64,000 nucleotides of DNA. It comes from Algiphilus aromaticivorans DG1253 (GTDB lineage Bacteria; Pseudomonadota; Gammaproteobacteria; Nevskiales; Nevskiaceae). The DNA lies in assembly GCF_000733765.1 (NCBI RefSeq), contig NZ_JPOG01000001.1:1798001-1862000 (forward strand), given 5' to 3'. Made by a program: the position numbers and the translations under genes. The notes beneath the pieces were generated by a model. That model worked only from the letters and a program-made list of their open reading frames with translations, ran no database searches and was not told the DNA's origin. This document shows, in pieces, positions 1 to 64,000 of the stretch (position 1 is its first letter; every line of letters begins with the position of its first letter).

Positions 1-75
1 GCGGACATCGACAATCCTCCGGCTTGGCAGGCGGCGGAGTATCGAGCGCGCGGATGACAGTTACGTGACGGGCCG

Positions 76-897
76 TCAGAAACTCTGGCGGCGCAGCTTC
101 TTCTCCTGCATCGCGACGCTGGCGATCTCCTCCACTGACATATTGGCCGAGTTCACAAAGGGGATTCCAGCCTTCTTGTAGAGCCCTTCGGCCTGGCGCA
201 ACTCGTAGGCGCACTGCTGCACGCTGGCATAGGGGCTGTTGGGGCGGCGCTCGCCGCGCACCTGCGCCAGCCGCTCGGGATCGGAGGTCAGGCCGAAGAG
301 CTTGGCCTCGAAGGCACGCAGCGGTTGCGGTATGCGCTGCGCCTCCAGATCCTCCTCGATGAGGGGATAGTTGGTGGCGTAGAGGCCGTGCTGCATGGCC
401 AGGTAGAGACTCGTGGGCGTCTTGCCGCAGCGCGAAGGCGCGATGATGATGAGATCGGCCTGTTCCAGCTTGCGGGTGGAGATGCCGTCGTCGTGCTCCA
501 GCGCGAAATTGATGGCATCCATGCGCATGCGATAGCGCGCCGCATCGGAAAGGCCGTGCGCGCGGCCGGCCGCGTGCGTAGACTTCGCGTCCAGCGCTTT
601 TTCCAGTGCCGGAATGAAGGTATCGAAGAGATCGAAGAAAAGCGCGTTCGCGCGCCGTAAAATAGCGCGCACTTCCTCGGTGACGGTTGTCGAGAATATG
701 ACGGGCAGGCGCTCGTTCTGACCGGCAACGTGATCGATGTAATCCACAGTGGCCTCTGCCTTCTCAATGCTGTTCACGAAGGGCAAGGTCTGTCGGCGGA
801 ACTGGAATTGATCGAACTGCGTCAGCAGGCCGTTGCCGAGTGTCTCGGCCGTGATGCCAGTGCGATCGGAAACGAAAAAGACGTGCAGGGTGGACAT
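76..897 (-). CDS. ppsR: PEP synthase regulatory protein (bifunctional kinase/pyrophosphorylase)
   Basis: This 273-residue cytoplasmic protein belongs to the PpsR (DUF299) family. Known members inactivate phosphoenolpyruvate synthase by ADP-dependent phosphorylation and reactivate it by Pi-dependent dephosphorylation. The family N-terminus (VFFVSDRTGITAETLG) follows the chosen ATG at 897. A P-loop-like APSRCGKT lies at about residues 153-160. An open frame continues upstream to 1005, but that part is low-complexity and would overlap ppsA. The gene is divergent from ppsA, its predicted target, across an 80-bp gap, which fits a regulator-target pair. Family assignment is firm; the regulatory direction is inferred from homologues. 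Confidence 0.95.
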   Translation of the reverse strand: MSTLHVFFVSDRTGITAETLGNGLLTQFDQFQFRRQTLPFVNSIEKAEATVDYIDHVAGQNERLPVIFSTTVTEEVRAILRRANALFFDLFDTFIPALEKALDAKSTHAAGRAHGLSDAARYRMRMDAINFALEHDDGISTRKLEQADLIIIAPSRCGKTPTSLYLAMQHGLYATNYPLIEEDLEAQRIPQPLRAFEAKLFGLTSDPERLAQVRGERRPNSPYASVQQCAYELRQAEGLYKKAGIPFVNSANMSVEEIASVAMQEKKLRRQSF

Positions 898-977
898 TGA
901 GGCTTTGACCTTGCGCGGGAAATCATGGAACGGCGCGGCCGCGGGCCGCCGCCGCGCACTATAGCGGGGATAGCTGG

Positions 978-3368
978 ATGAACACCCAAGCAACGGGCGA
1001 AGCAACGGTAGTCTGGTTCGAAAACCTGGGCATGAACGACGTCGATCGCGTGGGCGGCAAGAACGCCTCCCTCGGCGAAATGACCCAGCATCTCGCCGCC
1101 GCGGGCGTCAACGTGCCGGGCGGCTTCGCGACCACCGCAGCCGCCTACCGCGAGTTTCTCGCGCACGAGGGCCTGGCCGATCGCATCAACACGCAGCTTT
1201 CGGCGCTAGACATCAATGACGTCACCGAGCTTGCGCGCGTCGGCAAGGCCATCCGCGAGGAGGTGATCGCCGCGCCCTTCCCCGCCAACCTCGAAGCCGA
1301 GATCCGCAGCAGCTACGAGAAGATGATGGAAGCCGCCGGCGCGCCCATCACCGTCGCCGTGCGCTCCTCGGCCACCGCCGAGGACCTGCCCGACGCATCA
1401 TTCGCTGGCCAGCAGGAAACCTTCCTCAACATCAATGGCATAGACAACGTTCTTCTAGCCATCAAGGAAGTGTTCGCCAGCCTCTTCAACGACCGCGCCA
1501 TCTCCTATCGCGTGCATCACGGCTTCGCGCACGAAGAGGTGGCGCTGTCGGCCGGCGTGCAGCGCATGGTGCGCTCCGACGCTGGAGCATCGGGCGTCAT
1601 GTTCACCATGGACACCGAGTCGGGCTTTCGAGACGCGGTCTTCATTACGGCCAGCTACGGCCTCGGCGAGGCCGTCGTGCAGGGTGCGGTCAACCCGGAC
1701 GAGTTCTACGTCTACAAGCCTGGCCTGAAGGCCAAGCGCCCGGCCGTACTGCGGCGCGGACTCGGCACCAAGGCCAAGAAGATGATTTACGCCGAGTCGC
1801 GCGACGTCGGCAAGACCGTCGAATTCGTCGACGTGCCGGAATCCGAACGCCAGCGCTTCTGCCTGAGCGACGCCGACGCCGAGCAGCTGGCGCGCTTCGC
1901 GGTCATCATCGAGGAGCACTACGGGCGCCCCATGGATATCGAATGGGGCAAGGACGGCTTCGACGGCGGCCTCTACATCCTGCAGGCGCGCCCCGAGACC
2001 GTGCAGTCGCGCGCCTCCACCAATGTCCTGCGTCGCTACAAGCTGAAGGACAAGGGCAAGGTCGTGGCCACCGGCCGCGCCATCGGCCAGAAGATCGGCG
2101 CCGGCAAGGTCAAGATTCTTGATCGCATCGAGCAGATGGACAAGGTCAACAAGGGCGACGTGCTGGTCACGGACATGACCGACCCGGACTGGGAGCCGGT
2201 CATGAAGCGCGCCTCCGCCATCGTGACCAACCGCGGCGGCCGCACCTGCCATGCCGCGATCATCGCGCGCGAGCTGGGCATTCCGGCAGTGGTCGGCTGC
2301 GGCGACGCCACCAAGGTGTTGCGCAACATCACCGAGGCCACCGTCAGCTGCGCCGAGGGCGACACCGGCAACATCTACGAGGGCCACGTCGACTTCGCGG
2401 TGGACGAGATCCCGCTCGACGACATGCCGGACCTGCCCGTCAAGATCATGATGAACGTCGGCAACCCCGACCAGGCTTTCGACTTCTCGGCGCTGCCGCA
2501 CAAGGGCGTCGGGCTGGCGCGGCTCGAGTTCATCATCAACAAGCAGATCGGCATCCATCCGCAGGCGCTGCTCGCCTACGACGAGCAGCCCGATGACATC
2601 AAGCGCCAGATCGCCCCCATCATCGCCGCCTACGAGGATCCGGTCGAATACTTCGTGCAGCGTCTGGCCGAGGGCGTCGCCACCATCGCCGCCGCCTTCG
2701 CTCCGGAGCCGGTGATCGTGCGCATGTCGGACTTCAAGACCAACGAGTACGCCAATCTCATCGGCGGCCAGCAGTACGAGCCGCACGAGGAGAACCCGAT
2801 GCTCGGCTTCCGCGGTGCGTCGCGCTACATCTCGGATGTATTCCGCCCCTGCTTCGATCTCGAATGCCGTGCCATGCGCTACGTGCGCGACGAGATGGGT
2901 CTGGACAACGTCCAGCTGATGATCCCCTTCGTGCGCACGCTGGACGAGGCCGAGGCCGTCACGCGCATCCTCGCCGAGAACGGCTTGGAGCGCGGCAAGA
3001 ACGGCCTCAAGGTCATCATGATGTGCGAGCTGCCCTCCAACGCCGTGCTCGCGGACGAGTTCCTCAAGTACTTCGACGGCTTCTCGATCGGCTCCAACGA
3101 CATGACCCAGTTGACGCTGGGCCTGGACCGCGACTCGGGACTGATCGCGCATCTCTTCGACGAGCGCAACGAGGCCGTCAAGCGCATGCTGAGCATGGCC
3201 ATCACCGCCTGCCGCGAGCAGGGCAAGTACGTCGGCATCTGCGGCCAGGGCCCCTCTGACTACCCGGAGCTGTCGCGCTGGCTGCTCGACCAGGGCATCG
3301 AGTCGATGTCGCTCAACCCGGATACCGTGGTCGAGACTTGGCTCTTCCTGGCCGGCAAGTCGCACTAG
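978..3368 (+). CDS. ppsA: Phosphoenolpyruvate synthase (pyruvate, water dikinase)
   Basis: The 796-residue protein has the expected length. It converts pyruvate, ATP and water to phosphoenolpyruvate, AMP and phosphate, which is the entry to gluconeogenesis from three-carbon compounds. The N-terminal ATP-grasp pyruvate-binding domain contains [10 protein letters not shown] near the start. The swivelling phosphohistidine domain carries GGRTCHAAI with the catalytic His at about residue 425. The C-terminal PEP/pyruvate barrel ends with [12 protein letters not shown], with the active-site Cys at about 755. It sits opposite ppsR, which supports post-translational control. A dispersed inverted repeat follows the stop codon. 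Confidence 0.97.
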
Positions 3369-3373
3369 GTGGC

Positions 3374-3512
3374 GGTAACCACAGATTTCGCTGATTGCCG
3401 CGAATTTAATTCATCAATGTGAAGCAACCTACTGTTTTTGCGTGCTTCCTATCCGGTGAATCGGCGAACCACGGCGCAGCTTTCTGCGCCATCCGCGTGA
3501 TCTGCGGTTACC
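3374..3512. repeat. Dispersed inverted-repeat element, copy A
   Basis: The ppsA-transporter gap is bounded by GGTAACCACAGAT (3374-3386) and, inverted, ATCTGCGGTTACC (3500-3512); the 13-base arms differ at one position. Degenerate ATTTCGC/GCGTGATCTGC segments lie inside the arms. A related arrangement occurs at 54715-54842. No open frame or terminator is evident here. It resembles the CACAGATT-type intergenic repeats seen in several proteobacteria, but the class is not assigned. Confidence 0.55.
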
Positions 3513-3516
3513 CCTG

Positions 3517-4404
3517 ATGGTGCGCACGGCCATGCAGCCGCGAGAGGATGATCTGCGACGCGGGGCGCTTTTCGCCGTGGCTGCGGCGGCCTCCTTCGCC
3601 GTCGTGGGCGCGTGCATCAAGGGCGCAAGCCTCAGCATGCCGAACGAGGTCGTGGTTTTCTTCCGCAACGCCGTGGCGCTGGTGGCGCTTCTGCCCTGGA
3701 TCCTGCGCGTTCGCCTGCGCGGCCTGGTGACGCACCATTTGCGCGACCACATGCTGCGGGCGGGCTTCGGCCTGGCCGCCATGTACTGCTTCTTCTACGC
3801 GCTGCAGCACCTTCAGTTGGCGGAAGCGGTGCTGCTGAACTACAGCACGCCCTTGTTCATCCCCTTCATTGCCTGGCTCTGGATCCGCGAGACGCCGGCG
3901 CCGATCATCATCCCGGTGACGCTGCTGGGCTTTGTCGGCATCGCGCTCATCATCAATCCGGGGGGCGAGAATCTGCTGCGCTGGCCGGCACTCATCGGGG
4001 CGATATCGGGCCTGCTCGCTGCCACGGCGATGGTTTCCATCCGGCGCATCTCGCGCGTGGAGACAACCCCGCGCATCGTCTTCTACTTCAGCCTGTTGAG
4101 CACGATGATCTCCGCCGTGCCCATGCTCTGGGCCTGGCAGACACCGACACCGGTGGTGCTGGCGATGATGGTGACCGCCGGGCTGATGGCGCTGCTCGGA
4201 CAACTCTGCCTGACGCAGGCCTACTCGCTGGCGCCGGCGGCGCGCGTCGGCACGATTACCTATGTCTCGGTGATCTTCGCTGCCGGCATCGGCTGGCTGA
4301 TCTGGGACGAGACCCCCACGACCCTCGCCGCGCTGGGTGCCGTGCTCGTCATCACCGCCTGCATCCTGGCCAGCTGGCAGCGCAAGCCGCGAGCCGCCAC
4401 CTGA
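3517..4404 (+). CDS. DMT-superfamily (EamA) transporter
   Basis: This 295-residue inner-membrane protein has about ten hydrophobic segments arranged as two EamA repeats, the usual size and topology of drug/metabolite transporters. The first repeat begins around LFAVAAAASFAVVGACIKG. The second covers the C-terminal half and ends in a short basic tail. ATG 3517 is taken as the start; ATG 3532 is an equally reasonable alternative that removes five residues. The substrate cannot be predicted. It is convergent with the next gene and has no functional partner nearby. Confidence 0.85.
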   Translation: MVRTAMQPREDDLRRGALFAVAAAASFAVVGACIKGASLSMPNEVVVFFRNAVALVALLPWILRVRLRGLVTHHLRDHMLRAGFGLAAMYCFFYALQHLQLAEAVLLNYSTPLFIPFIAWLWIRETPAPIIIPVTLLGFVGIALIINPGGENLLRWPALIGAISGLLAATAMVSIRRISRVETTPRIVFYFSLLSTMISAVPMLWAWQTPTPVVLAMMVTAGLMALLGQLCLTQAYSLAPAARVGTITYVSVIFAAGIGWLIWDETPTTLAALGAVLVITACILASWQRKPRAAT

Positions 4405-4420
4405 GCGCCTTCCGCACCGC

Positions 4421-5206
4421 CTATTCCGGCGGCGGCGCCAGCTCGTCGATGCGCAGCTCCGGGTGGGACTCGCACAGCCCTGCCAGAAGCTCGCGGTAGG
4501 CCGTGGCCGCGTCGCTGGCCGGGCCGCGCACCCCGAGTTCGATATGGCGCTCGCCCGGCTTGCTCCCGCGCGTCGGCAGGCTCGACAGGCGGATGGCGGA
4601 ATGCGCCGCCAGCAGGGACTCCATCAGATGCAGGAGGTCGCTTTCGCCGGCAGTACCCACGACCCGCAGGCGGTACTCGCGCGCCGGTTCGGCGTTGTGC
4701 AACGGCGTCAGCCGCTGATCGATCACCCACTCCAGCATCGGCCAAGCCATTTCCGGAAAGCCGGGAACGAAATAGTACGTGCCGAGCGAGAAGCCCGGCA
4801 CGTCGTTCACCGGGTTCGGGATCAGCTCGGCACCCTCAGGGAACTCGACCATGCGCAGGCGCTCAGGCGTGGCCGCGGCGTCGCCGAACTTGGCGCGCAG
4901 CAGTGCCTCGCCTTCGTCATGGCGGCGTAGCGCGCAGCCGGCGGCCAGCGCGGCAGCCTGGCGGGTGACGTCGTCCGGTGTCGCACCGATGCCGCCACAG
5001 CAGAGCACGACGTCACCGTCCGCGGTCGCGCGCTGCAACACCTGCGCGATGGCGGCCTCCTCGTCGCCGACGATGTGCGCCCAGGCAAGATCGATGCCGC
5101 GCGCGGCGAGCAGCCGCACGATTTCCGGCAGGTGGCGGTCCTGGCGCTTGCCGGAAAGGATTTCGTCGCCGACGATCAGCAGGCCGACACGCTGCTTGGC
5201 ACTCAC
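4421..5206 (-). CDS. Competence/damage-inducible CinA-like, molybdopterin-binding-domain protein
   Basis: The 261-residue protein starts with VGLLIVGDEILSGKRQD and has CCGGIGATPDDVT further on. These are hallmarks of the MoaB/Mog-type (MoCF_biosynth) fold found at the N-terminus of CinA. The C-terminal nicotinamide-nucleotide amidohydrolase domain of full CinA is absent, so this is a stand-alone family member whose substrate is not established. A GTG start at 5206 is preferred because the longer frame upstream runs into the isocitrate dehydrogenase gene and lacks family similarity. It begins 7 bases after that gene's stop, so co-transcription is likely. Confidence 0.82.
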   Translation of the reverse strand: MSAKQRVGLLIVGDEILSGKRQDRHLPEIVRLLAARGIDLAWAHIVGDEEAAIAQVLQRATADGDVVLCCGGIGATPDDVTRQAAALAAGCALRRHDEGEALLRAKFGDAAATPERLRMVEFPEGAELIPNPVNDVPGFSLGTYYFVPGFPEMAWPMLEWVIDQRLTPLHNAEPAREYRLRVVGTAGESDLLHLMESLLAAHSAIRLSSLPTRGSKPGERHIELGVRGPASDAATAYRELLAGLCESHPELRIDELAPPPE

Positions 5207-5213
5207 CGCGGAC

Positions 5214-6974
<1,761 letters not shown>

Positions 6975-7080
6975 GCAAATCTCCTTGTGCTTGTGGGGCG
7001 GCGGGGTACTGGCTTGCAACCGCCTGCTTCTCCATTCGAGTTTAGCATCGTGCCCCCGCGAATCACGGGCCCGGGCGATG

Positions 7081-7404
7081 CTAGTTGTCGGTCTTTGCCG
7101 CTTCGCGAAGCATGCGTTCCAGTTCGCCCTGCTCGTAGAGGTCGAGCGTGATGTCGCAGCCGCCGACCAGCTCGCCCTTGACGTAGAGCTGCGGAAAGGT
7201 CGGCCAGTTCGCGTAACCCGGCAGGGCGCGATAGATGTCTTCGTTCTCGTAGATATTGACGAAGGCGAAGGGCACACCGCAGGCCTTCAACGCCTGCACG
7301 GCGCGCGCCGAAAAGCCGCATTGCGGGAAATCGGGCGAGCCCTTCATGTAAAGGATCACCGGATTATCAGTGACCTGTTTGCGGATACGTTCAATGGCGT
7401 CCAT
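7081..7404 (-). CDS. grxD: Monothiol glutaredoxin
   Basis: This 107-residue protein is a Grx4-type glutaredoxin. The CGFS motif has its Cys at about residue 29, and the glutathione-binding [16 protein letters not shown] follows. Such proteins carry and deliver [2Fe-2S] clusters with glutathione rather than acting as general disulfide reductases. The ATG at 7404 follows an AGGAAGG site at good distance; the longer upstream frame is not conserved. It lies upstream of icd on the same strand with a 106-base gap and is divergent from sodB. Confidence 0.95.
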
Positions 7405-7493
7405 GGCGTTCCTTCCTCGCGTGGCGCAGGGCGACCAAGTATAGGGATGGCAAGATGGCCCTGTCGTGAAGATCATCCCCCCAGATTTCGGAC

Positions 7494-7524
7494 TTGCAGC
7501 TGCCGGAAGCTAAGGGTTTACACT
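7494..7524 (+). promoter_or_regulatory. Possible sigma-70 promoter of sodB
   Basis: TACACT (7519-7524) would be a good -10 element. TTGCAG (7494-7499) is a possible -35 but is 19 bases away, longer than ideal. This would leave a leader of about 85 bases before the AAGGAGAT ribosome site and the ATG at 7617. No clear Fur or OxyR operator was recognised. Confidence 0.3.
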
Positions 7525-7616
7525 GTGGGCGGCTTTCGCGGCGCCGCCATACAGGGAGCCAGACACTCCCGAGTCGCGACACGTTCCATCGTTTTTATCT
7601 CGAACAAGGAGATCCC

Positions 7617-8192
7617 ATGGCACTGACACTGCCCGACCTGCCCTACGCACGCGACGCGCTGGAGCCGCACATGTCGGCCGAAACGCTCGACTACCACCAC
7701 GGCAAGCACCACAAGACCTACGTGGACACTGCCAACAACCTGATCAGCGGCACCGAGTACGAGCAGATGCCGCTCGAGGAGATCATCACCAAATCCTCGG
7801 GCAAGCTCTTCAATCAGACCGCGCAGATCTGGAACCACAGCTTCTTCTGGCAGTGCCTGACGCCCAACCAGACGCAGCCCGGAAAGAAGCTCACCGATGC
7901 CCTCGTCAAGGAGTTCGGTGGTGTCGAGGACTTCAAGAAGAAGTTCGCCGAGACCGCCATCGGTACCTTCGGTTCGGGATGGGCATGGCTGGTCAAGAAG
8001 CCCGACGGCTCGCTGGCAATCACCTCGACCTCCAACGCCGGCACGCCGCTGACCGACGGAGATCGACCGTTGCTGACCTGCGATGTGTGGGAGCACGCCT
8101 ACTACATCGACTATCGCAACGCGCGACCGAAGTACCTCGAGGCCTTCTGGTCGATCGTCAACTGGGAGTTCGTCGAGCAGAACCTCGGCTGA
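7617..8192 (+). CDS. sodB: Superoxide dismutase (Fe type)
   Basis: This 191-residue cytoplasmic enzyme dismutates superoxide. Metal ligands are visible: His27 in YHHGKHH, His74 in WNHSFFW, and Asp156 and His160 in DVWEHAYYIDY. AQIWNH, with its Gln before the second ligand, and GTFGSGWAWLV favour the iron-type subfamily over the Mn type. The ATG at 7617 is 7 bases after AAGGAG; an upstream in-frame start exists but adds unconserved residues. A terminator follows the gene, so it is probably monocistronic. Confidence 0.95.
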   Translation: MALTLPDLPYARDALEPHMSAETLDYHHGKHHKTYVDTANNLISGTEYEQMPLEEIITKSSGKLFNQTAQIWNHSFFWQCLTPNQTQPGKKLTDALVKEFGGVEDFKKKFAETAIGTFGSGWAWLVKKPDGSLAITSTSNAGTPLTDGDRPLLTCDVWEHAYYIDYRNARPKYLEAFWSIVNWEFVEQNLG

Positions 8193-8223
8193 AGCCGCAG
8201 CGCTCGATATTCCCCGCACCCCG

Positions 8224-8253
8224 AGCAGGCCGCGCATGACGCGGCCTGCTTTT
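8224..8253 (+). terminator. Rho-independent terminator of sodB
   Basis: A perfect 11-bp stem, AGCAGGCCGCG (8224-8234) paired with CGCGGCCTGCT (8240-8250), has a 5-base loop and runs into TTTT. It lies 32 bases after the sodB stop and before argF. Confidence 0.75.
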
Positions 8254-8267
8254 CTGGGAAATCCTCC

Positions 8268-9203
8268 ATGTCCCCGCCTCATCACTTTCTTCGGCTCTCC
8301 GACCTTCCGACGGAGACGCTGAGCCGTCTCATTGACCGCGCCATTGCCCTCAAGAACCGGCGCGACCCGCAGCACCGCCCACTGCTCGGCAAGGTACTGG
8401 CGATGGTCTTCGCCAAGAGTTCGACGCGCACACGCGTCAGCTTCGAAACGGCCATGGCCCAGCTCGGTGGCCACGCTCTCTTCCTGTCGCCGCGCGACAC
8501 TCAGCTTGGTCGCGGCGAACCCGTGGAAGACACCACGCGCGTGCTTTCGTCCATGTGCGATGCGGTGATGGTGCGTAATGACTCGCAGGCACAGCAGGCG
8601 GCCATGGCGGCTGTTTCGACGGTACCGATCATCAACGGCCTTTCCGAGGCCTGCCACCCCTGCCAGCTGCTCGCCGACATCCAGACCGTCGTCGAGGCGC
8701 GCGGCAGCATCGAGGGCGCACGCGTGGCCTGGATCGGCGACGGCAACAACGTCTGCCATTCCTGGCTGGAAGCCGCGTCGCTCTTCGGCTTCGAACTCCG
8801 CGTCGCGACACCCGAAGGCTTCGAGCCAGATCCCGACTGGGTCGCGGCAGCCGGCGAACAGGCCCGGCTTCTGCGCGATCCGGCCGAAGCCTCCGAAGGT
8901 GCTGATGTCGTCGTCACCGACGTCTGGGCCAGCATGGGCCAGGAAGAGGAGCACGCCCGGCGCTGCGAAGCCTTCGCGGGCTATCGCGTCGACGAGGCGC
9001 TGATGACGCGCGCCACCAGCGAGGCCATCTTCCTGCACTGCCTGCCGGCGCACCGCGGCGAGGAGGTCGATGCTGCGGTGATCGACGGTCCGCGCAGTCG
9101 CGTCTGGCAGGAGGCGGAGAACCGCCTGCACGCGCAGAAGGCGCTGCTCGAGGCCCTGCTCGCACCGGCCGGAACCCCCGGCGCGGTTACACTTGTTAAC
9201 TGA
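8268..9203 (+). CDS. argF: Ornithine carbamoyltransferase
   Basis: This 311-residue enzyme condenses carbamoyl phosphate and ornithine to citrulline in arginine biosynthesis. The carbamoyl-phosphate motif SSTRTRVSFE is at about residues 51-60, ACHPCQLLAD follows in the middle, and the ornithine-binding HCLPAHRGEE begins at about 257. Length matches the short class of anabolic enzymes. No other arg gene is adjacent, but carA/carB, which supply carbamoyl phosphate, are in the same window near 55-60 kb. ATG 8268 immediately precedes the family N-terminus. Confidence 0.95.
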   Translation: MSPPHHFLRLSDLPTETLSRLIDRAIALKNRRDPQHRPLLGKVLAMVFAKSSTRTRVSFETAMAQLGGHALFLSPRDTQLGRGEPVEDTTRVLSSMCDAVMVRNDSQAQQAAMAAVSTVPIINGLSEACHPCQLLADIQTVVEARGSIEGARVAWIGDGNNVCHSWLEAASLFGFELRVATPEGFEPDPDWVAAAGEQARLLRDPAEASEGADVVVTDVWASMGQEEEHARRCEAFAGYRVDEALMTRATSEAIFLHCLPAHRGEEVDAAVIDGPRSRVWQEAENRLHAQKALLEALLAPAGTPGAVTLVN

Positions 9204-9237
9204 CCGGGCCCCGCCCACAACCGAGGTTTCGCTGCCC

Positions 9238-10149
9238 ATGTCCGAGATTCCGCTGCCCGACGATATCGAAGCATTGGTCGAACGCGCCATCGCCGAGGAT
9301 CTGGGCGACGGCGACCGCACGGCCCAGCTCGTGCCGGACAAGACCACGCAGGCCAGCTTCGTAGCGCGCGAGCCCTTCGTACTCTGCGGCACAGCCTGGG
9401 CCGAGGCCGTCTGTCGGCAAATCGATCCGGCCATCGAACTCGAATGGCGCTTCGCCGACGGCGCGAGCGTCAAGTCCGGCGACACCATATGCCGACTTTC
9501 CGGTCCGGCTCGCGGCATGCTGAGCGCCGAGCGCACTGCCCTGAACTTCCTGCAGACGCTGTCCGGCACAGCCACCGTCGTGCGCCGCTTCGTCGAGCGC
9601 GTGCGCGGCACCGACGCCAGGATCGTGGATACGCGCAAGACCATTCCCGGCCTGCGCAGCGCGCAGAAGTACGCCGTGCGCTGCGGCGGCGGCACCAATC
9701 ACCGCGCCGGCCTCTATGACGCCATCCTGATCAAGGAGAACCACATCGCCGCGGCCGGCGGCATCGAGGACGCCATCGCCGCGGCGCGCGCCCTCAATGC
9801 CGGCGTGCCGGTAATGTGCGAGGCCGAGAGTCTCAACGAAGTCCAGGCCGCGCTGGATGGTGCCGTGGATCTGCTGCTCTGCGACGACTTCCCCACCCAC
9901 CTGCTGACCAAGGCCGTGGCGATGACGCGCGAGTACCGCCGCTTCAATCGCGCACAGACAATCATCGAAGCCTCCGGCGGCATCAGCATCAACAATGTCC
10001 GCGACATCGCCGACACCGGCGTCGACCGCATATCCATCGGCGGACTGACGAAGAATCTGCAGGCCGTGGACATCTCCATGCGGGTCGACGACGCCAGCGC
10101 AAGCGACTCGCCCGGGCCGGTCCACTCCCTCAGCGTGAAGATGCGCTAG
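9238..10149 (+). CDS. nadC: Nicotinate-nucleotide pyrophosphorylase (carboxylating)
   Basis: The 303-residue enzyme converts quinolinate and PRPP to nicotinate mononucleotide, CO2 and pyrophosphate in de novo NAD synthesis. Typical motifs are EDLGDGDRTA near the N-terminus, ERTALNFLQTLSGTAT, DTRKTIPGLR, KYAVRCGGGTNHR and EASGGIS. The ATG at 9238 is chosen because the frame upstream overlaps the argF end and is not conserved. It is 34 bases after argF and 9 bases before the next gene on the same strand. Confidence 0.95.
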   Translation: MSEIPLPDDIEALVERAIAEDLGDGDRTAQLVPDKTTQASFVAREPFVLCGTAWAEAVCRQIDPAIELEWRFADGASVKSGDTICRLSGPARGMLSAERTALNFLQTLSGTATVVRRFVERVRGTDARIVDTRKTIPGLRSAQKYAVRCGGGTNHRAGLYDAILIKENHIAAAGGIEDAIAAARALNAGVPVMCEAESLNEVQAALDGAVDLLLCDDFPTHLLTKAVAMTREYRRFNRAQTIIEASGGISINNVRDIADTGVDRISIGGLTKNLQAVDISMRVDDASASDSPGPVHSLSVKMR

Positions 10150-10158
10150 GCCGGACCA

Positions 10159-11037
10159 ATGCCGCTCCGGCGCGCGCCCATCCCGGTCCAGCGCAGCCTC
10201 GCCGGCGTCCTGCTGCTCGCGCTATCGCTGGCAGCGCAGGCTGAGCGACGGCACGAGAGCATCACGCTCGAGCTGGAGGACGGCCCCACAATCACCGCCG
10301 AGTTACGGATCCCCGCCGCGGGCGACGACCCCTACCCGGCCGTGATGCTCTTCGGCGGCCTGCGCAGCGCCGGTGAGGTGCTCGACCTGCTCCCCGAAGG
10401 CAAACACCCCCTCGCCCTGGCCAGCTTCGACTACCCCTTCGAGCCGCCGCGCGACCTGGATTTTCCAGGCGCACTCCAGCATCTGCCGGCTGCGAGACGC
10501 GCCATCTTCGACACGCTGGAAGGCATCGGCCAACTGCATGCCGCGCTGGCCGCGCATCCCGAGATCGACGCCGAGCGCATCACCATCGTCGGCGCCAGCC
10601 TCGGAGCGCCCTTCGCCGTCATCGCGGCCGCCGAGCACGACATCCCCGGCCTGGTCGCCGTTCAGGGCTACGGCAAGCTGGCAACGGTGATCAGCCACCA
10701 GTTCCGCATCCGCTGGGAGCCGGAATGGGGGCGTGCCGGCGCGCTGGCCGCGCAGATTCTCGGGCACGGTATTGCGCTATGGGCGCGACTGCCGGAGCCG
10801 GAGACGCACGCCCGCGAGCTGACTAGCGGACAGCACGCACTCCTGATCACGGCGGAGGCAGACAGGATCATCCCGGAGACGGCCTCAGAAGCACTCTGGG
10901 AAGCCATGCAGGCCTCCGAGGCCAAGGTCGCGCTCCAGGCGCTGCCGGGCGGGCACCTGCGTTCGGGAGCGGATGGGCTCATCCGTCGCATATACCAGGA
11001 GGCCATCGCCTGGAAGCTGCACGCTGGGCTGCTCTAG
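10159..11037 (+). CDS. Exported alpha/beta hydrolase (dienelactone hydrolase-like)
   Basis: A hydrophobic N-terminus (VLLLALSLAAQAE) looks like a cleavable signal peptide with cleavage around residue 29. The rest has an alpha/beta-hydrolase pattern: the nucleophile elbow GASLG near residue 152, a likely acid in AEADRIIPE, and a likely catalytic His in GGHLRSG. Substrate is unknown, with esterase or thioesterase activity plausible. It starts 9 bases after nadC and may be transcribed with it. Its stop shares a CTAG with the convergent hydrolase downstream. Confidence 0.7.
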   Translation: MPLRRAPIPVQRSLAGVLLLALSLAAQAERRHESITLELEDGPTITAELRIPAAGDDPYPAVMLFGGLRSAGEVLDLLPEGKHPLALASFDYPFEPPRDLDFPGALQHLPAARRAIFDTLEGIGQLHAALAAHPEIDAERITIVGASLGAPFAVIAAAEHDIPGLVAVQGYGKLATVISHQFRIRWEPEWGRAGALAAQILGHGIALWARLPEPETHARELTSGQHALLITAEADRIIPETASEALWEAMQASEAKVALQALPGGHLRSGADGLIRRIYQEAIAWKLHAGLL

Positions 11038-11810
11038 CCAGCCGGCGCGTCCAGGAAATCGCGCAGCAGCCCGGCGAGCAACTCCCCCCGCTCAAGCGGC
11101 AGGCCGTGGCGCGCGCCGGGCACCATCTCGAAACGCGCGTGCGGCAGCGCCTCGGCGAATGACCTCACGTCCGCCACCGGAAAATAATCGTTCTCGGAGG
11201 CTATCACCAGCGCCGGAGCGCTGATCTCGCCCAGCCGCTCGCGCACGGACCAGCGCGTCAGCGCCAGCAGGCTGGCCATGTAGACGCACCGACTATTGGC
11301 GGCCGAGCGCTCCTCGACCAGCGCGCGCAGGCCGCTTTGCCCGGCGTCCGGGAAATTGCGGCGCGCCATCAGCGCCCCCAGTCGCCGTGGCCCCAAGGTC
11401 GCGATCATCAGCAGGCGCAGCGCGACCTCGCCGAGTTCGCGCGGACGCTGCGGCCGGAAACCCGGCACGCTATTGGCGATGACCAGCCGGCTGACGCGTT
11501 CCGGCGCCAGCAGCGCCAGGCTCATCGCCACCGCCCCGCCCATGCTGTGGCCGACCACAGGCGCGGCTGCGATGCCTTCAGCCTCCATCAGCGCACGGAT
11601 ATCGCGCGCCATCTGCCAGGGGGTGTACGGCCCAGGGCTGCGAGGGCTGGCGCCGTGACCGCGCAGATCCGGCGCGATCACGTGATAGTGGCTCGCCAGC
11701 TGCGGCACGACCTCGCGCCAGTCCCGGTGATCGGCGCCAAGGCCATGCAATAACAGCAGCGGCGGACCTTCACCCTGTCGCTGAGCGAAGAGCGTCAGCG
11801 GTGCGCTCAT
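11034..11810 (-). CDS. Alpha/beta-fold hydrolase
   Basis: The 258-residue protein has LLLHGLGADHRDW (oxyanion-hole region), PDLRGHGAS and the nucleophile elbow GHSMGG. The acid is probably in SENDYFPV and the His in GARHGLPLE. This is the canonical cytoplasmic alpha/beta-hydrolase layout, related to BioH, PcaD and haloperoxidase types. Substrate is not predictable. The start at 11810 overlaps the sppA stop as ATGA, indicating translational coupling to sppA. Confidence 0.8.
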   Translation of the reverse strand: MSAPLTLFAQRQGEGPPLLLLHGLGADHRDWREVVPQLASHYHVIAPDLRGHGASPRSPGPYTPWQMARDIRALMEAEGIAAAPVVGHSMGGAVAMSLALLAPERVSRLVIANSVPGFRPQRPRELGEVALRLLMIATLGPRRLGALMARRNFPDAGQSGLRALVEERSAANSRCVYMASLLALTRWSVRERLGEISAPALVIASENDYFPVADVRSFAEALPHARFEMVPGARHGLPLERGELLAGLLRDFLDAPAG

Positions 11811-13711
11811 CGCGCCATGGGCATCAGCGCCTCCGGCGTCCAGGCCGAGCGCAACACGCAATCACAGAGGGCGTAACGCCCGCGCGGGTCCGCAGGCCAC
11901 AACGCCAGCGCCGGCACCGGGTGGGCCGCCTGCAGGCGCGCGCGCGCCTGAGCACCGATCCAGTCGCGCAGCCCCACGGAATCGGCCAGCGCGAGGACCC
12001 GGCCTGAGAAGAAACGCAGGCTGCCAAACAGGGAGGGAATCTCGTGCGGCGGATAACCCACGCGATAGCTGTCGGCTTCCAATCCGGCGAGTTCGGCGGC
12101 GCGCCCGGTGGCCATCTCCAAACTGCCGAGGCCATCGATCAGGCCGCGCTCCAGGGCCTGCTCGCCGCTCCAGACACGCCCCTGCGCGATGGCCTCGACC
12201 GCTTCCGTGGGCATGTCGCGGCCTTCGGCCACGCCTTTGATAAAGCTGTCATAGGCGTGCTCGACACCGCTCTGCAATACGCGTTGCATGTTGTCGTCGA
12301 GAGGACGATCCGGTCGCAGCGCGCCGGCAATCGGCGTAGTGCCGACGCCGTCGGTTGTGATACCGAGCTTGTCGAGCCCGTCGCTGGCGCTCAGCCACAG
12401 GCCAAACACGCCGATGGAGCCGGTAATCGTTGCGTCGTAGGCCAGGATGGTGTCGGCATCCATGGCGATCCAGTAGCCGCCGCTGGCAGCCTGCGAGGCC
12501 ATCGAGGCCACCACCGGCTTGTCCTCCGCCTGCAGCTGGGTCACCGCGCGCCGGATGCGTTCCGAGGCGAGCACGCTGCCGCCGGGGGTATCGATGCGCA
12601 GCACCACCGCGCGCACCTTATCGTCGCGCCGCGCTGCGTCGAGCTTGCGGGCGATGGCGTCGCCGCCGGCGGTACCCGGCTCACCCTGGCCGTCGACGAT
12701 CATGCCCTGCACGGTCACCACCCGGATCTCGGGCTTGTCGGGATCCACTGACGCTGCTTCGGTGGCGCGCATATATGAGCGGTAGTGAATCTGGCGGAAG
12801 CTACCGTGACCCTCTTCCTCCATGCCCACGGTTTCGCCCATGCGCTCGCGGAACTCGGTGAGGGTTTCGAGACGATCCACCACGCCGGCATCCTTGAGAA
12901 CACTGGCGATATCGCCGTCGGAAGCCTCCAGGCGGTCGGGCAGCTCGCCGAGCAGAGCCGGAATGGCTTCTCCGGCAGATTCGCGCACGCGACTGACGCG
13001 CTTAAGCCAGCCCTGCCACAAGGAATCCAGCCACAGTTGGTTGGCACGGCGTGCCTGCTCGCTCATGTCCTGCCGAATGAAGGGTTCGACCGCGGACTTG
13101 AACTGACCAACCCGGAATACCTCGACATCCACGCCGAGCTTGTCGAAGAGCCCCACGAAGTAGTTCGGATAGACCGAGAAGCCCTCGATCCAGGCGCCAC
13201 CGAAGGGGTCAAGGCTGATCTCGTCCGCCTGCGCGGCCAGCGCGTACTGCGGCTGGGTCAGCATGCTCGCCCACACGTGCAGCGGCTTGCCCGATTCGCG
13301 AAAACGCGCCGCGGCCTCGGCAATCTCATCCACTGCGGCAATGCCGGCGCTGCTCAGCTCGTCGAGCTTGAGCACGGCGAGCGCGATGCGCTCGTCCTCA
13401 CGCGCGCGATCGAGAGCCTCCACGACGTCGCGCACGGCGGTCTGTCGGGGCGGCTCGCCGGCGAACTGCTCCAGCGCACGCTGCATGGGGTCTGCGTCAA
13501 CAGATTCGACCAATGCGCCGCTTGGCGCGATCACCAGCGCGGTGTTGTCCTCGACATTCACCGAGGGCCCACCGCTGTAGATCATCCAGCCGATAAACAA
13601 GCCGAGGGCCAGACTCAGCAGGAAGAAGAGGCGGTAGATAAAGCTGAAGATGCTCGCCACGCGCGCAGCGAGGCGGCCGAACAGACCAGATTCGCGCGAT
13701 GAAGACGTCAC
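11807..13711 (-). CDS. sppA: Signal peptide peptidase A (67K type)
   Basis: The 634-residue inner-membrane serine protease degrades signal peptides left after Sec processing. A single membrane segment (about residues 23-45) is followed by two tandem protease-IV domains. The catalytic Lys in FKSAVEPF is near 205 and the catalytic Ser in ASGGYW near 410, matching the Lys/Ser dyad of the E. coli enzyme. It is divergent from the peroxiredoxin gene and coupled by a 4-base overlap to a downstream hydrolase. Confidence 0.95.
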   Translation of the reverse strand: MTSSSRESGLFGRLAARVASIFSFIYRLFFLLSLALGLFIGWMIYSGGPSVNVEDNTALVIAPSGALVESVDADPMQRALEQFAGEPPRQTAVRDVVEALDRAREDERIALAVLKLDELSSAGIAAVDEIAEAAARFRESGKPLHVWASMLTQPQYALAAQADEISLDPFGGAWIEGFSVYPNYFVGLFDKLGVDVEVFRVGQFKSAVEPFIRQDMSEQARRANQLWLDSLWQGWLKRVSRVRESAGEAIPALLGELPDRLEASDGDIASVLKDAGVVDRLETLTEFRERMGETVGMEEEGHGSFRQIHYRSYMRATEAASVDPDKPEIRVVTVQGMIVDGQGEPGTAGGDAIARKLDAARRDDKVRAVVLRIDTPGGSVLASERIRRAVTQLQAEDKPVVASMASQAASGGYWIAMDADTILAYDATITGSIGVFGLWLSASDGLDKLGITTDGVGTTPIAGALRPDRPLDDNMQRVLQSGVEHAYDSFIKGVAEGRDMPTEAVEAIAQGRVWSGEQALERGLIDGLGSLEMATGRAAELAGLEADSYRVGYPPHEIPSLFGSLRFFSGRVLALADSVGLRDWIGAQARARLQAAHPVPALALWPADPRGRYALCDCVLRSAWTPEALMPMAR

Positions 13712-13904
13712 AGTCGGGGCTTCCTTGAGGCTCGGCCGCGCCCGCAGCCGGCGGCACGCGGCGTGATTGATGGTGCCTATGTACCCGTTAGTCTAGTCGA
13801 GATTGGTCTTTTGCCCCTGAACTATCTAAGCTTCGGGCGCTCAGGACAGCATCAGCTGCCCACCCAATCTATTTCGTTTCATCCATCAAGTAGGGAGTTA
13901 CCTC

Positions 13905-14507
13905 ATGAGTGTACTCGTTGGCCGCCAGGCACCCGATTTCACCGCCGCTGCCGTGCTCGGCGACGGCACCATCACCGACAGCTTCAAGCTTTCTGAGCTG
14001 CGCGGCAAGTACGCCGTGCTCTTCTTCTGGCCGCTCGACTTCACCTTCGTCTGCCCCTCCGAGATCATCGCGCACGACAATCGCCGCAGCGCCTTCGAGG
14101 AACGCGACGTGCAGCTCGTGGGCGTGTCCATCGACAGCCAGTTCACGCACTTCGCCTGGCGCAACACGCCGGTCGACAAGGGCGGCATCGGCGAGGTCGG
14201 TTTCCCGATGGTCGCCGACGTGCAGCATGAGATCTGCCGCGCCTATGGCATCGAGCATCCGCAGGACGGCGTGGCTTTCCGTGCCTCCTTCCTGATCGAC
14301 AAGGAAGGCCTCGTGCGCCACCAGACCGTCAACGACCTGCCGCTGGGCCGCAATGTCGACGACATGATCCGTGTCATCGACGCGCTGCAGTTCCACGAAA
14401 AGCACGGCGAGGTCTGCCCGGCCGGCTGGCAGAAGGGCCAGGAAGGCATGAAGGCCGACGCCGACGGCGTTGCCGACTACCTGGCCAAGAACGCCTCCTC
14501 GCTGTAA
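13905..14507 (+). CDS. 2-Cys peroxiredoxin (AhpC/Prx1 family)
   Basis: This 200-residue thiol peroxidase reduces H2O2, organic peroxides and peroxynitrite. The peroxidatic Cys is in DFTFVCPSE at about residue 50 and the resolving Cys in HGEVCPAGWQKG at about 171, the typical 2-Cys pattern. No AhpF reductase gene is adjacent; thioredoxin reductase is the next gene, so thioredoxin-dependent recycling is inferred. Start and ribosome site (TAGGGAG) are clear. A terminator separates it from trxB. Confidence 0.93.
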   Translation: MSVLVGRQAPDFTAAAVLGDGTITDSFKLSELRGKYAVLFFWPLDFTFVCPSEIIAHDNRRSAFEERDVQLVGVSIDSQFTHFAWRNTPVDKGGIGEVGFPMVADVQHEICRAYGIEHPQDGVAFRASFLIDKEGLVRHQTVNDLPLGRNVDDMIRVIDALQFHEKHGEVCPAGWQKGQEGMKADADGVADYLAKNASSL

Positions 14508-15572
<1,065 letters not shown>

Positions 15573-15578
15573 GTAAAT

Positions 15579-15600
15579 GGGGCGGGCTCCGGCCCGCCCC
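15579..15600 (+). terminator. GC-rich hairpin after trxB
   Basis: GGGGCGGGC (15579-15587) pairs perfectly with GCCCGCCCC (15592-15600) around a 4-base loop. There is no T run, so it may pause or protect the transcript end rather than act as a strong intrinsic terminator. Confidence 0.5.
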
Positions 15601-15625
15601 GCACAGCCGAACCCGGGGTTCACTC

Positions 15626-16234
15626 GTGGCGCTGACGCTCTACTGCAGCCTGACTTCTCCCTATGCCCGCCGCGTGCGCCTGGCGACACGATTGCTGGGA
15701 ATGAGCGGAGAGATCCACGAGGAAGTGGTCGACCCCTTCAGCAGCCCCACCGAGCTGCTGGCCAGCAATCCACTGTCGAAGATCCCGGTGCTGCGCGACG
15801 AAGACGGCTTCGTACTACCCGATAGCCACCTGATCCTGAGCTACCTGCTGGAGCAGCAGGGGCGCGCCATGCCGGCAGCGCGCGGCGATTGGGCGGAAGC
15901 GCGCGGATTGGCTATCGTAGAGGGGCTCATCGACGCCAGCACCTCCATCGTGATGGAGAACCGCCGCCCCGAGAGCATCCGCTACCCGGCGCACATCGAT
16001 CGCCAGACCGAGGCCATCACGCGCTGCCTGCAGGCGCTGGCCAAGCCCCCTGCCCCGGACGACTTCGACACAGCGGCGCCGGTTCCGCTGAGCCTGGCCA
16101 CCGCTCTGGCCTACATGGATTTCCGCCTGCCCTGGCCGCAGTGGCGCGGGCAACAGCCGCAACTGGCGGAATGGCTCGACGCGCTCACCGGGCACGTCGC
16201 GATGCGGGACACCCGACCGCCTGACAACGCCTAA
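15626..16234 (+). CDS. Glutathione S-transferase-family protein
   Basis: The 202-residue protein has an N-terminal thioredoxin-like GST domain (LYCSLTSPYARRVRL, then NPLSKIPVL with the cis-Pro, then DSHLILSYL for gamma-glutamyl binding). A C-terminal helical domain follows. It looks like the YibF/GST-N3 branch. Substrate is unknown; its place beside redox genes suggests detoxification but does not prove it. The start is GTG 15626, since family similarity begins directly after it. Confidence 0.85.
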   Translation: MALTLYCSLTSPYARRVRLATRLLGMSGEIHEEVVDPFSSPTELLASNPLSKIPVLRDEDGFVLPDSHLILSYLLEQQGRAMPAARGDWAEARGLAIVEGLIDASTSIVMENRRPESIRYPAHIDRQTEAITRCLQALAKPPAPDDFDTAAPVPLSLATALAYMDFRLPWPQWRGQQPQLAEWLDALTGHVAMRDTRPPDNA

Positions 16235-16258
16235 GCGCTCGACAATACGGCGGCGCAA

Positions 16259-16549
16259 TCAGAGCTTGTCGCGCGCCCGCTCCAGGCGCTCGCGCGCGGC
16301 GTCGACGCTCTCCACGCAGCCCTCAAAATTGCGCGTGGCCATCTGGGTCTGCGCGTTATTGACGTGCATGCCGCCCTTCACCACGTCCTCGTCGAATTTC
16401 ATCCGACCATTGTCGACGCTGTGCAGGAACATGTACTCGCTGTTGATCTCCTGGACGCCCTGTTGGCAGCGCTCCTCCGCGCTGGCACAGGCTGCGACCA
16501 GGGTAAGCGCCAACAGCAGCACCACGGATCGGTAGATCCATCGCGGCAT
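16259..16549 (-). CDS. Small predicted lipoprotein, unknown function
   Basis: The 96-residue product begins with a basic-hydrophobic signal (SVVLLLALTLVAAC) ending in a lipobox, so lipid attachment at that Cys and retention in the envelope are predicted. The mature part is about 75 residues, charged and helical, with two more Cys residues (ERCQQG, FEGCVES) that could form a disulfide. ATG 16549 follows a strong GGGGAGGAG site. No family was recognised. It is convergent with the GST gene. Confidence 0.72.
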   Translation of the reverse strand: MPRWIYRSVVLLLALTLVAACASAEERCQQGVQEINSEYMFLHSVDNGRMKFDEDVVKGGMHVNNAQTQMATRNFEGCVESVDAARERLERARDKL

Positions 16550-16732
16550 CTTCGTCTCCTCCCCTTTATAGCCCACCATTAGCATCATACGCCGCGCAGA
16601 GCGCGCCACAAGGGCGCGTCTCACGCAGATCGATCAGTCTGGGGGATCTTACGGGCGGGGAAGTATCAGAGTTCCCTGACGCTGCTAGGCAGCCGGCCGA
16701 CACCACGGAGGGCGCGGCCGGAGTGGCCCGTC

Positions 16733-17083
16733 TTACTTGCGCACGCGCTCCTTGATGCGCGCGGCCTTGCCGCGCAGCTCACGCAGATAGTAGAGCTTGG
16801 AGCGGGCCACATCACCGTGGCGCTTGACCGTGATTTCGGCCAGCTGCGGGCTGTAGGTCTGGAAGACGCGCTCGACACCCTCGCCGTGCGAGATCTTGCG
16901 CACAGTAAAGGCCGAGTTCAGTCCGCGGTTGCGCTTGGCGATAACGACGCCCTCGAAGGCCTGCAAGCGCTCGCGCTCGCCTTCCTTGACCTTGACCTTG
17001 ACCTCGACGGTATCGCCGGCACGGAAGGACGGGACTTCGCGCTGCATCTGCTCGGCTTCGAGCTGCTCAATGATGTTGCTCAT
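16733..17083 (-). CDS. rplS: 50S ribosomal protein L19
   Basis: This 116-residue protein matches L19, including [32 protein letters not shown] and [19 protein letters not shown]19 lies at the 30S-50S interface. It is the last gene of the rpsP-rimM-trmD-rplS operon and its ATG overlaps the trmD stop as ATGA. Confidence 0.97.
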
Positions 17084-17835
17084 GCTTTTTCTTTCCTGAC
17101 TCGTTCCTGCTGCTGCGCGATGAACTCGCCAAGCAGCGCCTTGGATTCCTCGGACAGAGAGATTGATTCCAGTATGTCCGGCCGCTTCAACCAGGTGTTG
17201 CCCAGCGCCTGCTGATAACGCCAGCGCGCAATGCGCGCGTGATCGCCCGACAGCAGGACTTCCGGCACCGACTGCTCGCGCCAGCTTTTGGGGCGCGTAT
17301 AGTGCGGGTAATCGAGCAAATCTTCAACAAAAGATTCATCTCGCGCCGAATCGGCGTGACCGAGAACCTCCGGAAGCAGACGTGCGATGCCGTCGATCAC
17401 ACTCATCGCTGCCAGCTCGCCGCCCGACATCACGAAATCGCCCAGGCTGAGTTCGCAATCAACGGCAGCCTGAATGCGCTCGTCGAGGCCTTCGTAGCGA
17501 CCACAAACCAGCGTCAGCGACGGCAGCCCGGCCATGGCCTGCAGCCAGCTCTGGTCGAGTCGTTCCCCCTGCGGACTCATGGCGACGACGCGCGTATCCG
17601 GCAGCGCGGCGCGCGAAGCCTCTATCGCAGCAACCACCGGCGGCGCCTGCATCACCATTCCAGGTCCGCCGCCAAAGGGACGGTCGTCGACGCTGCGGTG
17701 ACGGTTGTCGGCGAAGTCGCGAGGGTTGCGCGCGCTCAGTTGCAGAGCACCCTTCTCGCGAGCGATGCGGGGGACGCCGTAGCCGAGCCCCTGCTCGACC
17801 ATCTCGGGGAACAGGGTGATGACCTCGACCTGCAC
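17080..17835 (-). CDS. trmD: tRNA (guanine-N1)-methyltransferase
   Basis: The 251-residue SPOUT enzyme makes m1G37 in tRNAs reading CNN codons and prevents frameshifting. VITLFPEM is the N-terminus, [13 protein letters not shown] and [12 protein letters not shown] line the knot active site, and [12 protein letters not shown] follows. A GTG start at 17835 lies 7 bases after the rimM stop; the open frame upstream overlaps rimM and is not conserved. Confidence 0.96.
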
Positions 17836-17842
17836 GGTCGCC

Positions 17843-18394
17843 CTATTCCTCGGTTTCGAGTTCCCAGTCGACCTCGATACGACGGGCGGGGATATCGACC
17901 TTCTTGACGATGGGCCCCTGCACGAAGGGGAGCAGATGCTCTCGCGAACCGGCCTTGACAACGAGCACATCCTGCGCGCCGGTCTCCAGCAGCCGATCGA
18001 CCTGGCCGAGGATGGTTTCCTCGGTCGTGACGACCTGCATGCCGAGCAAATCAGCCCAGTAGTATTCGCCCTCTCCGGGCTCGGGCAGCGCGCTGCGCTC
18101 GATCTGCACCTCTTCGCCGACGAGTTCCTCGGCGATCTCGCGATCCTCAATTCCACGCAGCTGCACAATGAAGCCGCGGCCGCTGGCCTTGTGCTCGAGC
18201 CGAGGTAGTTCGACACCGCGGATAAGCCAAGGCCCGTAGCTGAAGATATTCTCGGCGGGGCGCGTGAAGGACTGCACACGCACCCAGCCGCGAACACCGT
18301 GCACGCCGGTGATGCGGCCGAGGGTAACCCAGCGATCAGTTATGGGCTTGCCAAATCCGTCCAATGTCAGCTCCGCCGGTGCGGCAACCTTCAC
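17843..18394 (-). CDS. rimM: 16S rRNA processing / 30S maturation factor RimM
   Basis: This 183-residue protein assists assembly of the 30S head together with ribosomal protein S19. [18 protein letters not shown] marks the N-terminal domain and [12 protein letters not shown] and [15 protein letters not shown] the PRC-barrel part. The GTG start at 18394 overlaps the rpsP stop as GTGA, which fits the tight operon. Confidence 0.94.
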
Positions 18395-18660
18395 GCGGCT
18401 GCCGACTCCGCCGCCACGCTGTCGGACGCCTTGCGTGCCAGCGAGACGACGCGCTCCGAGACCTGAGCGCCCTTGACGCGCCAAGCCTCAAGCTTCTCCT
18501 TGTCGAGCACGACTTCCTTGTCGCCGCCGGTTGCCGACGGGTTGAAGAAGCCGAGTCGCTCGATGAAACGACCGTCGCGCCGGTTGCGGCTGTCCGTTGC
18601 CACGATGTGGTAGAAGGGACGCTTCTTGGTGCCGGCGCGCGAAAGACGGATCTTGACCAT
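18391..18660 (-). CDS. rpsP: 30S ribosomal protein S16
   Basis: The 89-residue protein begins [20 protein letters not shown] and continues with [14 protein letters not shown], diagnostic for S16. It is the first gene of rpsP-rimM-trmD-rplS. A good -10 element lies about 40 bases upstream. Confidence 0.97.
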
Positions 18661-18701
18661 TGAGTAAATTCTTTGCTGTGAGGGATGCTGCTCGATCCGC
18701 T

Positions 18702-18730
18702 ATTGTAGTGCTTTTGCGCGAAAATTAAAC
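18702..18730 (-). promoter_or_regulatory. Candidate promoter of rpsP operon
   Basis: On the minus strand TACAAT (18707-18702) is a strong -10 match. The corresponding -35 (GTTTAA, 17 bases upstream) is poor, but the spacer and flanks are A+T-rich. The start point would fall about 35 bases before the rpsP ATG. Confidence 0.35.
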
Positions 18731-18788
18731 CCCTCACCGCGCCTTCGCTGACGCGGGCGTCGCCGAATGCCGCCTGTCGGATTCGGTA

Positions 18789-20249
18789 TCAGCGCTTCTT
18801 CTTGCGCTTGTTGCGGCTCTTGCTCTTGTTCTTGCCGCCATGGCCACCCGGACCGGCAGGGAGCTGCATCCCCGGCATACCGCCGCCGCCCATGCCTCCT
18901 CCACCCATGCCGCCGCCCTGCAGCCCTTGCAGCATGCGCGCCATGCCCCCGCCGGCAGCCTTCTTCATCATCTGACGCGACTGCTCGAACTGCTTGAGCA
19001 GCCGGTTGACGTCCTGCACCTGCGTGCCGCTGCCGGCCGCAATGCGTCGACGATGCGAGGCGCGGATCCGGTCGGGGTAGCGGCGCTCGCCGGGCGTCAT
19101 CGAGTTGATGATGGCGACGGAGCGCCCGATGTCCTTCTCGGGATTCTGTTGCGCGAGCTTGGCCTGCATCTGCGCCCCGCCCGGCATCTTCTCGAGCAGG
19201 CTGGCGATGCCGCCCATCTGCTGCATCTGCTGCATCTGCTCGCGGAAATCGGCGAGATCGAAGCTGCCTTTGCCGCTGCGCAGCTTGTTCGCCAGCTTCT
19301 CCGCCTTGTCACGGTCGACCTTGTCGACGGTCTCCTCGATGAAGGAGAGCATGTCGCCCTGGCCGAGGATGCGCGCGGCGATGCGGTCCGGATGGAAGGC
19401 TTCCAGCTTGTCCTGCTTCTCGCCGGCACCCATGAACTTGATAGGCGCGCCGGTGACCTCACGCACCGACAGCGCCGCGCCGCCACGCGCGTCGCCGTCG
19501 ACCTTGGTCAACACAACGCCGGTCAGCGGCAGCCGGTCGGCAAAGGCGCGCGCCGTGTTGGCGGCGTCCTGACCGGTCATGCTGTCGACGACGAAGAGGG
19601 TTTCGGCCGGATCGAGCACACCATGCAGCTCGCCGATCTCCTGCATCATGACTTCGTCGATGCCGGTGCGGCCGGCGCTATCGACGATCAGCACGTCGAC
19701 CACATCGTGCCGGGCCTGGGCCAGCGCACGCCGCGCAATATCGGCGGGCTTCTCACCCGCCTCGCTGGGCAGGAAGCGAGCACCAGCCTGCTCGGCCACG
19801 ACGCGCAGCTGCTCGATGGCCGCCGGGCGATAGACGTCGCAGGACACCACCGCGACCTGCTTCTTCTGGTTCTCGCGCAGGTAGCGCGCCAGCTTGCCGG
19901 TGGTGGTGGTCTTACCCGAGCCCTGCAGGCCCGCCATCAGGATGACCACGGGCGGCTGCGCGCGCAGATTGAGGCCGACCGCTTCGCGTCCGAGCGTCTC
20001 GGTCAATTCCTCCTGGACGATGCGCAGGAATTCCTGGCCGGGGGTCAGGCTCTTGCTGACCTCGGCGCCCACCGCCCGGCTGCGCACGCGATCGATGAAG
20101 CCGCGCACGACCGGCAGCGCCACATCGGCCTCCAGCAGCGCCATGCGCAGTTCGCGCGCGGCCTTGGCGACATCATCCTCGCTCAGCCGGCCGGCGCCGG
20201 TGAGCGCTTGCAGCGAGGCAGAAAGCCTCTCGCTCAGGCTCTGGAACAT
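18789..20249 (-). CDS. ffh: Signal recognition particle GTPase Ffh (SRP54)
   Basis: The 486-residue protein binds 4.5S RNA and targets nascent membrane proteins. The N domain (1-85) precedes the G domain with GLQGSGKTTTTGKLA and TKVDGDARGG. The G3 motif reads DSAGR rather than the usual DTAGR, a conservative change. The M domain holds MTPGERR and AAGSGTQVQDVNRLLKQF. A Gly/Met-rich tail and a Lys/Arg-rich end follow. ATG 20249 (MFQSLSERL) is the family start; the frame extends 6 residues further. Confidence 0.96.
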   Translation of the reverse strand: MFQSLSERLSASLQALTGAGRLSEDDVAKAARELRMALLEADVALPVVRGFIDRVRSRAVGAEVSKSLTPGQEFLRIVQEELTETLGREAVGLNLRAQPPVVILMAGLQGSGKTTTTGKLARYLRENQKKQVAVVSCDVYRPAAIEQLRVVAEQAGARFLPSEAGEKPADIARRALAQARHDVVDVLIVDSAGRTGIDEVMMQEIGELHGVLDPAETLFVVDSMTGQDAANTARAFADRLPLTGVVLTKVDGDARGGAALSVREVTGAPIKFMGAGEKQDKLEAFHPDRIAARILGQGDMLSFIEETVDKVDRDKAEKLANKLRSGKGSFDLADFREQMQQMQQMGGIASLLEKMPGGAQMQAKLAQQNPEKDIGRSVAIINSMTPGERRYPDRIRASHRRRIAAGSGTQVQDVNRLLKQFEQSRQMMKKAAGGGMARMLQGLQGGGMGGGGMGGGGMPGMQLPAGPGGHGGKNKSKSRNKRKKKR

Positions 20250-20309
20250 CGAAAAGTAATCCTTCAATCCGGGCGCGTAGCCTACGACAAATGGAGCCGT
20301 ACGATGCCT

Positions 20310-21074
20310 TCAGAGCATCAAGCGATCGTCGCCCTCCAGGTGTCGGTAATCCCAGCCGGCCAGCGCCTGCTTGCACTGCGCCACGATGTGCTCGCCGCGC
20401 CCTGGTTTGTGATGCATGAGATGGATGCAGGGCCGGTGCCGCAACCGCTGCAGCTGCTCGCCGAGCACCGCCGGCGTGTAATGCCGCGCGGCATGGCCGA
20501 GCGCTTCCTGCTCGTCCCCGTAGGCGATTTCGATAACGAGGTGATCGAGGCGCGGCAAGCGATTGAGGGCCCGCCAGAAGTCGCGGCAGGCGGTGGTATC
20601 ACCGGAGTAGACCAGCGTCGCACGTGGCGTCTCCACGGCGTATCCGCAGGCGGGCACGGTGTGGCGCGCCGGCAGCGGCGTCACCACTGCCTCCGACAGC
20701 GCGATCGACCGACCAATGTGAATGCGGTGTGGCTCGAGCGTCGGCTGTGCCTCCGGTCCCAGGCGCATGAAATCCGGCCAGAGCTGCCAATTGAAGAGAT
20801 GTTTGCGCAGCGTACGCAGCACCGAGGCCCGCGCGTGCACCGCCAGCGGGGGGGCGCCGCTGGCGAAACGGGTGTCGGCGAGAAAGGCCAGGCCGGCAAC
20901 GTGATCGAGATGCGCGTGCGTGATGAAGACCCGCTGCAAGCCCTGCATCTCCTCGATGGAGAGGCGTCCGACGCCCGTTCCAGCGTCTATCAGCGTGTGG
21001 CCACCAAGGCTGAAAGCTGTCGTGTGGCCGCCTCTGCTGAGACCGCCACTGCAGCCGAGTACGCGAAACTCCAT
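20310..21074 (-). CDS. MBL-fold metallohydrolase (cyclic-nucleotide phosphodiesterase-like)
   Basis: This 254-residue protein has a metallo-beta-lactamase fold. The N-terminus is MEFRVLGCSGG, with a metal-binding THAHLDHVAG, later ligands around PARHTVPACGYAVE and YSGDT, and a terminal HLMHHKPG. The layout resembles class II 3',5'-cyclic-nucleotide phosphodiesterases (CpdB2/PDE2 type) and RNase Z relatives; the first is preferred because of GCSGG and the length. ATG 21074 has CAGGAGA upstream. It is divergent from the YpjD-like gene. Confidence 0.75.
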   Translation of the reverse strand: MEFRVLGCSGGLSRGGHTTAFSLGGHTLIDAGTGVGRLSIEEMQGLQRVFITHAHLDHVAGLAFLADTRFASGAPPLAVHARASVLRTLRKHLFNWQLWPDFMRLGPEAQPTLEPHRIHIGRSIALSEAVVTPLPARHTVPACGYAVETPRATLVYSGDTTACRDFWRALNRLPRLDHLVIEIAYGDEQEALGHAARHYTPAVLGEQLQRLRHRPCIHLMHHKPGRGEHIVAQCKQALAGWDYRHLEGDDRLML

Positions 21075-21163
21075 CCTCGTCTCCTGGTGCGCCACCCGCG
21101 CGGCGCGCTGCGTAGCGCCGCGAATGGTTACCATCTGAATCTTCCAAGTCTACGCCGAGCGCC

Positions 21164-21940
21164 ATGATCCCGGCTGTACTGAGCCTTGTCGCCTATCTGG
21201 CGAGCGCCGCCGCAGCATACCGCGACCGCGCATCGCTGCTCTTCGCTGCCGGCGCCACGGCGGTCGCACTGCACGCTGCGGCCCTGCTCGGCGACGTCTT
21301 CCATCAGGACCGCCTGCTGATCGGCCTGATCGACGCCGCGTCCCTTGTGCTGTGGCAGGCCGCACTGCTCATCCTGCTCTGCTGGCGAATGATGCCGGTG
21401 GCCGCGCTATCGCTTATCGCCTTCCCCTTGGCCGGTGTCGTATCCGTGGTCGCGGCCACCTCCGGAACTCCGCCAGGAAGCGGCGTCCAGGGCTGGCCGC
21501 TGCAACTGCACGTGGGGTTGTCGGTCTTCGCCGCCGGGCTGTTCACGCTGGCGGCACTGCAATCGGTGCTCGTCGCTGCGCAGAGCCGCTTCCTGCACGG
21601 CGGCCGCGACCTGCGCTCCCTGCCGGCGCTGCCACCACTGCAGGCAATGGAGGCGGCGCTCTTCGGAGCGCTGTGGCTGGCCTGGGGCATGCTCACCGCC
21701 TCGCTGCTGACCGGCATCCTCTTCGTCGACGACCTGCTCGCACAGCATCTCGTGCACAAGACGGTGCTCTCGGCTATTTCCTGGGCGGTCTTCGGCATGC
21801 TGCTCTGGGGGCACTGGCGCTATGGCTGGCGCGGGCGAACCGCGCTGCGCTGGACCTGGAGCGGCTACGCCGTGCTGCTGCTCGCCTATTTCGGCAGCAA
21901 ATTCGTTCTGGAAAACGTGCTCGGGCTGCGCTGGGGCTGA
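21164..21940 (+). CDS. ypjD: CcsA/YpjD-like inner-membrane protein
   Basis: The 258-residue polytopic protein has about eight membrane segments and the HVGLSVFAAGLFTLAALQSV and SLLTGILFVDDL regions typical of the cytochrome c assembly (CcsA-like) family YpjD. Its place next to ffh and followed by a CorB-type gene is the conserved ypjD-corB-ffh neighbourhood of gammaproteobacteria. Biochemical role is not established. Confidence 0.85.
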   Translation: MIPAVLSLVAYLASAAAAYRDRASLLFAAGATAVALHAAALLGDVFHQDRLLIGLIDAASLVLWQAALLILLCWRMMPVAALSLIAFPLAGVVSVVAATSGTPPGSGVQGWPLQLHVGLSVFAAGLFTLAALQSVLVAAQSRFLHGGRDLRSLPALPPLQAMEAALFGALWLAWGMLTASLLTGILFVDDLLAQHLVHKTVLSAISWAVFGMLLWGHWRYGWRGRTALRWTWSGYAVLLLAYFGSKFVLENVLGLRWG

Positions 21941-22007
21941 TGCGCTCTCGACGCGGGCACGCCCGCTATCGCTACAATGATCGGCCTGTGCCGCGACGAC
22001 GCCGCTC

Positions 22008-23270
22008 TTGAACGAGATTCCCTTATCGGTGCTGTTCAGCTTGCTGGCAGTGCTGATCGTGTTATCCGGCTTCTTCTCCGGCTCGGAGACGGGGCTGATG
22101 ACCATCAACCGCTATCGCCTCGCGCACCGCGCGCAGCAGGGTGATCGCGGTTCCCGGCTGGCGCACGCCCTGCTGCAGCGCCCGGACCGGCTGATCGGCC
22201 TGATCCTGCTCGGCAACAACCTCGTCAACATCCTGGCCGCCTCCATCGCCACGGTCATCGGCCTGCGCCTGTTCGGCGAGGCCGGCATCGCCATCGCCTC
22301 CGGCGTACTGACCCTGGTGATCCTGCTCTTCGGCGAGGTCGCACCCAAGACCCTGGCCGCGCTCTACCCCGAGCGCGTGGCCCTGCCAGCCTCCTATGTG
22401 TACTGGGTGCTGATGCGGCTGCTCTGGCCGCTGGTGTGGCTGATCAATCTCATCGGCAACGGCCTGCTGCGCCTGCTCGGCGTCACCCCCGAGGACGCCG
22501 CCCAGCATTCGCTGTCATCGGAAGAGTTGCGCTCGGTAGTCGCAGAAGCCGGCGCCATGATCCCCTACCGCCACCAGGCGATGCTGCTCTCCATCCTCGA
22601 CCTGGAGAAATCCACGGTCGAGGACATCATGATTCCGCGCAACGAGATCGTCGGCATCGACCTCGAGCAGGACGATGCCCAGATCGCCGAGCAGATCGAG
22701 CAGACCGAGCACACCCGGCTACCGCTCTATCGCGGCTCCATCGACGATCTCGAGGGAGTGATCCATGTGCGCAAGGTGCTGAAGCTGCTCTCCGCCGACG
22801 GCGGAATCAGCGGTGAAGTACTCGCGCGCACCGCGCTAGCGCCCTACTTCATCCTGGAAGGCACGCCGCTCAACCAGCAGCTGCTCAACTTCCAGAATCA
22901 GAAACGGCGCATCGGCTTCGTCGTCGACGAATACGGCGACATCCAGGGCCTGGTCACCCTCGCGGACATCCTGGAGGAGATCGTCGGCGAGTTCACCTCC
23001 GACCCCTCCACGCGCATCCGCAACGTCTATCGCGACAGCGACGGCAGCTACCTCGTCCACGGCACCGTCAGCGTGCGCAGCCTCAACCGCTCGCTGGGCT
23101 GGAAACTGCCCACCGCCGGACCGCGCACCGTCAACGGCCTGATCCTCGAATCGATGGAGACGATCCCCAAGCCGGGCGACCGTCTCACGCTCAACAACTA
23201 CGCAGTGGAAATCACCGAGACGCGCGGCAACGCCGTGCGCACCGCGCGCATGCGCGCCGCCGAGGACTGA
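22008..23270 (+). CDS. corB: CorB/CNNM-family transporter (HlyC/CorC type)
   Basis: The 420-residue protein has an N-terminal DUF21 membrane domain (FFSGSETGLM, GNNLVNILAASIAT, FGEVAPKTLAA). A CBS pair follows (VEDIMIPRNEIVGI; FVVDEYGDIQGLVTLADILEEIVGE), then a CorC_HlyC domain. Related proteins are linked to Mg2+ efflux or Co2+ resistance. The first possible start is TTG 22008, which precedes the first membrane segment; the next ATG would delete it. The last 22 coding bases are repeated at 28590 beyond the island. Confidence 0.9.
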   Translation: MNEIPLSVLFSLLAVLIVLSGFFSGSETGLMTINRYRLAHRAQQGDRGSRLAHALLQRPDRLIGLILLGNNLVNILAASIATVIGLRLFGEAGIAIASGVLTLVILLFGEVAPKTLAALYPERVALPASYVYWVLMRLLWPLVWLINLIGNGLLRLLGVTPEDAAQHSLSSEELRSVVAEAGAMIPYRHQAMLLSILDLEKSTVEDIMIPRNEIVGIDLEQDDAQIAEQIEQTEHTRLPLYRGSIDDLEGVIHVRKVLKLLSADGGISGEVLARTALAPYFILEGTPLNQQLLNFQNQKRRIGFVVDEYGDIQGLVTLADILEEIVGEFTSDPSTRIRNVYRDSDGSYLVHGTVSVRSLNRSLGWKLPTAGPRTVNGLILESMETIPKPGDRLTLNNYAVEITETRGNAVRTARMRAAED

Positions 23271-23274
23271 TCAG
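23244..23274 (+). repeat. Left direct repeat of accessory island (putative att site)
   Basis: This 31-base segment covers the 3' end of corB and its stop. It matches 28590-28620 at 28 of 31 positions: the first 22 identical, then three mismatches, then GATCAG. It contains the perfect palindrome GCGCGCATGCGCGC. With the right copy it brackets all the low-G+C material. Confidence 0.6.
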
Positions 23275-23412
23275 CCGCGGATCGACCGGCTCGCGGAGGA
23301 AGTCCACAGCCGTTCCCAAACCATCCGCAGAATTGGTCGCCCCCTCCATACTTTGTCGCTCATGACCGATCGAGCGTCGTAGTTGTGCCAAACCGGACAT
23401 TCACCGATCTAG

Positions 23413-24279
23413 CTAGCCAAGAGGGTCATCCGGCGCTCGGCCCGGTAAAGAAAGCCGTCCCGCCAACCACGCAAGAACAGGTGGATCCAACAAACCAGAG
23501 ACGAAGATAGAATTCCAATTATTCTTACCCTTGTGTAAGTCGTCCAGGGCATCGCGCTCAGCTTCGAGTAGCGCCTGAACGTCGGCCTGCGTCGCGATAT
23601 TCGCGGCAAAAGCGCGCACCACGCGACTGGGCTTGCGGAACAGCGAACTCCAACGATCAGCCAGGTACTTCACGATGGCTGACCTCTGGACAATTGAACG
23701 CACGTGGAAACTGATCGCGGAATAGTGAGGATGCGTGTTCGAGACCATCAGCGCGAGTGAGACCTTCGGCACTTCGCCAAAATCCTCGAAATGGGCTCTT
23801 ACTAGACGCTCACCAAGGCACTCATCGAAGTAGGGGTGCAAGACGCGTTCGCCTGGGGCGAGGCCCAACAACGTCTCCTTGCGCTTGCTGTTGCACTTGC
23901 AGGCCGGGACCAGATTCTTCGAGAAGACGGCGAAGATTGGAAATTTGTTCTGCGGCAGGTAGTGATCGAGCGTCCCGCTGTGCATAGACCCACACATTGG
24001 ACACGACAAGTGCTCGGTCGAATCACGCATCTCGGTGATGTAGAATAATTCAGCTGGTGGGGAAGCGTAGTGTCCCTTCATGAAATCGGCGACCGCATCG
24101 CTGATTGCCTGACCCTTGACGAGGGTCGGTGTTCCCTTGACGATCGTGTACTGAGCGTAGCTGGTCTGGACCGGACAGACCGAGTCCTTGAGGTGCGGAT
24201 AGCTGCCAAGTCGCTCGTTCTTCGAAAGGTTTTCAAACGCGATCGAGTCATCGTACGGAGGCAACTGAACCTTGTTCAT
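23413..24279 (-). CDS. HNH endonuclease, PtuB-like partner of ATPase
   Basis: The 288-residue protein has an HNH/zinc core at about residues 93-132: CPMCG, then LDHYLPQNKFP with the Asp-His pair at about 105-106, then SKNLVPACKCNSKRK with the Asn and the second Cys pair. This LDHYLP...NLVPAC form is that of nucleases paired with ABC-type ATPases in Septu (PtuAB) and related retron effectors. The C-terminal half is helical and unassigned. The start at 24279 overlaps the ATPase stop as ATGA, so the two are translationally coupled. It is longer than typical PtuB. Role in phage defence is inferred from the pairing. Confidence 0.75.
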   Translation of the reverse strand: MNKVQLPPYDDSIAFENLSKNERLGSYPHLKDSVCPVQTSYAQYTIVKGTPTLVKGQAISDAVADFMKGHYASPPAELFYITEMRDSTEHLSCPMCGSMHSGTLDHYLPQNKFPIFAVFSKNLVPACKCNSKRKETLLGLAPGERVLHPYFDECLGERLVRAHFEDFGEVPKVSLALMVSNTHPHYSAISFHVRSIVQRSAIVKYLADRWSSLFRKPSRVVRAFAANIATQADVQALLEAERDALDDLHKGKNNWNSIFVSGLLDPPVLAWLAGRLSLPGRAPDDPLG

Positions 24280-25934
24280 GTGCGGCCCTTGTCTTCGATA
24301 GCCGACCGAAGACTGTTCAACATCTCCAAGGAAAGTTCGTCCTTGTACTCATCATAGATCTGTTGCCAGGGCGTCCCACTCGCAAGCAGCCTTCGTTCAA
24401 CTTCACCAGCCAACCTTGACGGCTCGTCTTCCCCGAAAACGAAATAGGAAATTGCGCCCACGTCGGCGCCGAAAGTGCGCAGTTTTGGCCGCTGCGCGTG
24501 AACTAGGTTGTCACTGTCCACGCTCAACACCGTGACCTGCTCGCGGAACACCTCACGCACGAAGTACGCGGAGTGCGTAGCTATGATGGCTGCGGATCCA
24601 GTGCCCTCCAATAGACCGTCCAAGAGTGAGACGAACCGACTGATGAAGTTCGGATGAAGGTGTGTTTCCGGCTCGTCCAGCAACAGCAGTGAGCCGTTCT
24701 CAATGTGCAAGCTAGCTTGAGCTGCAAATTTGAGGAACGAGATCTCGCCGCTGCTTAGAGGGTAGCCCTCGCCACTCACTACACGCGCAGGTTCCCTCCT
24801 AACGTCGATGGAAGCGAAGCGCTCCAACACACGTTGTTCGGCACCCTGGGGGAGTACAGACAGAGGCACGTAAGCGTGCGATGCTGAGTGAGTCGGGAGA
24901 TGAAGCTCGTCGGGCTTTGTAATGGCACTGACCGCCTCGATGAATATTTCCCACCGGGACTTCGACGCAACCATCTGCGTGGATCTGGCAACCTGCACTA
25001 TCAAGTCGGAGAGATATTCATTGCGCCGGGATCGGCGAGACCGGTTCATCGAGTACCGCTTGTACCAGATACGCGGGCGATTCCTCTTGTCAGTCGGAAA
25101 AACCGACTCGGCCTCATTCGTGGGCGCGAAAGCCAGCAACCGATTGATCAGCGGTCGCCCGACATCGCTCCCGTCCGTAAGAGTGTTTGTTCCGTCGATA
25201 GCAGCGCGTGCAATCCGGCCCATCGTCTGACTCTTGCCAACACCATTCTTACCGATGACCACGGCGATGCGCTTAGGCAAGACAGCAGCATGGTCGAAGT
25301 TGAATTCGAGTGAGTGCTGGTTCTGTAGCACCGACAACTGAAAGCTAATTGCCAACGTAGGGGATAAGTTGCCCTTCTCCTCGCGCGAAAGCCCACGCAG
25401 CAAAGGTCCCGCGTTGTTATATGCAAAGTAGGAGTCAGAGTTGCGCATAAAGGAAAGTGAGAACACTTCCGAATTGGTGGCCAGATCGAGGATCGACACG
25501 GTTGGCTCAAACTCTTTCAACGCGACAAGGTCGTGAATCGCCAACAGCACTTTCGTCGCGTCATCGGGCCCCAGACGCTGTATTAGCCGCCGATAGGCCT
25601 CCATGTCCGGGAGCATCGTGAAGAAGCGATGTTCAACCGTCGCCGTGATGGTTGACCCACCTCGTATTGAGGTCAGTCTCTCGAGCAGCCCCCTTCCGTT
25701 CTGATCAGTCTCAGGACTGATGAATCCAATTAAACCACTTTCCTGAATCGGCTCGAGCGAGCTTACGCGAAATCGGTAATCAACCCTAGTCTGATGCCCA
25801 AAGTCATTCCAGCCGTCTGAAGAGAGCACAACCAAAACTGATTTCGGAGGCAGCTCCATTGCCAAAGCCGACCGCAGCCCAAAGAGAACATGCAAGCCTG
25901 AGTCAGCATTCTCGGAGGCCTGTTTCCGGACCAT
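24276..25934 (-). CDS. AAA/ABC-type ATPase of a Septu-like defence module (PtuA-like)
   Basis: The 552-residue protein has a complete ABC/SMC-like ATPase: Walker A GKNGVGKS (228-235), signature LSSGE (393-397), Walker B LLLLDEPETHLHP (417-429) and an H-loop His in ATHSAYF (about 454). In most PtuA-like proteins Walker A is near the N-terminus. Here about 220 residues precede it, rich in beta-type sequence and without a recognised family. It is the first gene of a two-gene unit with an HNH nuclease. The G+C content is lower than in the flanking core genes, consistent with transfer. Confidence 0.78.
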   Translation of the reverse strand: MVRKQASENADSGLHVLFGLRSALAMELPPKSVLVVLSSDGWNDFGHQTRVDYRFRVSSLEPIQESGLIGFISPETDQNGRGLLERLTSIRGGSTITATVEHRFFTMLPDMEAYRRLIQRLGPDDATKVLLAIHDLVALKEFEPTVSILDLATNSEVFSLSFMRNSDSYFAYNNAGPLLRGLSREEKGNLSPTLAISFQLSVLQNQHSLEFNFDHAAVLPKRIAVVIGKNGVGKSQTMGRIARAAIDGTNTLTDGSDVGRPLINRLLAFAPTNEAESVFPTDKRNRPRIWYKRYSMNRSRRSRRNEYLSDLIVQVARSTQMVASKSRWEIFIEAVSAITKPDELHLPTHSASHAYVPLSVLPQGAEQRVLERFASIDVRREPARVVSGEGYPLSSGEISFLKFAAQASLHIENGSLLLLDEPETHLHPNFISRFVSLLDGLLEGTGSAAIIATHSAYFVREVFREQVTVLSVDSDNLVHAQRPKLRTFGADVGAISYFVFGEDEPSRLAGEVERRLLASGTPWQQIYDEYKDELSLEMLNSLRSAIEDKGRT

Positions 25935-26082
25935 CGTCGCTCCTCTTGTTCAACACAACACCATAAATGACCGAGACCAAGCATATCGAGCAGCGGCACA
26001 CAGAGGTCGTCCTATTTAGAATGGAATCGATCTAATAAATTTAAATCGGCTCGAACGTTCAGAAATCATATCGGAGGACAGC

Positions 26083-26165
26083 AATAGGAAGCAGACTGCG
26101 ATTTCGGTATGTCACATCATGCCAAATGGCACCGTCACCCGAAATCGCGCCATCTGCACCCTATT
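26083..26165. repeat. Long imperfect inverted repeat downstream of small reading frame
   Basis: The arms share AATAGG, GCAGA and GCGATTTCGG in order (left 26083-26107; right, inverted, 26139-26165). An inner TGCCAAATGGCA palindrome lies at 26120-26131. The whole could fold into one long hairpin. It lies directly after the stop of a small minus-strand frame and upstream of the ATPase gene. It lacks a T run and lacks a clear GTTRRRY box, so terminator and attC roles are both uncertain. The surrounding 25935-26163 holds nothing else recognised except A+T-rich sequence. Confidence 0.45.
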
Positions 26166-26316
26166 AACCCCAAGCCGTTACATAATCGTAATCCTTGTAG
26201 ACCTTTAAAAGAGAAAGCCCGAGGGCGACTGCTCTCTTTTCTGCAGCAGCAACGGCATTAACAATTACCGTAAACCCCGATGACACTGCCATTTGCAGCT
26301 GACTCTCCAAGCGCAT
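26164..26316 (-). CDS. Possible small protein (50 aa) in island
   Basis: A 50-codon frame starting at ATG 26316 (MRLESQLQMAVSSG) has GAGAGG just before it and ends at a TAA that abuts the long inverted repeat. The same frame is open back to 26499, but that would overlap the 377-residue gene by 116 bases. The product is mildly amphipathic with no recognised domain. It could be a cassette remnant or non-coding. Confidence 0.2.
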   Translation of the reverse strand: MRLESQLQMAVSSGFTVIVNAVAAAEKRAVALGLSLLKVYKDYDYVTAWG

Positions 26317-26383
26317 GCCTCTCAAAGCCTTGTTTTGCGCACTGCCAAAGCACAGCGCATGCGCGCACAGAACTAGCCAATAT

Positions 26384-27517
26384 TTATAGGGCAATCTCCG
26401 CAAATACTGCTCGCGCATTTTGCAGAGAAACTTCCGCTCTTGGTAAATCGCACCGCCTCTCTGCAAGATATTTTCTAATAATGGAAAAGCAATGGTCAAG
26501 ATCTGATAGATCTTCGTCGGTAAATGTAATCGTGTTTATACCGAAATTAGAAAAATACTCGTTGCGTTTTTTCATCTCTTTTGCCCAATCTGCGCGTAGA
26601 GCATCATTCATTTCCGACTTTCCTACACCAATAATTCTATCTACCTTCATATGCGTGGATGCGGGGCTTATCTCGAACCCAGTCCTGCTCATGGTATAAG
26701 GATTCAGAACCGTATAATCAAGGCGGTACTTATGTTTCTTTTCTTTGCCTGCAAACCTCAGCTCTGGGATAAGGAATGGCTCCTCGTACGGAGCTGAAGA
26801 TTCCCGCAAATATGCAAGATAGCGGTCTGCTATCCCTTTCTCGTATTGTGAATTGGAGACTCGCTTCAAAATACTCTGGTAGAACTGTGAGAACTGCTTT
26901 GGAGAACTGAACTTCACCGGCTCGTCTGATTCAGGGTCTATTAACCCGGACTCCATGACATGCCGAACTGTCCAGTAATTGAAGCTCGCTCGGCGCATTT
27001 CGGACTTATCATTTACCCATTCATCGCTCCTCATTTCTGGAGAAATAAGTAGCCCCCATACTAAATTTCCTGACCCAAACCAAATAGACCATAAGTTCTC
27101 CTCGGGCTTGTTACGCACACGCTCTTTAAAGTTGCGGTAGAAATTCCTGGTTAGAAAAAGTAATAAATACTCGGTAAGAAGATCATCCTTAAGCGCAAAC
27201 ATGAGAAAATATTCACGGCTAACTCGCCTGTAGCGTTTTTGGTTTAGTCGCCCCTGCTCTGCATAAATCTGCACGCGTTCAGTAAGCCCTTTTATCCAAC
27301 GAGAGATAAAGTCATTAGGGTCAAGAAACGCAGTGCGGACGCTGTCGACATAGACATTGTTGTTGGATCCGAGCATCGCGTGAGATGAGTGAATCGAGCG
27401 ATTTCCTGTAATTTCCTCAAAGCGGTCTAAAGCGTCTGGCTGCAATTGCCGGATCCGCTCAGTCAATTGCTGCTCTTGCTTTTCGAGAAACCGCTTATCC
27501 AGCCCGCGAACATCCAT
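26384..27517 (-). CDS. Unknown 377-aa island protein, possible restriction-endonuclease-like fold
   Basis: The frame is intact and A+T-rich, unlike the core genome. The N-terminal 200 residues are helical and charged with no recognised family. Near residues 248-290 the pattern PELRFAG, YRLDYTVLN, TGFEISPAS (Glu252, Asp267, Glu282) is reminiscent of the E...D...ExK core of PD-(D/E)XK nucleases, but the Lys is replaced (EIS). A nuclease function is therefore only a suggestion. It is preceded by an attC-like site, which suggests it entered as a gene cassette. Confidence 0.6.
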   Translation of the reverse strand: MDVRGLDKRFLEKQEQQLTERIRQLQPDALDRFEEITGNRSIHSSHAMLGSNNNVYVDSVRTAFLDPNDFISRWIKGLTERVQIYAEQGRLNQKRYRRVSREYFLMFALKDDLLTEYLLLFLTRNFYRNFKERVRNKPEENLWSIWFGSGNLVWGLLISPEMRSDEWVNDKSEMRRASFNYWTVRHVMESGLIDPESDEPVKFSSPKQFSQFYQSILKRVSNSQYEKGIADRYLAYLRESSAPYEEPFLIPELRFAGKEKKHKYRLDYTVLNPYTMSRTGFEISPASTHMKVDRIIGVGKSEMNDALRADWAKEMKKRNEYFSNFGINTITFTDEDLSDLDHCFSIIRKYLAERRCDLPRAEVSLQNARAVFAEIAL

Positions 27518-27530
27518 CAGATTGACGTGC

Positions 27531-27593
27531 TCCTACAACGCTGCCGCACAGCCGCGCGGCGGAGCCCTGACGCTCGGGAGCAGCTTGTTAGGT
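27531..27593 (-). other. Integron attC-like recombination site
   Basis: On the minus strand the site opens with ACCTAAC (27593-27587), matching the R'' consensus RYYYAAC, right after the TGA of the upstream gene, as in gene cassettes. It closes with GCAGCGTTGTAGG. The outer arms CTAACAAGCTGC and GCAGCGTTGTAG form an imperfect inverted repeat, and a GC-rich GGCTCCGCCGCGCGGC core lies inside. Length of 63 bases is within the attC range. The R' box GTTGTAG departs from GTTRRRY, so activity is doubtful. Confidence 0.45.
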
Positions 27594-28183
27594 CAAACAT
27601 ATAATTTGTGCTTCTTGAATCGCCTAGGAAGCAACCAGCGTGCGAAAGGAATTTCAAGGAAATGGAGTTCTGCGATGATTTGTAACTTTTGATACGATTT
27701 CAAGAGAATTCTAGCTCTATCCACACACTCCTCTAGATGTCCGGCGTAATTCTTCGGAAAGCCTTCTTCGTTCTCGAAGGCTTGTTTATTGAATACCCAC
27801 ATCGTTTCTCCGTTTCCATCCGCCGGCTCCCACTCGTTGACTTGAATTAAATCTCTAAGCCGGGAATACGATGATGCAATTTCGTTTGCAACCTTGCGAA
27901 GCTGCGATGAAAGTGGCCCACTAAATCTGATGCTTGATGAATTGTCATCTAGATCATAGACCAGCGAACTAAGGGCAGCAAAGATCGAGTCAGGGACAGA
28001 CCTGTGATACCAGATATACCTTTCGAGATCTATCATCGTCTGTTCGTCAATTGACTGCAGTAAGCGCTGAACTCGCTCCCGATCGCGATTGAATTTATCC
28101 TCAAATAGCGGTCTCGATAACGCAAAGAGTCCAGCGATTGCTCCAATCGTATAAAAAATCTCTCTAGCTGTTTCCCAGATCAC
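27593..28183 (-). CDS. Membrane-anchored protein of unknown function (cassette-borne)
   Basis: The 196-residue product has one hydrophobic N-terminal segment (FYTIGAIAGLFALSRPLF, about residues 10-27), then a charged cytoplasmic-type helical domain and a basic C-terminus (LLPRRFKKHKLYV). No family was recognised. The start is GTG 28183 with AGGTGAAG upstream. The stop touches an attC-like site, and base composition is strongly A+T-rich, both signs of an acquired gene cassette. Confidence 0.6.
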   Translation of the reverse strand: MIWETAREIFYTIGAIAGLFALSRPLFEDKFNRDRERVQRLLQSIDEQTMIDLERYIWYHRSVPDSIFAALSSLVYDLDDNSSSIRFSGPLSSQLRKVANEIASSYSRLRDLIQVNEWEPADGNGETMWVFNKQAFENEEGFPKNYAGHLEECVDRARILLKSYQKLQIIAELHFLEIPFARWLLPRRFKKHKLYV

Positions 28184-28391
28184 TTCTTCACCTAGTTAAT
28201 CGGAAAGTGATTAGTGGTGCGCATCATGACGTAAGTGTGCTGGATGCTTCATAGATCCACGGGACTTTGGGTGAGATATGACCCGGAACTTTCTCAGGGT
28301 GCGGAGATAGATGAGAGAAAGGCAAATAGCAGTGTCCTCATTTTCCAAATGACTGGTTCGGGCTGAACGCGGACATCTCGTTTAGTGACGA

Positions 28392-28464
28392 GGCCGCGCC
28401 GCCGCCCGACCTCGACCGCGCGCTCGATGGCTGCTTCCTCGGGACTGACGAATCGTCCGCACAT
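28392..28464 (-). pseudogene. 5' fragment of an SRAP-domain (YedK/HMCES-like) gene
   Basis: ATG 28464 starts MCGRFVSPEEAAIERAVEVG, the invariant beginning of SRAP proteins, whose Cys2 crosslinks to abasic sites in single-stranded DNA. Similarity stops after about 24 residues and the frame continues into unrelated sequence to 28294. The remaining roughly 200 residues of the family are missing. It appears truncated by rearrangement at the island edge. In the rest of 28184-28616 I see no further gene. Confidence 0.6.
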
Positions 28465-28589
28465 GGTGGGGCTATCGTGCGACGGGCTGGCCGCGGATGG
28501 AAGGGGCGGAGCCGAATCAACGGCAATGACCCTACGCGACACCTATCTGTGTCAAACCCGGCGATTGACGCGATCCGGTGCGAGGGCGA

Positions 28590-28616
28590 GCGCGCATGCG
28601 CGCCGCCGAGGCGGGA

Positions 28617-28620
<4 letters not shown>
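28590..28620 (+). repeat. Right direct repeat of accessory island (putative att site)
   Basis: This matches 23244-23274 at 28 of 31 positions and overlaps the radA stop (28617-28619). The stop codons of corB and radA both fall in a TGATCA-like palindrome region, suggesting that the two genes were once directly convergent and the island entered between them. Confidence 0.6.
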
Positions 28621-29996
<1,376 letters not shown>

Positions 29997-30039
29997 GCCT
30001 GGGCTCAGCGGCTACGCGCGGCGCGGAGCACGGCGCGTC

Positions 30040-31098
30040 TCAGGCGTTGCCCGCCGGCGCCAGGGTCTCGGCATCGCAGGCCTCCAGCTCGCGGGCGATG
30101 CCCTTGCCGATGCGCTCCGGCACGCCCTTGCGCGCCTCGAGGATGGCGACGTCAAGAGCATGGGCGAAGGCCACGCTATCGGCGCTGCCGTGGGATTTGA
30201 TGACGACCCCGCGCAGTCCCAGCAGGCTGGCGCCGTTGTACATGCGCGGGTCGATGCGCTCGCCCAGGCGCCGGAGCACCGGCCAGGCGATCGCGCCGGC
30301 GATACGACGCCACCAGTGGCTGCCGAAGCTCTCGCGGATGACGTCCTTGATGAAACCGGCGGCGCCTTCCGCGCTCTTCAGCGCGACATTGCCAACGAAA
30401 CCGTCGCTGACCACGACATCGGCATCGCTGCCGAAGATATCGTTGGCCTCGACGTAGCCGACATAGTTCAGCTTGGAGGCGCGCAGCCGCTCCTGGGCCT
30501 GGCGGATGGCGTCGACGCCCTTGATTTCTTCTTCGCCGATGTTGAGCAGGGCCACGCGCGGCGCGGCAATACCGTCGACCGCCTCGGCGAGCACCGAGCC
30601 CATTACCGCGAACTCGAAAAGCTGCTCCGGGGTGCAGGCGGCATTGGCGCCGAGATCCAGCAGATAGGTGTGCCCCTGCCTCGCCGGTAGCGCCGAGATG
30701 ATGGCGGGCCGGTCGATGCCGGGCAGCGTTTTCAGCACGAAGCGCGCGATGGCCATGAGTGCGCCGGTGTTGCCGGCGCTGACCGCGGCATCGGCCTCAT
30801 CGCGGTGAACCAGGTTGACCGCCACGCGCATGGAGCTGTCCTTCTTTGCGCGCAGCGCGCGCGAGGGCAACTCGTCCATGCCCACAACCTCGCTGGCGTG
30901 CACCAGCGTCAGCCGCGGCTCCTGCTGCAGGCCCGCGGCCTGCAGTGCCTTGCGCAGTGCGGCTTCGTCCCCCACCAACAGCAAGGCGACATCATCGTAG
31001 CGCTGCAGGCAGAGCGCGACGGCGGCGACGACGACATCCACGCCGTTGTCGCCGCTCATCGCGTCCACGGCCACACGCAGCCGCGTGGACGAGTTCAT
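30040..31098 (-). CDS. plsX: Phosphate acyltransferase PlsX
   Basis: The 352-residue peripheral enzyme converts acyl-ACP and phosphate to acyl-phosphate for phospholipid synthesis. VAVDAMSGDNG (the usual form is DxMGGD), AVSAGNTGALMA, DLGANAACTPEQL and VSDGFVGNVALK fit the family. ATG 31098 is preferred with GGTGAG upstream; GTG 31107 is possible. It follows rpmF as in E. coli, but the fabH that normally follows is replaced by radA. Confidence 0.95.
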   Translation of the reverse strand: MNSSTRLRVAVDAMSGDNGVDVVVAAVALCLQRYDDVALLLVGDEAALRKALQAAGLQQEPRLTLVHASEVVGMDELPSRALRAKKDSSMRVAVNLVHRDEADAAVSAGNTGALMAIARFVLKTLPGIDRPAIISALPARQGHTYLLDLGANAACTPEQLFEFAVMGSVLAEAVDGIAAPRVALLNIGEEEIKGVDAIRQAQERLRASKLNYVGYVEANDIFGSDADVVVSDGFVGNVALKSAEGAAGFIKDVIRESFGSHWWRRIAGAIAWPVLRRLGERIDPRMYNGASLLGLRGVVIKSHGSADSVAFAHALDVAILEARKGVPERIGKGIARELEACDAETLAPAGNA

Positions 31099-31132
31099 CG
31101 CGCTCACCAGGCGTCGGTTGCGGTGGAGCTGT

Positions 31133-31318
31133 CTAGTCTTCTGCGACCGGCGTGTCGATCACCTTGCGACCGCGGTAGTAACCGTCGGCGGTGACGTGAT
31201 GCCGCAGGTGCGTCTCGCCCGAGGTCGGGTCGGTGGACAGCGCCGGCGCGGTCAGGGCGTCGTGGGCACGGCGCGTGCCACGACGGGAGCGGGACTTCTT
31301 TGTCTTCTGAACGGCCAT
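31133..31318 (-). CDS. rpmF: 50S ribosomal protein L32
   Basis: This 61-residue protein begins [20 protein letters not shown], diagnostic for L32, and ends with GYYRGRKVI. The Cys-free form is present, as in many gammaproteobacteria. It lies between yceD and plsX in the conserved order, with a 3-base gap from yceD. Confidence 0.96.
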
Positions 31319-31321
31319 CTT

Positions 31322-31804
31322 CTAATCTCCGTCGGCGCCCGGCGGGGCACCGTCTTGCGGTGAGCCCCGCCGCACGGCGAGGCAGTCGGCCCGGTCGCAG
31401 TGCGGCAGATCGGGAAGCGCCAGCAGCACTTCGTCCTCGATCCGCTCGCACAGCGCCAGGCAGTTGTCATCGGCGCGCCAGGTGTCGTGCTCGGCGATCC
31501 AGCGCGCTTCTTCCTCATCCCCCTGTACCACCATTACCGAGAACCGTAGCTCAAGGGGCCACGCCATGATTCCCAGGCAGCGCGCGCAGTGCAGCGGTAG
31601 CGTGCCATCCACCGTCCCGCTCACCCGAAAGCGCGCTACCCCCGGGCTTTCGCCCTGAACGGAAACGGCCAGCGACCAGTCGCCTTCGGCGACTTCCGCA
31701 GACAGTCGGGGAAGCTGCGCCGCCACGAGCGTGGCGGAGGCACGCCGACCACCGCCGCAGAAACGGTCGACCGGCACCGACTGCGGAAGCTTTTGCGTGC
31801 TCAT
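31322..31804 (-). CDS. yceD: YceD (DUF177) 23S rRNA accumulation protein
   Basis: The 160-residue protein has the DUF177 features: a central LPLHCARCLG with the CxxC pair, and a C-terminal acidic segment (ERIEDEVLLALPDLP). Genetic work on the family links it to 23S rRNA accumulation. ATG 31804 (MSTQKLPQSV) is the likely start, because upstream residues run toward the divergent maf gene. It is the first gene of yceD-rpmF-plsX. Confidence 0.9.
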   Translation of the reverse strand: MSTQKLPQSVPVDRFCGGGRRASATLVAAQLPRLSAEVAEGDWSLAVSVQGESPGVARFRVSGTVDGTLPLHCARCLGIMAWPLELRFSVMVVQGDEEEARWIAEHDTWRADDNCLALCERIEDEVLLALPDLPHCDRADCLAVRRGSPQDGAPPGADGD

Positions 31805-31878
31805 TGCGGGCGCGATGATAGTCACCGGCGCTGGCCGCGTCAAAATGGATGCCCTCCCGAAGGAGCCGTCTCGCGCCC

Positions 31879-32484
31879 ATGCCCTCTCCCGCTGCCCCCG
31901 TCGAACTACTGCTGGCCTCCACTTCCATCTACCGTGCGCGCCTGCTGGAACGGCTGGCGTTGCCCTTCGACACCTGCGACCCGGGCTTCGACGAGTCCAC
32001 GGAAAGCTGCCGCCGGCCGGCCCTGCGCGCGCGCCGGCTGGCCGCGGCCAAGGCGGCCAGCGCCGCCGCCACCCACCCTGAGCGCTGGATTCTGGCCTCG
32101 GATCAGGTCGCCGCCTGCGGCGGACGCATTCTCACCAAGCCCGGCAGCCAGAAGGCGCAGACCGAGCAGTTGACCTGGCTGTCCGGACGCACCGCGCGCT
32201 TCCATACGGCCGTGACGCTGCGCGCGCCGGATTCCATCGGCGGGCCCCGTCTGCGCCGGGCGGTGGTGACGACACGCGTGCGCCTGCGACGCCTGACTGC
32301 GGATGAAATCGCGCGCTACGTCGCCGCCGAACCCGCCGCGGACTGCTGCGGCGGCTTCCGCTGCGAGGGCCTTGGCATCAGCCTCTTCGCGTGGCTGCGC
32401 GCCGATGATCCGACCGCACTGGAGGGGCTGCCGCTGCTTGCCACCGCGCGGCTACTGCGCGCAGCGGGCTTTGCCGTGCCCTAG
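31879..32484 (+). CDS. yceF: Maf-like nucleoside triphosphate pyrophosphatase (YceF type)
   Basis: The 201-residue protein has LLLASTSIYRARLLERLAL (family LASxSxxRxxLL), the catalytic-region ILASDQVA and CGGFRCEGLG near the C-terminus. YceF-type enzymes hydrolyse modified nucleotides such as m7GTP to clear the pool. ATG 31879 is selected because conservation begins there. It is divergent from yceD, and its stop shares CTAG with the convergent reductase gene. Confidence 0.88.
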   Translation: MPSPAAPVELLLASTSIYRARLLERLALPFDTCDPGFDESTESCRRPALRARRLAAAKAASAAATHPERWILASDQVAACGGRILTKPGSQKAQTEQLTWLSGRTARFHTAVTLRAPDSIGGPRLRRAVVTTRVRLRRLTADEIARYVAAEPAADCCGGFRCEGLGISLFAWLRADDPTALEGLPLLATARLLRAAGFAVP

Positions 32485-33488
32485 CGCTGCGCATCCTCGC
32501 GTAGCTGCACCAGCGCACGACCGGTCACCGTGCCGGCGATGAGATCCTCGCAGTAGCCGGGCACTTCGGCCAGCGTCAGCGTGCGCGTGACGGTCTCGGC
32601 GAGCCCCTTGGGCTTCCAGTCGCCGGCCAGCTGCGCCCAGACCTGCTCGCGCAGCGGGCGTGGCGTTTCCACCGAGTGAATGCCCAGAATCGACACGCCG
32701 CGCAGGATGAAGGGCATGACGGTGGTGTGCAGTTCGACGCCGCCGGCCAAACCGATGGAAGCGATATTGCCGAAGGGCACGACGCTGCGCGTCATCTCGG
32801 CCAGGGCATCGCCGCCAAGATTGTCGACGCCACCACCCCAGCGCGCCTTTTCCAGCGGCTTGCCGTCGGTGGCGGCCTCTTCGGGGCTCAGCACCTGCGT
32901 CGCCCCGAGGCCGCGCAGGCGCTCGGCGGCCTCGCCCTTGCGCGTAACTGCGGCGACCTCGTAGCCCAGCGCCGACAGGATCTGGATGGCGATGCTGCCG
33001 ACGCCGCCGGTGGCGCCGTTGACCAGCACCGGCCCGAGCTCGGGTGTCTGGCGATTCTCGCGCATGCGCAGCACGGCAAGCCCGGCCGTGAAGCCTGCGG
33101 TGCCCAGCATCATGGCCTCGCGCAGATCGAGCCCATCCGGCAACGGGATCACCACCTCGGCCGGCAAGCGCGCGCGCTGCGCGAAGCCGCCGTTAAGCAG
33201 TTCGCCGATGTTGCAGCCAGTGACGAGCACCTTCTGGCCGGGCTGGAAGGCCGGGTCCGAGGATTCGGCGACGATGCCGGAGAGATCGATACCCGGCACG
33301 CAGGGGGTGCGGCGGATGATTCGCCCTTTGCCGGTGACGGCCAGTGCGTCCTTGTAGTTCACCGAGGACCAGTGAACGTCGATGACCACCTCGCCTTCGC
33401 CCAGATCCTCCAGCCCCAGCGATTGCTGCTCGCAGCGGGTCTTGCGATCTCCGGCGTCGACGACGCGCAGTGCCTGGAATGTGCTCAT
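32481..33488 (-). CDS. YhdH/AcuI-family NADPH quinone/acryloyl-CoA reductase
   Basis: The 335-residue zinc-free medium-chain dehydrogenase/reductase has SVNYKDALAVTGKGRI, VPGIDLSGIV, the nucleotide-binding GATGGVGSIAIQIL and PFILRGVSILGIHSV. These fit YhdH/AcuI, which reduces acryloyl-CoA to propionyl-CoA with NADPH. No DMSP or propionate genes are nearby, so a general detoxifying role is as likely. It overlaps the yceF stop by four bases. Confidence 0.88.
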   Translation of the reverse strand: MSTFQALRVVDAGDRKTRCEQQSLGLEDLGEGEVVIDVHWSSVNYKDALAVTGKGRIIRRTPCVPGIDLSGIVAESSDPAFQPGQKVLVTGCNIGELLNGGFAQRARLPAEVVIPLPDGLDLREAMMLGTAGFTAGLAVLRMRENRQTPELGPVLVNGATGGVGSIAIQILSALGYEVAAVTRKGEAAERLRGLGATQVLSPEEAATDGKPLEKARWGGGVDNLGGDALAEMTRSVVPFGNIASIGLAGGVELHTTVMPFILRGVSILGIHSVETPRPLREQVWAQLAGDWKPKGLAETVTRTLTLAEVPGYCEDLIAGTVTGRALVQLREDAQR

Positions 33489-33500
33489 GAAGGGACTCCT

Positions 33501-34184
33501 CTATTCGGCTTGGGTGCGTTCGAGTTCCGCGGTGTCCAGCCAGGCGGCGAACTCGCCGATGCTGCTCAGCACCTCGCGCGCCGGGCTGGCGGCCAGCCGC
33601 TCCACCGGATGGGCGCCGCCGGCGACGGCGACGGCAGGGATGCCGGCAGCTTCGGCCATATGCATATCGTAGTCGGTATCCCCAACCATCAGCGCGCGCT
33701 GCGGCGGCACGCCTGAATGCGCCAGTAGCTCGTGCAGCATGCGCGGATCGGGCTTGGCGGCCGTCTCATCGGCGGTGCGCGTGGCGAGGAAGCGGCGCCC
33801 TAGCCCGCGATGTCGCGACAGCGCGCTCTCCAGGCCGGCGCGAGATTTACCGGTGGCCACGGCGAGCCGATAGCCGTGACCGTGCAAGCGGCCGAGCATG
33901 GGTCGCACGCCGGGATAAAGCGGGGCGTGCTGCTGCCCGTCGCCGCCGGCGCGGCGGCGCAGCGCCATCAGCGCTGCCTCCAGCTCGGCCGCGTCGTGCT
34001 CGGGATAGAGCTCGGCCAGCGCCTCCCGAAAGCCGATACCGATGAGGGCGCGGATGCTCTCGTCGGCGCGCGGCTCCAGCCCGAGGGCCCCGATGGCGCG
34101 CTGCATGCCAGCGACGATCAGCCCGGTGGAGTCGGCCAGCGTACCGTCCCAGTCGAAGACGATGAGTTCGAAGCGTCGCCTCAC
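33501..34184 (-). CDS. HAD-superfamily hydrolase (Gph/PGP-like)
   Basis: The 227-residue protein has HAD motif I FDWDGTLADS, motif II around AVATGKS, and motif III-IV KPDPRMLHELL and GDTDYDMHMA. The helical cap is of phosphoglycolate phosphatase type. Substrate is unknown. The GTG start at 34184 overlaps the rluC stop as GTGA, matching the frequent rluC-HAD pairing in gammaproteobacteria. Confidence 0.87.
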   Translation of the reverse strand: MRRRFELIVFDWDGTLADSTGLIVAGMQRAIGALGLEPRADESIRALIGIGFREALAELYPEHDAAELEAALMALRRRAGGDGQQHAPLYPGVRPMLGRLHGHGYRLAVATGKSRAGLESALSRHRGLGRRFLATRTADETAAKPDPRMLHELLAHSGVPPQRALMVGDTDYDMHMAEAAGIPAVAVAGGAHPVERLAASPAREVLSSIGEFAAWLDTAELERTQAE

Positions 34185-35149
34185 TTGGGTGCCTCCAGCC
34201 GTGTGACCACCTCGCCCAACTCCTCGGGCAGCGGGCACTCGACCGACAGCGCCTCGAAGCCTTCGGCTGAGGGCAGGTCGAGGCGATGCGCGTGCAGGAA
34301 GAGGCGCTTCAGCCCACCCTTCTCGCGCACGGCCCGATGCTGGTCGCGGCTGCCGTACTTGCGGTCGCCAGCGACGGGATGACCGATGCTCTCGGCATGC
34401 GCGCGAATCTGGTGCATGCGGCCGGTGCCGATATGCACCTCGCAGAGCGTGGCCAGACGCATGACGCTGAGCGGCTCGAAGCGCGACACGGCGCGCTTGC
34501 CTTCCGAGTCACCGCGCACGCGGCGGTTGCTGCCCTCCTGCTGCATGGCCAGCGGCGTGTCCACGTCGCGCGCACCGCCGCGCCAGACACCGCAGCAAAG
34601 TGCGAGATAACGCTTGCGCGCCAGTCCCTTGGAAAAAGCCTGTTGCGCGCGCAGCAGCGCCGGCCGCGACTTGGCCAGCAACAGAATGCCGCTGGTGTCG
34701 CGATCGAGACGATGCGCCAGCTCGACGAAGCCGTGGCGCTCCCAGGCGCGCACGACTTCGATGACGCCGAAATCGACGCCACTGCCGGCGTGCGCGGCAA
34801 GACCGGCAGGCTTGTCGATGACCAGATAATCGTCATTCTCGAGCAGAATCTGGGCGCGCAGCCGCTTCAGCAGCGCATCGGGCGGTCGGCGCGTGCTGCG
34901 CTCTTCCTGGCGAACAGGCGGCACACGAACCGTTTCGCCCGCGCGCAGCCGGCGGTCCGGCTTGCTACGACCACCGTCGACACGCACCTGACCGGAGCGC
35001 AACAGGCGGTAGACATGCGAGCGCGGAACCCCCGGCAGCACGGCCATCAGGAAGTTATCGGCGCGCTGGCCGTCGTGGTCGGCGTCGACCGTGATGTGGC
35101 GGACTTGTGAAAGCTGCTGGGGCACAGGCACACTATCTAGTGATTGCAC
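34181..35149 (-). CDS. rluC: 23S rRNA pseudouridine synthase C
   Basis: This 322-residue enzyme makes pseudouridines 955, 2504 and 2580 in 23S rRNA. An N-terminal S4 domain (SHVYRLLRSGQVRVDGGR) is followed by the catalytic HRLDRDTSG, with the active Asp at about residue 151, and GRMHQIRAH. GTG 35149 gives the same length as E. coli RluC; the frame is open to 35293, but the extra residues look random. It is divergent from rne, as in E. coli. Confidence 0.92.
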   Translation of the reverse strand: MQSLDSVPVPQQLSQVRHITVDADHDGQRADNFLMAVLPGVPRSHVYRLLRSGQVRVDGGRSKPDRRLRAGETVRVPPVRQEERSTRRPPDALLKRLRAQILLENDDYLVIDKPAGLAAHAGSGVDFGVIEVVRAWERHGFVELAHRLDRDTSGILLLAKSRPALLRAQQAFSKGLARKRYLALCCGVWRGGARDVDTPLAMQQEGSNRRVRGDSEGKRAVSRFEPLSVMRLATLCEVHIGTGRMHQIRAHAESIGHPVAGDRKYGSRDQHRAVREKGGLKRLFLHAHRLDLPSAEGFEALSVECPLPEELGEVVTRLEAPK

Positions 35150-35553
35150 GCGATTTACGGCAGAGCACAACGGCTGCCGGCACGATCGCGACCGTTCGCC
35201 GCAGCAGGGCCGGCATGCCGGCTTCGCGTCGACGGGTGTCGCGAGACATGCACTCGAATTATGTCTGCCGCGCGTTGACAGCGCGCGGTTCAACCATCGC
35301 GCTCCGCGGATGGAACAGAGAATACCGATTCAGGCACGCCGACGCGCGCCGCGATTCATCTTCGTCAGCTTTGCAGAGTCCCGCATGTCGCCACAATCTC
35401 CGAACCGCTCGTCGTCTTCCGCCTCCGGCGGACGCGCGACAGCGGGAGATCGTGCACGACAAGCGCCGCTCGACGGCGCTGCGACGGCGAATACTGCCCT
35501 GAATCCTTCCATCATCCGTGGTGGCGCTCAGCCTTGGCGAGCCCATCCGCACC
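35150..35553 (+). promoter_or_regulatory. Long rluC-rne intergenic region, probable rne leader
   Basis: The 404-base gap between divergent rluC and rne holds no gene. Two hairpins are evident: AGACAT/ATGTCT (35244-35266, 11-base loop), followed at once by CCGCGCG/CGCGCGG (35268-35288). In E. coli a long leader with stem-loops lets RNase E control its own mRNA, and the length here fits that arrangement. Promoters were not identified with confidence. Confidence 0.5.
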
Positions 35554-38500
35554 ATGAAACGCATCCTTATCAACGCGACGCAGGCCGAAGAGCTGCGCGT
35601 CGCCATTGTCGACGGCCAGAAGCTCCTTGACCTCGACATCGAAACCGCCGCGCGCGAGCAGAAGAAGGCCAATGTCTACAAGGGCCGCATAACGCGCATC
35701 GAGCCCTCGCTCGAAGCCTGCTTTGTCGAGTACGGCGCCGAGCGGCACGGCTTTCTACCCCTCAAGGAAGTCGCACCCGAATACCTGAAGGGTGGTCCGG
35801 GTGGCGGCAATCCGGCCCAGCAGCTCTCCGAAGGCCAGGAGATCATCGTCCAGGTCGAAAAGGAGCAGCGCGGGACCAAGGGCGCGGCGCTGTCGACCTT
35901 CATCTCGCTGGCCGGGCGCTTCCTCGTTCTCATGCCCAACAACCCGCGTGCCGGCGGCATCTCGCGGCGTGTCGAGGGCGAGGAGCGCGACGAGTTGCGC
36001 GAGACCCTGAGTCAGGTCAGCTGCCCCGACGGTATGGGCGTCATCGTACGCACCAACGGCATCGGCCGGTCACCCGAAGAGGTGCAGTGGGATCTCGACT
36101 ACCTCGTCGAGATCTGGAACGCCATCACCAAGGCCGCCGAGAGCCGCAAGGCACCCTTCCTGGTCTACCAGGAGTCGAACCTCATCCTGCGCGCGCTGCG
36201 CGACTATCTGCGCCCGGACATCGGTGAAGTCATCATCGACAATCCGGAGCTCCACGAGCAGGCGCACGCCCATCTCTCGCACGTCATGCCGGCGACGCTG
36301 CCGCGGCTCAAGCTCTACGAGGACAACATCCCGCTGTTCTCGCGCTTCCAGGTCGAATCGCAGATCGAAACCGCGCATCAGCGCCAGGTGAATCTGCCTT
36401 CGGGCGGTTCCATCGTCATCGACCGCACCGAGGCGCTGACCTCCATCGACATCAACAGCGCCCGCGCCACCGGCGGCAAGGACATCGAGGACACCGCGCT
36501 GCAGACCAACCTGGAGGCGGCCGACGAAATCGCGCGCCAGCTGCGTCTGCGTGACGTCGGCGGACTCGTCGTCATCGACTTCATCGACATGAGCGCCAAC
36601 CGCAATCAGCGCCAGGTCGAGGAAAGGCTGCGCAAGGCCACCGAACGCGACCGCGCCCGTATCCAGACCGGCCGCATCTCGCGCTTCGGGCTGCTGGAGA
36701 TGTCACGCCAGCGCATGCGCCCCGCCCTGGGGGAGCACACACACCAGAACTGCCCACGCTGCGACGGCCACGGCCAGATCCGCAGCGTGGAATCGCTGTC
36801 GCTGTCGCTGCTCCGCCTCATTGAAGAGGAGTGCATGAAGGAGAAGACGGGCCGCGTCATCGCGCAGGTCCCGGTGGACGTCGCAGCCTTCCTGCTCAAC
36901 GAAAAGCGCGAGGTCATTCACGACATCGAGGCGCGCAACAAGGCCGAAGTGCTCGTCATCCCGAACACCTCCCTGCTGACACCGCGCTTCGAAATTACGC
37001 GTGAGAAGGCTGACCCCAAACAGCAGGAGCAGCGTGAATCCAGCAGCAGTTACCAGCTGCGAGAGGATTTCAGCAGCAGCGAAACCACCGACAAACTGAC
37101 GCGCAGCGACCGCGTACCTGCCGCCGAGCAGCCCGCCGTCGGCATGCTGCGGCCCTCCACGCCGCCGCCGGCACCGCGAGCGGAAACGCCCAGCGAAGAC
37201 GACGTCGCCAAGACACCTGCAGCCAAGCCCACGCCGGCGCAGCCGGGCCTGTGGCAGCGCATTCGCACTTGGTTTGCCGGACTTTCCACAGCCCCGTCCC
37301 AGACCACCAAGCCAGAAGCCGACGCCAAGAGCGAGTCGGACAGTCAGCAGCACGAAGGCCGTGAAGACGGCCAGCGCCGTGGCGGAAGCCGCCGCGGCGG
37401 CCAGAGCAGCGCCCGCAAGAGTTCGGGTGGCAACCGGCAGCGCAGCCGCTCCGGGCGTGGCAACGGCGAAAACGCCGATCGCGGCAGCGCCAAGAAGGCG
37501 TCGAACACCAACAAGGCGGCCCAAACGGAGGCCGAGGCCACCGAGGAAAAACCGCGCAAGCCCAACCGTGACAAGCAGCCTGCCGCCGAAGCGGATACGA
37601 GCGGTGAAGGCGGCGGGCGCCGCCGGCGGGGGGGCCGTAACGGCGAGCGCACCGATGCAGGCGCCAAGGCCAACGACGACGCGGCAAGCCCGGAAACGCA
37701 AGAGACGGAAACTACTGCCCAGGCCGACGACAGCACATCGCAGGCCGAGGGGGCCACGCCGACTGCGGGCGGCAGCGAAGGCGGTAGTCGCAAGCGCCGC
37801 CGTCGCCGCGGCGGGCGCAACCGCCGCCGCACCGGCAGCCAGGCCGCGCAGGGCGCTAGCGATGCCGGTACCGGCGATGAAGGCGCCGAGGGCAATGTCG
37901 ACGCCCTGGACAACGACGATACCGCCGAAGCGGCAGCGCCGGCAGCTGCTACGACAGCGCCTGCGGAAACTCGTACCGATGGCGAAGCAACCGCCTCGGT
38001 GCAAGATCCTGAGTCAACGCAGCGCGACACGAGCGCAATGACGCCGATGTCGGATGTCGACAATGACACGCCCGACGCGCACGCAGAACGCGAGCCGGCG
38101 TCAGACGACGACGTCGCGATAGAGCAGCCCGCTCCGGAGCAGAACGCGCCAGAGTCGGCGACCGCACGTCGCAGCATCCCGGCGGATCGCATACCGACAC
38201 CCCCGGCCCCGGCGCCCATGCCCGGCGTGAGCGCTCCGCCGGACAGCTGGCAGAGCACCGTTGAGCCCCCCGCTCCTGCCGCGGAAGCCGAAAGCGAGCC
38301 CGATTCCACGGGGACGAACGCACCATACGAGGCCCCTGCAGCCTCCTCCGGCAACGAGCCTGTCGACGATGCGATCGAAGCCGCCCCGGAAGCCGCGCCT
38401 GTTCCGGCGACAGCCGAGATCGAGCGTACGCCGGGCGACAGCGTTCAGGATGAGGTTTCCGAGCCGGTCTCCAATAAGTCCGAGAGCGACGTGGCTGATA

Positions 38501-38892
38501 CTGCCGAGCCGGCGGCCGAGGAAGCCACGCCCGGCGAGCAGGAGCCGAGCGCGGCAACGGAAGCCGCTGACGACAGCGATAACTTCCTGCCACGGCTCGT
38601 GCAAGCAGCCAACGCCGAAAGCGAAGGCCAAGTGGAGCTGATCAACACCCAGCCCGACACTGCCATAAACGATTCCGAGCCCGAACCCGAGGCCTTCCTG
38701 CCTCGCCTCATCGCCACCGCGGACGAGGAAGTGGGCGCCGCTGTCGAAGAAGCAAAGGACGAGACGGGTTCCGAGGAGCCCGCCGACGACACGAGCGCTA
38801 CACCCCTCGCCGACGACGAGCGCGCCCCGGTGGCAGACGAGGATTCCGAGACCGGCGAACAACGCGCCAAGGACGGCAGCGCCGGACAGTGA
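35554..38892 (+). CDS. rne: Ribonuclease E
   Basis: The 1112-residue endoribonuclease degrades mRNA and processes tRNA and rRNA. It begins [17 protein letters not shown]. The N-terminal catalytic half contains an S1 domain ([16 protein letters not shown]), DNA-like [16 protein letters not shown] with catalytic Asp residues, VVIDFIDM, and the Zn-link CPRCDGHG. From about residue 500 the chain is disordered: an Arg-rich RNA-binding part ([22 protein letters not shown]) and an Ala/Glu-rich tail with two FLPRL motifs near 1011 and 1048. ATG 35554 is the conserved start. A small gene is coupled downstream. Confidence 0.96.
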
Positions 38893-39182
38893 GCCAGGTC
38901 GGCAGCAGCCGCGCAGAGCTACTGGAGAGACTGCGCGGCTGCATCGGTCTTCACATCGCTTGGCGCGGCGAAACGTTGCAGCTGCAAGACCTCCTCGCCA
39001 CCGAAGGGCGCCTTGTCCTTCGATCCCTGGACGCAGCGGCGACGCTGCAGGCTGACCAGCACGGTGACCCTCGCCGCCGAACCCCGGTGCTACGCGAGCT
39101 TCCTGTGCTCAGCGAAGACGGCACACACCCCTCGGAGGCCGCCGAGGCGCTGCTGCGCGTTCTCGCGGAACAGCAGCGCTGA
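38889..39182 (+). CDS. Small protein coupled to rne, unknown function
   Basis: The 97-residue product starts at a GTG that overlaps the rne stop as GTGA. It is hydrophilic and helical, with [26 protein letters not shown] region features but no recognised domain, membrane segment or signal. The overlap and high G+C codon use favour a real gene. It may help RNase E function, but only position supports that. Confidence 0.55.
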
Positions 39183-39251
39183 CGCTATGTTCTCCTGGCC
39201 GGGCCATCAATAAGCCACCAACGGCACCTGTCGTCGTGAACTTCTGCTTGC

Positions 39252-39346
39252 GTGACACTGTCACTGAGATGTGCTTCGGCAACCAAATACGTGACGCACG
39301 CGTCATTATTTGACCGAAGATGAGATCGCGTATGACGTAACCGTCA
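39252..39346 (+). promoter_or_regulatory. Array of three TGAC...GTCA inverted repeats (putative operators)
   Basis: Three palindromes lie upstream of the small-RNA promoter: GTGACACTGTCAC (39252-39264), TGACGCACGCGTCA (39292-39305) and TGACGTAACCGTCA (39333-39346). The last two share TGACG-N4-CGTCA exactly. Their centres are about 41 bases apart, near four helical turns, so they face the same side of DNA. The rest of 39183-39409 shows an A+T-rich stretch near 39362-39396 that could act as an UP element. Confidence 0.5.
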
Positions 39347-39409
39347 AAATATACACGCGCCTATTTCTAAGTTTCTGTTTTATATATATTTTTTTTGTGC
39401 GGTGCGACA

Positions 39410-39438
39410 TTGACAGGGCTGCCTAGCCCCCGTATACT
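39410..39438 (+). promoter_or_regulatory. Near-consensus sigma-70 promoter for a small RNA
   Basis: TTGACA (39410-39415) and TATACT (39433-39438) are separated by exactly 17 bases. A run of A/T (39362-39396) lies directly upstream. The predicted start is near 39445. This is the best promoter match I noticed in the window, and no reading frame follows it. Confidence 0.8.
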
Positions 39439-39444
39439 GCACCG

Positions 39445-39575
39445 CAACAAAGACAGAAAAGAAAAAGCCCGCACAGGGCGGGCAAAGATTCTTAACTGTT
39501 TTTAACCAGGTCTCCTCCAGAAAGACCCTAGTGTCTTTCTCGCACTTGGCCCCCTGCTTGCAGGGGGCTTTTTTT
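39445..39575 (+). ncRNA. Unassigned small RNA with anti-Shine-Dalgarno segment
   Basis: The predicted transcript runs about 130 nt from the promoter at 39410-39438 to a strong terminator. In order it has a purine-rich A/G stretch (39446-39467), hairpin GCCCGC/GCGGGC (39467-39483), a single-stranded TCTCCTCC (39511-39518) complementary to ribosome-binding sites, an 8-bp hairpin AGAAAGAC/GTCTTTCT (39519-39540), and the terminator stem. A competing hairpin GGTCT/AGACC would put CCTCC in a loop. There is no ATG inside. No known RNA family was recognised. It lies between the rne operon and the convergent pnp. Confidence 0.7.
39549..39575 (+). terminator. Intrinsic terminator of small RNA
   Basis: GCCCCCTG (39549-39556) and CAGGGGGC (39561-39568) pair perfectly around CTTG and are followed by seven T residues, a textbook strong terminator. 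Confidence 0.9.
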
Positions 39576-39651
39576 ATTTGCTTTACCGCTATTTATGCCT
39601 CAATTGGGAGCCCTACGCAAGCGTAGGAAGCACTTGGGGGCTAAAAGTGGT

Positions 39652-39682
39652 GCGGTGGCGCCCCATCATGGGGCGCCACCGC
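39652..39682. terminator. Very stable perfect hairpin after pnp
   Basis: GCGGTGGCGCCCCAT (39652-39666) is exactly repeated inverted at 39668-39682 around one base, giving a stem of at least 13 bp. It lies 17 bases beyond the pnp stop. Neither strand has a long T run. It could block exonucleases or end both the pnp transcript and read-through from the small RNA. A smaller CCTACGC/GCGTAGG hairpin is at 39612-39627. Confidence 0.5.
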
Positions 39683-39698
39683 TACCGCTAGGGCCTTT

Positions 39699-41807
39699 TC
39701 AGGCCTCCGTGTCGGCGGCCAGCGCCTTCATCGACAGGCGAATGCGCCCCTGCTTGTCTACTTCCAGCACCTTGACGCGCACCACATCGCCTTCCTTGAG
39801 CACGTCGGAAACGTTCTCGACGCGCTCCTCGGCGATCTGGGAAATATGCACAAGGCCATCCTTGCCGGGCAGAATCGTGACGAAGGCACCGAAATCCATG
39901 ATGCGCGCCACCTTGCCCTCGTAGACATCGCCGGCCTCGACCTCGCGGGTCAGCGCCTGGATGCGCGCAATGGCATCATCGGTGGCCTGCTTGTCCACGG
40001 CCGAGATACGGATCACGCCATCGTCGTCGATGTCGATTGCCGCGCCCGTCTCCTTGGTCAGCGCCTGAATGGTCGCCCCACCCTTGCCGATGACGTCGCG
40101 GATCTTGTCCGGATTGATCTTCAGCGTGGTGATGCGCGGCGCCCACTCACTCATCTCGCCACGCGGCGCCGACAGCACCTTGTTCATCTCGCCGAGGATG
40201 TGCATGCGAGCGGTGTGCGCCTGATCCAGCGCCTCGCGCATGATCTCGCCGGTGATGCCGTTGATCTTGATGTCCATCTGCAGAGCCGTGACGCCCTCGG
40301 CAGTGCCGGCCACCTTGAAGTCCATGTCGCCGAGGTGATCCTCGTCGCCGAGGATATCGGTGAGCACGGCGTGGCGGTCGCCTTCCTTGATCAATCCCAT
40401 CGCCACACCGGCGACCGGTGCCTTGATGGGCACACCGGCGTCCATCAGCGACAGGCAGCCGCCGCAGACCGTCGCCATCGAGGAGGAGCCGTTGGACTCG
40501 GTAACCTCGGAGACGATACGGACGACGTAGGGGAAATCCTTCTCCAGATCCGGCATGACGGCTGCCAGCGCGCGCTTCGCCAGTCGACCGTGGCCGACTT
40601 CGCGCCGCTTGGTGCCAATACGACCGGTCTCGCCCACGCAGTAGGGCGGGAAGTTGTAATGGAGGAGGAAGCTGTCCTTGTAGGTCTGGTCGATGGCATC
40701 GATGAGCTGCGCATCGCGCGCCGTGCCCAGCGTGGTAATTGCCACGACCTGCGTCTCGCCGCGCGTGAAGATGGCCGAGCCATGCGTGCGCGGCAGAGCC
40801 TTCGCCTCGATATCGATAGGCCGCACGGTCTTGGTGTCGCGCCCATCGATACGGGGGTGGCCGTCGATAATGCGATTGCGCACGATCTCGGCTTCGAGGT
40901 CGTGTAGCGCCTCACCCACCTGACGCTCGGAAAACTGCGGTTCATCACCGGCACAGAGCGCCTGCTTGGCCTCACCACGGATCGCGTCGAGCCGGTCGCG
41001 GCGCTCGATCTTGTCGGTAATGGCAAAGGCTTCGGTGACCTTGGTGCCAGCCTCGGCGCGCACGGCGTCCAGCACCGCGGTGCTGTCGGTAGCGGGCTGC
41101 CAGTCCCAGCGCGGCGCGCCAGCCTCGGCGGCGAGCTCGTTGATCGCCTGAATCGCCACCTGCATCTGCTCGTGGCCGAAGAGAACGGCGCCGAGCATGA
41201 CCTCCTCGGACAGGCTCTTGGCCTCGGACTCCACCATCAGCACGGCCTGCTCGGTGCCGGCTACCACCAGATCGAGCTCCGAGGACTCCAGCTCGGTGGC
41301 AGATGGGTTGAGCAGGTAGTTGCCGTCGGCATAACCGACGCGCACGGCGCCGATCGGGCCGTCGAAGGGCACACCGGCCACTGCGACCGCTGCCGATGCG
41401 CCGATCAGGGCCGGAATGTCGCCGTCCACGTCAGGATTCAGCGACAGCACCGTGGCGACGATCTGCACCTCGTTCATGAAACCGTCGGGGAACAGCGGAC
41501 GCAGCGGGCGATCGATCAGCCGGCAGGTCAGCGTTTCCTTTTCGGTGGGTCGGCCCTCGCGGCGGAAGAAGCTGCCGGGAATCCGGCCGCCGGCGTAGGA
41601 GCGCTCCTGGTAGTCGACCGTCAGCGGGAAGAAGGCCTGGTCCGGGCGGGCATCCCGCTTGGCGACGACGGTGACGAGAACGACCGTATCGTCCATCGTC
41701 ACCTTGACTGCGCCGCTGGCCTGGCGCGCCATGGCGCCGGTCTCGAGAGTGACGGTGCGACCGCCGAATGTGAATGTCTTGCTTACGCGCGTGTCATTCG
41801 GTGACAT
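39699..41807 (-). CDS. pnp: Polyribonucleotide nucleotidyltransferase (PNPase)
   Basis: The 702-residue phosphorolytic 3'-5' exoribonuclease is a degradosome component. Two RNase PH domains ([47 protein letters not shown]) are followed by KH ([18 protein letters not shown]) and S1 ([14 protein letters not shown]) domains. ATG 41807 has AGGAAG upstream. It follows rpsO in the conserved order. Both main degradosome enzymes, RNase E and PNPase, are within 5 kb and convergent. Confidence 0.97.
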
Positions 41808-41839
41808 GAACTTCCTCGACTACCTGGAAAAAGAGACGC

Positions 41840-42109
41840 CTAGCGGCGCAGACCGAGCTCGGAGATGAGCTTCTGGTAGCGGCCGACGTCCTTTCGCTTC
41901 AGATAGTCGAGCAGCTTGCGGCGCTGATTGACCATCTTCAGCAGTCCGCGACGGGAATGATGGTCCTTCTTGTTGTTCTCGAAGTGCGGGCCGAGCGTCT
42001 TGATGCGCTCGGAAAGCAGGGCAACCTGCACCTCGGGCGAACCGGTGTCGTTGGGCTCGCGCTTGAACTTCTCTACGACAGCACGCTTCGCTTCAGCATC
42101 AAGGGACAT
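41840..42109 (-). CDS. rpsO: 30S ribosomal protein S15
   Basis: The 89-residue protein has [38 protein letters not shown] and ISELGLRR, diagnostic for S15, a primary 16S-binding protein. ATG 42109 follows GGAG; the upstream in-frame start at 42124 overlaps the leader. A promoter with TACAAT lies about 45 bases upstream. Confidence 0.97.
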
Positions 42110-42153
42110 ATACCACTCCAACAATTAAATGATTTCTGCCTCGGTAGCCTGAC

Positions 42154-42183
42154 ATTGTAGCCGGCTCCGCGGTCGTGGAACAA
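42154..42183 (-). promoter_or_regulatory. Promoter of rpsO-pnp
   Basis: On the minus strand TTGTTC (42183-42178) and TACAAT (42159-42154) are 18 bases apart in the truB-rpsO gap, where E. coli has the rpsO promoter. The leader would be about 38 bases. Confidence 0.5.
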
Positions 42184-42195
42184 GATGCCGGCGCG

Positions 42196-43122
42196 TCAGG
42201 CCGGCGCGGGAACCTGCATCATGCGGCGGGGAGCGACCATTCCGTCGGCGTTGATCTCGCCAAGGGCGATGAGCGCGCCACCGGGACCATAAATCGCTAC
42301 CCGGCCGTCGGCAGGCGCAGCGGCTACGCGGACGGCTTCGCCGCGCGCCAGATAGAAGGCGCGAGCGGCATCCAGCTCCACCGCGGGCCAATCCTGCAGC
42401 CCGGTCGAAGGCGGCAGCAACAGTGCATCCAGCGCTTCCCGCCCCTGCTCGGCCGCGGCCTCGATCTCCTCGATGCTACGCATACCTTCGGGGGGAAAGG
42501 GGGCGAGCCAGTCGCGGTGCAACGCAGCCACATGCCCGAGTGATCCCGCAGCTTCGGCGATGTCCTCGGCGAGGGTTCGGACATAGGTGCCCTTGGAACA
42601 GCGCACGCGCAGCCGGAAGGTGTCCCCGCTCACCTTGTCAACGTGCAGCTCGTGGATGCTAATGCGCCGCGGCTTGCGCTCAACCTCACCGCCGCTGCGC
42701 GCGATCTCGTAGAGACGCCGCCCCTGGTGATGCACGGCGGAATGCATGGGCGGGATCTGGTCGATCTCTCCCTTGAAGCGCTCGGCCGCCGCCTGCAGGG
42801 CCTGCAGGTCGGGCCGTACATCGCTCGTCGCCACGACCTCGCCCTCGGCATCACCACTGCTGGTGCGCGTTCCGACCGCCACGGTCACCGTGTAGTGCTT
42901 GTCAGCATCGAGCAGGTAGTGGCTGAGCTTGGTGCAGGGCCCGAAACAGACCGGCAGCATGCCGGTCGCCAGCGGATCAAGGCTGCCGGTATGCCCGGCC
43001 TTGGCGGCGCCGTAGAGATGGCGCACGCGCTGCAGAACCTGGTTGGAGCTGGCGCCCACCGGCTTGTCGAGCAGCAGGATGCCGTTGACGTCGCGCATCC
43101 AGGCCTTGCGGCGTCGGCTCAC
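42196..43122 (-). CDS. truB: tRNA pseudouridine-55 synthase
   Basis: The 308-residue enzyme forms pseudouridine 55 in the T arm of tRNAs. GILLLDKPVGASSNQVL and GHTGSLDPLATGMLP, with catalytic Asp at about residue 49, are definitive, and CSKGTYVRTLAEDI follows. The C-terminal PUA-like part is present. GTG 43122 overlaps the rbfA stop as GTGA. Confidence 0.96.
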   Translation of the reverse strand: MSRRRKAWMRDVNGILLLDKPVGASSNQVLQRVRHLYGAAKAGHTGSLDPLATGMLPVCFGPCTKLSHYLLDADKHYTVTVAVGTRTSSGDAEGEVVATSDVRPDLQALQAAAERFKGEIDQIPPMHSAVHHQGRRLYEIARSGGEVERKPRRISIHELHVDKVSGDTFRLRVRCSKGTYVRTLAEDIAEAAGSLGHVAALHRDWLAPFPPEGMRSIEEIEAAAEQGREALDALLLPPSTGLQDWPAVELDAARAFYLARGEAVRVAAAPADGRVAIYGPGGALIALGEINADGMVAPRRMMQVPAPA

Positions 43123-43490
43123 GAACCCTCCCCGTCCGAATCGCGGGCACGCGCCTGCCGGATCAGACGGTTGATGGAATCGACCTCGTCCGGAAGCTCG
43201 TCGGCGAGAAAGCGCAGCTCTGGCACGCGCCGCAGCTTGAGCCGCTTGCCCAGCCAGCCTCGCAGGCGGCCGCTGCGCCGCCCAAGCTCGGCCACCGACT
43301 CGTCCAGCGGTTTGCCGAGCCGGCCGACGAAGACCCGCGCATTGCGCATATCCGGCGAAAGATCAACGCTCGTGATCGTCACCCCCTCGAAGCAGGGGTC
43401 CGAAAAATGCTCGCGGATCAGCTCGTCCAGCTCACGCTGGAGCTGCACGGCGACGCGCGATGCACGGGGATACTCACGATGGGTGGACAC
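43119..43490 (-). CDS. rbfA: Ribosome-binding factor A
   Basis: The 123-residue KH-type protein binds immature 30S subunits. RVAVQLQRELDELIREHF at the start, VTITSVDLSPDMRNARVFV in the middle and KRVPELRF-like LRRVPELRFLADEL fit the family. It lies 32 bases after infB and is coupled to truB. Confidence 0.95.
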   Translation of the reverse strand: MSTHREYPRASRVAVQLQRELDELIREHFSDPCFEGVTITSVDLSPDMRNARVFVGRLGKPLDESVAELGRRSGRLRGWLGKRLKLRRVPELRFLADELPDEVDSINRLIRQARARDSDGEGS

Positions 43491-43522
43491 GACGCGCTCC
43501 TGCCGAGGCGCGACCGGCGCAA

Positions 43523-46300
43523 TCAGCGCCGGCCGCCACCTGCTTCAGCCTCGGTCTTGACCTGACGACGCACTTCCTCGCGCTCGTAGCACTCGATCTG
43601 GTCGCGGGCCTTGACGTCGTTGTAGTTCTTGACGGCGATACCACACTCGGTACCCGCCTCGACCTTCTGCACATCGTCCTTGTGACGACGCAGCGACTCC
43701 AGCTCGCCCTCGAAGATGACGACCTGATCGCGCAACACGCGGATCGGCAGACCACGGCGCACTTCGCCGTCGACGATAAGACAACCGGCGACCTGGCCGA
43801 AGTTCGAAGCCCGGAAGACCTCGCGCACCTCGGCGGTGCCCACGATCTTCTCGCGCATCTCGGTGCCGAGCAGCCCGGAGATCGCGTCCGTAACGTCGTC
43901 GATGACGTCATAGATGATCGAGTAGTAGCGCACGTCCACGCCGGTGGCCTGGATGCGCTGGCGAGCCTTGCCGTCGGCGCGGGTGTTGAAGCCGATGATG
44001 ATCGCCTCCGACGCCAATGCCAGATCGACATCGGATTCGGAGATGCCACCCACCGCGGAGGCAACGATGTTCACCTTGACCTCTTCCGAGGGGATCTTGG
44101 TGAGCGCCTCCGACAGCGCCTCGATCGAGCCCTGGACGTCGCCACGGATCATGATGTTGAGCTGCTTGCGCTCCTCGCTGCCCATCTGCTCGAAGGCGCG
44201 GTCGAGACGAACGGCCTGCGACTGAGCGAGCTTCTGCTCGCGCAGCTTCTTCTCGCGCAGATCGGCGAGCTCGCGCGCGGCGCGCTCGTCGGTGACGGCC
44301 ATGACTTCCTCGCCTGCGTCGGGCGCGCCCGACAGGCCGAGAATCTGCACCGGGGTGCTGGGACCAGCCTCCTTGCAAGGCTTACCGGCGTCATTGAACA
44401 TCGCACGCACGCGTCCGAAGAAGGGGCCGGCGATGACGACGTCCCCCTGGCGCAGCGTACCGCTGCGCACCAGCACGGTGGCCGTCGGCCCGCGACCCTT
44501 CTCGACGCTCGACTCGACGATGGCGCCGCGTGCTGTGTCATCGATCACGGCCTTCAGCTCGAGCAGCTCGGCCTGCAGCACGACGGCGTCGAGCAGCTCC
44601 TCGATGCCTTCGCCGGTCTGCGAGGACAGTTCGACGCACTGCACGTCGCCGCCCCACTGCTCGACCACGACCTCTTCCTTGGTCAGCTCCGAGCGAATGC
44701 GCTCCGGATCGGCCTCTTCCTTGTCGATCTTGGTGATCGCCACGATCATCGGCACACCAGCGGCGCGTGCATGCTGAATGGCCTCGCGCGTCTGCGGCAT
44801 GACGCCGTCGTCGGCGGCAATGATCAGGATCACGATATCCGTGACCTGGGCGCCGCGCGCACGCATGCGGGTAAAGGCAGCGTGGCCAGGTGTATCGAGG
44901 AAGGTGATCTCGCCGCGCTGGTTGGCCACCTTGTAGGCACCGATGTGCTGCGTGATGCCGCCGGCCTCACCGGAGGCGACGCGCGACTTGCGAACGTAGT
45001 CCAGCAGTGAAGTCTTACCGTGGTCAACGTGCCCCATGACCGTGACGATGGGCGCGCGCGACGTCGCGTTCTCGTCTTCCTCATCGGCCTTGCCGGTGGC
45101 AGCCTCAAGCAGCGCCGCTTCCTCGGCCTCTTCAGAGACCACGCGCGGACGGTGCCCCATTTCCTCGACCACGAGCACGGCCGTGTCCTGGTCCAGGGTC
45201 TGATTGATCGTCGCCATGACGCCAAGACGCATCAGCGTCTTGATCAACTCGCCGGTCTTGACGGCCATGGCTGCAGCCAGATCACCGACAGTGATCGACT
45301 CCGGAATATCCACATCGCGGACGACCGGCGCAGTCGGCTTCTCGAAGCCGTGGCGGTTGTCTACCTGCACGCGGGCGCGGCGGCCGCCACCGCTCTTCTT
45401 GTTGTCGCGGCGGCCGGACTTCCCGGCCTTGATGTGCAGCTCCTTGCGCGCCTTGTCGCCGCGCCCCGGATCAGCGCGTCCGGGCGCCGCGGGGCGCGCC
45501 GGCGTCGGCGGCGCCTCGGCGGGCTGCTCGCGCTTCATCTCGGCAGCCCGACGCAGATTCTCGGCAGCGCGCGAGCGCGACGCCATGGCGGCGCGGCGCG
45601 CCGGATCCATGGCTTCTTCGGCAGGCGAAGCCGGTTCGGCGGCAGTTTCCGTGGGCTCCGCAGCATCGGGCGTCTCGCCTGCGTCGTCGGCAACCGCATC
45701 GACAGCCTCTTCGGCGCCCGCGTCTTCAACAGGCTCCGGCGCCTCGGTGGCTTCAGCGGACGGCTCTTCGGCCTGTTCCTGTTCGTTCTGCTCGGTCTCC
45801 GCGTGTGATTGGGCCTCAGCCTCCTGGCGTTCAGCTTCGCGCGCTTCTTCGGCGGCTTCCTCCTCGACGCGCGCCTTTTCGGCAGCTTCTGCCGCCTCGG
45901 CTTCTTCGCGTTGGCGCTCGGCTTCAGCCTCAGCCTCGCGTGCCTGTTCCTGCTCCTGCTCAGCCGCCTGCTGTTCAGCCTCGCTGGCCGGCTTCTCGAA
46001 AGTGCGCCGCTTGCGCACCTCCACGCTCACCGTTCGGCTGGGGGCGCCGCGGCCACCACCGAGCTTGAGCTCAGTAGTTGTCTTGCGCTTCAGGCCGATG
46101 CGACCGGAGCCACTGGCCGCGGCGCTAGCACTGCCTCCGCGCTTGGAGCGGATGTGTTGCAGCAACGCCGTCTTGTCGGCGTCGGAGAGCGTGGAATCTT
46201 CGTTTTCCACGCTGACACCAGCCTCCCGCAGCTGCGTGAGCAGCGCATCGACGGGGATCTTCACTTCCGTGGCGAAATCTCGAACGGTTACCGATGGCAT
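43523..46300 (-). CDS. infB: Translation initiation factor IF-2
   Basis: The 925-residue GTPase positions initiator tRNA on the 30S subunit. The first 50 residues are an IF2_N domain. An Ala/Glu/Arg-rich, probably coiled or disordered segment reaches about residue 290. The G domain starts with GHVDHGKTS near residue 420, followed by DTPGHAAF. The G4 motif is TKID instead of NKID. Domains II-IV follow, ending [20 protein letters not shown]-like sequence. The nusA-infB gap contains a 10-bp hairpin. Confidence 0.96.
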
Positions 46301-46341
46301 GTCGTGTCAGCGTGTCCTGATGCAAATGGGGGCGCGGGCTG

Positions 46342-46365
46342 GCGCGACGCCGGGAGGCGTCGCGC
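46342..46365 (-). terminator. Hairpin between nusA and infB
   Basis: GCGCGACGCC (46342-46351) pairs perfectly with GGCGTCGCGC (46356-46365) around GGGA. There is no T run, so it is more likely a processing or pausing site than a full terminator inside this operon. Confidence 0.4.
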
Positions 46366-46371
46366 ATGGCC

Positions 46372-47856
46372 TCACTCGGCGAACCAGTGGGCGCGCGCGG
46401 CCATGATTATTTCTCCGGCGGCATCCTCTTCGATACCGATGAGCTCCGCCAGTTCGTCGCTGCCGAGGTCGGCAAGGTCGTCGCGCGTGCGGACACCCTT
46501 GTCGGCCAGCGCCGTGGCCAATTCCTGGGTCATCCCCTCGACCTCGTAGAGATCTTCGTCGGGGCCGTCACCGCCGGCGATGGCCCGCGCCAGCAGCGCA
46601 TCGCGCGCTCGGGTCCGCAGCTCCTCGACGATAGACTCGTCGAATTCCTCGATAGCCATGAGCTCCTGTTCCGGCACATAAGCGACCTCGTCGAGGGTGG
46701 TGAAGCCTTCCTGCACGAGAATATCGGCAACCTCCTCGTCGACGCCCAGCGATTCCATGAAGTTATTGCGGACCGCGGTATTCTCTTCCTCGGTCTTGGC
46801 CTGGGCCTGTTCGCCGGTCATGACGTTGAGCGTCCAGCCGGTGAGCTCGGAAGCCAGGCGGACGTTCTGCCCGCCGCGGCCAATGGCCTGCGCCAGCTTC
46901 TCTTCGTCCACCGCGATGATCATCGAGTGCGCATCCTCGTCGACGACGATGGATTCCACCTCGGCCGGAGCCATCGCGTTGATCACGAACTGGGCGACAT
47001 TCTCGTCCCAGGGCACGATGTCGATGCGCTCTCCCGCCAGCTCGTTGGAAACGCTCTGCACTCGCGAACCGCGCATGCCGACACAGGCGCCGACCGGGTC
47101 GATGCGACGATCCTTGGCCTGCACGGCGATCTTGGCGCGCAGCCCGGGGTCGCGTGCGGCGCCGCGCAGCTCGATCAGCCCTTGCGCAATCTCCGGCACT
47201 TCGAGCTTGAAGAGCTCGATCAGGAACTCAGGCATGGTGCGCGACAGGAAAAGCTGCGGGCCGCGCGGCTGCGGACCGACCTCATAGAGGTACCCGCGCA
47301 CGCGGTCACCGATGCGCAGCGGCTCGCGCGGAATCAGGTGATCGCGCGGGATGATCGCCTCGGTGATGCCACCGAGGTCGACGATGACCGCCCCGCGCTC
47401 CATGCGCTTGACGATGCCGGTGATCAGCTCGCCAATACGGTCCTCGTATGCCTCCACGACCTGCGCACGCTCGGCTTCGCGCACCTTCTGCACGATGACC
47501 TGCTTGGCGGCCTGGGCAGCGATGCGACCGAACTCCTCATTCTCGAGCTGCTGCTCGACATAGTCGCCAACGGCGATATCCGGGTTCTGATCGGCCGCTC
47601 GCGAATAGAGGATCTGGCGCACCGGTGACTCGAACTCCGGATCTTCGTCGTCGAGGACCTGCCAGCGCCGAAAGGTCTCGTACTCGCCGGTGCCCCGATC
47701 GATGGTGACGCGCACATCGATGTCGTCACTAAAGCGCTTCTTCGTCGCCGACGCGAGCGCGGCCTCGATGGCCTGGAAGATGATTTCGCGCTCGACGTTC
47801 TTCTCGTTCGAGACGACGTCGACCACGGTCAGGACGTTCTTGCCGTTACTGTTCAT
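46372..47856 (-). CDS. nusA: Transcription elongation factor NusA
   Basis: The 494-residue protein modulates pausing, termination and antitermination. An N-terminal RNAP-binding domain is followed by S1 (GELITGIVKRMERGAVIVDLG), two KH domains (CVGMRGSRVQSVSNEL; AIGRGGQNVRLASELTGW) and two C-terminal acidic AR repeats, the gammaproteobacterial form. It lies 23 bases after rimP. Confidence 0.97.
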   Translation of the reverse strand: MNSNGKNVLTVVDVVSNEKNVEREIIFQAIEAALASATKKRFSDDIDVRVTIDRGTGEYETFRRWQVLDDEDPEFESPVRQILYSRAADQNPDIAVGDYVEQQLENEEFGRIAAQAAKQVIVQKVREAERAQVVEAYEDRIGELITGIVKRMERGAVIVDLGGITEAIIPRDHLIPREPLRIGDRVRGYLYEVGPQPRGPQLFLSRTMPEFLIELFKLEVPEIAQGLIELRGAARDPGLRAKIAVQAKDRRIDPVGACVGMRGSRVQSVSNELAGERIDIVPWDENVAQFVINAMAPAEVESIVVDEDAHSMIIAVDEEKLAQAIGRGGQNVRLASELTGWTLNVMTGEQAQAKTEEENTAVRNNFMESLGVDEEVADILVQEGFTTLDEVAYVPEQELMAIEEFDESIVEELRTRARDALLARAIAGGDGPDEDLYEVEGMTQELATALADKGVRTRDDLADLGSDELAELIGIEEDAAGEIIMAARAHWFAE

Positions 47857-47879
47857 TGCAGGAGCTATCGATCCGCAGT

Positions 47880-48341
47880 CTAGAAGGAGTAATGCGGCAC
47901 CAGCCGCACGATTTCGATGTCACCGAGTGGCAGCTCCAGCTCACCGTCGTCGACGGTGACCCGGACACAGCCCTGATCGTGCGCGCGCAGCACACCCTTG
48001 AATTTCTTGCGCCCCCCTTCCATGGGCTCGCGCAACCAGACGCGGACTTCTTCGCCGGCGAAACGCTCGAAATGCGCGGGCTTGGTCAGCGGCCGATCGA
48101 GTCCCGGAGAGGAGACCTCGAGATGGTAGTTCCCGGGAAGAGGGTCCTCTACGTCGAGAAGCGCGGAAACTTCGCGACTGACCTGCTCGCAGTCGTCGAC
48201 CTCAACACCACCGGGTGCGTCGATGTACAAGCGCAGCACGGAGTTGTTGCCGGTGACGAATTCAAGATGCACGAGCTCAAAGCCGGTGGCTTCCACCACC
48301 GGTTCGAGCAGCGCCACAAGCTTGTCATCCATTGCGAGCAT
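47880..48341 (-). CDS. rimP: Ribosome maturation factor RimP
   Basis: The 153-residue protein assists 30S maturation. LLEPVVEATGFELVHLEF, LEVSSPGLDRPL and the C-terminal barrel VTVDDGELELPLGDIEIVRL fit the family. ATG 48341 and ATG 48332 are both possible, giving 153 or 150 residues; neither has a good ribosome site. The longer frame to 48473 runs back through tRNA-fMet and is rejected. Confidence 0.93.
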   Translation of the reverse strand: MLAMDDKLVALLEPVVEATGFELVHLEFVTGNNSVLRLYIDAPGGVEVDDCEQVSREVSALLDVEDPLPGNYHLEVSSPGLDRPLTKPAHFERFAGEEVRVWLREPMEGGRKKFKGVLRAHDQGCVRVTVDDGELELPLGDIEIVRLVPHYSF

Positions 48342-48354
48342 GATCGTCAGGAAC

Positions 48355-48381
48355 AAAAAGGCCCCGAAAACCGGGGCCTTT
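48355..48381 (-). terminator. Intrinsic terminator between tRNA-fMet and rimP
   Basis: On the minus strand AAAGGCCCCG (48381-48372) pairs with CGGGGCCTTT (48366-48357) around a TTTT loop (48370-48367), and the right arm continues into a T run (48359-48355). It lies 15 bases past the tRNA 3' end and 14 bases before the rimP start, so it should set the ratio of tRNA to rimP-nusA-infB mRNA. Confidence 0.8.
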
Positions 48382-48395
48382 CGTAATTCGAAAGT

Positions 48396-48472
48396 TGGTA
48401 GCGGGGGCAGGATTCGAACCTGCGACCTTCGGGTTATGAGCCCGACGAGCTGCCTGACTGCTCCACCCCGCA
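48396..48472 (-). tRNA. Initiator tRNA-fMet (CAU)
   Basis: The 77-base cloverleaf includes encoded CCA. The anticodon arm is TCGGG-CTCATAA-CCCGA, with the three G:C pairs diagnostic of initiators. The acceptor is T1-GCGGGG paired with CCCCGC-T72, so positions 1 and 72 are an unpaired U-U instead of the usual C-A. It precedes rimP-nusA-infB, the same position as E. coli metY. Confidence 0.96.
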
Positions 48473-48540
48473 CCGGATCAAAACATTGTAATCGAAATGC
48501 TGCTGTCTTTGAAGCCCTCTGAGGGAGACTTCTTGTTGCC

Positions 48541-48626
48541 TGGTGCCGACGGTGAGACTCGAACTCACACGGGCCATGCCCACTACCCCCTCAAGATAGC
48601 GTGTCTACCAATTCCACCACGTCGGC
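48541..48626 (-). tRNA. tRNA-Leu (GAG)
   Basis: The 86-base class II tRNA has acceptor GCCGACG/CGTCGGC, anticodon arm CTATC-TTGAGGG-GGTAG with anticodon GAG, a long variable arm and T loop TTCGAGT, with CCA encoded. It lies between secG and tRNA-fMet, as E. coli leuU. Confidence 0.96.
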
Positions 48627-48671
48627 GAGGCCGCGCATTGTAAGCCAGCCGCGGTAGCTGGCGCCAGCCCT

Positions 48672-49025
48672 TTATTCAGGAATCGCGGGCGCCGAAGGCG
48701 TCTCTTCCTTAGCCGGAGCTGCCGGCTGCTCCTGCGTATCCGCCGGTGCGCTTTCTTCGATCTCGTCGGCCAGGCTGCCACCGCTGCTGCGGGCGGCGTC
48801 CTCCACGAGATAGGCCAGCGCGAGACTGATCGACATGAAGAGCACGGCACAGACCGCGGTCGCCCGCGAAAAGAAGTTCGCAGAACCGCGCGAGCCGAAG
48901 ACCGTCCCCGAGGCGCCGGCACCGAAGGCCGCGCCGGCATCTGCGCCCTTGCCCTGCTGCAGCAGCACGAAGACGATGAGCGCGATGGATACCACTACCT
49001 GAATGACGACCAGTGCCGTGTACAT
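48672..49025 (-). CDS. secG: Protein translocase subunit SecG
   Basis: The 117-residue inner-membrane protein has two membrane segments (about residues 2-20 and 52-72) separated by LLQQGKGADAGAAFGAGASG and FGSRGSANFFSR, diagnostic for SecG, which assists SecYEG. An Ala/Glu/Pro-rich cytoplasmic tail follows. It lies between tpiA and the tRNA pair, the conserved order. Confidence 0.95.
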   Translation of the reverse strand: MYTALVVIQVVVSIALIVFVLLQQGKGADAGAAFGAGASGTVFGSRGSANFFSRATAVCAVLFMSISLALAYLVEDAARSSGGSLADEIEESAPADTQEQPAAPAKEETPSAPAIPE

Positions 49026-49045
49026 GAAGAATCCGAGTTGACTTG

Positions 49046-49810
49046 TTAGCTGTGCCCGCCGGCGGCGTGCACGATGGCGGCGAAGTCCGCTGCCTTCAGG
49101 GAAGCGCCTCCGATCAGGCCGCCGTCCACATCCGGTTGCGCGAACAGGGATGCGGCGTTATCCGGCTTGACGCTGCCGCCGTAAACAATCCGCACCGAAT
49201 CCGCGATTCTAGCATCGTCGCGGGCCAACGTCGCGCGCAACGCGGCGTGCGCGGCCTGCGCCTGATCGGGACTCGCCGTGCGCCCGGTGCCAATGGCCCA
49301 GACCGGCTCGTAGGCGATTACGGCACGGGAAAAGGCCGCGATGCCGGCGGCGGCAACGACCGCGTCCAACTGCGCCTCAAGCACTGCTTCGGTGCGCTCA
49401 CCGTCGCGTTCTGCGAGGGTCTCGCCTACGCAAAGGATGGGCGTAAGGCCGGCCTGCTGTGCGGCCAGGAACTTCGCGGCTACCGCTTCGTTGTCCTCGC
49501 CGCGCGTCGCTCGCCGCTCCGAATGGCCAACGATAACGTGGCTGGCGCCGCAGTCGATGAGCATCGCGCCATTGATGTCGCCGGTGTGCGCGCCGCTTTC
49601 GACCACGGGAGAGAGATCCTGTGCGCCGAGGGCGCAGCCGCTACCCGAAAGCGGCCCAGCGACCAGTGTCAGATAGCAGATCGGCGGGCAAATGACGACA
49701 TCCACCCCGGCATCGTCGCAACTCGCAACAGTTTCGCGCGCCAGTGCCTCACCGAAAGCACGATCACCGTGCATCTTCCAGTTCGCTGCCACCAGAGGCT
49801 TGCGGGCCAT
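49046..49810 (-). CDS. tpiA: Triosephosphate isomerase
   Basis: The 254-residue TIM barrel interconverts dihydroxyacetone phosphate and glyceraldehyde 3-phosphate. VAANWKMHG carries the active Lys, VIVGHSERR the His, and IAYEPVWAIGTGRTA the catalytic Glu and loop 6; GGSVKPDN binds phosphate. ATG 49810 has AGGTGA five bases upstream; GTG 49816 would sit in that site. Confidence 0.96.
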   Translation of the reverse strand: MARKPLVAANWKMHGDRAFGEALARETVASCDDAGVDVVICPPICYLTLVAGPLSGSGCALGAQDLSPVVESGAHTGDINGAMLIDCGASHVIVGHSERRATRGEDNEAVAAKFLAAQQAGLTPILCVGETLAERDGERTEAVLEAQLDAVVAAAGIAAFSRAVIAYEPVWAIGTGRTASPDQAQAAHAALRATLARDDARIADSVRIVYGGSVKPDNAASLFAQPDVDGGLIGGASLKAADFAAIVHAAGGHS

Positions 49811-49847
49811 GTTCACCTCGCTCTCATAATTGTCAGGGGGAAATCAT

Positions 49848-51197
49848 TTAGGCCGCGGCCAGCGCGTCGGCACGAGCGCGCACCACCTCGGCAATGGCCT
49901 CGGCGTGCCGATCAGCCTGCGCAGCGTCGGTCGCTTCCACCATCACGCGCACCAGCGGTTCGGTTCCCGAAGGCCGGAGCAGAACCCGGCCGTCGGCGCC
50001 GAGCGCACCTTCGGCGCCCGCGACGGCGGCAACGACCTCCGCGTCAGCGCAGAGGCCCGCCGCGTCGCGACCGGCGCGCACATTGATCATCACCTGCGGG
50101 CACAGGGCAATCTCGGCCGCAGCTTCGGCCAGAGTGACGCCGCGCGCGCGCAACACTTCCAGCACCTGCAGCGCGGAGAGAATGCCGTCGCCCGTCGTGT
50201 TCCGATCCAGGCAGAGAATGTGGCCGGAACTCTCCCCGCCCAGCTCACCGCCTTCGGCTTGTAGCTTTTCCAGCACGTAGCGGTCGCCGACCTTGGCGCG
50301 GTGAAACGCGATGCCGAGGCGCTCCATGGCCTGCGCCAAAGCCAGATTGCTCATCAGCGTGCCAACCACCGGCCCGTTGAGCGTTCCCGTTTCGCTGCGG
50401 TGCCGCGCCAGCAGGTAAAGCATCTGATCGCCGTCGACTGCCGCGCCGTTGGCGTCCACCATCAGGCAGCGATCGGCGTCGCCGTCCAGAGCGATGCCGA
50501 GATCGGCGCGCTCCGCGCGCACGCGTTCGCGCAGCGCCTCCAGATGCGTCGAGCCACAGCCAAGATTGATATTGAAGCCATCAGGGGCAACACCGATGCT
50601 GGATAGCGTCGCACCGAGCCGGGCAAAAACCTGCGGCGCCACCTGATAGGCGGCACCGTTGGCGCAGTCGAGCACGATGTGGAGCCCCGTCAGCGACGAA
50701 CCGCGATAACTGGCCACGCAGAAATCGGCATAGCGGGACTGGGCGTCGCTGATGCGCTGCGCGGCGCCCACCTCGGCCGGCGGCACGCACTCCATCTCGC
50801 TGTCGACTGCAGCTTCGATAGCCGATTCCACGGCGTCCGGCAACTTATCCCCCGCCGCAGAGAAGAATTTGACGCCGTTGTCTTCGTGCGGATTGTGCGA
50901 GGCGGAGATCACCACGCCGGCGGCAGCATGCAGCTCGCGGGTGAGGTAAGCCACGCCCGGCGTCGGCATGGGCCCCAGCAACCCAACATTGACGCCGGCC
51001 GCGGCGAAACCCGCCTCCAGCGCGGATTCGAAGAGATAGCCCGAGCGCCGCGTATCCTTGCCGATCAGCACGGGCGCCGAACCATTGCCGAGCACCCGAC
51101 CGGCTGCCCAGCCCAGCCGCATGACGAACTGCGGCGTCATGGGGGCTTCGCCCACCCGGGCGCGTACCCCATCGGTCCCGAAATAGCGTCTGCTCAC
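49848..51197 (-). CDS. glmM: Phosphoglucosamine mutase
   Basis: The 449-residue enzyme converts glucosamine 6-phosphate to the 1-phosphate for peptidoglycan and LPS. RRYFGTDGVRARVG opens the protein, VISASHNPHEDNG holds the phosphoserine, DGDADRC binds metal and RPSGTEPLVRVMVE binds phosphate. The GTG start at 51197 overlaps the folP stop by one base (TAGTG). The open frame continues back into folP without similarity. Confidence 0.95.
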   Translation of the reverse strand: MSRRYFGTDGVRARVGEAPMTPQFVMRLGWAAGRVLGNGSAPVLIGKDTRRSGYLFESALEAGFAAAGVNVGLLGPMPTPGVAYLTRELHAAAGVVISASHNPHEDNGVKFFSAAGDKLPDAVESAIEAAVDSEMECVPPAEVGAAQRISDAQSRYADFCVASYRGSSLTGLHIVLDCANGAAYQVAPQVFARLGATLSSIGVAPDGFNINLGCGSTHLEALRERVRAERADLGIALDGDADRCLMVDANGAAVDGDQMLYLLARHRSETGTLNGPVVGTLMSNLALAQAMERLGIAFHRAKVGDRYVLEKLQAEGGELGGESSGHILCLDRNTTGDGILSALQVLEVLRARGVTLAEAAAEIALCPQVMINVRAGRDAAGLCADAEVVAAVAGAEGALGADGRVLLRPSGTEPLVRVMVEATDAAQADRHAEAIAEVVRARADALAAA

Positions 51198-52042
51198 TAC
51201 TGCGTCTCTCCCTTTTGCCGCGCCTCGCGCAATGCCGCCGCGGTACGCGCGGCCTGCACGGTCTCCAACACATCGTGGGCACGAATGATATCCGCTCCCT
51301 GCCAGATCGCGACGGCCGCCGCGCTCAAGCCCGGCACCACACGTTGATCCACTGGCAGGTCCAGCAACTGGCCGAACATCGACTTGCGCGACACACCGAT
51401 CAGCAAGCCCGCCCCCAGCCCCCGGAAACGGTCGAGATGAGCGAGCAGCGCGAGATTCTGCGCCAACTTCTTGCCGAAACCGATGCCGGGATCGACGAGG
51501 ATCGCTTCCGACGGAATACCTGCCGCCACGCAAACCGCCACGCGCTCAGCCAGCCAGTCCGCGACCTCAGCGACGACATCGCCGTAGCGCGGATCGCGCT
51601 GCATAGTCTGCGGCTCGCCCTGCATGTGCATGAGGCAGATTGCCAGGCCGGTATCGCGCGCGGCTTCCAGCGCGCCCTCGCCCTGCAGGGCGTGGACATC
51701 ATTGATGAGATCCGCGCCGGCCTCGGCGGCGGCACGCATGACCGGCGCCTTCATCGTGTCGACGGAGATCCAGACCTCGGGATGAGCCGCCCTCAGCGCA
51801 CGGATCACCGGCACGACGCGCTCGAGTTCGCGATCGGTATCGACGGGTTCGGCGCCGGGGCGCGTTGACTCGCCACCGATGTCGATGAGAGCCGCGCCCT
51901 CGACAATCATTGCTTCGGCGCGCACCAGCGCTGCGTCAACCGCCTGAAAGCGACCGCCATCGGAAAAGGAATCGGGTGTGACGTTCAGCACCCCCATGAC
52001 GGCGGGCCCGCCGGCCAGCAGATCAGCGAGCTTCTTGCCCAT
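51197..52042 (-). CDS. folP: Dihydropteroate synthase
   Basis: The 281-residue enzyme joins 4-aminobenzoate and the pterin pyrophosphate in folate synthesis and is the sulfonamide target. VMGVLNVTPDSFSDGG and IDIGGESTRPGAEPV are the two signatures, and DPGIGFGKKLAQNLALL and GVSRKSMFG follow. It lies between ftsH and glmM in the conserved order. Confidence 0.96.
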   Translation of the reverse strand: MGKKLADLLAGGPAVMGVLNVTPDSFSDGGRFQAVDAALVRAEAMIVEGAALIDIGGESTRPGAEPVDTDRELERVVPVIRALRAAHPEVWISVDTMKAPVMRAAAEAGADLINDVHALQGEGALEAARDTGLAICLMHMQGEPQTMQRDPRYGDVVAEVADWLAERVAVCVAAGIPSEAILVDPGIGFGKKLAQNLALLAHLDRFRGLGAGLLIGVSRKSMFGQLLDLPVDQRVVPGLSAAAVAIWQGADIIRAHDVLETVQAARTAAALREARQKGETQ

Positions 52043-52101
52043 TCCGTACTCCGGACAAAAGGACGCCGGGGCGAATGCCCCGGCGTCGTCATCATGTCGC
52101 C

Positions 52102-54030
52102 TCAGCTGGCCGGATGCGCCACGCCACCATCCGGCGCCCCTTCGGGCTTCGGCGTAGCGGGGGCGTTGGGGCCACCCGGGGGTGTGCGGTCCTGGTTATC
52201 CTGCCAGTGCTCCGGCTCGCCTGGGTCTTCGCCGCGCATGATGCGGGCGATCTGCTTCGCATCAATGGTCTCGTACTTGAGCAGCGCCTCGGCCATGGTG
52301 TGCAGCTTGTCGGTGTTGTCCTCAAGAATCTTCTTCGCCCGCGAGTAGTTGCGGTCGATGATTTCGCGGATCTCGCGGTCGATGGCGTGCGCCGTTTCGT
52401 CCGAGACGTGCTTCTGCTGCTGCACGGACTTGCCGAGGAATACCTCGCCGTCATTCTCCGAGTAGGTCAGTGGCCCGAGCTTGTCGGACAGCCCCCACTT
52501 GGTGACCATGTTGCGCGCGATCTCGGTCGTGCGCTCGATGTCGTTCGAAGCGCCGGTAGTGACCTGCTCGTCCCCAAAGATCAGCTCCTCGGCAATGCGG
52601 CCGCCGAAGAGCGAGCAGATCTGGCTGTTGAGGCGCTGCTTGGTATAGCTGTAGCGATCCTCTTCGGGCAGGAACTGCGTCACGCCCAGCGCGCGACCAC
52701 GCGGGATGATCGTCACCTTGTAGACCGGATCATGCTCGGGCACGGACAGGCCAACGATGGCGTGGCCAGCCTCGTGATAGGCAGTCAGCCGCTTCTCTGC
52801 CTCGGACATCACCATCGAGCGGCGCTCGGCGCCCATCATGATCTTGTCCTTGGCCGATTCGAAGTCTTCTTGGTCGACCAATCGCTTGTTGGAACGCGCC
52901 GCGAAGAGCGAAGCCTCGTTCACCAGATTGTGCAGATCGGCGCCCGAGAAGCCCGGCGTAGCGCGCGCAAGCACTTCCGGCCGGACATTCTCGGCCAGCG
53001 GCACCTTGCGCATGTGCACCTTCAGGATCTGCGTACGGCCGCGGACGTCAGGCAGCGGCACGACGACCTGCCGGTCGAAGCGGCCCGGGCGCAGCAGCGC
53101 CGGGTCCAGCACGTCGGGCCGGTTGGTGGCAGCGATAACGATGACGCCCTCGTTGCCCTCGAAGCCATCCATCTCGACCAGCAGCTGGTTCAGCGTCTGC
53201 TCGCGCTCGTCGTGACCGCCGCCGAGACCCGCGCCGCGCTGGCGGCCGACCGCATCGATCTCGTCAATGAAGATGATGCAGGGCGCGTGCTTCTTGGCAT
53301 TCTCGAACATGTCGCGTACACGCGAAGCGCCGACGCCGACGAACATCTCGACGAAATCCGAGCCGGAGATCGTGAAGAAGGGCACGCCGGCTTCGCCCGC
53401 GATGGCGCGCGCCAACAGCGTCTTACCGGTACCGGGCGAGCCCACCATCAGCACGCCACGCGGGATCTGCCCACCCAGGCGCTGGAACTTGGACGGATCC
53501 TTGAGAAAGTCGACCAGTTCGGAGACCTCCTGCTTGGCCTCCTCGACGCCGGCGACGTCACCGAAGGTGATCTTGACCTGGTCCGCCTGCAGCATGCGCG
53601 CCTTGGACTTGCCGAAGCTCATGGCGCCACGACCACCGCCACCGCCCTGCATCTGCCGCATGAAGTAGATCCAGACCGCAATCAAGAGCAGGATCGGGAA
53701 GGAGTTGATGAGCAGCGTCATCAGCAGCGGCGTGCCTTCGGGCTCCTGCCCGACGATGCGCACATCGTGATCAAGCAGCGTGCCGATCATCGCCGAGTTG
53801 TCGGTCTCGGGCGAGGTGGTTTCGAAACTCTGCCCGTTGCGCAGCTCGCCCTTGAGCTTCTTCCCCTCGATCGTTACCGAGGCGACGTCATTTTGCTTGA
53901 CGCGGGTCAGGAACTCGGAATAGTTCAGCTCCGGCGCCGCCTGTGAGCGGTCCGAAAAGCTGTTGAAGACACTCATCATGACGACGAGTATCACGACCCA
54001 CAACAGCAGGTTTCTCGCGAGGTCGTTCAA
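52102..54030 (-). CDS. ftsH: ATP-dependent zinc metalloprotease FtsH
   Basis: The 642-residue membrane protease degrades misfolded membrane proteins and regulators such as LpxC. Two membrane segments (about 5-22 and 100-120) flank a periplasmic domain. The AAA domain has [16 protein letters not shown] (Ser where GPPGTGKT is common) and the second region of homology. The zinc site is HEAGHA. A Pro/Gly-rich tail ends the protein. Confidence 0.97.
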
Positions 54031-54072
54031 ACCTTCATCCTCGAAATTGCGAAGTTCTGACAGCCTTCCAGA

Positions 54073-54699
54073 CTACTCGCCTCGGAAGCCGCGTGCCACA
54101 ACGTAGATCTCGCGTGAACGTGCACGCGAGGCTTTCGGCTTGCGCAGCGCCACCGTCCGGAAGCGACTGCGCAGCCGCTTGATCAGGGCATCGAAGCCCT
54201 CGCCCTGGAAGAGCTTGGACACGAAACCACCACCTTCGCGCAAATGAGACAGCGCGAAATCCTCGGCAAGCTCCGCCAAACCCATGGCTGCGGCCTGATC
54301 GGCGCTTCTTACCCCACTTATATTGGGGGCCATATCCGACAAAACAAGGTCCACGGCACCTCCAGCGAGAATCCGGTCCAGCACTACGACCGCTTCTTCC
54401 TCGCGAAAATCCGCTTCCAGCAATTCGGCGCCCGCTATCGGCTCGATAGGAAGAATGTCGATGCCGATCACCGTGGCCCGCCCCTCAAGGCGCTTCAGGC
54501 AGTACTGCACCCAGCCGCCCGGCGCAGCGCCGAGATCGACAATGCGCTGACCCGGCTTCAGCAGGCGGTCCTTCTCGTCCAGCTCGGCCAGCTTGTAGAC
54601 CGCCCGCGAGCGGTACCCCTCAGCGCGTGCCCGCGCAACATAGGGGTCCGACTCGTGCTCGCCGAGCCAGCGGCTGGAACTGGAGGAGCGCTTGGCCAT
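54073..54699 (-). CDS. rlmE: 23S rRNA 2'-O-ribose methyltransferase
   Basis: The 208-residue enzyme methylates U2552 in the ribosomal A-loop. SRAVYKLAELDEKDRL, DLGAAPGGWVQYCL (AdoMet binding) and DLVLSDMAPNISG match RlmE/FtsJ, with the K-D-K-E tetrad regions present. It lies 42 bases upstream of ftsH. The divergent yhbY gene found here in many relatives is absent. Confidence 0.95.
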   Translation of the reverse strand: MAKRSSSSSRWLGEHESDPYVARARAEGYRSRAVYKLAELDEKDRLLKPGQRIVDLGAAPGGWVQYCLKRLEGRATVIGIDILPIEPIAGAELLEADFREEEAVVVLDRILAGGAVDLVLSDMAPNISGVRSADQAAAMGLAELAEDFALSHLREGGGFVSKLFQGEGFDALIKRLRSRFRTVALRKPKASRARSREIYVVARGFRGE

Positions 54700-54714
54700 C
54701 AGGTGGTCAGGAAA

Positions 54715-54842
54715 GCCGCAGATTTCGCAGAATAATGGGATCAGCCATCAGGAAAGCGCCGCATACCTCTGGTGCCTCAGCACCTTCTGAGGAAGGGGCG
54801 ACGGCAGAAGACACGCACGAAATCTGCGTGAATCTGTGGTTT
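54715..54842. repeat. Dispersed inverted-repeat element, copy B
   Basis: The greA-rlmE gap holds GCCGCAGATTTCGCAGA (54715-54731) and, inverted, AAATCTGCG plus AATCTGTGGTT (54820-54841), the same ACCACAGATT ends as at 3374-3512. An inner hairpin GGTGC-CTCA-GCACC is at 54771-54784. No gene is seen in it. Confidence 0.5.
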
Positions 54843-54850
54843 CAACCTCG

Positions 54851-55320
54851 TCAGAGGTACTCGACCGAGACGATCTCGAGTTCGCGGGTGCCGCCCGGCG
54901 CCTGCACATCAACGACGTCGCCCTGGTGCTTGCCGATCAGCGCACGCGACATAGGCGAGGCCACGGAGATCAGGCCCGCCTTGATGTCGGCCTCGTCCTC
55001 ACCGACGATCTGGTAGCGCAGCTCTTCCTCGGTATCGGTGTCGGCCAGCGTCACCGTGGCGCCGAAGACGACCTTGTCGCTGGCCGGCAGATTCGTGACG
55101 TCGATGATCTGGGCCGAGCCAAGCTTGGACTCCAACTCCTGGATGCGCCCTTCGATGAAGCCCTGTTGCTCGCGCGCAGCGTGGTACTCGGCGTTCTCCT
55201 TGAGATCACCGTGCTCGCGGGCATCGGCAATCGCCGCGATCACCTCGGGACGCTTCTCGCTCTTGAGAACACGCAGCTCTTCGCGCAGGCGGTCAGCGCC
55301 GCGCTGGGTAATGGGTTGTC

Positions 55321-55324
<4 letters not shown>
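54851..55324 (-). CDS. greA: Transcription elongation factor GreA
   Basis: The 157-residue factor stimulates RNA cleavage by stalled polymerase. An N-terminal coiled coil ([37 protein letters not shown] with the tip acidic residues) is followed by the FKBP-like C-terminal domain ([18 protein letters not shown]). ATG 55324 overlaps the carB stop as ATGA, the same arrangement as in other gammaproteobacteria. Confidence 0.96.
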
Positions 55325-58557
<3,233 letters not shown>

Positions 58558-58558
58558 G

Positions 58559-59710
58559 TCAGGTCCTGGCGGCGCCGGCGTGGCGGTCGATCATGGTCAC
58601 GAAGTCGTCGAAGAGGCCCGCCACGTCGCGCGGGCCGGGGCTGGCCTCCGGGTGCCCCTGGAAGCTGAAGGCAGGCGCGTCGTCGAGGGCGAGGCCCTGG
58701 TTGGTGCCGTCGAAGAGGGAACGGTGCGTGACCGTCACGCCGGCCGGCAGTGAGGCCTCGTCGATGGCGAAGCCGTGGTTCTGGCTGGTGATCAGCACGC
58801 GCCCGTCGCGCAGATCCTGTACCGGATGGTTGGCGCCGTGGTGACCGAACTTCATCTTCAGTGTGCGCGCTCCGGCCGCCAGCCCCAGGATCTGGTGACC
58901 GAGACAGATACCGAATGTCGGCATTTTTGCCTCGATCAGGGCGCGAGCCGTCGCGATCGCGTAGTCACAGGGCTCGGGATCGCCGGGGCCATTGGAAAGC
59001 AGCACCCCATCCGGCGCCAGCGCCAGGATCTCCTCCGCGGAGGTGGTCGCGGGCACCACCGTCACCCGGCAATCGCGGTCAACGAGCAGGCGCAGGATGT
59101 TGCGCTTGACGCCGAAGTCGCAGACGACAACGTGCCGCTTGCCGCCCTCGATCACGGGGCTGGCGTTGTCCGCGAAGCGCCAGCTGCCGTGCTTCCACTC
59201 GTAACGCTCGGCCGTGCTGGCGCCGCGCGCGAGATCGGCGCCCTTGAGCCCACTGAAGCCGCGCGCGGCTTCCAGGGCGGTCTCCACCGACAGGCCCTCG
59301 CCGGCGGCGATGCAGCCTGCCTGCGCACCCGCATTGCGCAGATGGTTGGTCAGCCGGCGCGTGTCGATGCCGCCGATGGCGACGACGCCCTCGTCGCGCA
59401 GATAGGCGTCGAAAGCGCGCTCGGCGCGATAGCTGCTGGGCGGACGCGGCACTTCGCGCAGCACGAGGCCGGCGAGCTGAACGCGGTCGGACTCGGTGTC
59501 CTCGCTATTGGCGCCGACATTGCCGATGTGCGGATAGGTCAGAGTGACGATCTGGCGCTGATAGCTTGGATCGGTCAGGATTTCCTGATAGCCGCTCATC
59601 GCGGTGTTGAAGACCACCTCACCAGTGGTGGTGCCTTCGGCGCCAATTGCGTAGCCGTGGAACAGGGTGCCATCGGCGAGGGCCAGCGTGGCAGGCGGGA
59701 GAGCGCGCAT
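58559..59710 (-). CDS. carA: Carbamoyl-phosphate synthase small chain
   Basis: The 383-residue glutaminase subunit supplies ammonia to CarB. The N-terminal domain has [20 protein letters not shown]. The class I amidotransferase domain has [11 protein letters not shown], the catalytic Cys in [13 protein letters not shown], and [11 protein letters not shown] with the catalytic His. It is 85 bases after a GNAT gene in the dapB-carA interval. Confidence 0.97.
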
Positions 59711-59795
59711 GCGGATAGTCCGGTTCGGAAAGTGGGCGTCTCGACCGCGGGCAGGCGTACGCGCCGGAGGTCGAACCGGGCGCGGATTCTAGCGC

Positions 59796-60332
59796 CTAGT
59801 CGCCCGACGCGTCCATTTGTAACGCCGCGCGGGTGAGCGCCTCGCCATCCAGCCGGAAGCGTTGCCATTCCGGTTGGTGCACGGCGCCGAGCCGCTCATA
59901 GAAGGCAATGGCGGGCGCATTCCAGTCGAGCACGGACCATTCGACGCGCGCGTAGTGACGCCGCTCCGCCTCGGCGCAGACGGCGCGCAGCAGCGCCAGA
60001 CCGATGCCCTGCCCGCGCGCCTCGGGCAGCACGAAGAGGTCCTCAAGATAGAAACCCGGCCGGCAACGGAATGTTGAAAACGACTTGAAGTAAATCGCGC
60101 AACCAACTGCTTCTAGGTTGATTTCACTGCTATCAATTTGCTCGGCGAGGAGCGCCTCGACGAAGGGCCGGCGCCCGAAAAGCGCCTCGTGCAACTCCCC
60201 GGCGTCCAGCGCCAGCTCGTGCTCAAGGGCCTCATAGGCCGCCAGCGCCTGGATCAGCTTCAGGAGCACCGGCACATCCGCCGGCTGCGCGCGGCGAATG
60301 CGCGCAGCCGAGGACTCAGAGGCCGAGGACAT
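59796..60332 (-). CDS. GNAT-family N-acetyltransferase (SSAT-like)
   Basis: The 178-residue protein has the GNAT acetyl-CoA motif ARGQGIGLALLRAVCAEA and WSVLDWNAPAIAFYERLGA, typical of the diamine/thialysine acetyltransferase (SSAT-like) branch. FYLEDLFVLPE precedes it. Substrate is not proven. ATG 60332 starts 17 bases inside the dapB end; the open frame further upstream is dapB antiframe sequence. It sits between dapB and carA, which are direct neighbours in many relatives. Confidence 0.85.
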   Translation of the reverse strand: MSSASESSAARIRRAQPADVPVLLKLIQALAAYEALEHELALDAGELHEALFGRRPFVEALLAEQIDSSEINLEAVGCAIYFKSFSTFRCRPGFYLEDLFVLPEARGQGIGLALLRAVCAEAERRHYARVEWSVLDWNAPAIAFYERLGAVHQPEWQRFRLDGEALTRAALQMDASGD

Positions 60333-61110
60333 CGAAGAGATCGTAGCGCCCTGGGCTGCGCCCGCGAAGCCAGGCCGCCGCGCGCAGCGCGCCGTTGGCA
60401 AAGGTGGCACGGCTGGATGCCCGGTGACCGAGTTCGATGCGCTCACCGTCGCCGAGGAAGAGCACCTGATGATCACCCACAACGTCGCCGCCACGCACGG
60501 TGGCGAAGCCGATGGCCCCGCTTTCGCGCTCGCCGGTATGCCCCTCGCGCGACTTGACCGCGACATCCTCGAGCCGAACCCCGCGCGCCTCGGCCGCCGC
60601 CTCGCCCAGCGCCAGCGCAGTGCCACTGGGGGCGTCGACCTTGTGGCGATGATGCGCTTCGACGACCTCGATATCGAAGTCATCCCCCAGCGCCTTTGCC
60701 GCCTGCGCCACCAGCGCGCGGAGCAGCGTCACGCCCAGGCTGTAGTTGGCCGCCATGACGATGGGGATATCGGCGCTGGCGGTCTCGATCTTGGCGAGCT
60801 GGCCATTGTCGAAGCCGGTGGTGCCAATCACCATGCCGCAGCCCTGCTTGCGGCAGGCCGCCAGCAAAGCGAGGCTCGCCTCCGGACGGGTGAAGTCCAC
60901 CACAACATCGGCTCTGGCGACGGCGGCTTCGACGTCGGCGCTCACCGTCACGGCCGCTTCCGGCCTCACCGGCTTGCCGACACCGGAGGCTTCCGGATGG
61001 TCCAGCGCCGCGACCAGCTGCAGCCCGTCGTGCCCTTCCACGGCCTCGGCCAGCGCCTGACCCATGCGGCCACCGGCACCGGCAATGCAGATCTTCATTG
61101 TGTCGCCCAT
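60316..61110 (-). CDS. dapB: 4-hydroxy-tetrahydrodipicolinate reductase
   Basis: The 264-residue enzyme acts in diaminopimelate and lysine synthesis. The nucleotide-binding ICIAGAGGRMGQAL is near the N-terminus, DFTRPEA and GTTGF follow, and HHRHKVDAPSGTAL holds catalytic His and Lys. ATG 61110 is chosen for the AAGGA site upstream; ATG 61098 is the alternative and gives the shorter MKICIAG start. It follows dnaJ by 24 bases. Confidence 0.95.
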   Translation of the reverse strand: MGDTMKICIAGAGGRMGQALAEAVEGHDGLQLVAALDHPEASGVGKPVRPEAAVTVSADVEAAVARADVVVDFTRPEASLALLAACRKQGCGMVIGTTGFDNGQLAKIETASADIPIVMAANYSLGVTLLRALVAQAAKALGDDFDIEVVEAHHRHKVDAPSGTALALGEAAAEARGVRLEDVAVKSREGHTGERESGAIGFATVRGGDVVGDHQVLFLGDGERIELGHRASSRATFANGALRAAAWLRGRSPGRYDLFDVLGL

Positions 61111-61134
61111 CGCGTCCTTGCCTCCCATGGCGGC

Positions 61135-62265
61135 CTAGCCACCAATGGCATCTTCGATGAATCGGCGCGCCTTATCCAGCCAGGAACTGGATTTCGGATT
61201 GTGCCGCTCCGAGGAATCCTCCAGTGATTCCCCGAACTCGCGCAGCAGATCCCTCTGCTTGCGCGTGAGCTTGACAGGTGTCTCGACCATCGCCGTAACC
61301 AGCAGGTCGCCATGCCCGCCGCCGCGCAGGCTGGGCATGCCCTTGCCACGCAGACGGAAGGTCTTGTTGGTCTGGGTGCCCTCGGGGATCTTGAGCTTGG
61401 CCTTGCCGTCGAGCGTAGGCACGTCCAGCTCGCCGCCTAGTGCGGCCGTCACGAAGCCGATCGGTACCGTGCAGAAGAGATCCGCGCCCTCGCGCTCGAA
61501 GAAATCGTGCGGCTTGACGTTGATCTGGATGTAGAGATCGCCGGGCGGGGCGCCGGCATCGCCGGGTTCGCCGTCGCCGCTGCGCCGGATACGGTCGCCG
61601 ACGTCGACACCCGCGGGGACCTTCACCGTCAGCGTCTGCTCGCTGCGGATCTGGCCCTGACCCTTGCAGTCGGAACAGGGGTCGGTAACGACCGTGCCGC
61701 GGCCGCGACACTGCGGGCAGGTCTGCGCCAGCGTGAAGAAGCCTTGCTGGATACGCACCTGGCCGCGACCGTGACAGGTCGGGCAGGTCGGCGGCTTGCC
61801 GCCCTTGGCGTTGCCGGTGCCCTTGCAACTGCCACAGTTGTCGAAGCGCGGAATGGTGATGGTGTGTTCGCTGCCGGCGTAGGCCTCTTCCAGCGTGATG
61901 TCGAGCTCGTAGCGCAGGTCCGCGCCGCGCCGCGGTCCACCGCGGCCACCGCCGCCGAAGATGTCGGAGAACATGTCACCGAAGATGTCGGAGAAGCCGC
62001 CACCGAAATCACCAGCACCGGCACCGCCGCCCGCCGCGCCGCGCAGACCATCGTGGCCGTAGCGGTCGTAGACCTGCCGCTTCTGCGGATCGGAGAGCAC
62101 CTCGTAGGCCTCGCCGGCTTCCTTGAACTTGTCGGCCGCCTCTTCGTCGCCCGGGTTGCGATCCGGGTGGTACTTCATCGCCATGCGGCGATAGGCCTTC
62201 TTGATGTCTTCGTCGGAGGCGTCGCGAGAGACGCCCAGGACTTCGTAGTAATCGCGCTGGCTCAT
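61135..62265 (-). CDS. dnaJ: Chaperone protein DnaJ
   Basis: The 376-residue co-chaperone stimulates DnaK ATPase. The J domain has YHPDRN with HPD at 33-35. A Gly/Phe-rich linker follows, then four CxxCxGxG zinc repeats ([32 protein letters not shown]), and the substrate-binding C-terminal domains. It is the second gene of dnaK-dnaJ. Confidence 0.97.
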
Positions 62266-62304
62266 GCTGCTCCCTGGTGCAGTAGGGCTGCCCGAAACGC
62301 AAAA

Positions 62305-62320
62305 CGCCCGAAGACGGGCG
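62305..62320 (-). terminator. Hairpin before dnaJ (second in dnaK-dnaJ gap)
   Basis: On the minus strand CGCCCG-TCTT-CGGGCG is followed by TTTTGCG. A 6-bp stem with tetraloop and a short T run suggests a weak terminator that lowers dnaJ relative to dnaK. Confidence 0.55.
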
Positions 62321-62343
62321 CTGCGTGCGGATGAACGGCAAAA

Positions 62344-62374
62344 ACCGGGGCCGCGCTGGCGGCGCGGCCCCGGT
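62344..62374 (-). terminator. Strong hairpin after dnaK (first in dnaK-dnaJ gap)
   Basis: On the minus strand ACCGGGGCCGCGC and GCGCGGCCCCGGT form a perfect 13-bp stem with a 5-base loop, followed by TTTTGCC. It starts 12 bases after the dnaK stop. Confidence 0.65.
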
Positions 62375-62385
62375 CTGGACAGCCG

Positions 62386-64000
<1,615 letters not shown>

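Follow-up and report, generated by a model that had tools for sequence, protein, structure and literature searches.

In Sinorhizobium meliloti, the regulator PhaR recognizes the motif YGCRNYGCR set inside A/T-rich arms, and the small RNA (sRNA) MmgR is under its control: one S. meliloti study lists the mmgR promoter site, CAATTGTGCACCGCAGCATTA, as efficiently bound by PhaR, reports that PhaR represses mmgR, and places two PhaR sites on either side of the -35 element at phaP1 and phaP2 (PMC12542648). The same study relates, for S. meliloti and other species, that polyhydroxybutyrate (PHB) draws PhaR away (PMC12542648). In an S. meliloti mmgR mutant, the proteins PhaP1 and PhaP2 are increased and their mRNA is unchanged (PMC8401924). 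The four Caulobacter siblings of this RNA have no common promoter motif (PMC12559287). A second relevant group is RF02278, the Betaproteobacteria toxic small RNA, which inhibits growth when expressed in E. coli; in B. cenocepacia, three siblings rise 8.0-, 6.9- and 4.3-fold in glucose medium, three of the four siblings have a common upstream motif, and overexpression of ncS27 slows growth (PMC5688073). For Bordetella S17, the subject of a paper that cites RF02278, RNase E trims the RNA near the start of a C/U-rich loop to give a 67-nt form, and its authors propose that S17 is repressed in one mode of growth; neither PhaR nor PHB turned up when the main text of that paper was searched for these terms (PMC11722255). 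Literature searches on sRNAs together with PhaR, phasin, PHB, MmgR, RF02278 and the genera concerned, which mostly covered papers outside subscription, returned neither a description of the RNA considered here nor a link between RF02278 and PhaR.

This RNA lies in a window of 64,000 nucleotides (the whole stretch of DNA that was analysed, numbered from its first base) from Algiphilus aromaticivorans DG1253, and all of its parts are on the plus strand. A promoter motif search located the -35 hexamer TTGACA (39410-39415) and the -10 hexamer TATACT (39433-39438), which are separated by a 17-nt spacer and together match 11 of 12 consensus positions; the count of such promoter sites was 1 in 1001 bases vs 0.5 in shuffles. 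The predicted transcript of ~131 nt (39445-39575), whose start is placed from the -10 hexamer and whose end is the T run, contains no ATG. It comprises, in order, an A-rich tract and the leader hairpin GCCCGC/GCGGGC 3' of it (39467-39483), the exposed anti-Shine-Dalgarno (anti-SD) stretch TCTCCTCC (39511-39518, with CTCCTCC at 39512-39518), an 8-bp hairpin with arms AGAAAGAC and GTCTTTCT (39519-39540), the linker CGCACTT (39541-39547), largely conserved in the alignments, and an intrinsic terminator (39548-39575) made of a 9-pair stem (39548-39569) and seven T (39569-39575). On the minus strand, the leader hairpin (39483-39467) forms, together with the A-rich tract, a terminator-like site; to judge from its sequence, the convergent pnp transcript could end there, a role that would account for the A-rich leader without Hfq. 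An initial annotation of the same DNA had described the promoter, an ATG-free transcript of about 130 nt, TCTCCTCC, the 8-bp hairpin and the seven-T terminator, and each of these lies where that annotation placed it. It had also likened the A/G-rich 5' part to an Hfq distal-face binding sequence; such binding is conjectural, and the sequence of the leader varies among copies.

The initial annotation had also regarded the RNA as unassigned, with a promoter of its own, and had recognised no named family in it, and the Rfam check agrees: in a scan of the whole window only two tRNAs reach their gathering score, and no family reaches its cut-off over the RNA. At a relaxed E-value there are several weak matches, which have a CU stretch and a terminator in common. 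Against RF00519 (MmgR/aR8) the window RNA scores 22.2 bits where the gathering score is 41 (E = 0.012 in a 241-base search), and 13 related loci gave no RF00519 match at E <= 0.5; against RF02278 it scores 23.3 bits where the gathering score is 50, and 2 of 13 related loci match at E <= 0.5, namely L396 (28.0) and L211 (25.9). Membership of RF00519 and of RF02278 was rejected, each score lying under the gathering score.

The RNA family is present in most of the searched genomes of the order to which Solimonas, Nevskia, Salinisphaera and Algiphilus belong. A blastn search with 39405-39580 covered 61 genomes, drawn from the window's own genome and its genus, family and order (including Algiphilus sp. 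HH_bin9 (G001, the second genome of the window's genus), Solimonas, Nevskia, Salinisphaera, Fontimonas thermophila, Hydrocarboniphaga effusa, Panacagrimonas, Stagnimonas and Polycyclovorans), and returned a match at E <= 0.001 in 55 of the 61, its own included, and in 60 of 61 at the looser E <= 1. A profile search of the locus stretches added copies in G008 (L216), G010 (L330) and G011 (L329) and a poor one in G026 (L331, E = 0.011); G054 and G059 gave no acceptable copy in a profile search that there covered the phaR regions only. Several genomes have two or more copies, sometimes in tandem. Among the 75 distinct copies collected from the locus stretches (nhmmer, E <= 1e-6), 71 keep CTCCTCC, the other four being a fragment and three divergent paralogs that read CTCCTTG instead, and a hairpin of 8 or 9 pairs lies directly 3' of CTCCTCC in 71/71, with arms that read AGAAAGGC, AGAAAGAC, AGGAAGGC, AGAAGGGC, GAAAGGCC and others, each complemented by its partner arm. 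In alignment A2, for which 40 of the 75 copies were chosen (alignment A1 leaves out 4 of the 75), three hairpin pairs, corresponding to the window hairpin at 39519-39540, are changed on both sides, and none of the eight is broken in any sequence. Conservation of the stems and of CCTCC in relatives, which the initial annotation had put forward as a test of its reading, is thus borne out. The leader from promoter to core is variable: its median length is 58 nt, and 38/62 copies have AAAA or at least 7 purines in a row in it. The conserved unit thus consists of anti-SD, hairpin, linker and terminator. A divergent paralog, GTCTCCTTGAGAAAGGC, whose own promoter is not obvious, occurs in three genomes 3' of normal copies downstream of phaR (L008 at ~1774, L012 at ~1351 and L013 at ~1781). 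A loose-pattern scan of contigs gave many matches in Bacteroidota and other phyla among the matches listed, and these are probably due to chance.

In the window, the RNA is preceded by rne for ribonuclease E (35518-38892, plus strand), which scores 512 bits against NCBIfam TIGR00757, over its cut-off, and 844 bits against NF008074, below the cut-off of 908. A 97-aa ORF (38889-39182, plus strand) overlaps the end of rne; it has no Pfam match at E <= 1e-4, and the other Algiphilus genome has an ORF that is ~41.5 % identical to it over 65 residues. On the far side lies the convergent pnp for polynucleotide phosphorylase (39699-41807, minus strand; TIGR03591, 1066 bits). The RNA adjoins pnp and the 97-aa ORF in both Algiphilus genomes, and among the loci examined the rne-pnp site is common to these two only, consistent with the initial annotation's remark that the position may be chance. 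A functional tie to rne and pnp was discarded because phaR, the gene for a repressor of PHB synthesis, adjoins the RNA in 59/75 copies, whereas the pnp neighbourhood was seen in the two Algiphilus genomes only. The PhaR DNA-binding domain (PF07879) was found in 59/61 genomes and not in G044 or G047. Every one of the 59 copies with phaR in the locus stretch has the gene upstream on the same strand, at a distance of 150-690 nt in 58 and 2379 nt in one. The 16/75 copies that have no phaR in the locus stretch include those of the window and of G001, two genomes that have their phaR genes at other sites; its absence near the remaining copies is weak evidence because the stretches are short. The PhaR of the window genome scores 153.6 bits against TIGR01848 ('polyhydroxyalkanoate synthesis repressor PhaR'), where the cut-off is 109.45. 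Around phaR and phaP in that genome, no PHB synthase appeared among the 17 ORFs scanned of 26 chosen. A second full PhaR-domain match exists in G001, G010, G031 and G039, and G017 has two partial ones.

The promoter region of the window RNA (39395-39450) holds the palindrome TGCACCGCA. The main PhaR-type operator, TGCACCGCAACA (39438-39449, plus strand), overlaps the last base of the -10 hexamer and the predicted start, and the mmgR site of S. meliloti (PMC12542648) is nearly identical to it; a motif scan located a further PhaR-type site, TGCGGTGCG (YGCRNYGCR; 39398-39406, plus strand), directly 5' of the -35 hexamer. In the 160 nt that precede the core, YGCRNYGCR occurs in 64/75 copies vs 4.0 % in shuffles (mononucleotide shuffles, as in the phaR, phasin and RF02278 counts below). 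It is in promoter position in 61/75 copies: in 60 its first base is also the final base of a -10-like hexamer, and in 54 a TTGAC or TTGGC begins 27-29 nt upstream of it. In three of the 64 (L013 at 1780, L328 at 1027, and L344) it lies outside the usual position. The motif is absent from 11/75 copies. Among these are the copies of the two genomes without detected PhaR, G044 and G047, the G044 copy being near a contig end; others belong to G055, G056 and G060 (the Salinisphaera genus group), all of which have phaR, or sit beside phaR (L208, L210 and L216).

The same motif recurs at genes of PHB metabolism. In the window genome, TGCANYGCANCA has 45 occurrences (23 + 22) vs 5 in a reversed control; nine of the 45 were read in context, two being in promoters (phaR and phasin) and seven inside ORFs, and a scan for -35-like elements at 30 of the 45 picked out two, those of the sRNA and of the phasin gene. 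The phaR promoter there reads TTTATAATGCACCGCAGCA, where the operator begins 31 nt upstream of the ATG, and that of the phasin gene (PF09361) reads TTGACA...TATTGTGCATTGCACAAAATGCTGCAGCGCAACA. At related loci the motif lies 5' of phaR in 20/29 (13.6 % in shuffles), at 8/30 phasin-family genes of a first batch, mostly of the large type (9.1 %), and at 28/35 of a second (7.7 %), with one or more sites at 27/27 small PhaP-type genes of the second batch, a class assigned by N-termini after looking at the data. The second batch left out L384, which had no start, and four of 40 regions (L385, L387, L389 and L390), and start codons of phaR and phasin genes were picked by a simple rule, some wrongly (e.g. 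L206, L213, L351 and L364). By type, the large phasin-family proteins (L222-L250) are mostly without the motif and the small PhaP type (~148 aa; L351-L381) has it in the 27 genes so assigned. The PhaR-type operator and the linkage to phaR, which the initial annotation had missed, point to the likely biology of the RNA.

Comparison of the copies thus shows a conserved 3' module, linkage to phaR in most of them and a putative operator over the promoter, and the RNA is, with good probability, an independently transcribed and probably trans-acting anti-SD sRNA of the PHB regulon, repressed by PhaR and induced by PHB. By analogy, the best reading is that it works like MmgR of Sinorhizobium though failing the RF00519 model. 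PhaR bound over the -10 hexamer and the start would block transcription; under carbon excess, with granules of the natural storage polyester PHB forming, PhaR would be drawn onto them and leave the promoter. The RNA would then accumulate from the freed promoter, and its variable 5' leader may be trimmed, as trimming of the kind reported for S17 would account for that variability. The exposed UCUCCUCC would pair with ribosome-binding sites of the type GGAGGAGA(C) and so keep a group of genes for carbon or lipid metabolism, and possibly phasin genes as well, from being translated. In this way the RNA would signal to the rest of metabolism that storage granules are filling.

Candidate targets in the window genome include several lipid and hydrocarbon genes. 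The pattern GGAGGAGAN{2,10}ATG occurs 34 times vs 1 in the reversed control, and GGAGGN{5,13}ATG 1035 times vs 333 in the control; because GGAGG-type sites are many, in the control as well, the list of GGAGGAGAN targets is exploratory. Of 33 distinct GGAGGAGAN sites, 18 continue with C, so that pairing would extend to GUCUCCUCC. An ORF of at least 60 aa was present in 25 of the 30 GGAGGAGAN-type loci read, and a Pfam scan of 24 of these 25 (L408 was left out) gave a match in 21, including a wax-ester synthase/DGAT (WS/DGAT), P450, phytanoyl-CoA dioxygenase, aldehyde dehydrogenase, a flavin monooxygenase-like protein, short-chain dehydrogenase, lipase and two DUF1302 proteins, but also a penicillin amidase, GGDEF, molybdopterin oxidoreductase and YhdP. 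Nine GGAGGAGA leaders form predicted duplexes of -16.4 to -24.8 kcal/mol, the strongest among the leaders tried being that of WS/DGAT (-24.8 kcal/mol), although their stronger pairing is partly by construction because they were chosen for holding the 8-mer; several GGAGGAGAC leaders belong to lipid or hydrocarbon genes. Forty other GGAGG sites, drawn for comparison from the listed occurrences of GGAGGN{5,13}ATG, gave 23 ORFs of at least 100 aa, six of which we take to be cell-wall and division genes of one cluster. Ordinary strong ribosome-binding sites may account for how many GGAGGAGA leaders there are.

These pairings bear on how closely the RNA copies MmgR. A strict equivalent would chiefly repress phasin mRNAs and so limit granule number, with PhaR repressing both the phasin and the phasin's RNA antagonist. 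The operator motif common to the sRNA and phaP promoters agrees with such a loop, as does the S. meliloti mmgR mutant, with more PhaP1 and PhaP2 protein from unchanged mRNA (PMC8401924). However, the window genome's two phasin leaders pair weakly, at -13.2 and -12.0 kcal/mol against the range given above for nine leaders selected for GGAGGAGA, and the phaP ribosome-binding sites of relatives, read by eye, are mostly plain AGGAG or GGAG; the phaR leader duplex reaches -9.3 kcal/mol. For the MmgR trait of lowering phasin level and PHB accumulation, the predicted pairing with phasin leaders is thus weak, and an MmgR-like phasin target is unsupported by pairing; phasin was rejected as the sole target, and the strict loop is judged unlikely.

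Less probable again, and on the whole improbable, is an anti-SD sRNA unrelated to PHB, in which the block over the -10 hexamer and start would be nothing more than a usual part of a promoter, and proximity to phaR an inherited position only. Copies that sit beside phaR without the motif accord with that account, but the palindrome equals the published PhaR motif and holds the same promoter position in 61/75 copies, the motif recurs at phaR and phaP promoters, and it is absent from the copies of the two genomes in which phaR was not detected (G044 and G047).

Folding gives the anti-SD its expected exposure and bears on a further proposal of the initial annotation, that two mutually exclusive hairpins make the RNA a two-state switch. 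The fold of 39445-39576 has an energy of -50.1 kcal/mol vs a shuffle mean of -34.7 (z = -4.15), with 0/200 shuffles as stable, and in the computed fold of the window RNA the bases of 39511-39518 have an unpaired probability of 0.66-0.96, the first T excepted (0.28). A functional anti-SD is a conserved, unpaired stretch complementary to the SD sequence, and here CTCCTCC is both kept (71/75) and mostly unpaired, so the earlier view that TCTCCTCC is exposed and able to mask ribosome-binding sites appears sound as far as the model fold goes. Both hairpins can form in the window sequence, and the alternative one (39509-39527) overlaps that at 39519-39540; however, it is 3.9 kcal/mol weaker (-4.6 vs -8.5 kcal/mol), and five of its pairs are possible in only 19/71 copies, 17 of the 19 needing a G-U pair, whereas the first hairpin forms in 71/71 and covaries. 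The switch was therefore discarded because the second hairpin is not conserved, and it is very improbable. From the earlier interpretation, the anti-SD RNA, the lack of a named family and the chance position stand, and the two-hairpin switch does not. Scarcely credible is the reading of the locus as no sRNA at all but a degenerate spacer whose promoter and terminators are fortuitous, since its place between rne and the convergent pnp, where the stems could terminate both, is outweighed by conservation at differing genomic positions, covariation and multiple copies in some genomes.

The RNA family extends beyond its order. A covariance model, R1, built from alignment A2, has matches at E <= 0.001 in at least 9 of 274 genomes of the class, three in the order and six outside; the count is a lower bound because the filters were strict and 18 candidates were scored per genome among the results listed. 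At L396, outside the order, the sequence of genes is a thiolase C-terminus, PhaR (PF07879, PF05233), a 114-aa ORF and the sRNA, and the 114-aa protein, which has no Pfam match, looks like a phasin. At L398, also outside the order, phaR is present and TGCACTGCA lies 138 nt before the anti-SD. The locus stretches of L392, L394, L397 and L399 hold no phaR. Two tandem related anti-SD RNAs are present in L392 (~1504 and ~1631; outside the order), with neither a PhaR-type motif nor phaR in the stretch examined.

PhaR-type sites also occur at betaproteobacterial RNAs of RF02278. In the order to which G166 belongs, the model matches 22 of 41 genomes at E <= 1e-4, 15 of them over the cut-off. Among 30 Burkholderiales loci (L252 and L282-L310, a few of whose anchors are uncertain, e.g. 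L294 and L296), YGCRNYGCR lies within 110 nt upstream in 16 (1.4 % in shuffles), a TTAGA-type promoter in 6, neither in 8 and both in 0, and perhaps, from these promoter sequences, RF02278 is one RNA module under two regulators. No phaR was found at E <= 1e-4 in the flanks of L252-L310. The glucose pattern of the B. cenocepacia siblings would suit release of PhaR by PHB. In Gammaproteobacteria, 48/143 genomes match RF02278 at E <= 0.01, 1 of them over the cut-off; L253-L281 are mostly such sub-threshold RNAs, with CTCCTCCATCCTCCTTTGGTGG, a hairpin and a GC terminator, and many of them share a TATTAGAAAAT-like promoter. In L268 and L274, PhaR-type sites lie close to the promoter.

It is quite possible, if still tentative, that anti-SD sRNAs repressed by PhaR recur in three groups of proteobacteria as the signal that granules are filling, namely MmgR in the alphaproteobacteria, a PhaR-controlled part of RF02278 in Burkholderiales, and the phaR-linked family in Nevskiales/Salinisphaerales and beyond, with PhaR as the regulator of those RF02278 RNAs and with all three damping carbon uptake and catabolism, in the window genome through lipid and hydrocarbon genes that include the wax-ester/triacylglycerol synthase. 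If so, the order would have an RNA arm of the PhaR circuit, storage-polymer status would be tied to the translation of other metabolic genes, PhaR would be a testable regulator for the betaproteobacterial RF02278 RNAs, and there would be a new handle on PHB accumulation.

Set against known systems, the RNA recalls the NmsR sRNAs of Neisseria, likened here by description, which are tandem, CU-rich and complementary to the ribosome-binding regions of metabolic genes (PMC5688073). With RF02278 ('double-hairpin RNA') it shares the CU-rich anti-SD, the hairpin, the terminator and the several copies per genome, but in many RF02278 members the first CCTCC-type stretch is followed by another, and some copies have the TTAGA-type promoter. 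MmgR/aR8 (RF00519 'suhB'; MmgR of S. meliloti and SisA-D of Caulobacter) likewise comprises short RNAs with an intrinsic terminator and a conserved anti-SD, with siblings in some species (PMC12559287). MmgR has in addition a PhaR-type promoter site (CAATTGTGCACCGCAGCATTA; PMC12542648), as do 61/75 copies of the window family, and a PHB link in S. meliloti (PMC8401924). In contrast, most species with aR8 are described as having one copy beside an N-formylglutamate amidohydrolase gene (PMC12559287), whereas the window family is gammaproteobacterial and phaR-linked. The type of circuit is thus already known from MmgR; the RNA family, its linkage to phaR and its distribution appear to be new.
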